The notes under the pieces: generated by a model
The model's database searches: none
What the model was told of the DNA's origin: nothing
Seen by the model: the letters and a program-made list of their open reading frames with translations, nothing else
Source of the DNA: Acidobacteriota bacterium
Lineage (GTDB): Bacteria; Acidobacteriota; Terriglobia; Terriglobales; Acidobacteriaceae
Reading direction: 5' to 3'
DNA length: 33,408 nt
Assembly (NCBI GenBank): GCA_021810625.1
Contig: JAJZIJ010000028.1
Location: 1-33,408, forward strand
Program-made: the position numbers and the translations under genes
In this document: positions 1 through 33,408 of the stretch, one piece after another
Numbering within the stretch: the first letter of the stretch is position 1
How the letters are laid out: the number at the start of each line of letters is the position of its first letter

Positions 1-157
1 CGCAGGCGTGATAACGGCGCACCCACTTGGCGGCGGTCTTCGCGCTCACGCTGAAGCTGGCCGCGGCCAGCTTCAGCGTGCATCCTTCCGCAAGAACTTT
101 CCTGGCTACTTGCTCTCGACTGTGAATCGTCAGTCGTGCATTCTGGTGATAGTCCAT
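1..157 (-). CDS. IS481-family transposase, N-terminal part (cut by window edge)
   Basis: Only the first 52 residues are present: an ATG at 157-155 followed by MDYHQNARLTIHSREQVARK and a helix-turn-helix segment ending in KTAAKWVRRYHAC. This is the leader and HTH expected at the N terminus of IS481 transposases, which bind the terminal repeats before a downstream DDE catalytic core. A strong Shine-Dalgarno (AAGGAAAGG) lies just upstream of the ATG, which supports the start. The codons for residues around TLKLAAASFSV form a perfect 34-bp palindrome at 47-80. The catalytic core is outside the window, so whether this copy is intact cannot be judged. Confidence 0.87.
   Translation of the reverse strand, partial: MDYHQNARLTIHSREQVARKVLAEGCTLKLAAASFSVSAKTAAKWVRRYHAC
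47..80. repeat. Perfect 34-bp palindrome inside the transposase gene
   Basis: The arms are cacgctgaagctggcc (47-62) and ggccagcttcagcgtg (65-80), joined by the self-complementary dinucleotide gc. There is no mismatch and no loop. It lies in the coding sequence for the HTH region, and the reading frame runs through it without a break. Confidence 0.9.
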
Positions 158-238
158 TCGTTCCTTTCCTTGGAAACGTAATTGCTCATCACAATCAGCT
201 TCTCTGGTTTGGCTCGAATGGACAACCTATTGAAAGAT

Positions 239-277
239 CACACCTAGGTCTCGCTTTTCGGAGACCTGGGAGGTGTG
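239..277. repeat. Long hairpin spanning the IS481 end and its flank
   Basis: cacacct (239-245) pairs with aggtgtg (271-277), and aggtctc (246-252) pairs with gagacct (261-267). The result is a 14-bp stem with a 3-nt bulge (268-270) and an 8-nt loop. The first four bases belong to the IS terminus; the rest is target-site and flanking DNA. Confidence 0.75.
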
Positions 278-517
278 CTCTCCAAGAGAAGAATCCAGAC
301 TCGTTCGACTCGCTTACGGCTCAGTCAGGGCAGGCTTTTCCTTCGCTGTGCGGAGTTGATTCTGAGTTCTTCGACTTCGCTCAAGGCAAACTCCGCGCAG
401 GGTTCAGGATGACTCTCCTTTTTTATTGAAAATCCTGCAAAATTTCTGCACTTGGAACAGACGCACTCTGCTGTCACGCAGTATTTTCTGGCATTTCCAA
501 TAAATTGTATTTACAAT
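243..517. other. Intergenic stretch with dispersed acidobacterial-type repeat
   Basis: This stretch lies between the IS481 end and brnT, and no coding signal is convincing. It contains gaagaatccag near 290, which recurs around 9235 and, inverted, near 9280. It also contains an inverted pair gcggagtt (350-357) and aactccgc (389-396). The text around 355-415 (attctgag, cttcgactt, cgctcaagg, ggttcaggatgac) resembles the attctgagcg/gaagaatcc intergenic repeats seen in many acidobacterial genomes. Confidence 0.55.
504..517. promoter_or_regulatory. Palindromic operator / -10 region of brnTA
   Basis: attgta-tt-tacaat is a perfect 6+2+6 dyad ending at the first base before the brnT ATG. Its right arm, TACAAT, resembles a -10 box. 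BrnA antitoxins are known to repress their own operon through an inverted repeat overlapping the promoter, so this is the natural operator. If TACAAT is the -10 box, the message would be nearly leaderless. Confidence 0.55.
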
Positions 518-814
518 ATGATGGTGGAGATCACGTTCGACCCGGAGAAGAACGCGCGCAATATCCGGGAGCGGAATCTCTCCTTTGAGCTGGCTGCGGA
601 GTTCGACTTCGAGAGCGCCGTCACGCATATTGAGCACCGTCGTGGTGAATACAGAATCGTAGCTGTGGGATATCTTGGCGATCGGCTGCATGTTCTCTGC
701 TACCTGGAAACCGATTTGGGTATTCGCGTCATCAGCTTCAGAAAAGCGAACCAGAGGGAGGCAATGAAATATGGCATACCGAAAGTCTTTGACCCCAACA
801 CCGTTAACGGATGA
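518..814 (+). CDS. brnT: BrnT family toxin (DUF497 ribonuclease)
   Basis: This is the toxin of a type II toxin-antitoxin pair. BrnT is a RelE-fold ribonuclease that cleaves mRNA and is neutralised by BrnA. The 98-residue protein shows the family pattern: ITFDPEKNARN near the N terminus (F7, D8, K11), ERNLSFE at about 18-24, a central RIVAVGYLG strand, and a C-terminal RVISFRKANQREAMKY block (R70, S73, R75, E81, Y85). The ATG at 518 is chosen because upstream in-frame starts give a non-homologous extension; the ATG at 521 is equally possible. There is no clear Shine-Dalgarno. The gene overlaps brnA by 44 nt, the usual toxin-first order of brnTA operons. Confidence 0.9.
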   Translation: MMVEITFDPEKNARNIRERNLSFELAAEFDFESAVTHIEHRRGEYRIVAVGYLGDRLHVLCYLETDLGIRVISFRKANQREAMKYGIPKVFDPNTVNG

Positions 815-1079
815 CGAAGGCGAAGTACGGGAATGGACGAAGGAAGACTTTGCCCGCGCGGTGCCGTTCTCGCAATTGCCGGAATCGTTGCAGACCAAAC
901 TGCGCTCACTGAAGAAACCACGGGGGCCGCAGAAATCTCCGACCAAGGAAGTTGTCACCATTCGGCTTTCCCGCGATGTGGTGGAGCGGCTGCGCGCCAG
1001 TGGCCCCGGCTGGCAAACCCGCGTGGACACGGCCTTGCGACAATGGGTGAAAAAGCAGACCAAGCACCGCCAAGCCTAG
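771..1079 (+). CDS. brnA: BrnA family antitoxin
   Basis: This is the DNA-binding antitoxin partner of brnT. The 102-residue protein has the BrnA signature WTKEDFARA (22-30) in the toxin-binding half. A ribbon-helix-helix C-terminal part follows: TKEVVTIRLSRDVVERLRASGPGWQTRVDTALRQW, about residues 58-92, with the family hallmark GPGWQTR. The start at 771 has a good GGGAGG ribosome site inside the brnT coding sequence, so the two genes are coupled. The dimer probably binds the palindrome at 504-517 to repress the operon. Its last codons overlap the convergent regulator gene by 4 nt, so both stop codons fall within 1076-1079. Confidence 0.9.
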   Translation: MAYRKSLTPTPLTDDEGEVREWTKEDFARAVPFSQLPESLQTKLRSLKKPRGPQKSPTKEVVTIRLSRDVVERLRASGPGWQTRVDTALRQWVKKQTKHRQA

Positions 1080-1819
1080 CGCGGTTTTTTCGGTCGAGTG
1101 GGCTTCGAGGGTGTCTTTGAAGTTTCCAAAAGAGACGCGCTTTGAGCATTTTTCAAAGGCGTTCCTTCGTGCAGAATGACATTCAGCAACGATTTATGTA
1201 CCCGGATGCGACCGTTATATTCGATAAATCCCAGCTTGCGAAAGCGGTTCATAAAGTAACTGACGCGGGATCGCGTCGTCCCAATCATCTCTGCCAATGT
1301 TTCCTGCGTGATATCTGGAATCAACGTTTCCGGCTCGCCCGGCTTGCCAAACTCCGCCATCAACAAAAGAATTCTCGCCAGACGTTTTTCGCTGGAGTTA
1401 AAAAGCTGATCGACAAGATCGGCCTGAATTCTCATACTGCGAGCCAGTAGAAAGGACAGGAACAGGTCAGAGAAGGCATGCTCTGCATGCATGACACGGA
1501 GCATCTCTGTGCGCTCAATTTTGAGAGCGGTACAGGCAGTAACGGCTGTGGCCGTAGCCAAATGCAGCCCGGCAACTGCGGCGATGGAAGCCTCCCCGAT
1601 AAAATCGCCTGCGGCAAGCAGCGTGATGGTAGCTTCTTTTCCGGCTGGAGAAACAACCGTAAGGTGCGCGCGGCCCTTTTGAAGATAGAAGATGGAGTCG
1701 GCAGAATCTCCCTGTGTGAAAAATGCCTGCTTGGGCTTCAACTGAACCATCTTCCTTCCCATGCCGGCAGTCGCCAGAAACGCTGCTGGGTCGAATGCGG
1801 TATTTTTTGACTCTGTCAT
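1076..1819 (-). CDS. Crp/Fnr family transcriptional regulator
   Basis: This is a 247-residue cytoplasmic transcription factor. A cyclic-nucleotide-binding-type beta-barrel covers about residues 15-125 (FFTQGDSADSIFYLQKGRAHL, then GDFIGEASI). A dimerisation helix follows, and then a winged HTH at about 170-205 (ITQETLAEMIGTTRSRVSYFMNRFRKLGFIEY). The Arg-Ser pair that contacts the cAMP phosphate in E. coli CRP is not evident after GEASIAAVAG, so the effector is unknown and may not be cAMP. There are no N-terminal cysteines of the FNR type. The ATG is preceded by AAGGAGCG at good spacing. The roughly 35 residues after the HTH are basic and low-complexity (SKTPSKPTRPKKPR). The target genes cannot be inferred. 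Confidence 0.88.
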   Translation of the reverse strand: MTESKNTAFDPAAFLATAGMGRKMVQLKPKQAFFTQGDSADSIFYLQKGRAHLTVVSPAGKEATITLLAAGDFIGEASIAAVAGLHLATATAVTACTALKIERTEMLRVMHAEHAFSDLFLSFLLARSMRIQADLVDQLFNSSEKRLARILLLMAEFGKPGEPETLIPDITQETLAEMIGTTRSRVSYFMNRFRKLGFIEYNGRIRVHKSLLNVILHEGTPLKNAQSASLLETSKTPSKPTRPKKPR

Positions 1820-1941
1820 CGTTCTCGCTCCTTATCCGGCTATGAACTCAGATGCAGTTCCTCGCGGTCTGCGTCGAGTACAGCTTCGCTGAGTCGCCGG
1901 ATCGCATCGGATGCGGTACGAACAAGGGAAACCCTGCGCGC

Positions 1942-1947
1942 ATTATA
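1942..1947 (-). promoter_or_regulatory. Possible -10 box for the Crp/Fnr-type regulator gene
   Basis: Plus-strand attata reads TATAAT on the minus strand, about 123 bp upstream of the ATG. The -35 candidate (TTGCAC with a 19-nt spacer) is weak. A start here would give a leader of more than 100 nt. Confidence 0.35.
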
Positions 1948-2033
1948 GCCCTAACAAAGAAGTTTCGTGCAAAACAATGGGGGCGTCAGAAGCTATGGAA
2001 TCTCTGAACCAGCCCGCGTTTTGAAGAAGCTGG

Positions 2034-2076
2034 ATTTTAGTTCCGACGTAAGTGTTTGAAATGAGAGCTGGCTTTA
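2034..2076 (+). repeat. Degenerate partial copy of the REP-like repeat (A0)
   Basis: attttagttccgacgtaag followed by tgtttgaaatgagagctgg and ctttag aligns to the middle of the full copies but carries several substitutions. It stops in the ctttag loop of the second hairpin, exactly where copy A begins. Confidence 0.65.
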
Positions 2077-2199
2077 GGGAAGCTCTGCACAAGTCGGAAC
2101 TTTGAAGGGGCGGGACTTTAGTCCCGCCGTAAGGAAGTGCAATGAAAGCGGGCTTTAGCCCCTGAGGGACAACCTTGGACTTATTCAGAGTCCCCTTAA
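2074..2199 (+). repeat. REP-like/MITE-like repeat, copy A
   Basis: This is a 126-bp unit. Left end ttagggaagctctgcacaag and right end cagagtccccttaa form imperfect terminal inverted repeats. It contains the hairpin ggcgggac-ttta-gtcccgcc and a second hairpin gggc-ttta-gccc followed by cctgaggga. Confidence 0.8.
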
Positions 2200-2422
2200 C
2201 GCATTCGGACTTGACGCATTCGGATCGGATTGGTTCGGGTCAGGCAAGTATCCTGCATCTCCGGGTTGCAAAGCATCTTTGTGGCTGGCTGTGGCATCCG
2301 AATAGCTTGAGGTCGCAGGATTCGTTTCGTCTGGTGGAAGCGCTGAGGCAGGGCTGTTTTGTGCGGCATCCGTTGATCGTCATACTGCGGATAACAACTG
2401 CTTGCTTGCTGAAAAATTTGTA

Positions 2423-2550
2423 TTAAGGAAGCTCTGCACAAGTCGGAACTTTGAAGGGGTGGGACTTTAGTCCCGCCGTAAGTATCTGAAATGAGAGCGA
2501 GGCTCCAGCCCCTGAGGGACAGCCGTGGAACTTGATCAGAGCTTCCTTAA
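2423..2550 (+). repeat. REP-like/MITE-like repeat, copy B (best-preserved ends)
   Basis: This is a 128-bp unit with perfect 14-bp terminal inverted repeats, TTAAGGAAGCTCTG at 2423-2436 and its complement at 2537-2550. The core again has two TTTA-loop hairpins in the same order. No IS-like coding capacity is present, so it must be mobilised in trans if it moves. Confidence 0.85.
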
Positions 2551-2573
2551 GTCGGAGTTATTCGTCTCTATCG

Positions 2574-2648
2574 TTTGAAGGGGCGGGACTTTAGTCCCGC
2601 CGTAAGTATCTGAAATGAGAGCGGGCTTTAGCCCCTGAGGGACAGCCC
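2574..2648 (+). repeat. REP-like repeat, copy C (core only)
   Basis: This copy is near-identical to the core of copies B and D (ggcgggac-ttta-gtcccgcc, then cgtaagtatctgaaatgaga, then gcgggctttagcccctgag). It lacks both terminal inverted repeats. Confidence 0.8.
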
Positions 2649-2745
2649 TCCTGGGGTACTGGGGACAAGCGTCAGCCTACTTTTCTACTCGTCCAAAAAT
2701 GGCACTACTCGTTTGCGAACCAGATTTCCAGAAAAGATTGCCACC

Positions 2746-4848
2746 ATGATGAAAACCAGATATGCGAACAGTTACTATTGCCTTTTGCTTTTTGGGGTGG
2801 TTGCTGGAGCATGGCTGCTGCCGAATGCAAATGCCGCAACGTGCATGACCCAATCGCAAATGACAGTGGCAGCGCGAGACGCGCTGTCGAGTAGCGTCCT
2901 CGCTATGGTTGGCGAGGTGCAGCGTGGAGATGTGCAGTCGCTACGAGCGAACACAATTCCAGCGGTAGCTGCGGATTTTAGCGGGGTTGCTGCCTGGGCA
3001 GATAGTTTGAGGCCTCTGGTACAGCACGCGACGATCACCGTCGATGATCTGTATGCTCTGGACGCTTCGAGTGAACCTATAGATTCCCCACGAACAGATT
3101 TTTACTGCGGAACGCCGGTCGTGATGCTCGACCTTGCAAACTTGCCGCCGGGCAAGTTTGCGTTGGTCATTCTTCACGCCACCGGAGTCCCGAAGCCACA
3201 GCAAATTTCTTTCATCTTGTCAGAGACGCTTGAAAATCACTGGATGCTCGCCGGATTGTTCAGCAGTCCCCTGATGGAAGCAGGCCACAATGGCCTCTGG
3301 TACTGGTCGCAGGCACGCGCATACGCGCACAAGAAGATGAATTGGGATGCGTGGTTCTACGATCAGGCGGCTGCGTCGCTTCTGGAGCCGGTTGAATTTC
3401 TGTCCAGTCCCAATCTTGAAAAACTACAGCAGGAAGCGAACCAGGTGCGGCCCGATACTCTTCCCGAAACAAAACCACTGATGCTCAAAGGGAATGGCGC
3501 TACTTTTGAAATAACGGCGATGGGTGCCACAGGGGCGCTGGGAGGATTGGATATCGATGCCCACTACATTCCTGATACCGCACAGCGAACCCAGTTGCAG
3601 AACCCGTCGGCTGCGCGAAAGCAGGTACTCGACGTGATGTTGGCGTTGCTCACGCTCCATCCAGAACTTGGTGTAGCGTTCCGGGGCATCTGGGTACATG
3701 CGGATGAAGGGGCTGTCGCTGTCTTTGCCTTGGATTTGTCGATGAACGAGATTACATCTGGAACACAGTTCACGCCGTCTGCGCAAATGCAGCCCACAAC
3801 AGCAGTGACATCATACGATCCTACGCAACCGGAGCTTGAGCCGAGTCTCAATGTAGACCGCGATCCAATTCTTTCCCCGGATGTTGAAATTAAAGCGCTG
3901 GAAAATGCGAAGTTACCAGCCGTTACAGGACAGGCAGGCGAGATTAAAAAAGGGCAAGGCGGCATCTATACGCTGCATGAAGATGTAAATGAAGTTGTGT
4001 TGAACTGCACAGTGGTCAACGCAAAAGGACAATTCGTTTCCGATCTGGAACGCCGCGACTTCCGCGTGTGGGAGGACGGCGTTGCGCAGACGATAGACTC
4101 TTTTCAACTGCAAGATCTTCCGGTATCAATGGGTATTCTTGTCGATAATTCCGGCTCCATGCGCGACAAACGCGCAGCAGTCGATGCTGCGGCCTTGGAT
4201 ATGGTGAGGGCATCCAACCCTCAGGATCAGACATTTATCGTGAATTTTTCCGACAAGGCTTATCTCGATCAAGATTTCACCTCAAACATCGACGCGCTGG
4301 AGCGCGGGCTTGCACGCTTCGATGCCAGGAGTGCCACGGCGCTGTATGACGCGGTGGTCGCTTCTGCTGGCGAGCTGGCCAAACATGCGAAACTGCCGAA
4401 ACAGGTGCTGCTGATTATTACAGATGGAGAGGACAATGCCTCCAGGCTCAGTCTGGAACAGGCCGTGCGCAGTGTGCAGAGCCTGGATGGGCCTGCGGTG
4501 TATTCCATTGGGCTGCTTTTCGGGGAGGACAAAGAAGAATCGCAGCATGTGAAAAAGGCGCTGGAAACGCTGTCGCAAGAGACAGGGGGCATTGCTTACT
4601 TTCCGAAATCCTTGCAGGATGTGGATACAATCGCGGGTGAGATTGCTCGCGACATCCGTGACCAGTACATCGTCGGCTTCCATTCAACCAAGCCCGCCAT
4701 TCTTGGAGGCTACCGGACGGTGCACGTGGCAGCCAAAGCACCGAATCACGGCAAGCTAATCGTCAGGACGCGCAGAGGCTATTACCCAGGGAAGGTACAG
4801 CGGCATGAGCAGGCAATTCAAGAAGTCTCTGCGCAAGTTGGCAAGTAG
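2746..4848 (+). CDS. Secreted VWFA-related acidobacterial protein
   Basis: This 700-residue exported protein begins MMKTRYANSYYCLLLFGVVA and has a signal peptide likely cut after PNANA (about residue 30). Residues 31-400 are a long N-terminal part I do not recognise. The C-terminal 300 residues match the VWFA-related domain typical of Acidobacteria. A strand-rich lead-in (VVNAKGQFVSDLERRDFRVWEDG) is followed by a von Willebrand A domain with an intact metal-ion site, DNSGS at 467-471, and a later LLIITDGEDNAS strand. Such proteins are thought to mediate metal-dependent protein contacts outside the cytoplasm; partners are unknown. ATG 2746 is preferred over a TTG at 2713 because it starts directly at the signal peptide. 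The gene stands alone, downstream of the repeat array and convergent with rel. Confidence 0.85.
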   Translation: MMKTRYANSYYCLLLFGVVAGAWLLPNANAATCMTQSQMTVAARDALSSSVLAMVGEVQRGDVQSLRANTIPAVAADFSGVAAWADSLRPLVQHATITVDDLYALDASSEPIDSPRTDFYCGTPVVMLDLANLPPGKFALVILHATGVPKPQQISFILSETLENHWMLAGLFSSPLMEAGHNGLWYWSQARAYAHKKMNWDAWFYDQAAASLLEPVEFLSSPNLEKLQQEANQVRPDTLPETKPLMLKGNGATFEITAMGATGALGGLDIDAHYIPDTAQRTQLQNPSAARKQVLDVMLALLTLHPELGVAFRGIWVHADEGAVAVFALDLSMNEITSGTQFTPSAQMQPTTAVTSYDPTQPELEPSLNVDRDPILSPDVEIKALENAKLPAVTGQAGEIKKGQGGIYTLHEDVNEVVLNCTVVNAKGQFVSDLERRDFRVWEDGVAQTIDSFQLQDLPVSMGILVDNSGSMRDKRAAVDAAALDMVRASNPQDQTFIVNFSDKAYLDQDFTSNIDALERGLARFDARSATALYDAVVASAGELAKHAKLPKQVLLIITDGEDNASRLSLEQAVRSVQSLDGPAVYSIGLLFGEDKEESQHVKKALETLSQETGGIAYFPKSLQDVDTIAGEIARDIRDQYIVGFHSTKPAILGGYRTVHVAAKAPNHGKLIVRTRRGYYPGKVQRHEQAIQEVSAQVGK

Positions 4849-4937
4849 AATGGGGCTGGCTCCGACCCGTCCGTAATGCAACACACTCATGCGCGAACTC
4901 GACACGCTGTTACAAAGAGCGGGAGAAAATCCAGCAT

Positions 4938-7178
4938 CTATAGTTTCTGCTGGCGCTGCACGTCGCGCACGCCGGAGAGACGGCGCAGGCTGTTGACCAG
5001 CCGATTCAGATGGCGCACGTCGAAGGCATCCACGATAAATTCCACAATCGCCTCGGCCCCCGTGCCAGCCTTGGTGTCCACGCCGCGAATGTTCGTTCCA
5101 TCATCGGAGATGGCGGCGGTTAGCTCCTTCAGCATTCCGGCGCGATCATCGCAGAAGACCGTCAGCTTGACGGCATAGGTGGCGCGATGGCCCGCGCTGT
5201 CTGCCTCCGGCAGCCGCGCCCACTCGACGGAGATGCGCCGATCGGCCTCATACAGCAGGTTCTGCACATTCGGGCAATTCCGCGCATGAACCGCGACCCC
5301 CTTGCCGCGTGTGACGTAGCCAACAATCTCCTCGCCGCGAATGGGATTGCAACAGCGCGCGCGATAGACCAGCAGCTCGTCGTGACCTTCAACGGTAAGC
5401 GAATCCGCGCCCTTGCTGAAGTAGACGCGCTTGACCGCATCGGACATGGAGGAGATTGTGGTCTCCGGCCCAACTGGAGGAGCCGTGGCTCCGGGAGCCA
5501 GCTTGTTCAGCGTTTGCCGCGCCGAGTATTTGCCGAAGCCAATGCCCGCCATCAGATCCGGCGTGTTGCCCAGACCGTATTCGCTGGCCACCTTCACATA
5601 ATCGGTGTCATGGAATTGCGCCAGCGAAACTTTGTATTTGCGCGCCTCGCGCTCCAGCAGCTTGCGGCCAATCTCAATGGCGCGTTCGCGCTGATGCTCA
5701 TTCAGCCAGTGTTTGATCTTGTTGCGCGCGCGGCTACTCTTGGCAAAGTTGAGCCAGTCGCGGCTGGGCGTGTGTCCATTCTGCGTGGTGACTTCAACGA
5801 TGTCGCCATTGCGCAGTCGCGTCTTCAACGGCACCATGCGGCCATTGACTTTGGCTCCGGTGCAGGTGTTGCCCACCTCGGTGTGGATGGCATAGGCAAA
5901 GTCGATGGGGCTGGCATCCTTGGGCAGCACGACCACTTTGCCCTTCGGCGTAAAGGTGTAGACCTCTTCCGGGTACAGATCAATCTTGAGCGTGGAGAGA
6001 AACTCATTGGGATCGGTCATCTCCCGCTGCCATTCGACAATCTGGCGCACCCAAGCCAAACGCTGCTCGTCCTTGGCGCTGACGGGCGAGCCGCCCGCCT
6101 TGTACTTCCAGTGCGCGGCGATGCCCTCCTCTGCCGTGCGGTGCATCTCATCGGTGCGAATCTGCACTTCAAATTGATGGCCGCCATCGGCCATGACCGT
6201 GGTGTGCAGTGATTGGTACAGATTGGGTCGCGGCATGGCGATGAAATCTTTGATGCGGCCCGGAACCGGACGCCAGATGCTATGGATCAGGCCAAAGACG
6301 GCGTAACAATCCTGCACGCTGCTGGTAATGACGCGCACGGCCAGCAGGTCATAAACCTGATCGACCGTAATGCGCTGGTGCTGCAACTTTAGAAAAATGG
6401 AGTACAGCCGCTTGATGCGCCACTCCACACGCGCGGTAATGCTGTGTTCCTTGAGGCGCTCCTGCAAGGCATTCTCAATCCCGCGCAAAAACTTCTCGCC
6501 CTCCTGTCGGCGCGCCTCGACGGCGGAGCGAACCTGTTCATACGCGAAGGGATCGACGTAGCGAAAGGAGAGGTCTTCCAGTTCGCCGCGCATTTTTCCC
6601 ATGCCCAGGCGGTGGGCCAGCGGCGCGTAAATATCCAGTGTCTCGCGCGCGATAGACTCCTGCCGATCCGGCGGAAGATGCTCCAGCGTGCGCATATTGT
6701 GCAGTCGATCCGCCAGCTTGATGAGCACAACGCGCACATCCGTCACCATCGCCAGCAGCATCTTGCGAACATTTTCTGCCTGACGATCTTCTCGATTGGC
6801 AAATTGAATCTTGTCGATATTGGTGACACCGTTGACGATGTGCGCCACCTGCTCGCCAAAAATGGTGGCAATCTCCTGCGGCGTGACGGATGTGTCTTCC
6901 ACGGCATCATGCAACAGTCCAGCGGCAATGGCGGTGGCATCCATGCGAATCTCCGCCAACACCTGCGCCACTTCCAGAGGATGCAACACGTATGGCTCGC
7001 CGGAGGCGCGCAGTTGACCGCTGTGATGCTTCAGAGAAAATTCGTAGGCCCGCTCAATCAAAGAAAGATCATCTTGCGGGCGATTGGCGCGCACAGTGGC
7101 CAGCAGTCTTTGGAACTTCTCCGCGAGGAGATTTTTTCCCGCATCGGGCGAAGCGGGAGCTGGACGCAACGTGACCAT
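4938..7178 (-). CDS. rel: Bifunctional (p)ppGpp synthetase/hydrolase (Rel/SpoT)
   Basis: This enzyme makes and degrades the stringent-response alarmone (p)ppGpp. The 746-residue protein has the full domain order. The HD hydrolase covers about 30-200, with HDAVEDT at 90-96 and KLADRLHNMRT at 154-164. The synthetase covers about 230-350, with RIKD at 308-311 and YQSLH at 321-325. A TGS domain starts near 400 (EVYTFTPKGKVVVLP). A conserved-cysteine segment (RCCNPIRGEEIVGYVTRGKG) and a C-terminal ACT domain from about 665 follow. The intact HD motif together with the RxKD rather than ExDD synthetase motif indicates a bifunctional enzyme, not a RelA-type synthetase. A consensus -10 box sits 5 nt before the ATG, suggesting a leaderless transcript. 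Convergent with the VWA gene. Confidence 0.96.
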   Translation of the reverse strand: MVTLRPAPASPDAGKNLLAEKFQRLLATVRANRPQDDLSLIERAYEFSLKHHSGQLRASGEPYVLHPLEVAQVLAEIRMDATAIAAGLLHDAVEDTSVTPQEIATIFGEQVAHIVNGVTNIDKIQFANREDRQAENVRKMLLAMVTDVRVVLIKLADRLHNMRTLEHLPPDRQESIARETLDIYAPLAHRLGMGKMRGELEDLSFRYVDPFAYEQVRSAVEARRQEGEKFLRGIENALQERLKEHSITARVEWRIKRLYSIFLKLQHQRITVDQVYDLLAVRVITSSVQDCYAVFGLIHSIWRPVPGRIKDFIAMPRPNLYQSLHTTVMADGGHQFEVQIRTDEMHRTAEEGIAAHWKYKAGGSPVSAKDEQRLAWVRQIVEWQREMTDPNEFLSTLKIDLYPEEVYTFTPKGKVVVLPKDASPIDFAYAIHTEVGNTCTGAKVNGRMVPLKTRLRNGDIVEVTTQNGHTPSRDWLNFAKSSRARNKIKHWLNEHQRERAIEIGRKLLEREARKYKVSLAQFHDTDYVKVASEYGLGNTPDLMAGIGFGKYSARQTLNKLAPGATAPPVGPETTISSMSDAVKRVYFSKGADSLTVEGHDELLVYRARCCNPIRGEEIVGYVTRGKGVAVHARNCPNVQNLLYEADRRISVEWARLPEADSAGHRATYAVKLTVFCDDRAGMLKELTAAISDDGTNIRGVDTKAGTGAEAIVEFIVDAFDVRHLNRLVNSLRRLSGVRDVQRQQKL

Positions 7179-7183
7179 AATTG

Positions 7184-7189
7184 ATTATA
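7184..7189 (-). promoter_or_regulatory. -10 box of a probably leaderless rel transcript
   Basis: Plus-strand attata is TATAAT on the minus strand, separated from the rel ATG by only 5 nt (7179-7183). This places the expected transcription start at or next to the A of the ATG. A weak -35 (CTGGCA) sits 17 nt upstream. No Shine-Dalgarno is present. Confidence 0.55.
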
Positions 7190-7354
7190 GGATTGACGCT
7201 TCGCAATGCCAGAGATATTGAAGCTGTGTGCCGAAAACATCCGTACAAGTCTGGGTTTGGAAGGGACGCGGCTGAAACGACGCGAGGTTCCGGCCACTGA
7301 GGGAATAGGGCCTTGCGCGAAGAACCCGTGCAAAACTTTCTGGAGACTTCCCCG
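7190..7354. other. rel upstream region with no gene seen
   Basis: Between the rel promoter and repeat copy D there are short overlapping open frames on the minus strand. None resembles a known protein, and I see no ribosome site that would support one. Confidence 0.45.
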
Positions 7355-7481
7355 TCAGGGAAGCTCTGCACAAGTCGGAACTTTGAAGGGGCGGGACTTT
7401 AGTCCCGCCGTAAGTATCCGAAATGAGAGCGGGCTTTAGCCCCTGAGGGACAGCCGTGGAACTTGATCAGAGCTTCCGTTA
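7355..7481 (+). repeat. REP-like/MITE-like repeat, copy D, abutting the purH stop codon
   Basis: This full-length copy is nearly identical to copy B. Left end tcagggaagctctgcacaag, core hairpins with TTTA loops, right end gatcagagcttccgtta. The last three bases (tta, 7479-7481) are also the TAA stop codon of purH read on the minus strand. Confidence 0.85.
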
Positions 7482-9062
7482 GTGGCGAAAGTGCCGCATC
7501 CCGGTCAAAACCATCGCGATGCCCAGTCGATCCGCTGCGGCAATCACCTCGGCATCGCGCACCGATCCACCGGGCTGGACGACCGCCGTCGCGCCAGCCT
7601 GCACCACGGTCTCTAATCCATCCGGGAAAGGAAAGAAGGCATCCGAAGCCGCCACGCAGTTGGTCAGCGGCAGCACCGCTTTCATCGCGCCAAATTTTGC
7701 GGCATCCACGCGGCTCATTTGTCCAGCGCCAATGCCCAGCGTCTGCCCTGCGCGCGCATAAACGATGGCATTGGATTTGACATGCTTGCAGACCCGCCAG
7801 GCAAAGTGCAGTGCGGAGAGTTCGGCTCCTGTGGGCGCGCGCTTCGTTACCGTCTTCAACTCCTGCGCCGTCACCTTGCCGCGATCCACATCCTGGAGCA
7901 GCAGGCCGCCGGAGATTTGCTTCACCATGCGCATAGTCTGCGAGGGCAACGCCTGCACCAGCCGCAGATTTTTCTTTGCAGCAAAGATCGCCTTGGCCTC
8001 TGCCGTATAGCTGGGCGCAACGATGGCCTCCACAAAGAGCTTGGCCATCTCCGTAGCAACCGGGCCATCCACTTCGCGATTGACACCGATGACCGCTCCA
8101 TAAGCGGAGAGAGGATCGGCGGCCAGAGCCTTCGGGTACGCCTCCAGCACGGTAATTCCCGTAGCGACGCCGCACGGGTTGGTGTGCTTGATGATCGCCA
8201 CGGCGGGCTGATCGAACTCATGCACCAACTCCCAGCAGGCATCCAGATCGACCAGATTGTTGTAACTCAGCTCCTTGCCTTGGAATTGCTGCAAGCCGGC
8301 AATGCCCGCGTCGCTGCCATCGGGGTAGAGCGCTGCGCGCTGGTGTGGATTTTCTCCATATCGCAACGACATCGTCTGCGGATAGGCCAGTCGCAGCGTG
8401 GCCGGAAGCGGCGCTTCCGCTGGCGCGGGCAGCGAGATGGCCGCGTCTTCTTCCATCAATTCTGGAATCGCATCCAGCGCGTTGGCGATGCCCATATCGT
8501 AGGCTGCCGTCAGCGCAAAGGCCTGCCTGGCCAGCCGCCAGCGCGTCGCGCGACTCAGCTTGCCCTGATTAGCCTGCAATTCTTCGGTCAGCGCGGCGTA
8601 GTCGGCTACGTTCGTCACCACGGCCACATCTTCAAAATTTTTTGCCGCCGAGCGCACCATTGATGGCCCGCCAATGTCGATGTTCTCAATCACCTCGCCA
8701 AAGCGAACACCCGGTTTGTCGAGCGTCGCGGCAAAGGCATACAGATTCACCACCACCATGTCGATGGGCAGGATGCCATGCGCGGCCACGGCCTGCTGGT
8801 GCTCCGGCTTCGAGCGGACATGCAGAATGCCGCCATGAACCTTGGGGTGTAGCGTCTTGACGCGACCATCGAGCATCTCTGGAAATCCAGTCAGCTCGGA
8901 AATATCTTTGACCTGCAAGCCCGCCGCGCGCAGCGCCTGCGCCGTGCCGCCGGTGGAGACCAGCTCGGCCCCCAGCGACTGCAATGTCTTGGCAAAGGCG
9001 ACCACGCCCGTTTTATCCGTGACGCTGAGCAGCACACGGCGTACCGATTTCAAACCAATCAC
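7479..9062 (-). CDS. purH: Bifunctional AICAR formyltransferase / IMP cyclohydrolase
   Basis: This catalyses the last two steps of de novo purine synthesis: formylation of AICAR and ring closure to IMP. The 527-residue protein is of normal family length. The N-terminal cyclohydrolase domain includes [10 protein letters not shown]-type residues at the start, [13 protein letters not shown] near 67-79 and [16 protein letters not shown] near 127-142. The C-terminal transformylase carries the catalytic KHTNPCG motif (K292). It ends in the canonical TGMRHFRH, so the C terminus is complete despite the adjacent mobile repeat. The GTG at 9062 is chosen because GAGGAG lies 7 nt upstream and the protein then starts [16 protein letters not shown]; a TTG at 9089 has no such support. 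Confidence 0.97.
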
Positions 9063-9361
9063 TAAGGGACTCCTCAAAGAAACACGCAAAGATCAGAAAC
9101 TTTGATTTTAATGCACGAAAACCTTGCAGGTACTCCGTACAAGCCTTCCTTTGGCTTGTGTGAGATAAGAATTCCCGCTCTTCGTCGATCCCCTCCCCAC
9201 CAACGCAGCGTCATTCTGAGCGACCAACGGGAGCGAAGAATCCAGAGAATGCGTGCGATGTCGATGCAGACGTGACCCTCTGGATTCTTCACTGCCCCGC
9301 TGCGTCGTTCGGAGCCTGCCCTGAGCTTGTCGAAGGGTCTCGCTTTTGCGACTTGGGATTC
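9063..9361. repeat. Intergenic region with dispersed inverted repeats
   Basis: No gene is seen here. It contains gaagaatccagag (9235-9247) and its exact inverse ctctggattcttc (9278-9290), with attctgagcg just upstream. It also contains the widely dispersed cctgccctgagcttgtcgaa sequence at about 9315-9334. Open frames through it read LRQAQG-type peptides, a known by-product of this repeat and not a real protein. Confidence 0.65.
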
Positions 9362-12112
9362 TCATTTGCGACGTTTTCGGGCGGCCTTCTTTTCTGTCGG
9401 AAACATGGAGGTCAGCTTTTCGTAGAGGCCAAACAAAAATGCCACGCGCTCGGCCTCGCTCTGGAAACTGGTCTTGCCGTAGGCCGCATCGACCACATGA
9501 TCCAACACCTGATGCGCCTTGACCAGCGGCGGCGGCATAGCCAGCGGATCGTAGAGATCGGCCAGCGAGGAATCCGGAAACTGCGCTCGCGCATCCAGCA
9601 CGCCCTGCGCTGCCTTTTCAATCGCAGCGCGTTGCTTCTCCGTAGGCTCCGGCCAGGGAAAGTTGTTGTAAACAATACCCGCAGAGTAGCGATAGTCGCT
9701 CTTGAGACGACCACAGACCGCCCGCACCCACGCCATGTGCATCGTGGATGTCAGAACTCCAAAGTGATATAGGGTCGCATCGGGAAGAACATAAACAAGG
9801 TTGCTGGCGATGACATCCTTCTTCATAAAACCCATCGGGATGTAATTGCGTCGCTCAGACGATACGCTTGGAATTAAAAGATAGCCTTCCTCCGGCTGAC
9901 GGATTTCCCCAAAAAGTGCCGGGGTATTCGCAAGTTCTCTTGTCGTTTCCCTGCTACTCTCTGCCCGGTACTTGCGTACAGCATTTACACGTTGCATCAA
10001 ACTTGCATGTTGTCTTAGATCGGAGGGATTTACCCCCGCCAGCCATAGACAGTAACGCGTGACGCCATTGATGAATTCCACGGATCCCACAAATGGCCGG
10101 ATGAATTGCCGAACTTCTGCGGATTCATGTAGCAAGGCGCGTCGCTCTTCAGCAGATAGGAGAAGATGTCCATCATCATTAGGCATACTGCCAAATGAAA
10201 TTTCCGGCACCGCGCAAAGGGGCGTCCGTCGATTTTCCAAGACAATATCCGAAGCATCCACGAGGTACGGATTGATACGAGATGCAGGAATGGCGTGCGG
10301 CTCGCCCTTCGGCGTTTCATAATCGAAGAGCCATTTCACTGGTTCTTCTTGAAGACCAAAGCCGAGAATTACGCAGTGAACTGCCGCTTTGCCTTTGGCT
10401 TCACTGGACCATTGAAACGTGCGGTGCGCAAAGTTGATCCTGACACTTCGGCGAAATAATCCAGGCCATAAAACGCCTACCTGTTCACCCTGCGTGATGG
10501 AATTTGTAGAAACGAAAGCAGCGCGAAGCGTCGGATTGCCCGCCATATAGTCTGCCGCCTTGCGATACCAACAGGAGACATAGTCGAGAATGCCTGCGCC
10601 TTTTACATCGTGAAAAATGGAAAGAACATCTGCCTTTTGGGTTGCGCTCTGTTCCTTTTTCCCCACAAACGGTGGATTACCGACAATGTAGCTCAACTGC
10701 GCTGGCGCAACCACGGTACGCCAGTCCAAGGTCAGCGCATTGCCATGAACGATGCTCGGCGCTTTTTTCAGCGGCAGGCGCGCGAAGTACTGGCCGAACT
10801 CTTCTGACACCTTCAGGTTCATCTGGTGGTCGGTCATCCACAGCGCGACCTGCGCAATCTGCGCGGGAAACTCCTCCACCTCAATGCCATAAAATTGATC
10901 GACATCAACGAAGACGATGCTGCGCACATCCAGCTTCTGCTGTCCCGTTTGATTGGCCTTGAAAAGCTCGCGCAGAATCTCCAGCTCCAGCAGGCGCAGC
11001 TCGCGGTACGCGATGACCAGAAAATTTCCGCAGCCGCAGGCCGGGTCAAGGATACGAAGGCTGCGGAAATTTTCGTGAAACGCTCCCAGGCGTTTGGAGT
11101 CATGGCGGACGCGCTCGAACTCCGCCCGCAGCGCATCCAGAAAGAGCGGCTGCAATGCCTTCAGAATGTTGGTTTCGCTGGTGTAGTGCGCGCCCAGATT
11201 GCGCCGCGCCTTCTCATCCATGATGGACTGAAACAGCGCGCCAAAGATGGCCGGGGAGATGCGGCTCCAATCCAGGCTGCTGCACTCCAGCAGCATCTCG
11301 CGCATCTTGCGGTCAAAGGATGCCAGCGGCAGGGCTTCTTCAAACAACTTGCCATTGATGTAGCGAAAGGCCGCAAGTTGTTCATCCAGATTGGTGGGCC
11401 GATTCTCCGGTTCCGTATTCAAGACCTGAAACAACTGGGCCAACATGGGGCCAAAGTCGGAGCCATCCTCGGCAATGCGCTGCTCGATCCATTCTCGAAA
11501 CTGTTGCGGCTCAAAGATCGCGTTGTCTTCCGCGAACAGGCAAAAGAGCAGCCGCACCAGCAGCAATTCCAGCGCGTGGCCCCGGTATCCAACGGCTTTC
11601 AACAGGTCATGCAGCTTGCCGAGCTTTTCAGCAGCTTCGATGTTGACCGGGTCTTGCTGGCCAAAGGAGCGCGTCTGATAGCCAGCCATAAAGCCGAAAC
11701 GCCGGATGTTTTTGTGAAATTCCTTGAGTGGAAACTCGTGCGTTTCTTTTGTGTCCAGATCGTACAGGCGGAATCGAGCGAAGTCCGAGACCAGCACGTA
11801 GCGCGGCAGGTCGCGTTCCTTCAGACCGTAAAAATAGTCGGTGGCTTGATGAAAGGCGCGGTCTAAATCCCTGCCGCGCGACTTATGCTCGACCAGCAGC
11901 ATTCCCTTCCACAGCAAGTCAATGAATCCGCCTTTGCCATCGGATTTTTTGACCGGTGTCTCGAAGGATGCCACCCGTCGGCGAGTGATGCCAAAGACAA
12001 GAAAAAAAGCATCCCAAAAGCTTTTTGCATCGGCATCCTCAGAGGACGCATCCTTCCACTCCTGTGCAAAGGCTATGGAGCGGTCGCGAATCTCATTCCA
12101 GGATAGAGGCAT
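9362..12112 (-). CDS. MmeI-like type IIL restriction-modification enzyme (fused nuclease, methyltransferase and specificity)
   Basis: One chain appears to combine DNA cleavage, adenine methylation and target recognition, as in MmeI. The 916-residue length is close to MmeI. The N-terminal part has a PD-(D/E)xK-type site, D65 with E75-H-K77 (GGFIDLLWKGMLLVEHKSRG). An alpha-helical spacer follows. The gamma-type N6-adenine methyltransferase has DPACGCGNF (356-364) for SAM binding and NPPF (479-482) for catalysis. A C-terminal target-recognition region precedes a basic tail (KKAARKRRK). The ATG at 12112 places the N terminus at MPLSWNEIRDRS; the GTG at 12187 would add 25 unsupported residues. No separate methylase or specificity gene is nearby, as expected for this class. 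A run of seven T occurs in codons 35-37. Confidence 0.88.
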   Translation of the reverse strand: MPLSWNEIRDRSIAFAQEWKDASSEDADAKSFWDAFFLVFGITRRRVASFETPVKKSDGKGGFIDLLWKGMLLVEHKSRGRDLDRAFHQATDYFYGLKERDLPRYVLVSDFARFRLYDLDTKETHEFPLKEFHKNIRRFGFMAGYQTRSFGQQDPVNIEAAEKLGKLHDLLKAVGYRGHALELLLVRLLFCLFAEDNAIFEPQQFREWIEQRIAEDGSDFGPMLAQLFQVLNTEPENRPTNLDEQLAAFRYINGKLFEEALPLASFDRKMREMLLECSSLDWSRISPAIFGALFQSIMDEKARRNLGAHYTSETNILKALQPLFLDALRAEFERVRHDSKRLGAFHENFRSLRILDPACGCGNFLVIAYRELRLLELEILRELFKANQTGQQKLDVRSIVFVDVDQFYGIEVEEFPAQIAQVALWMTDHQMNLKVSEEFGQYFARLPLKKAPSIVHGNALTLDWRTVVAPAQLSYIVGNPPFVGKKEQSATQKADVLSIFHDVKGAGILDYVSCWYRKAADYMAGNPTLRAAFVSTNSITQGEQVGVLWPGLFRRSVRINFAHRTFQWSSEAKGKAAVHCVILGFGLQEEPVKWLFDYETPKGEPHAIPASRINPYLVDASDIVLENRRTPLCAVPEISFGSMPNDDGHLLLSAEERRALLHESAEVRQFIRPFVGSVEFINGVTRYCLWLAGVNPSDLRQHASLMQRVNAVRKYRAESSRETTRELANTPALFGEIRQPEEGYLLIPSVSSERRNYIPMGFMKKDVIASNLVYVLPDATLYHFGVLTSTMHMAWVRAVCGRLKSDYRYSAGIVYNNFPWPEPTEKQRAAIEKAAQGVLDARAQFPDSSLADLYDPLAMPPPLVKAHQVLDHVVDAAYGKTSFQSEAERVAFLFGLYEKLTSMFPTEKKAARKRRK

Positions 12113-12257
12113 AGGAATTCTCGTTTGGCGTGAACCCTTCCACCATACCGCGATGGGACGCCAATGCGCCATCCCTCCGCAGGACACTCCGGCGAGTAGG
12201 AGGAATACTCATAATAGAAAGTTTGTCATTCCGCGCATTGCTGCGTAGCCTAGGAGT

Positions 12258-13106
12258 ATGACGACGGCATGGCAGGGGGAAGATCAAGAGCAGGCGCGGC
12301 CCGCCCATGCGGAACCACGGATCGCATACCCAGAGATTTTGCCGCCTGAGGATATGCCGCCTGAGGAGCCAACCTCTTCGCGCTCGCGCATTCTAATGGG
12401 TTGGAGCTACGCCCCGGCCACCTACATCCTGATCGGCATCAACGTGGCCGTATACCTCGGCATGGTGCTTGGAGGTGTCTCTCCCTGGGCGCCCACGGCG
12501 GCGCAAATCCTGCGCTGGGGAGCCAATCGCGGCGCGAACGAAATTTTGCACGGTCAGTGGTGGCGGCTGCTGTCGGCAACCTTCGTCCATGTGGGCATTC
12601 TCCACATTGCCACCAACATGTGGTGCCTGTGGAACCTGGGATTGCTGGGCGAACCGCTGCTGGGAGCCTTTGGCATGTTGGGTGTCTACGCGCTGACCGG
12701 CATGGCGGGCAACCTGCTCAGTTCTGCGGTCAATCCGGGCATCGTGGGCGCGGGCGCGTCGGGCGCGGTCTTCGGCATCGCGGGCATCCTCATCCTGCTG
12801 CTGAATGGGCCGCACCTGCCTTTTCCACGCGAGGAACTGCGCCGCCTGCGTCGCAGCGTCATTTATTTTGCCGCCATCAATCTGGCGATTGGAGCCTCCA
12901 CGCTGCTCTACTCTGGCGGCATTAAGATCGACAACATGGCCCACCTGGGCGGATTTATCTCTGGCCTGGCGCTGGGCGTGCCGCTGGCTCCGGTGCTGGG
13001 AACCGGAAAGGACCGCTATCTGCATCGTCAGCGTGTGGCCTTCGCGGTGTTGGCGGGAGTGTTGCTGCTCTTTGCCTACGGCATGATTCGATTCTGGAAG
13101 TCGTAA
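12258..13106 (+). CDS. Rhomboid family intramembrane serine protease
   Basis: This polytopic membrane protease cleaves transmembrane helices of client proteins. The 282-residue protein has a proline- and glutamate-rich cytoplasmic N-terminal stretch of about 45 residues, followed by six or more hydrophobic segments. Rhomboid hallmarks are present: the WWRLLSATFVHVGILHIATN loop and helix (101-120, with H116 and N120), the catalytic serine in GAGASGAVFG (S168), and the catalytic histidine in NMAHLGGFISG (H229). The start lies just after AGGAGT, slightly closer than ideal. It is divergent from the MmeI-like gene and convergent with bglX, so it is probably monocistronic. Substrates are unknown. 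Confidence 0.93.
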   Translation: MTTAWQGEDQEQARPAHAEPRIAYPEILPPEDMPPEEPTSSRSRILMGWSYAPATYILIGINVAVYLGMVLGGVSPWAPTAAQILRWGANRGANEILHGQWWRLLSATFVHVGILHIATNMWCLWNLGLLGEPLLGAFGMLGVYALTGMAGNLLSSAVNPGIVGAGASGAVFGIAGILILLLNGPHLPFPREELRRLRRSVIYFAAINLAIGASTLLYSGGIKIDNMAHLGGFISGLALGVPLAPVLGTGKDRYLHRQRVAFAVLAGVLLLFAYGMIRFWKS

Positions 13107-13199
13107 CGAAAATCTCTGGCTGAGTTCTTATTGCAGGATCATCTTCCCTCAGAGGCTGAAGCCGCGCCCCTCCAACCCAAAAACCATCTCCAAACTTTT

Positions 13200-15593
13200 T
13201 TATTTCACAATGTTGAATTGCGCCGACTGCGTGGCCTGGGAGCTGCCTCCAATATAGACGGTGTATTCAGTGCCCGGTTCAACCACGCGCTGGCTCTGCG
13301 CGTTGATAAAGGACATCTCAGGAAATCCCAACGAAAAGGTGACATGCTTCGTCTCGCCGGGGGCAAGCGTGACGCGCTGGAAGCCTTCAAGCTGACGCAC
13401 CGGCTCCTCCATGCTGGCTCCGCGAATGCGCAGATAGAGTTGCACAACCTCCGTGCCCGCGACAGCGCCCGCGTTGCGGACATCCGTGCTGGCTTCCAGC
13501 GCGGGAGCGTTGCCCTGAAGCTGCGCAACAGAAACCTGCTGCGCGCTCAGCGTGACGGGCGCGTAGTTGAATTCCGTGTAGCTCAGGCCGTGTCCAAAGG
13601 GAAAGAGCGGCGCATTGGGAACGTCAATGTAGCGCGAGAGATATTTTTCAGCGGCATTTCGCGGCGGATGCGAGAGATTGGCATCGCCTGCCGGACGTCC
13701 GGTGGGAAGCTGGCTGAGATAGAGCGGCTCCTGCCCCATGGCATAAGGAAAGCTGACGGGCAGCTTGCCGCTGGGGTTCACATCGCCGAAGAGAATGTTA
13801 GTCAGCGCAGGGCCAGCCTCGATGCCGGGAAACCACGCTTCCACAATGGCCGAAACGTGCTGCGCGGCCCAATCGAGTACCAGCGGGCGTCCGCTAAAGA
13901 CGATCAACACGACAGGCTTGCCGGTGGCGACGACGGCTTCCAGCAGCTTCTCCTGATTTCCGGGCAGGCCCAGATGCGCGCGCGACGCGGCCTCGCCGGT
14001 CATGGTCGGGCCATCCTCGCCAAGCGTGAGCAGCACCAGATCCGATTGCTTTGCGGCATCAATGGCAGCGGCAAATCCGGTCTCCGATTGCGTGAGAATC
14101 TCCGTGCCCTGCGCATAAAGCACCTTGCCGCCCGTGGCCTTCATGCGCGCCTCCAACGCAGTGCGCAGCGTGACCACATCGGCAGGATTGCCCTTGCCGC
14201 TCCAGGAGCCAAGCATCTCGCCTTGCGCGTCACCAAAGGGGCCGAGCAGCGCGATGGTATGTACCTGCGGACGGATGGGCAACAGCTTTGGTTGACCTAG
14301 GTGCGCCTGATTTTGCAGCAGTACCAGCGATTCCTCCGCAGCTTGGCGAGCCAGCGCACGCTTCTCCGGCGTGGCAACGTAGGCCGGAGCCTTGTCATCG
14401 GCGTAGGGATGCTCGAAGAGTCCGAGCGCAAATTTGACGCGCAGAATGCGGCGCACCGCCTCGTCAATGGTCGCCTCTGGCACCTGCCCATCGCGCACCA
14501 GCGCAGCCAGCCGCATGTGGTAGACATTGCCTTCCATGTCCATGTCCAGACCTGCGGAAATAGCCTTCTGGCCTGCCGTGGCGCTATCGAGCGCGATGCC
14601 GTGGTCGATCAACTCATAGACCGCGTGGTAATCGCTGACAACGAAGCCCTGAAAACCCCATTCGTTGCGTAGAATCTGCGTCAGCGTGTATGGGTCTGCG
14701 GTCGCGGGAACTCCGTTCAGGGAGTTGAAGGAACTCATCACAGTGACAGCGCCTGCGTCAATGGCGGCCTGATAGGGCGGCAGATAGACCTGGCGCAGCA
14801 TCACGTCGGACATGTCAACAGCGTTGTATTCGCGTCCAGCAGTCACCGCGCCGTAGGCGGCAAAATGCTTGACGCAGGCGGCAATGGATGTAGGGTCGCT
14901 GAGTCGGTCGCCCTGATAGCCATGCACATAGGCGCGGGCCATTGCGGAGCCAAGATATGGGTCTTCGCCTGCGCCCTCGACAACACGGCCCCAGCGGGCA
15001 TCGCGCGCGATATCCACCATCGGCGAAAATGTCCAGCGAACGCCATCCGCGCTGGCCTCCGTGGCGGCCATGCGCGCGGTCTCCTTCACCATCGCCGGAT
15101 CAAAGCTGGCGGCCAGTCCCAGTGGCACCGGAAAGACCGTGCGATCCCCGTGAATGACATCCAGGCCATAGATCAACGGAATGTGCAGGCGGCTCTGTTC
15201 GACGGCGATCTTCTGATACATGTTGGCGGTCTTGGCATCGCCGACATTCAGCAGGCTGCCCACCTCCCCGGCGGCGATCATGGTTGCGTAATTCTGCCGA
15301 TCCGTGGCTGGCCCGGTCGGCACTCCGGCAGAGTATTGCACCAGTTGGCCAATCTTCTCCTCCAGCGTCATCTTGGCCAACAGAGCGTTGACACGCGCAT
15401 TCAGGTGTTTATCCGCGAGCTGGGGGTTGGTTACAGGCATGGGATGCGTTTCTCCGTCGGGATGGTTCGCGGAATGGTTGGAATGCGCCGCTGCTGCCGC
15501 AACGCGGGAAAGGCCAGCGCGTGGAGCGACGGCGTAGAAAAGCGCCAAAGAAACGGAGGCAAAACAGACGACGCGAAGAGTACGAAAATACAT
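13200..15593 (-). CDS. bglX: Periplasmic beta-glucosidase, glycoside hydrolase family 3
   Basis: This exported beta-glucosidase hydrolyses beta-linked glucosides or short oligosaccharides. The 797-residue protein opens with a signal peptide (MYFRTLRVVCFASVSLALFY, followed by AVAPRAG). The GH3 N-terminal barrel includes IYGLDVIHGD (141-150), the substrate-binding pair K242-H243 (VKHFAAYGA) and the nucleophile D321 in VVSDYHAV. A GH3 C-terminal alpha/beta domain (GEDGPTMTGEAASRAHLGLPGNQ) and a fibronectin-III-like tail (GAVAGTEVVQLYLR) complete the BglX layout. The neighbouring Kelch lipoprotein gene is divergent, so the 207 bp between them hold both promoters. Other secreted sugar enzymes lie about 10 kb away. 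The exact substrate cannot be read from sequence. Confidence 0.95.
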   Translation of the reverse strand: MYFRTLRVVCFASVSLALFYAVAPRAGLSRVAAAAAHSNHSANHPDGETHPMPVTNPQLADKHLNARVNALLAKMTLEEKIGQLVQYSAGVPTGPATDRQNYATMIAAGEVGSLLNVGDAKTANMYQKIAVEQSRLHIPLIYGLDVIHGDRTVFPVPLGLAASFDPAMVKETARMAATEASADGVRWTFSPMVDIARDARWGRVVEGAGEDPYLGSAMARAYVHGYQGDRLSDPTSIAACVKHFAAYGAVTAGREYNAVDMSDVMLRQVYLPPYQAAIDAGAVTVMSSFNSLNGVPATADPYTLTQILRNEWGFQGFVVSDYHAVYELIDHGIALDSATAGQKAISAGLDMDMEGNVYHMRLAALVRDGQVPEATIDEAVRRILRVKFALGLFEHPYADDKAPAYVATPEKRALARQAAEESLVLLQNQAHLGQPKLLPIRPQVHTIALLGPFGDAQGEMLGSWSGKGNPADVVTLRTALEARMKATGGKVLYAQGTEILTQSETGFAAAIDAAKQSDLVLLTLGEDGPTMTGEAASRAHLGLPGNQEKLLEAVVATGKPVVLIVFSGRPLVLDWAAQHVSAIVEAWFPGIEAGPALTNILFGDVNPSGKLPVSFPYAMGQEPLYLSQLPTGRPAGDANLSHPPRNAAEKYLSRYIDVPNAPLFPFGHGLSYTEFNYAPVTLSAQQVSVAQLQGNAPALEASTDVRNAGAVAGTEVVQLYLRIRGASMEEPVRQLEGFQRVTLAPGETKHVTFSLGFPEMSFINAQSQRVVEPGTEYTVYIGGSSQATQSAQFNIVK

Positions 15594-15667
15594 GGCCCCA
15601 CCATGCTAACAAGAGTGCCGATCCATGCGCGAATCATGCGCGAATCCTACGCGAACGGGATAATGGA

Positions 15668-15701
15668 TCAATTTGAGTTTAGTGGAAGTCTTTCAAATTG
15701 A
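15668..15701. promoter_or_regulatory. Inverted repeat between bglX and the Kelch lipoprotein gene
   Basis: tcaatttga (15668-15676) and tcaaattga (15693-15701) are exact inverses 16 nt apart. A second overlapping pair, tagtgg (15680-15685) and ccacta (15703-15708), could form an alternative hairpin. The site lies in the divergent promoter region, so it could be an operator for either gene. Confidence 0.45.
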
Positions 15702-15730
15702 CCCACTATCGGCATTTTTCAAAATTATTA

Positions 15731-15761
15731 TTGACGTAAGTTCGGGGGGGGGGGGTACAAT
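15731..15761 (+). promoter_or_regulatory. Promoter with a 12-G tract in the spacer (candidate phase-variable)
   Basis: A -35-like TTGACG (15731-15736) and a -10-like TACAAT (15756-15761) are separated by 19 nt, of which the last 12 are an uninterrupted G run (15744-15755). Slippage of the run would change the spacer: 10 G would give the optimal 17 nt. The downstream GTG at 15801 has AAAGGTG as ribosome site, giving a leader of about 33 nt. Confidence 0.65.
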
Positions 15762-15800
15762 AAATCCGTCTTTACTTCCAAGTATCTGAAAGGTGCCTAA

Positions 15801-17309
15801 GTGCCCACTTCCCACCGTTTTCCCAAAGTCTTGCTGCGCGCGCTGTTGAGCCTGCCTACGATCTTCGCTCTCTCGATTCCGCTGCTCCTCACCGCCTGTG
15901 GCGGGAGTGCAAGCAGCACGCCCAGCGCCGCCAAGCAATGGACATGGATGAGCGGCAGCAGCACGCTGGGGTCAAAGGGGGGTCAACCCGGTGTCTACGG
16001 AACGCTGGGCACCGCCGCTGCCAGCAATGTTCCCGGAGGCAGGCGGGGTTCTGTCAGTTGGACAGACGGCAGCGGCAACCTCTGGCTCTTCGGAGGCTGT
16101 GGCGACGATTCGACCGACACGCTGGGCGATCTCAACGACCTCTGGGAGTTCAATCCCACGACCAAGGAATGGATATGGATGAGCGGCAGCAGCACGCTGG
16201 GCGCAAACGGTGGTCAATTTGGTGTCTACGGCACGCTGGGCACCGCCGCTGCCAGCAATGTTCCCGGAGGCCGGATACATTCTGTCAGTTGGACAGACAG
16301 CAGCGGCAACCTCTGGCTCTTTGGAGGATCTGGCGTTATTTCGTCTGGGACGGAGAACGACCTCAACGACCTGTGGGAGTTCAATCCCACGACCAAAGAA
16401 TGGATGTGGGTAAGTGGAAGCAGCCCTGTGGGCGCAAAAGGTGCTCCATCTGGTGTTTACGGCACGCTGGGCACCGCCGCTGCCAGCAACGTTCCCGGAG
16501 GCCGACAGAATTCTGTCAGTTGGACAGACGGCAGCGGCAACCTCTGGCTCTTTGGAGGCTACGGCAATGATTCGACCGGAACGTTCGGTAGCCTCAACGA
16601 TCTGTGGGAGTTCAATCCTTCAACCAAGATGTGGACATGGATGAGCGGCAGCAGCACTGTGCCGAGTGCAAACGGTGGTCAACCCGGTGTCTACGGTACT
16701 CTCGGCACGGCCTCTGCCAGCAACGTCCCCGGAGGCCGGGCAGGTTCTGTCAGTTGGACAGACCGCAGCGGCAACCTCTGGCTCTTCGGAGGCGGTGGTT
16801 TTGATTCAACCGACGAGGGTGGCTGGCTCAACGACCTCTGGAACTTTAATCCTTCAACCAAGATGTGGACATGGGTGAGCGGCAGCAGCAGGCTGGGTGT
16901 ATTCGGTCAACCCGGTGTTTACGGCACGCTGGGCACACCGAGTCCCAGCAATGTTCCCGGAGGCCGACAGAATTCTGTCAGTTGGAGGGATAGCAGCGGC
17001 AACCTCTGGCTCTTCGGAGGTCAGGGTTTTGATTCGACCGGAACGCTCGGTAGCCTCAACGATCTGTGGGAGTTCAATCCTTCAACCAAGATGTGGACAT
17101 GGGTGAGCGGCAGCAGCACTGCGAGTGAGAATGGTAATGGTGTCTACGGTACTCTCGGCACGGCCTCTGCCAGCAACGTCCCCGGAAGCCGGACATATTC
17201 TGTCAGTTGGATCGACGGCAGCGGCAACCTCTGGCTCTTTGGAGGCTACGGCGCTGACTCGACCAGAATGCAGGGCAATCTCAACGACCTCTGGCGCTAC
17301 CAGCCATAG
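15801..17309 (+). CDS. Kelch-repeat (galactose-oxidase-like propeller) lipoprotein
   Basis: This 502-residue exported lipoprotein starts at GTG (MPTSHRFPKVLLRALLSLPT) and has a hydrophobic stretch ending in a lipobox LLTAC. Residue C33 is followed by GGSASSTPSAAK, so it is probably surface- or periplasm-anchored. The rest is six near-identical 77-residue units. Their DNA starts lie at 15939, 16170, 16401, 16632, 16866 and 17094, a period of 231 bp with one 234 and one 228. Each unit reads W-x-W-[MV]SGSS, then YGTLGT, NVPGGR, SVSWTDGSGNLWLFGG and LNDLWEFNP, a Kelch blade with an insertion. The last unit stops at LNDLWRYQP, so the first WTWMSGSS strand can close the ring. Ligand unknown. Confidence 0.88.
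   Translation: MPTSHRFPKVLLRALLSLPTIFALSIPLLLTACGGSASSTPSAAKQWTWMSGSSTLGSKGGQPGVYGTLGTAAASNVPGGRRGSVSWTDGSGNLWLFGGCGDDSTDTLGDLNDLWEFNPTTKEWIWMSGSSTLGANGGQFGVYGTLGTAAASNVPGGRIHSVSWTDSSGNLWLFGGSGVISSGTENDLNDLWEFNPTTKEWMWVSGSSPVGAKGAPSGVYGTLGTAAASNVPGGRQNSVSWTDGSGNLWLFGGYGNDSTGTFGSLNDLWEFNPSTKMWTWMSGSSTVPSANGGQPGVYGTLGTASASNVPGGRAGSVSWTDRSGNLWLFGGGGFDSTDEGGWLNDLWNFNPSTKMWTWVSGSSRLGVFGQPGVYGTLGTPSPSNVPGGRQNSVSWRDSSGNLWLFGGQGFDSTGTLGSLNDLWEFNPSTKMWTWVSGSSTASENGNGVYGTLGTASASNVPGSRTYSVSWIDGSGNLWLFGGYGADSTRMQGNLNDLWRYQP
15939..17309 (+). repeat. Six tandem 231-bp coding repeats
   Basis: In-frame tandem units of 231, 231, 231, 234 and 228 bp plus a shorter last unit share long identical stretches (for example gacggcagcggcaacctctg). 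Such similarity allows unequal recombination, so copy number could vary between strains. Length changes preserve the frame. Confidence 0.9.
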
Positions 17310-17358
17310 CTCGTTGTCCGTTTGCAGTGTCCCTCTGTGCCCCGGATGTGCCGCAAAG

Positions 17359-17388
17359 AACGCGGCGCATCTGGGGCACCCGCGTTTT
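17359..17388 (+). terminator. Possible rho-independent terminator after the Kelch gene
   Basis: aacgcgg (17359-17365) pairs with ccgcgtt (17380-17386), with TTTT at 17385-17388. The loop is 14 nt and the T run is short, so this is only a moderate candidate. It separates the lipoprotein gene from alr. Confidence 0.35.
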
Positions 17389-17474
17389 CGTAGTGGCAGA
17401 GCAGAAAACGGGCGGCATCTTCGCCAGCATCCCGCAAACCGCCCGCCACGCGATACGATGAAAGTCATCCACGT

Positions 17475-18671
17475 ATGCACACGCGACCCATCTGGGCGGA
17501 GATTTCCCGCTCGCGCCTGATCTCGAACTTCAAGAAGCTGCAAGCCGTGGCTGCGCCACATGCGGGCCTGCTGGCCGTGGTCAAGGCCGATGCCTATGGC
17601 CACGGAGTTCCGCTGTGCGCGCCGTGGCTGGCCGAGGCGGGCGCGGGGTGGCTCGGCGTAACCAGCATCGAAGAAGGTGTCGCCGTGCGAAGGCTCTGCC
17701 CGCAGGCGCGCATTCTGGGGATGTGCGGCCTCTGGCCCGGCGAGGAAGATGCCGTCCTGGAGCATACGCTGGTGCCGACAGTCTGGACGGTGCAGCATAT
17801 TGATCTGTTGGTTCGCGCTGCCAGGCAGCGAAATGCAGCGGCGAGCAGTATTCCCGTGCATCTGGAGATCGACACGGGCATGTCGCGGCAGGGCGTGGCG
17901 CTGGATGAGCTGCTGGCAATTCTCGACCGCATCCGCGCCACTCCCGCGCTGTATCTCGATGGCGTGTTCACGCACTTTGCCTCGCCGGAGATGTTGGACA
18001 GCCCGCAGACGGATGTCCAGCAGCAGCGCTTTGCGCGGGCGCTAAAAATCATTGCTACAGCGGGATTTCATCCAACGTGGATTCATGCGGGGAACAGTTC
18101 GACGCTGCTGGCGCAGGATCGACTGGCATCTCTGGCCGCGCTGGCGCGACAGTACAACGCAAAATTTCTCGTCCGGCCCGGTTTGGCTCTCTATGGCTAC
18201 GCGCTGCCGTTCGTGCAGGCCGATGGCGCGCCAGCGCAGAAAATGCCCGTTGCGCTGGAGCCGGTGCTGCGCTGGAAAACGCGCATCGCCGCGCTGCGCG
18301 TGGTGGAGGCTGGCGCGGCTGTTGGCTACGGCGCAACCTTTGTCGCAGCGCAAACGATGCGGCTGGCGCTGCTCCCCGTGGGCTATGCCGATGGGCTGAA
18401 TCGCCGACTCTCCAACTGCGGCAATGTGCTGGTGCGCGGCCATCGCGCAGCTATCGTCGGGCGTGTTTCGATGGATTTGACAATCGTCGATGTCAGCAAG
18501 ATTTCCGACGTGGCCGTGGGCGATGAAGTGGCGCTCATCGGCGAGCAAACCGCGCCCAATGGAACCATCCTTCGCGTTACGGCAGAGGATCAGGCGCGCT
18601 GGGCCGGAACGATTTCCTATGAGATTCTCTGCGCCATCAGCGTCCGCGTCCCTCGCGTGGGCGTGGAGTAA
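17475..18671 (+). CDS. alr: Alanine racemase
   Basis: This is the PLP enzyme that interconverts L- and D-alanine and supplies D-alanine for peptidoglycan. The 398-residue protein is of usual length. The PLP lysine is K37 in AVVKADAYGHG, and the catalytic tyrosine is Y285 in AAVGYGATF. Other family blocks include HLEIDTGMSRQG (129-140), FTHFASPE (165-172), IHAGNSST (203-210), VRPGLALYGY (233-242), LPVGYADGLNR and GRVSMDLT. ATG 17475 gives MHTRPIWAEISRSRL, the normal N terminus; the ribosome site is weak. It sits alone between the Kelch gene and the HNH region. Confidence 0.96.
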   Translation: MHTRPIWAEISRSRLISNFKKLQAVAAPHAGLLAVVKADAYGHGVPLCAPWLAEAGAGWLGVTSIEEGVAVRRLCPQARILGMCGLWPGEEDAVLEHTLVPTVWTVQHIDLLVRAARQRNAAASSIPVHLEIDTGMSRQGVALDELLAILDRIRATPALYLDGVFTHFASPEMLDSPQTDVQQQRFARALKIIATAGFHPTWIHAGNSSTLLAQDRLASLAALARQYNAKFLVRPGLALYGYALPFVQADGAPAQKMPVALEPVLRWKTRIAALRVVEAGAAVGYGATFVAAQTMRLALLPVGYADGLNRRLSNCGNVLVRGHRAAIVGRVSMDLTIVDVSKISDVAVGDEVALIGEQTAPNGTILRVTAEDQARWAGTISYEILCAISVRVPRVGVE

Positions 18672-18753
18672 GTGCAGGCATCCATGCGCCGTGTTTGTTT
18701 GTCAGATGTCCCAATAGGGTCTTCTGAGCGCTTTGCCTCCCAAGACCTTTTCC

Positions 18754-18894
18754 CTAAATTTTCAACATCCTCGATGTCGTCTTCCTCGCCATCCTAACCC
18801 CGTCCTCATCGTCGAAGCTCTTCGAGATCGGTACAACCTCTTGACCATCTACAAGCACCCCGGCTATAACTGGCGCGTAGGAGAATAGCGACAT
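18754..18894 (-). CDS. Uncertain 46-residue ORF upstream of the HNH gene
   Basis: The minus-strand ORF (MSLFSYAPVIAGVLVDGQEV, ending RKTTSRMLKI) starts at an ATG overlapping the divergent HNH start codon. GC at third codon positions is fairly high, but so it is in the opposing plus-strand frame ending at 18887 (NPVLIVEALRDRYNLL, then TIYKHPGYNWRVGE). One of the two may be a true gene fragment; I recognise neither. Confidence 0.2.
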   Translation of the reverse strand: MSLFSYAPVIAGVLVDGQEVVPISKSFDDEDGVRMARKTTSRMLKI

Positions 18895-20002
18895 GGACGG
18901 TCTGGAACGTCTCGGCTGGTATAGACTAACTTCCCACAAGTACCGTCATTATTGCGGGGCAGTAGTAACGAAGCGAGGCAAGCTCTGGGATGCTACGACT
19001 GTCAATGGCATCCCATTTTCTGGTCACAAAACTGAACTTGAGGCAGCAGCATACTTGGAACAAAACGATCCTTCTTTTTGGACGTATGGTCGTAGCTGTG
19101 TTATGGGACTTTGTGGCGGCGTTGTGAATATGATAGGTGGTCGTCTTGATGGGTATGGGACAGCCGATGTCTTTGTGTTCTATTCGCAAGATGAGCAAAG
19201 CTTTCCGATGAATCAGGTTAGATCGGCGTTCGAGAAGTATTTTTGGGGTAAGGCTACTTGTGTGAAGTGTTTGCGCCCAATGGTTTCGCTTCTGCTCCGC
19301 GTTTTGCCGGAATTTCACGGGAAGAGGATTTCTAAAAATGCGTACTTGGCTTGCGGGTGCGGGCACCCTGTATGGCGATTGGATTCAAAGCTGGAATTTG
19401 CCGCGCATAGCTCCATTCTCAGCGCATCTTATTCTTCGCAGCGCCGGCAAAGTCTCAAAATTGCAGGTGGCACGCACAATTCCAAAGAAATTGAGGAAAT
19501 CTTGGCAATTCAAGAAAACCGTTGCATCTATTGTAATGTTAATTTCACGAAGGAAGTTCGTCCGACAAAAGACCATTTGCTCCCCGTATCAGTTGGCGGA
19601 ACGAATTGGGCGCTCAATATAGTACTGGCCTGCAAATCCTGCAATTCAAGGCGCGGAGACATTCCGTTTCGCACATATTGCAGACTTTTGAGCCGAACAC
19701 AGAACCAGAGGATATTGATACACCTCGGCAGGCGTCTATTGGCTTTAGATGAGGATCACATAGTCGATGAGGCGCTAGTAGATTTCCATATAGGGTTTGC
19801 ATATCACGATTCCCAGCACGGGCGATATCGCGACATACTGAGCATGTCTGCTACACGCCGCCGAAATGCTACTACAAATCAGCTACTTCCGCCGACAGAA
19901 AGCTTAATCCTGAAAAAGTACAAAAAATACGGCGACAAATTGGACGTAGACACGCAGATAGTCAAGCTGCAAAACAAGATAATAAAAGCGCTTACACAAT
20001 GA
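18893..20002 (+). CDS. HNH endonuclease domain protein
   Basis: The 369-residue protein is a probable DNA nuclease of unknown role. Residues 211-251 form a clear HNH/McrA-type site with zinc cysteines: C211-x2-C214, the D227-H228 pair (TKDHLLPVSVGG), the N of TNWALN, then C247-x2-C250-N251. A separate zinc-ribbon-like set (C123-x2-C126, C154, C156) precedes it. The first 120 residues are unlike any family I know. AGGAGA sits 8 nt before the ATG. The gene is visibly AT-richer than its neighbours and uses ATA and other rare codons, pointing to horizontal acquisition. Its stop overlaps a 31-codon ORF. It could be a homing-type or defence nuclease; no intron or methylase partner is evident. Confidence 0.82.
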   Translation: MDGLERLGWYRLTSHKYRHYCGAVVTKRGKLWDATTVNGIPFSGHKTELEAAAYLEQNDPSFWTYGRSCVMGLCGGVVNMIGGRLDGYGTADVFVFYSQDEQSFPMNQVRSAFEKYFWGKATCVKCLRPMVSLLLRVLPEFHGKRISKNAYLACGCGHPVWRLDSKLEFAAHSSILSASYSSQRRQSLKIAGGTHNSKEIEEILAIQENRCIYCNVNFTKEVRPTKDHLLPVSVGGTNWALNIVLACKSCNSRRGDIPFRTYCRLLSRTQNQRILIHLGRRLLALDEDHIVDEALVDFHIGFAYHDSQHGRYRDILSMSATRRRNATTNQLLPPTESLILKKYKKYGDKLDVDTQIVKLQNKIIKALTQ

Positions 20003-20094
20003 AGAAACAGGAAATCTTGACGGAGATGTTGGACATAGAAACCGATCCGTTTGAGGTTGAAAGGGCATACTCAAAGCACGGCCCCACACATTAA
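19999..20094 (+). CDS. 31-residue ORF coupled to the HNH gene
   Basis: This short ORF (MKKQEILTEMLDIETDPFEV, then ERAYSKHGPTH) starts at an ATG that overlaps the HNH stop codon as ATGA, the usual arrangement for translational coupling. The product is acidic and helical-looking and matches nothing I recognise. It shares the AT-rich composition of the HNH gene and ends 41 nt before aspA. It may be a small partner, an inhibitor or a truncated remnant. Confidence 0.4.
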   Translation: MKKQEILTEMLDIETDPFEVERAYSKHGPTH

Positions 20095-20135
20095 ACGTGA
20101 AATGAATTGTGGACATCGAGAAGGAGTTCAGCAGA

Positions 20136-21560
20136 ATGTCCAACACGCGCAAGGAAAAAGATTCGCTCGGTTTCGTTGAGGTTCCGGCCAGCGCATACTA
20201 CGGCGCGCAGACCGTCCGGGCTGTCGCCAACTATCCCATCTCCGGGCTGCGCGCGCACCCGCTGCTCATCCGCGCCTTTGGCATGGTCAAGGCCGCAGCC
20301 GCCGAGGCCAACCAGTCTTTGCAACTCCTCGAAGCCGACCGCGCCGAGGCCATCGTGCAGGCCGCGCAGGAGGTCATCGCCGGCAAGTGGGACAGCGAAT
20401 TTGTCGTCGATGTCTTTCAGGCGGGCGCGGGCGTCAGCTTCCACATGAATGTGAATGAAGTCCTCGCCAATCGCGCCAATCAAATTCTCGGCGGCCAGCT
20501 TGGGGAGTACGATCGCGTCCATCCCAACGACCATGTGAACTACGGCCAATCAACGAACGATGTCTTCCCCACGGGAATGCGCCTGGGCGCTCTGCTTGCG
20601 CTCGAAACACTCTACCCGACGCTCGACGCGCTGGCTACGAGCTTCGAGAGCAAGGCCAAAGAATTCCACGACGTGATGAAGTCTGGCCGCACGCACCTGC
20701 AGGATGCTGTGCCGATGCGTCTGGGTCAGGAGTTCGCCGCTTATGCCGTTGCCATTCGCAAGGCACGCGCCAACATTGCCCACGCTGCCGACGCGCTGCG
20801 CGAGCTTGGACTCGGCGGCTCCGCAGTCGGCACGGGCATCAATACGCATCCCGACTACCGCGCCAAGGCTGTCGCAAATCTGGCGCGCATCTCCGGGCAA
20901 AAACTCACTCCAGCAGCCGACATGCGCTGGGCGATGCAATCGAATGCCTGCATGGGCGAGGTGAGCGCCGCGCTGCGCAGCCTTGCGCTCGAAGTGATCC
21001 GCATCTCGAATGACCTGCGCCTGCTGGCCTCCGGGCCAAATACCGGGTTGGCGGAGATTGCGCTGCCGAGCTTGCAGCCCGGCTCGTCGATCATGCCGGG
21101 CAAGATCAACCCGGTGATGCCGGAGCTGGCCGCAATGGTCGGCTTTCAGGTGATCGGCAACGACACTGCCGTCGCCTATGCAATCCAGGCCGGGCAGTTG
21201 GAGTTAAACGTGATGATGCCCACGATGGCCTACAACGTGATGCAGTCGATTACGATTTTGACGAACATGCTGGGCCAGTTTGACCGCTGCTGCATTCGCG
21301 GCATCACAGCCAATACGCAGCGCTGCCAACTCTACGCGCAGAGCACGGTGTCGCTGGCAACGGCGCTGAATCCCTACATCGGCTACGCCAAGGCTGCGGA
21401 GATTGTGAAGGAATCCGTGGCGACGGGGCGATCCATCATCGAAATTGCGCGAGAAAAAAAGCTGCTGAGCGAAGCGGAGATTGCCGAAATTCTCGATCCG
21501 GCGCGCATGACCGAGCCGCAACCGCCGCTGGATGCGGCCAAGCGTAGACCTCTCAGCTAA
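20136..21560 (+). CDS. aspA: Aspartate ammonia-lyase (fumarase/aspartase superfamily)
   Basis: This probably catalyses reversible deamination of L-aspartate to fumarate and ammonia. The 474-residue protein has the superfamily signature GSSIMPGKINP (316-326) with the catalytic serine loop, plus SGRTHLQDAVP (183-193) and HPNDHVNYGQSTND (129-142). The sequence after the signature (VMPELAAMVGFQVIGNDTAV, then AGQLELNVMMP) follows the aspartase pattern rather than the QCEA/GNFELN pattern of class II fumarases, so aspA is preferred. Fumarase activity cannot be excluded. ATG 20136 is chosen because AAGGAG lies 9 nt upstream; a GTG at 20109 precedes that ribosome site. It converges on mqnC with a 4-nt overlap. 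Confidence 0.87.
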   Translation: MSNTRKEKDSLGFVEVPASAYYGAQTVRAVANYPISGLRAHPLLIRAFGMVKAAAAEANQSLQLLEADRAEAIVQAAQEVIAGKWDSEFVVDVFQAGAGVSFHMNVNEVLANRANQILGGQLGEYDRVHPNDHVNYGQSTNDVFPTGMRLGALLALETLYPTLDALATSFESKAKEFHDVMKSGRTHLQDAVPMRLGQEFAAYAVAIRKARANIAHAADALRELGLGGSAVGTGINTHPDYRAKAVANLARISGQKLTPAADMRWAMQSNACMGEVSAALRSLALEVIRISNDLRLLASGPNTGLAEIALPSLQPGSSIMPGKINPVMPELAAMVGFQVIGNDTAVAYAIQAGQLELNVMMPTMAYNVMQSITILTNMLGQFDRCCIRGITANTQRCQLYAQSTVSLATALNPYIGYAKAAEIVKESVATGRSIIEIAREKKLLSEAEIAEILDPARMTEPQPPLDAAKRRPLS

Positions 21561-22603
21561 TGCAAAAACATCGTCCTATACAGCGTATCGCGCTGGACTG
21601 GCCGAAAGCCGGCACCGCGAATAATGTGGCGCAACTCCTCTTCCGTGGTGCAATTGGAGGTGCCCGCAGCCTTGACGACATTTTCTTCCAGCATCACGCT
21701 GCCAACATCATTGCCGCCGAAGCGCAGGCCCATTTGCAGCACCTTCAGCCCCTGCGTCACCCAACTGGCCTGCACGTTCTCAATGTTGTCTAGGTATAGC
21801 CGCGCAATGGCCAGCACTTTGAGATACTCCACCGACGTAGCCTCGTCCCACTTGCGCCCTCCGAGCGCCGTATTTCCGGGCTGAAAGCTCCAGGGAATGA
21901 AGGCTGTGAATCCTCCGGTTTCTTCCTGCAGGCGGCGCACCTGCTCAAAGTGGTTGATGCGCTGGTCGAAGCTCTCGCCCACGCCGAACATCATGGTCGC
22001 TGTGGTTCGCATTCCAAGCTGGTGCGCCGTGCGATGTACATGCAGCCAGTCTTCCGTTCCGCACTTGAGGCGGGCAATTTTGCGGCGAACTTCATCATCC
22101 AGAATCTCCGCGCCGCCGCCGGGAATGGAGTCCAATCCAGCATCGCGCAGGCGAACAATGGTGTCGCGAACAGAGAGTTCACTGTACTCGGCGATGGCCA
22201 AAATTTCGGATGCAGAAAAACAGTGCAGCCAAATCTGCGGAAAGCGCTGCTTGATGCCGCGCAGCAGCCGCTCGAACCAGTCGATCTTCAAGTCTGGATG
22301 CAGCCCGCCCTGCATCAACACGCCGGTGCCGCCCATTTCGACGGTCTCTCGAATCTTCTCGTAGATCGTCTCAAAGTCGAGGATGTAGCCCTCGGCGGCG
22401 AGCTTGCCTTTTAGCGGGCGATAAAAGGCGCAGAAGGTGCAATACTCCGTGCAGAAATTAGTGTAGTTGATGTTGCGGTCGATGATGTAGGTGACTACGC
22501 CCTCTGGATGCAGCCTGCGACGCACCGCATCGGCCTCCATGCCCAGGCCAATCAAGTCGTCGGATGTAAAGGCGTCGAGCGCCTGTTGCCGCGTGATTCC
22601 CAT
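21557..22603 (-). CDS. mqnC: Cyclic dehypoxanthinyl futalosine synthase
   Basis: This radical-SAM enzyme of the futalosine pathway for menaquinone synthesis cyclises dehypoxanthine futalosine. The 348-residue protein carries the 4Fe-4S motif C51-x3-C55-x2-C58 (NFCTEYCTFCAFYR), GVLMQGGLHPDLK and DSIPGGGAEI. The later segments TTATMMFGVGES, FIPWSFQPGNTALGG and GGNDVGSVMLEENVV are typical of MqnC rather than the related MqnE. No other mqn gene is in the window, consistent with scattered mqn genes in this phylum. The start MGITRQQALDAF lies at 22603. The stop codon overlaps that of aspA. Confidence 0.94.
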   Translation of the reverse strand: MGITRQQALDAFTSDDLIGLGMEADAVRRRLHPEGVVTYIIDRNINYTNFCTEYCTFCAFYRPLKGKLAAEGYILDFETIYEKIRETVEMGGTGVLMQGGLHPDLKIDWFERLLRGIKQRFPQIWLHCFSASEILAIAEYSELSVRDTIVRLRDAGLDSIPGGGAEILDDEVRRKIARLKCGTEDWLHVHRTAHQLGMRTTATMMFGVGESFDQRINHFEQVRRLQEETGGFTAFIPWSFQPGNTALGGRKWDEATSVEYLKVLAIARLYLDNIENVQASWVTQGLKVLQMGLRFGGNDVGSVMLEENVVKAAGTSNCTTEEELRHIIRGAGFRPVQRDTLYRTMFLH

Positions 22604-22648
22604 GTGTTTAGTGTACGATGGCTGCCGCTTGTGTAGCGGCTCCAGGCT

Positions 22649-23839
22649 CTACGGCAGCGTGTAGGTAAGGCCAGTGTTGATCTGCAAAGAGTTGGCTTGG
22701 AATCCAGTCGGCGGATCGTTCAGATAACTGTCGATAACCTCCACGGAAAAAGCCAGCTTTTTGAGTACGGGCAGCGCCAACCCTACGTCCGTATTGGCCG
22801 AGTAGTCGTCCATATTATTCCATTCCGGCAGAATGGAGGAAATCTCCGTCAGCACGAGGCCGCGCGGCAAGTTGTATTTATAGTTGTTGGCGAAGGTCGA
22901 TCCAATTAAATTCTGGCTGGAGCCTGCGGTCTGGAATTGCTGCTGCGTGGAATCTATCGCCACCGTTACGTCGAGCGACTGCTTGGGGTTCTTGATGGCG
23001 CTATATCCAAAGCCTCCGCCGTAGGTTTGCTGTAGATCGAGGCCCAAAGCAGAGTTGTGGTCGAAAACAGATTGGGCCAGCATATAAAATCGGGCGGAAA
23101 AGTATTTGTCCTGCTCCGCGTCCGCGTGGAAGATGTTGGTCTTGATCGTTGGCGTATTCGGCTGGGAAATATGGCCGTAGGTGCTGGTGAATACCAGTTG
23201 TGTTCGAGAACCAGCAGGCAGCCAGGCCACAGCAGGCGTGGAACGGGTTAGCGTAATGGCGCTGTTGTACGTGGTTACATTCTGCGTGGAGGTTACTGTG
23301 CTTGCGCCGCCGGTTATAGAGCCAGTCCAGCCCTGTAGCGGCCCCGGAATCTTCTCCACGGCTTTGTTATAGGTCGCGGCATCCACGATAAAAGTAATCT
23401 GGGCGACCGGAATCGTTTGGTCGCCCGTGGAAGTATGGATCGTCACCTGCTGATGGGTCATGCGAAAGCTGCCCACTGGAACCATCCGGTTGCGATGGTT
23501 GTGACGCGCCTTGGCTGCGATGGTCAGAATCGCAAAGGGCTGGTCGGTGCGTAGCTCCTGAATTTTCCCCCAAGGCACTTGCAGTTTGCCTGCGCCATCG
23601 GTCTCAAAGAACACCGTGCCTGCCGTCACTCGTTCCAATGTTCCAGTGAGCTTATCTCCATTGGTAAATATGAGTACATCGGGCTGGCTCGTTGCCGCAG
23701 GAGTCTTGGCATCGGCTGTCTTTGCGCTGCGATTGGCGGCGCTCGCCGATAGCGCCATCGCGATGCAAGCGACGGCGAAGAGGCGGCAACGCCGTGCGCG
23801 GGACAAGAGAATCGTGCGGCGATGGGAGGAAAATCTCAT
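22649..23839 (-). CDS. DUF481 family outer-membrane-type protein
   Basis: The 396-residue protein has an arginine-rich N terminus and a hydrophobic signal segment (CRLFAVACIAMALSASA). A small SH3/LSm-like beta domain follows (DVLIFTNGDKLTGTLERVTAGTVFF, about 54-78, and a second copy-like strand set near 120-150). The C-terminal half is a series of alternating beta strands typical of DUF481 barrels, ending in NTGLTYTLP. The role is unknown; related proteins are predicted outer-membrane proteins. The start has an excellent ribosome site (GGAAGGAGCGC). It lies downstream of another barrel gene on the same strand, with about 390 bp between them. Confidence 0.82.
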   Translation of the reverse strand: MRFSSHRRTILLSRARRCRLFAVACIAMALSASAANRSAKTADAKTPAATSQPDVLIFTNGDKLTGTLERVTAGTVFFETDGAGKLQVPWGKIQELRTDQPFAILTIAAKARHNHRNRMVPVGSFRMTHQQVTIHTSTGDQTIPVAQITFIVDAATYNKAVEKIPGPLQGWTGSITGGASTVTSTQNVTTYNSAITLTRSTPAVAWLPAGSRTQLVFTSTYGHISQPNTPTIKTNIFHADAEQDKYFSARFYMLAQSVFDHNSALGLDLQQTYGGGFGYSAIKNPKQSLDVTVAIDSTQQQFQTAGSSQNLIGSTFANNYKYNLPRGLVLTEISSILPEWNNMDDYSANTDVGLALPVLKKLAFSVEVIDSYLNDPPTGFQANSLQINTGLTYTLP

Positions 23840-24231
23840 GCGCTCCTTCCAGATGTACCGCTCTCAATATGGAGCGTTGGATTGATATATCCGGCTGCTT
23901 TATGTTTCCGATGCAGGGAAACGGCGACGTGTTGGCTGGCCGGAGTACACGCGGCAGGCGTTCTGTTGCCCTGTTCTATTGTATGGTTGGCGGAGGGATC
24001 GGTGGCTGCGGAGCATCCAGTTTCCCTGTATTCGGTATCGCGGTATTTTGCGCTGCGGAATTCCGCCTGGTGGCAGTCGCGTTTTGCCTGCGGCGCGTGT
24101 CCTCCGGGCTGGAGATGCCCAGCACAGAAAGCGCCCTGCCCAGTCGATGTAGCACCCGTTTCAAAAATTCCATCGCCTTCACCCGTTATCGAGTGTACCC
24201 CCGGCAACCCGCGCATACCAGAGGGAGAGTC
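23840..24231. other. 392-bp gap between two barrel genes
   Basis: This gap contains the promoter region of the DUF481 gene. A possible minus-strand ORF at 23976-24182 starts with GTG (or ATG at 24173) and reads MEFLKRVLHRLGRALSVLGI followed by a proline-rich tail. Its ribosome site is poor and no family is recognised, so it is not called as a gene. Confidence 0.35.
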
Positions 24232-25194
24232 TCACTTGGAGGATGTGTCTTCCTTTGGTTTTTTAAGCGAGAAGGTCAACGTAAAACCCACCGTGGTGTC
24301 TCGCAGGCGGAAACTTCGGTTGTAGTACGAAGAAATATCCCAGTGTCCTTCTGTTGGGACATCGACCGTAGCCGTGATGCCGTTGTCTTCCGCGCTTCCG
24401 TTCGACAGCACTTGCACCATGCCATTCTTTCTGCGAACCACCTGTGTGTAGATTTTCTGTTTGCCGATGGGAAGCTGTTCATACGCATCGCCTTCGACAT
24501 CCAGATGGGAGGCTACATTGTACGCTCCTCCAGCTTGGAAATAGGCCAACGTTCCCAGCGTATCGTAGTTGCGTACCACGGCCTGGTTCACAAGATCGCT
24601 GCTGTCGCCAACACCAAGTTGGAGGTCGGGAGTGAAGCGCCGGATATCCACTTCAAAGTCATTCAGCGCCATCCAGGTAACTTGTCCGGTACTCAGTCCA
24701 TAGGCCTTATCGCCGGTGGGCGCGTCGATGGCGGCTGTGAGCGTGTCATCCAGCCAGGCGGGAGTAAATTCCGCATGTCCGGCGAACGTGGTATCGCCAA
24801 GCTCTCCAGAATGGGCCGTCAATGGGCCGGTCAGGGGTTTGCCGGGCCTGTATCTGTACGCCATGCGATACAAATAAATGGGAATCGTTACGTCCGCGCT
24901 GAAGATACGATTGAAGCGGTATGAAAGAGTGGGCTGCACAAAACCCGCCCAGCCAAGCTGCGCGTCATACAGCCCGCTGAAAGCGACGAAAGCATTGAAG
25001 CCGCGTTGTGGAAGCTCAAATCCATCGAGCGCCATCAAGTCTTCCGCCGTCATGTCAGAGGAATTGGCTCCCGCAGACGATGCGATAGCCGCAGTCGGCG
25101 TGGCGTGGGCGGTTTGGCCAGGGAGCGGGGCCGCAGACATACATAGCAACAGACATCCCACTAGAAAACTTGAAATTTTTAAGGTCAATCTCAT
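24232..25194 (-). CDS. Predicted outer-membrane beta-barrel protein of unknown function
   Basis: The 320-residue exported protein starts MRLTLKISSFLVGCLLLCMS with a signal peptide ending near PLPGQ. The mature part alternates amphipathic strands (FVQPTLSYRFNRIFSADVTIPIYLYRM, then GDTTFAGHAEFTP, FQAGGAYNVASHLDVEGDAYEQLP) and ends in TVGFTLTFSLKKPKEDTSSK. This resembles transporter-type outer-membrane barrels, but I cannot name the family. ATG 25194 is chosen because the signal peptide starts there; upstream codons to 25377 read as unlikely protein. It diverges from the GH27 gene across a 236-bp region, so the two may share regulation. Confidence 0.7.
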   Translation of the reverse strand: MRLTLKISSFLVGCLLLCMSAAPLPGQTAHATPTAAIASSAGANSSDMTAEDLMALDGFELPQRGFNAFVAFSGLYDAQLGWAGFVQPTLSYRFNRIFSADVTIPIYLYRMAYRYRPGKPLTGPLTAHSGELGDTTFAGHAEFTPAWLDDTLTAAIDAPTGDKAYGLSTGQVTWMALNDFEVDIRRFTPDLQLGVGDSSDLVNQAVVRNYDTLGTLAYFQAGGAYNVASHLDVEGDAYEQLPIGKQKIYTQVVRRKNGMVQVLSNGSAEDNGITATVDVPTEGHWDISSYYNRSFRLRDTTVGFTLTFSLKKPKEDTSSK

Positions 25195-25370
25195 CACTCT
25201 CGATCCGTATCCGTTCGCGCCACGTATCCCTGGCCTTCTCGCGCCGGACAAAGAGCGTCTCCCAGCCAAGACTTTCAGAAAAGAGCGAACCTGGCAAGTT
25301 GTCTGGCAGGTGGAGATCTCTGACGGAGAATCGCTTGGCCTATGGTCGCTCGCACACTTCTGGACGGAAC

Positions 25371-25397
25371 ACCCCACAAGCGGTAGAGTTGTGGGGT
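25371..25397 (+). promoter_or_regulatory. 9-bp inverted repeat upstream of the alpha-galactosidase gene
   Basis: accccacaa (25371-25379) and ttgtggggt (25389-25397) are perfect inverses with a 9-nt spacer, ending 33 nt before the GH27 ATG. It could be an operator or a leader hairpin in the mRNA. There is no U tract, so it is not a canonical terminator. Confidence 0.5.
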
Positions 25398-25430
25398 CGC
25401 AGCAAATTCATCTTGAGGTCTCCATCCATT

Positions 25431-26624
25431 ATGTTCGCTTATCGCAGGATCTTCTGGTTGTGCGCGCTTCTGCTCTGCATTTCGCCGTTGCTGGCGCAAT
25501 CCAGCACGATGGCCGCAACTCCGCCGATGGGCTGGAATAGCTGGAATCATTTTGCCGAGAAAGTAACCGATGCGGATGTCCGCGCCGCCGCCGATGCGAT
25601 GGTGTCGAGCGGGATGCGCGATGCCGGATATGTATATGTCAACATCGACGACACCTGGGAGGGCCAGCGCGATGCGCAGGGTTTCATCCAGCCAAACAGC
25701 AAATTTCCTGACATGAAGGCGCTGGCGGAGTATGTCCACTCCAAAGGACTGAAGCTGGGCATTTACTCTTCTCCGGGGCCAAAGACCTGTGGGGGGTACG
25801 AAGGCAGCTATGGCCACGAAGATCAGGATGCCCAAACCTATGCCAAGTGGGGCGTGGATTATCTAAAATATGACTTGTGCAGCTATGGCGACATTATGCG
25901 CGCGCAGTCGCATGGCGACCCGCAGGTGGCTGGGGCAATGATGCAGCAAGCGTATGAAAAAATGCACCAGGCGTTGCTAAAAACGCATCGTCCCATTGTC
26001 TACAGCCTGTGCCAGTACGGCACGGATGCATCATGGAAGTGGGCGCCCAGCGTGGGCGGCAATCTCTGGCGCACCACGGGGGATATCAAGGACACCTGGA
26101 ATCGCATGACGCTGATTGGCTTCTCCCAGGCCGGACTCGCCAGGTACGCCAGCCCCGGACACTGGAATGATCCAGACATGCTGGAGGTCGGCAACGGCCA
26201 CATGACCGACAGTGAATATCGCGTCCACATGAGTCTGTGGGCCATGCTGGCCGCGCCACTGATTGCGGGCAACGATCTAAGCAAGATGACCCCGGAGACG
26301 CGGAATATTCTGCTCAACAAGGAAGTGATCGCCGTCGATCAAGACCCACTCGGCAAGCAGGGAGATCGCGTCTCCGCCGTGGGGCCGTTTGAAGTTTGGA
26401 GCAAGCCGCTGGTCAATGGAGCAAAAGCCGTCGCGCTCTTCAATCGCAGCGCGTCCGATTACCCATTCGACTCTCCGATGAGTTTTCGCCTGAAAGATGT
26501 TGGCTTTTCGCAGCCCGTCCATGCGCGGGACTTGTGGACACATAAAGACTTGGGTCTGATTCACGATTCCTACACTGTGGTCGTGCCCAGTCACGGCGTG
26601 GTTCTGCTGCTGCTAAAGCCATAA
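25431..26624 (+). CDS. Secreted alpha-galactosidase, glycoside hydrolase family 27
   Basis: This removes terminal alpha-linked galactose from oligosaccharides or galactomannan. The 397-residue protein has a signal peptide (MFAYRRIFWLCALLLCISPL, LAQ) and the GH27 opening ATPPMGWNSWNHF (29-41). The nucleophile is D148 in YLKYDLC. The likely acid/base is D218 in the RxxxD motif of WRTTGDIKD, with YASPGHWNDPDML (239-251) downstream. A C-terminal beta-sandwich ends with VVVPSHGVVLLLLKP. The real start is ATG 25431, at the signal peptide; GAGG lies somewhat far upstream. An SGNH esterase gene follows after 44 bp, suggesting an operon for side-chain removal from plant polysaccharide. Confidence 0.94.
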   Translation: MFAYRRIFWLCALLLCISPLLAQSSTMAATPPMGWNSWNHFAEKVTDADVRAAADAMVSSGMRDAGYVYVNIDDTWEGQRDAQGFIQPNSKFPDMKALAEYVHSKGLKLGIYSSPGPKTCGGYEGSYGHEDQDAQTYAKWGVDYLKYDLCSYGDIMRAQSHGDPQVAGAMMQQAYEKMHQALLKTHRPIVYSLCQYGTDASWKWAPSVGGNLWRTTGDIKDTWNRMTLIGFSQAGLARYASPGHWNDPDMLEVGNGHMTDSEYRVHMSLWAMLAAPLIAGNDLSKMTPETRNILLNKEVIAVDQDPLGKQGDRVSAVGPFEVWSKPLVNGAKAVALFNRSASDYPFDSPMSFRLKDVGFSQPVHARDLWTHKDLGLIHDSYTVVVPSHGVVLLLLKP

Positions 26625-26668
26625 GCACGCATTTGTAACAATCATTGTTTCCTTTGGGGGAGATTGCA

Positions 26669-27958
26669 ATGCACAGGGTTCGGCATACTCTTTTCACTGT
26701 CCTTTTCCTGGCTCTGGCGGTGTCGGCGGTCTTCTGTCAGGAGCCGCCGCTCACAACCGCTCCTGCCGCAGACAAGATGGCTTCGCCCACGTTCTTTCTG
26801 AAAAATGGCGACCGGGTTGCTTTTTACGGCGACAGCATCACTGCGCAGCGGCTGTACACAAATCAGGTGGAAGATTTTGTCCTGACGCGATACCCCAGCC
26901 TGAACATCACCTTCTTTAACGCGGGCGTAAGTGGAGATATGGTGACTGGCGGACGAGCGGGAAAGATGAAAACCCGCGTGGATCGCGACCTGCTACCCGA
27001 CAGGCCCACTGTGGTTACGATTATGTTGGGCATGAATGATGGCCGCTACACGACTGCCTTCAAGTCCAACTTTGCCACGTATGCTGCGGGCTATCGCAAG
27101 CTGCTGGATCGCATCAAAGCTGGACTTCCCAATGCGCGCATCACGCTGATTGAGCCTTCTCCTTACGATGAGATCAGCCGTCCATCCAAGATACCCGGCT
27201 ATAACGATGTCCTTCTACGCTACGGCCAGTTTGTTGCCACAACGGCCCAGCAGCAGGGGATGCAGGTGGTGGACTTCAACCATCCACTGACGCAGGCGCT
27301 GCGGGCGGGGATGCTCCTCAACCCATCGCTCGCGTCGCTGCTGATTCCTGACCATATCCACCCCTCCGAATCAGGACACTGGATCATGGCAGCGGCCTTG
27401 ATGCGTGCCTGGGGCGTATCGCCCATCGTGAGCAGTGTTTCGTTGGATGGCATAAACGCAACCCTGCAAAACGCCCAGAACACCGACGTGACGGCCCTAA
27501 AGAAAACGGCAACAGGTCTGAGCTGGGAGCAAGAAGATATGGCGCTGCCGCTGCCCCTGTATCTGAGTGATCCGATGACCCAGTTCCTGCTGAAAATCTC
27601 AGACCTGGCGACGCTGGATCAACAAATGCTGCGCGTGCAACATCTGCTAGCCGCCAGCTACACATTGACCATTGATGATCGGAAAGTGGCATCCTTCACG
27701 CGGCAGGAATTGGCGGATGGAGTGAATCTTGCCTTGTATGAGACGCCTATGCTCCATCAGGCGTGGAAGGTAGACGACGACACGGACAACCAGGCTGCGT
27801 TGGATCGGGCGCACTTTCTTCTGATTACGACCAGGCAGCAGTCTCCTGACGTGGCCGCAGCCGCAGGGATCGTGCAATCCCTGGAGTATGAAATGGCCGC
27901 AGAACAGCATGAGGATGCACAACCCAAACTCCATGCCTTCGAGTTGACCGCGAACTAG
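26669..27958 (+). CDS. Secreted SGNH/GDSL hydrolase (probable carbohydrate esterase)
   Basis: The 429-residue exported esterase has signal peptide MHRVRHTLFTVLFLALAVSA. SGNH blocks are intact: block I FYGDSIT with S56, block II NAGVSGD with G88 or nearby glycine, block III GMNDG with N123, and block V DHIHPSESGHW with D228 and H231 completing the triad. The last 190 residues form an extra C-terminal region I do not recognise. The ATG at 26669 follows GGGGGAGA at good spacing. Position just after the GH27 gene suggests removal of acetyl or other ester groups from the same polysaccharide; the substrate is inferred, not shown. Confidence 0.88.
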   Translation: MHRVRHTLFTVLFLALAVSAVFCQEPPLTTAPAADKMASPTFFLKNGDRVAFYGDSITAQRLYTNQVEDFVLTRYPSLNITFFNAGVSGDMVTGGRAGKMKTRVDRDLLPDRPTVVTIMLGMNDGRYTTAFKSNFATYAAGYRKLLDRIKAGLPNARITLIEPSPYDEISRPSKIPGYNDVLLRYGQFVATTAQQQGMQVVDFNHPLTQALRAGMLLNPSLASLLIPDHIHPSESGHWIMAAALMRAWGVSPIVSSVSLDGINATLQNAQNTDVTALKKTATGLSWEQEDMALPLPLYLSDPMTQFLLKISDLATLDQQMLRVQHLLAASYTLTIDDRKVASFTRQELADGVNLALYETPMLHQAWKVDDDTDNQAALDRAHFLLITTRQQSPDVAAAAGIVQSLEYEMAAEQHEDAQPKLHAFELTAN

Positions 27959-28039
27959 CGCCTGTCGTTATGGCGCTTGGGAAGCAGCATGTCTGGAAAA
28001 AAGAGTGTGAGATGGAATCGTCGCCCTCGCATCTCCCAC

Positions 28040-28735
28040 TCACAACGTAACGGTTTTTTGATGGCGCTCGGTGGCGATGCGTCCGTGGTGGAGTTCCACC
28101 ACGCGGTCGGAGAGTTCGGCCATCTCTGGATCGTGCGTGACCATGACAATGGTGTGGCCGACGCGATGCAGCGCGCGCAAATGTTCCTGCACAATCTGCT
28201 GATTGGCCGCGTCGAGATTTCCCGTTGGTTCATCCGCCAGCAGAATCGGCGGCTGATTGATGAGCGCCCGCGCAATGCAGACGCGCTGCTGCTCCCCACC
28301 GGAGAGTTCGCTGGGCAGATGCTGCGCCCGGTCGGCGAGGCCAACCTGTTCAAGAGCGCGGAGCGCTTCCGGCTCGTCCGTCATGCTGTGGAAGTACTGC
28401 GCCAACATGATATTTTCCACTGCCGTCAGATATGGAATCAGATGAAATTGCTGGAAGATGAAACCAATTTTTTCTGCGCGAAAGCGGTCGAGTTCCTGAC
28501 GGCTAAGTTGATGAACATCCGTTCCAGCAATGCGCACTGTGCCCGCCGTGGGTTGATCGAGACAGCCAAGAATATTGACCAGCGTGGATTTTCCAGAGCC
28601 GGACGGCCCCATGATGGCAATCCATTCGCCGCGTTGGACGGTGAGCGAAATGGCATTGAGAGCGCGCACAACCCCGGCGCGGCTGGCGTATTCGCGGGTC
28701 AGGTCGCGCAGTTCGATTACGGCATCGGGGTGCAT
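28040..28735 (-). CDS. ABC transporter ATP-binding protein (MacB/LolD type)
   Basis: This is the ATPase of the exporter-like complex encoded by the operon. The 231-residue protein has Walker A GPSGSGKST (43-51), a Q-loop in FIFQQFHLIPYLTAVEN, the signature LSGGEQQRV (144-152), Walker B ILLADEPTGNLD and the H-loop H201. The FQQFHLIP and DEPTGNLD patterns place it in the MacB/LolD/FtsE branch, which partners FtsX-like permeases such as the two upstream. The ATG at 28735 lacks a good ribosome site; a TTG about 24 nt upstream behind GAGGCG is an alternative. It is the last gene of the iron operon, 26 nt after the permease stop. Confidence 0.92.
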   Translation of the reverse strand: MHPDAVIELRDLTREYASRAGVVRALNAISLTVQRGEWIAIMGPSGSGKSTLVNILGCLDQPTAGTVRIAGTDVHQLSRQELDRFRAEKIGFIFQQFHLIPYLTAVENIMLAQYFHSMTDEPEALRALEQVGLADRAQHLPSELSGGEQQRVCIARALINQPPILLADEPTGNLDAANQQIVQEHLRALHRVGHTIVMVTHDPEMAELSDRVVELHHGRIATERHQKTVTL

Positions 28736-28761
28736 TGCGGATTGCAAGGGTGTCTCCAAAA

Positions 28762-29886
28762 TTATTCGCCTCGTAATAGCGTAGCTGGTTCCATTGCGCG
28801 CAGGATGCGCATGGGCACTCCCGCAGCCAGAATCGCAACCATCAGGTTGAGTAGCAAGACCTGCGGCGCAATCTGCCAGAGCGGAAGAATGGCAGTGTGA
28901 AAATTCCACTCTCCGATGAGGAATGCGAGCAGGCTGCCCAGAAAATATCCGCCCACTGCGCCGATGAGTGCGAGCAGAACGGCCTCCAGCAGAAACAACA
29001 GAGAGACCTGATGCTGCGTGGAGCCGAGCGCTTTCATAATGGCGAAGTCGCGTCGCCGTTCGAGCACAGAAGCCATCAGCGTTGCCAGCACGCAAATCGC
29101 AACCGTTAGCGCAATGAGCAAAAGCGAGTAGAACATCAGCGCGCGTGTACGATCCACCACGCGGCCTTCGCTTTCCACCAGTTGTCGCACCGCGTGGACT
29201 TCCACTCCCGGCAGGGCCAGCCGCAGGCGATCGAGCAGTCGCTGCACCTGCGCCGCGCTGCCCGGAGCCTGAATCTCCAGCGTGGTTGCGGGCACGCCTG
29301 TCCATGCGATGAAGGCGGCAAGCGGCAGGTAGACGCGGCTATCCTCGGCTCCGCCAGTATGCACGGTTCCTGTAGCGTGGAGTTGGAGCGCGTGCCCGTT
29401 GTAGATGAGCGAAAAATTTTCTCCCGGAAGGAAATTTTTTGCGCGCGTGCCGATCAGCACAGCGGTCGCGGTGGAATCGGCAGAGGGATTTGCTGCATCC
29501 GGCCAATGGCTCACCTGCCACCAGCGATCCACGGCGCGAACGGCGAAGAAATCCGTTCCAGCAACGACGATGGGCGCTCCGTCCGCCGTTTGCGCGACGG
29601 CGTAGGCAAAGGGAATAATGCGGCTCTCTGGCCCGACAACTGTGCGCGCGGTGGAAAGCGTTTCTGGCGGCAGAGAAGCGCCGTCAGGCGCGGTGAGGAT
29701 GATGTTGGCTCCAAAAGCGCGGAATTGCTGATGCAATTTTTGATTGAGCGAAGCGTACAGCGTGAGCAACGCGGTGGCCACCGCTGCGCTTACGATGAGC
29801 GAAAACAAAGCCGCCAGCGAACGAGCGCGCCGATGCATCAGTCCGCGACGCAACAGCATCAGTAGCGAGAAGCGGGATTGGCTCAT
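28762..29886 (-). CDS. FtsX-like ABC transporter permease (second)
   Basis: The 374-residue inner-membrane protein has one N-terminal transmembrane helix (ARSLAALFSLIVSAAVATAL), a large periplasmic domain, and three C-terminal helices with the FtsX/MacB coupling segment ERRRDFAIMKALGSTQHQVSLLF. It is the likely partner of the first permease, forming a heterodimer with the ATPase. The ATG at 29886 overlaps the upstream stop as ATGA, so translation is coupled. It corresponds in position to Cj1662 of the Campylobacter P19/FTR1 iron locus. Confidence 0.88.
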   Translation of the reverse strand: MSQSRFSLLMLLRRGLMHRRARSLAALFSLIVSAAVATALLTLYASLNQKLHQQFRAFGANIILTAPDGASLPPETLSTARTVVGPESRIIPFAYAVAQTADGAPIVVAGTDFFAVRAVDRWWQVSHWPDAANPSADSTATAVLIGTRAKNFLPGENFSLIYNGHALQLHATGTVHTGGAEDSRVYLPLAAFIAWTGVPATTLEIQAPGSAAQVQRLLDRLRLALPGVEVHAVRQLVESEGRVVDRTRALMFYSLLLIALTVAICVLATLMASVLERRRDFAIMKALGSTQHQVSLLFLLEAVLLALIGAVGGYFLGSLLAFLIGEWNFHTAILPLWQIAPQVLLLNLMVAILAAGVPMRILRAMEPATLLRGE

Positions 29887-31187
29887 GCGTCCTCCCGCAG
29901 CACGGCGGCTGGATCCATACGCAGGGTGCGCATCACGGAGGGCGCGCCGCCAGCCAGCGAAACAAAAACCGCCAGCCCCAGCGCGGCGGGCAGCAGCACC
30001 GGATTGAAAGGAATCGCGCTCTGAAAAATTTGCTGGCCCACGCGGTTGGCCAGCAGCGAACCCAGCAGATAGCCCAGCGTGCCGCTGAGCAGCGCCAGCA
30101 GCGTGGTCTCCGCAAAAAACAAATTCGCCACGGCGGCACGGGACGCGCCAAGCGCGCGCATCAGGCCAATTTCCTGCTGGCGTTCGAGAATGGCCGTGGT
30201 CATGGATGCAGCCACGGCAAAGGCGGCGGAGAGCAATGCGGCCAGCGCCACCAGCCACATCAACCCGGAGATGCGTTGCAGAATGGTGCCTTCGCCCTGC
30301 GCCACGCGACGGATTTGCTCAGCATGGGCATAGGGAAGCGCCTCCTGAATCTGATAGGCGATAGAGTTGGCGTAAGGGGAGCAGTACCAGCGATCGCGCA
30401 GCTTTGGCGGCAACGAATCGGGATTGCGGCGGGCCAGCGCATCCTCCGGCTTGGTCAACGCGCTGACGTATACGCGGCGAACGGCACCAGGATGGCCGAC
30501 GATCTGCTGCGCCAGCGCGAGCGGCAACAGCACCATGCGATCCGTCGCGTCGCCAGCGGAGACGATGCCCGTGATGCGTGCCGGCGCGCCGTTGACGACA
30601 ACCGAATCTCCCGGCGCGAGATGAGCCTGTGCCGCAAGCGTGCTGCCGAGCGCGACTTCATTGGTCGCACCATCGGTGGGCCAGGTACCGCGCAGCTTCC
30701 ACCACGGGTGCATCGCGGGCGCGCCCATTGTGTAAGTCTCCGCGCTGCTTCCTGCTCCATAATGCAGCGCGTGCCGGAACCAGAGGCCAAGCGCAGGAAC
30801 GAGCGTGGGAGTAGAAACGGTGCGCGCTGTAGTTTGCGTTGATGTTGCCAGCGTGATGTTGAGCGGCAACTCCGGCGAGATGTCCGTAATGTTGTTGCGC
30901 CAGAAGATGCCCTTCAGTTTCGCCAAGTCAGCTTCATGCAGATAACTGCCCGCCGTTGCCGGACGAATGCTGACACCGCCCATCTCCACATCCAGCGTGT
31001 CCGCTTTGGGAGTGACGACAAGGTTGGCTCCATACGAAGAAAGTTCGCGATTGATCGAGTCTCCGACGCTGGCTCCAATAGCCAGCATGGCCGTCACTGC
31101 CGTTGTTCCCAGCAGAATGGCAAGACCAGCCAGCAGCTTGCGCCGCCGTTGCCGCCGAAAACTTTCCATCAATAAGCGGAAGAACAT
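29883..31187 (-). CDS. FtsX-like ABC transporter permease (first)
   Basis: The 434-residue inner-membrane protein has the MacB/FtsX topology: a basic N terminus (FRRQRRRKLLAGLAILLGTT), a long periplasmic region from about 45 to 310, and three helices at the C terminus. The coupling helix is ILERQQEIGLMRALGASRAAV. Its start lies 18 nt after the FTR1-type permease stop and its end overlaps the second permease by 4 nt. In Campylobacter and some E. coli strains the equivalent proteins work with an FTR1 permease in iron uptake; the transported species is not established. Confidence 0.88.
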   Translation of the reverse strand: MFFRLLMESFRRQRRRKLLAGLAILLGTTAVTAMLAIGASVGDSINRELSSYGANLVVTPKADTLDVEMGGVSIRPATAGSYLHEADLAKLKGIFWRNNITDISPELPLNITLATSTQTTARTVSTPTLVPALGLWFRHALHYGAGSSAETYTMGAPAMHPWWKLRGTWPTDGATNEVALGSTLAAQAHLAPGDSVVVNGAPARITGIVSAGDATDRMVLLPLALAQQIVGHPGAVRRVYVSALTKPEDALARRNPDSLPPKLRDRWYCSPYANSIAYQIQEALPYAHAEQIRRVAQGEGTILQRISGLMWLVALAALLSAAFAVAASMTTAILERQQEIGLMRALGASRAAVANLFFAETTLLALLSGTLGYLLGSLLANRVGQQIFQSAIPFNPVLLPAALGLAVFVSLAGGAPSVMRTLRMDPAAVLREDA

Positions 31188-31205
31188 GAGCGAACCGCGC
31201 GCCTC

Positions 31206-32471
31206 CTATTTTGCGAAGGTAGGCACCAGCGCCTCCAGGTTGCGCGCCGTGAGGATGACAAATCCTCCGGCGATAGTCGAGGTCAGTGGCACGGGATTGC
31301 AGCCTCCGGGTTGGCCGACGGATTGCGCGCTGATCGGCGAGGCGCAGAGCTTGCAGATAATGTTGTCGCCACTCTTGTAAAAGCCCACCGGCCCGCAGAT
31401 TTGGCAGGCATCGGCAACGCTGACAATGTTTCCATCCGGCTTGCGAAAGAGGAGAAAACGCACATCGGTGCCGTTGACGTTCACCACGTAGCGATGCAGT
31501 TGATCGTCCTGAATCTGCGCGACTGGCACAGTAACCTGCGATCCAACCAGCGTGACGGCTGCTGCGGGCGAGAGCGCGGTGGTGCTTTTGGCATAGATGA
31601 ATTGCGCCGTCACCAGAAAGATGAAGACAAAGCTACAAGTGTAGACCGCCGTCATCCAGAGTCGCTCGCGCCGCGCCATCCACTCAGTCTTGCGCCGCTC
31701 GGCGGGATTGGCGGCGATGAGCTTCGCCGTGTCCGTGCTTTGCGCCATGCGCTGCCGCGTTTCATAAAGCACCATCAAGCCAGCCAGCGCCAGAATGGTG
31801 ATGAAGAAAAAGAAATCATTGCGCACGATGGGGCCGATGAAGCGCATCTCCACTTTGCTTGATGGCAGCACGCCGTTTTCTGACAGCTCATGCAGCCCGG
31901 AGATGACCAGCTGGAAGACGACGAAGTAAAGAATCACCGTGGTGACGCGGAAGAAGCGCTGCAAGTCGATGCGCACGCTGCCTTTGACAAAAAGAAAGCC
32001 GAAGATCACCGCGCAGGTAACGCCGAGCAGCGTTCCGAAGAAGCTCATCAACTCCGTGGAGTTGAGCGAGACCGCGCCCAGAATCAGCACCGTTTCCACG
32101 CCTTCGCGCAGCACCATCAAAAAAACAAACAAAAACAAGCCGAGGCGGGAGCTGTTGCCAGTGAGCGCTCCCAGCTTCTCTTCAATGCGACTTTGCATCG
32201 TCTTTGCCGTGCGCTGCATGAACCAGATCACGCTCAGAACAAAGACGGCAGCAACCAGCATCACCGCGCCTTCAAAGATGTCCTGGTTGAACTGCGTGCG
32301 GGCAAGTACGACGGCGACCAGCAGACTACAAACGCAGGCCGCCGTCAGCGCGGCAAGTACCACGCGCTTCAGGTCATTGCGACCAATCTTGTTCAAATAG
32401 GCGAAGACGATGCCGACGATCAGCGCGGCTTCAACGCCTTCCCGGAGCGTGATAATGAATGCCTGCAACAT
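31206..32471 (-). CDS. FTR1-family iron permease fused to a DUF2318 Fe-S-containing domain
   Basis: This is a probable high-affinity iron permease of the inner membrane. The 421-residue protein has the two iron-binding REGVE motifs of FTR1/EfeU (10-14 and 122-126) within a seven-helix-type membrane part. A late transmembrane helix (about 272-293) follows. The extracytoplasmic DUF2318 domain carries C356-x2-C359, C373-x2-C376 and C391, as in Cj1658-type proteins. The ATG at 32471 gives MLQAFIITLREGVEA, the normal FTR1 start; the longer frame from 32549 runs back through the Fur-like site and is rejected. It heads the operon with the two permeases and the ATPase. No P19/FetP periplasmic protein or thioredoxin gene is present. 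Confidence 0.92.
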   Translation of the reverse strand: MLQAFIITLREGVEAALIVGIVFAYLNKIGRNDLKRVVLAALTAACVCSLLVAVVLARTQFNQDIFEGAVMLVAAVFVLSVIWFMQRTAKTMQSRIEEKLGALTGNSSRLGLFLFVFLMVLREGVETVLILGAVSLNSTELMSFFGTLLGVTCAVIFGFLFVKGSVRIDLQRFFRVTTVILYFVVFQLVISGLHELSENGVLPSSKVEMRFIGPIVRNDFFFFITILALAGLMVLYETRQRMAQSTDTAKLIAANPAERRKTEWMARRERLWMTAVYTCSFVFIFLVTAQFIYAKSTTALSPAAAVTLVGSQVTVPVAQIQDDQLHRYVVNVNGTDVRFLLFRKPDGNIVSVADACQICGPVGFYKSGDNIICKLCASPISAQSVGQPGGCNPVPLTSTIAGGFVILTARNLEALVPTFAK

Positions 32472-32494
32472 GGTTTGGAGAGGCTCGCAATCTT

Positions 32495-32513
32495 GAAAAT
32501 GAAAATCACTTTC
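32495..32513 (-). promoter_or_regulatory. Fur-box-like operator upstream of the iron operon
   Basis: gaaaatgaaaatcactttc matches the 19-bp Fur consensus GATAATGATAATCATTATC at 15 positions. It lies 24-42 bp upstream of the FTR1-type start, next to AT-rich promoter-like sequence (TATATT on the minus strand at 32514-32519). Iron-dependent repression is the expected control. Confidence 0.7.
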
Positions 32514-32579
32514 AATATAAATTGTATATGCGACTGAATTAGTCGTCAATTTTCACACATACACGTAAATTTAGTGATA

Positions 32580-32594
32580 CACGTATAATACGTG
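32580..32594. promoter_or_regulatory. Palindromic operator embedding the -10 box of the RHH/PIN operon
   Basis: cacgta-taa-tacgtg is a perfect 6+3+6 dyad containing TATAAT (32584-32589). A further half-site in atacacgta occurs at 32559-32567, repeated at 32577-32585. The arrangement fits cooperative binding of a ribbon-helix-helix antitoxin at its own promoter. Confidence 0.6.
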
Positions 32595-32610
32595 CAGAAA
32601 GGGGACGGGA

Positions 32611-32865
32611 ATGGCGCATTCAACGGATCAACGCAAGCAAAATGTGACGATCAGTCTGGATCGAAAGACGATTCAAAAAGCAAAGATCGTTGCTGCTCGA
32701 CGGGCCACTTCCATCAGCGGTCTGTTGGCGCGTCAAATTGAAATTCTCGTGGGGGAGGAAGATGCCTACGAGAGCGCGAAACATCAGGCTATGGCATTGC
32801 TCGACCGTGGATTTCCCCTGGACAGCAGAATTAAAATCCGTCGGGACGAACTACATGAACGATAA
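32611..32865 (+). CDS. Ribbon-helix-helix antitoxin (DUF6364-like)
   Basis: The 84-residue protein is the probable antitoxin and autorepressor of the downstream PIN toxin. A ribbon-helix-helix covers about residues 11-45 (NVTISLDRKTIQKAKIVAAR, then RATSISGLLARQIE). A C-terminal tail (LLDRGFPLDSRIKIRRDELHER) probably wraps the toxin. The start has a purine-rich site (AGAAAGGGGACGGG). It overlaps the toxin start by 11 nt. The palindrome over its -10 box is the likely operator. It is divergent from the iron operon across 139 bp. Confidence 0.85.
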   Translation: MAHSTDQRKQNVTISLDRKTIQKAKIVAARRATSISGLLARQIEILVGEEDAYESAKHQAMALLDRGFPLDSRIKIRRDELHER

Positions 32866-33280
32866 GAGTTTCATCGATACCAATGTTTTGATCTATGCCC
32901 ATGATGTGGATGCAGGGGAGAAGCGCGCAATCGCCAGAGATCTGCTGCGTGAGCTTTGGAGCGAACGAACAGGTGTGCTGAGTATGCAGGTGCTTCAGGA
33001 GTTCTATGTAAACGTGACGCGAAAAATTGCTTCTCCCCTATCCAGGGACTTGGCTCTCCGTATTGTCGGTGCCTATGAAACGTGGTGCGTGGAGACGACT
33101 CCGAAGGAAATGACGACTGCATTGCAGATTGAGGAGGAATCGCGTATTGGATTTTGGGACGCGCTGATCGTCGCGTCTGCCGCAAGAAGCGGCGCGTTAC
33201 GGATTTTTTCTGAAGATTTGAACGCTGGACAGAAGATTTATGGAATTTCCATTGAAAATCCCTTTGCGGGGATGAACTAG
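32855..33280 (+). CDS. PIN-domain toxin (VapC-like ribonuclease)
   Basis: The 141-residue toxin is a metal-dependent ribonuclease with a complete acidic set: D8 in FIDTNVLIYAHD, E49 in LQEFYVNV, D102 in FWDALIVASA and D121 in FSEDLNAGQ. It is translated from an ATG inside the 3' end of the antitoxin gene. Longer upstream frames overlap the antitoxin and are not homologous. Its TAG stop (33278-33280) lies within the ACTAGG target of the adjacent IS481 end. The coding sequence ends FAGMN and appears complete, though a longer original C terminus cannot be excluded. Confidence 0.9.
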   Translation: MNDKSFIDTNVLIYAHDVDAGEKRAIARDLLRELWSERTGVLSMQVLQEFYVNVTRKIASPLSRDLALRIVGAYETWCVETTPKEMTTALQIEEESRIGFWDALIVASAARSGALRIFSEDLNAGQKIYGISIENPFAGMN

Positions 33281-33408
33281 GTGTGGTGGCTCAATAGGTT
33301 ATTCCCTTCGAGGCCGGAGCGGCTGATGGGAGGAGACTGGCCCAGACTAGCATGGGGACGATGCCAGTTGTAGAGATGCAGCCAGGAGTTTAGCTCCTGG
33401 CTCAGACT
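33277..33408 (-). CDS. IS481-family transposase, C-terminal part (cut by window edge)
   Basis: The last 43 residues are visible (SLSQELNSWLHLYNWHRPHA, then SLGQSPPISRSGLEGNNLLS and HHT). The WLHLYNWHRPHASLG block is the conserved end of the IS481 integrase core, where a glutamate of the DDE triad lies shortly upstream, outside the window. The stop codon (plus-strand cta at 33277-33279) lies beyond the IS terminus and is provided by the CTAG of the target. Whether it belongs to the same sequence as the left-edge copy cannot be tested, as the two visible parts do not overlap. Confidence 0.88.
   Translation of the reverse strand, partial: SLSQELNSWLHLYNWHRPHASLGQSPPISRSGLEGNNLLSHHT
33282..33408 (-). 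mobile_element. IS481-family insertion sequence, 3' end (partial)
   Basis: The terminus tgtggtggctcaataggtt (33282-33300) matches the Bordetella IS481 end TGTGAAGATTCAATAGGTT, as I recall it, in 14 of 19 positions. It also matches the left-edge copy's terminus, including the block TCAATAGGTT. The flank is ACTAGG (33276-33281), an NCTAGN target. Confidence 0.87.

What the first reader, a model, noticed from the sequence alone, without database searches (positions are those of the whole stretch)
15731..15801. Poly-G tract in a promoter spacer: candidate phase-variable Kelch lipoprotein
TTGACG and TACAAT flank a run of 12 G, giving a 19-nt spacer. In Neisseria porA a poly-G run at the same place makes transcription switch as its length changes. 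Here the controlled gene is a repeat-rich, lipobox-bearing, probably surface-exposed propeller protein, the kind of product that is often phase-variable. I do not know of such a switch described in Acidobacteria. At 10 or 11 G the spacer would be 17-18 nt and the promoter stronger.
Basis: partly seen in the sequence, partly recalled or inferred. Interest (0 to 1): 0.78.

Follow-up and report, generated by a model that had tools for sequence, protein, structure and literature searches.

The report
Slippery poly-G promoter for surface lipoproteins
A run of twelve G sits between the two halves of a bacterial promoter, a layout that in some pathogens makes surface genes flicker on and off; the same layout recurs at sister genes in this genome and in many other bacteria, though switching itself has not been watched.

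Summary
It is not chance. The genome (2.45 Mb) has 7 runs of 9 or more G; all three of 12 or more follow a -35-like box. Two of these (12 G here, 13 G on C29) drive paralogous Kelch lipoproteins from one duplicated promoter block whose only gap between the two is the tract. Three more copies have a 9-G run beside an assembly gap, or interrupted runs. In 399 genomes of the class the layout occurs 36 times in 25 genomes, backwards control 0, poly-C version 9. In a genome of another family, four near-identical promoter cassettes carry 9, 11, 11 and 13 G. A capped scan of named genomes shows the layout in many phyla, with signal-peptide-like downstream ORFs in 55 of 89 against 41 of 364 background ORFs; in the class set this enrichment was not significant. 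Best reading: a porA/tp0126-type slippage switch, here outside the known pathogens and in multigene, partly portable form. Instability of this very tract and its effect on expression are inferred. The mechanism is known; this setting was not found in my paper searches.

The parts
15731..15736 (+). -35 box TTGACG
   Evidence: lies in the block conserved with paralogues
15744..15755 (+). poly-G tract, 12 G, abutting the -10
   Evidence: 13 G in the C29 paralogue
15737..15755 (+). 19-nt promoter spacer (TAAGTTC + G12)
15756..15761 (+). -10 box TACAAT
   Evidence: identical in C29, C30, C11
15721..15730 (+). A/T-rich stretch just upstream of the -35, where conservation with paralogues begins
15788..15795 (+). 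likely ribosome-binding site GAAAGGTG
   Evidence: similar in paralogues
15801..17309 (+). Kelch-repeat lipoprotein, 502 aa, six repeat units by eye
   Evidence: AlphaFold2 model pTM 0.79, mean pLDDT 77.1; Kelch domains as best folds
15888..15899 (+). lipobox L-T-A-C of the signal peptide (Cys33)
   Evidence: same LTAC motif in 6 of 7 full-length paralogues

Best explanation
The site is a sigma-70-type promoter whose spacer holds a hypermutable G run. Slipped-strand mispairing during replication adds or removes G, which changes the -35/-10 distance in 1-bp steps and so sets transcription of the Kelch lipoprotein gene to high, low or off in different cells. In this genome the same promoter block, from about 10 nt upstream of the -35 into the signal-peptide coding region, was duplicated with a Kelch gene family, so several lipoproteins would vary independently. 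Shown: the layout, the family, the differing tract lengths between copies, the recurrence in other genomes. Inferred: slippage in the living clone, the effect on transcription, surface exposure, and the benefit (avoiding phage, predators or neighbours, or varying what is bound).
For: Layout exact and improbable. Between C18 and C29 the -35 block (19 of 23) and the -10-to-RBS stretch (41 of 45) match position by position without gaps and the only length change is 12 against 13 G, while sequence 40-100 nt upstream is at chance (13 of 60) and the nearer upstream stretch is low (13 of 36). In the class, 36 matches in 25 of 399 genomes against 0 for the backwards pattern; poly-C 9 in 9 genomes, its control 1. 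Genome G061 has four copies of one promoter cassette with 11, 11, 9 (interrupted) and 13 G and G146 has one with 11; copies with 11 and 13 G have identical flanks over 113 nt. Of 15 homologous promoter pairs outside that cassette (the C18/C29 pair included) 11 differ in run length, 10 of them by one. In the named-genome scan the free -10 positions lean to TATAAT (T 59, A 67, A 68 of 118), the run directly abuts the -10 in 101 of 118 (0-2 nt allowed), spacers of 16-20 nt are not flat (p 7e-8), and downstream ORFs are signal-peptide-like in 55 of 89 against 41 of 364 background ORFs and 0 of 10 at ordinary promoters in the same loci. Length-dependent expression from this layout is reported for porA (PMC3639595, passages) and tp0126 (PMC7864442, passages).
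Against: No read-level or strain-level variation at 15744-15755 could be seen. In the class set the signal-peptide enrichment was not significant with either version of my crude predictor (15 of 30 against 22 of 51; 13 of 25 against 13 of 37), though the stricter version missed the window's own lipoprotein. Kelch relatives were found in 7 of 60 other genomes; in the 14 loci read no G or C run of 7 or more lay near the frame start, though for G007, G021 and one G032 gene the start lay outside the locus; so the switch is not conserved with the gene. Two of five copies of the promoter block have interrupted runs (C11, C68). Four of the 7 runs of 9 or more G are not in a complete layout: C28, C36, C51, and C30 where the gap hides the -35. 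The genome has two MutS-domain proteins, so slippage is probably not unchecked.
Confidence: 0.72

Rival explanations
1. A working promoter with a fixed G-rich spacer: the G run is kept as a structural or protein-binding element and does not act as a switch.
For: Interrupted G-rich spacers occur at C11 (13-nt tract, 20-nt spacer) and C68; total spacer stays 19-20 nt in C18, C29 and C11.
Against: Uninterrupted runs of 9-13 G recur in other promoters of the class with spacers from 14 to 25 nt, which a fixed element would not give; lengths differ between near-identical copies.
Confidence: 0.17
2. Chance or decaying sequence: a homopolymer that happened to arise in a spacer, with no regulatory role.
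For: No G/C run of 7 or more near the Kelch frame starts that could be seen in other genomes.
Against: Backwards control 0 against 36 in 399 genomes; all three runs of 12 or more G in the genome lie in this layout; promoter block conserved to the RBS.
Confidence: 0.05
3. Transcription starts from the upstream promoter-like site TTGACC-16-CAAAAT (15698-15725) and the G run lies in the 5' leader, acting on RNA or elongation.
For: One search lists that site (9 of 12 consensus matches).
Against: It lies almost wholly outside the block conserved with paralogues, which starts about 10 nt before 15731; it fits the consensus less well than TTGACG/TACAAT (10 of 12).
Confidence: 0.05

Closest known systems
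Neisseria meningitidis porA promoter (poly-G between -35 and -10)
   Same: Homopolymeric G in the spacer of a promoter for a surface protein; graded change of level reported (PMC3639595, passages seen)
   Different: Single porin gene of a pathogen; here a Kelch lipoprotein family with several copies of the promoter block; no switching measured here
Treponema pallidum tp0126 promoter (poly-G between -35 and -10, optimum 17 nt)
   Same: Same position of the tract, with length-dependent transcription reported (PMC7864442, passages seen)
   Different: Pathogen; OmpW-like protein; that paper's tprL tract runs from 7 to 11 G, against 12-13 here
Neisseria fetA and opc promoters
   Same: Named with porA as unstable homopolymers between -10 and -35 (PMC2791445, passage seen)
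   Different: PMC7864442 places the opc tract (poly-C) over the -35; products unrelated to Kelch proteins (recalled)
Kelch propellers such as YjhT (2uvk)
   Same: Kelch repeats by Pfam, weak sequence match (E 3.2e-6)
   Different: Lipid-anchored by a lipobox; enzyme residues were not tested

Membership tests
porA-type promoter-spacer simple-sequence-repeat phase variation | homopolymer lies between recognisable -35 and -10 boxes | tested here: met
porA-type promoter-spacer simple-sequence-repeat phase variation | tract length varies between cells or strains | tested here: inconclusive
   varies between paralogous and near-identical copies; no reads or strains of this species were available
porA-type promoter-spacer simple-sequence-repeat phase variation | length change alters transcription | not testable with these tools
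   needs reporter fusions
porA-type promoter-spacer simple-sequence-repeat phase variation | product is surface exposed or secreted | tested here: inconclusive
   lipobox LTAC in 6 of 7 full-length paralogues argues for export; which side of the outer membrane is unknown
Kelch-repeat beta-propeller proteins | Kelch motifs above the curated Pfam cut-off | tested here: met
   Kelch_4 107.9 bits against 21.6; 33 Kelch_4 matches in the genome; repeating strand pattern in the model and Kelch domains as best folds

The most novel reading that the evidence does not exclude
A convergent, bacteria-wide class of poly-G spacer switches (TTGACA, a few nt, 9 or more G, then the -10) controls exported proteins in many phyla, free-living soil lineages included, and in places spreads as a portable promoter-plus-leader cassette (four copies in G061, one in another genus) that makes whatever gene it precedes phase-variable.
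Probability: 0.5. Interest if true: 0.82.

Novelty: new member of a known kind. Interest (0 to 1): 0.63.

Why it matters
A 2025 review of phase variation notes an apparent restriction of multi-locus phase-variable genomes to pathogens, perhaps from database bias, and expects gaps on bacteria of places such as ocean and soil to be filled (PMC11868660, passages seen). This locus and the class survey give concrete, testable loci in lineages outside the known examples: the run lengths can be counted in deep reads, and the effect tested with simple reporter fusions. If they switch, clonal heterogeneity of surface proteins would be a general trait of environmental bacteria and not only an immune-evasion device.

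Tried and rejected
Chance homopolymer: rejected by the controls. A feature of this class only: rejected, since the capped named scan lists many phyla. A conserved switch around orthologous Kelch genes: not found; by DNA the promoter region was found only in the window's own genome among 61 searched (the one other hit, 22 nt in G012, matches inside the coding part), and no G/C run of 7 or more lies near the Kelch frame starts in 14 loci of 7 relatives (some loci overlap, and in G007, G021 and one G032 gene the start is outside the locus). Plasmid carriage of the protein: no match. The relatives of a small secreted protein in G096/G138 were not followed to a tract comparison. Signal-peptide enrichment in the class set: not significant with either predictor version. 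The peak of spacers at 19 nt cannot be read as an optimum because requiring 9-10 or more G favours longer spacers. The ten paper searches (capped listings of titles and abstract openings) listed nothing on poly-G promoter switches in Acidobacteria or on a cross-phylum survey of them; passages were read only of PMC3639595, PMC7864442, PMC2791445 and PMC11868660.

Full report
The observation. The window holds TTGACG at 15731-15736, TAAGTTC, twelve G at 15744-15755 and TACAAT at 15756-15761. The spacer is 19 nt. A likely ribosome-binding site (GAAAGGTG) and a GTG start at 15801 follow. The run is the only one of 8 or more G on either strand of the window. In the whole genome (2,449,385 bases, 74 contigs) there are seven runs of 9 or more G on either strand (lengths): 12 on C7, 12 here on C18, 13 on C29, and 9 on each of C28, C30, C36 and C51. 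All three runs of 12 or more come after a -35-like box (TTGACG, TTGACG, TTGATA). The loose pattern TTGA-N(1-14)-G7-N(0-5)-TANNNT finds these three plus one 7-G site, and its backwards control finds none. A random site sampled in the window has such flanks with p about 0.0011, so this is well beyond chance. The runs on C28, C36 and C51 are not in such a layout, and on C30 a gap hides the -35.

The gene. The 502-aa product has Kelch repeats (Kelch_4, 107.9 bits), a signal peptide ending in the lipobox LTAC followed by Gly, and six repeat units by eye. A model made from the seven own-genome paralogues (alignment) has pTM 0.79 and mean pLDDT 77.1, with residues 1-44 of low confidence, and the best folds in the PDB are Kelch domains. 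The genome holds seven full-length paralogues (C18, C30, C29, C11, C36, C40, C50; 475-515 aa, about 52-73% identical in pairwise BLASTP) and a fragment on C5; six of the seven have the LTAC lipobox.

A promoter family. Searching the own genome with the promoter region gave related promoters at C29, C30, C11 and, at a contig end, C68. C29 has 13 G between TTGATA and TACAAT, a 20-nt spacer. C11 has GAGGGGGGAAGGG, also a 20-nt spacer. C30 has a scaffold gap of ten N followed by a G-rich stretch with nine G next to TACAAT. C68 has TAGGGGGTGGGGTT and its contig ends just after. The paralogues on C36, C40 and C5 show no G run in the upstream sequence printed, and no run of 9 or more G lies on C5, C40 or C50 at all, the one on C36 being about 29 kb away. 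Conservation is sharply bounded: between C18, C29 and C11 sequence 40-100 nt before the block agrees at 9-13 of 60 positions, the 36 nt next to the block at 11-18 of 36, the block around the -35 at 19-20 of 23, and the stretch from the -10 to the RBS at 40-42 of 45, all compared without gaps. So the only length difference in the promoter block of C18 and C29 is one G in the tract. This is what a slipping tract leaves behind, but it could also be a single old change.

Beyond the Kelch genes. C7 carries TTGACG-T-G12-CA-TATCTT, a 15-nt spacer, before an ORF of about 115 aa of unknown kind. In 399 genomes of the class the pattern TTGAC-N(1-12)-G9-N(0-5)-TANNNT gave 36 matches in 25 genomes and no match of the backwards control in any; the poly-C version gave 9 in 9 genomes with one control match. 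Thirty of the 36 were read with their flanks; many of the downstream ORFs begin with a signal peptide by eye (small Cys-rich proteins, proteins that look like TonB-dependent receptors with a carboxypeptidase-regulatory domain, lipoproteins; these labels are recalled, not from a family search), but my crude predictor did not find this significant in the class set (15 of 30 against 22 of 51; 13 of 25 against 13 of 37).

Length differences between near-identical copies. In genome G061, of another family, four copies of one cassette of about 125 shared nt, and one in G146 of another genus, precede different genes (2 of 39 genomes of that family searched). The four runs in G061 are 11, 11, 9 (with a G-to-A change) and 13 G, the one in G146 is 11; the 13-G copy is identical over 113 flanking nt to the 11-G copies (118 columns, five of them masking N). 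Of 15 homologous pairs of poly-G promoters outside that cassette, C18/C29 included, 11 differ in run length, 10 of them by one.

Breadth. Titles include Clostridia, Bacilli, Coriobacteriales, Saccharibacteria, Nomurabacteria, Alphaproteobacteria, Rhodocyclaceae, Moraxella, Prevotella, Treponema, Planctomycetia, Phycisphaerales, Lentisphaerae, Opitutales, Elusimicrobia, Armatimonadetes, Chloroflexi, Zixibacteriota, Hydrogenedentota, Leptolyngbya, Streptobacillus and a Thermoanaerobaculia record; many are binned metagenome assemblies, whose labels can be wrong. No backwards control was run for that scan, but features that the pattern did not fix mark real promoters: the free -10 positions lean to TATAAT (T 59, A 67, A 68 of 118), the run directly abuts the -10 in 101 of 118 where 0-2 nt were allowed, and spacers of 16-20 nt, which the pattern allows equally, are far from flat with 39 of 118 at 19 nt. 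Downstream ORFs are signal-peptide-like in 55 of 89 against 41 of 364 background ORFs in the same loci (odds ratio 12.7, p 7e-22), and against 0 of 10 at ordinary promoters in those loci. A looser version with a non-overlapping background gave 71 of 98 against 132 of 502. In one search the background ORFs were longer (200 aa or more) than the targets (60 aa or more) and were not cleared of overlapping ORFs, so that odds ratio may be inflated; the figure (odds ratio 7.4) is the more careful one.

Mechanism. The best-supported account is a slippage switch of the porA/tp0126 type: replication slippage changes the number of G, the -35/-10 distance shifts by 1 bp per G, and transcription moves between levels. 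Passages that I read report this for porA (PMC3639595) and for tp0126 with an optimum of 17 nt (PMC7864442). At 12 G the window's spacer is 19 nt. By that optimum two G fewer would be strongest; on the other hand the poly-G promoters peak at 19 nt. That peak may reflect a shorter rise of G-run DNA (recalled, inference) or simply the length threshold of the search. I therefore leave open whether the sequenced state is high or low.

What stays unshown. No reads or strains were available, so variation at this very tract is inferred. The genome has two MutS-domain proteins, so rates may be modest. Kelch relatives in seven other genomes, one of the same genus, show no G run where their starts could be seen, so the switch was probably added to this gene family in this lineage.

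Novelty. The kind of switch is known, so this is a new member of a known kind. What seems new is the setting (a lineage outside the known pathogens), the multigene and partly portable form, and the breadth of the layout. My ten paper searches listed no report of it in Acidobacteria and no cross-phylum survey of poly-G spacers; the listings were capped, and the library is open-access and lacks most subscription papers.

Noticed in passing
L227 955-1375 (own genome C7:7954-8374): A second, unrelated promoter with 12 G (TTGACG-T-G12-CA-TATCTT, 15-nt spacer) before an ORF of about 115 aa that ends at the contig end.
   Followed up: partly
L103-L107 (G061 and G146): A promoter-plus-leader cassette of about 125 shared nt with 9-13 G, repeated before four different genes in one genome and one in another genus; its leader holds an inverted repeat GCCTCAG...CTGAGGC (seen by eye).
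   Followed up: partly
own genome C30 about 4445-4485, C68 1-60, C29 88200-88367: The draft assembly is gapped or ends at or near copies of this promoter block; the C29 copy lies just after what looks by eye like the end of an IS3-type transposase.
   Followed up: no
L111-L225: Poly-G spacer promoters across many phyla, mostly abutting the -10; some loci carry two or more related copies (L137, L171, L179, L218).
   Followed up: partly
L239-L247: Nine poly-C versions of the spacer layout in nine class genomes, a quarter as many as poly-G.
   Followed up: no
window 13200-15593 (-): A 797-aa ORF is divergent to the Kelch gene and shares its upstream region; whether the G run also affects it is unknown.
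   Followed up: no
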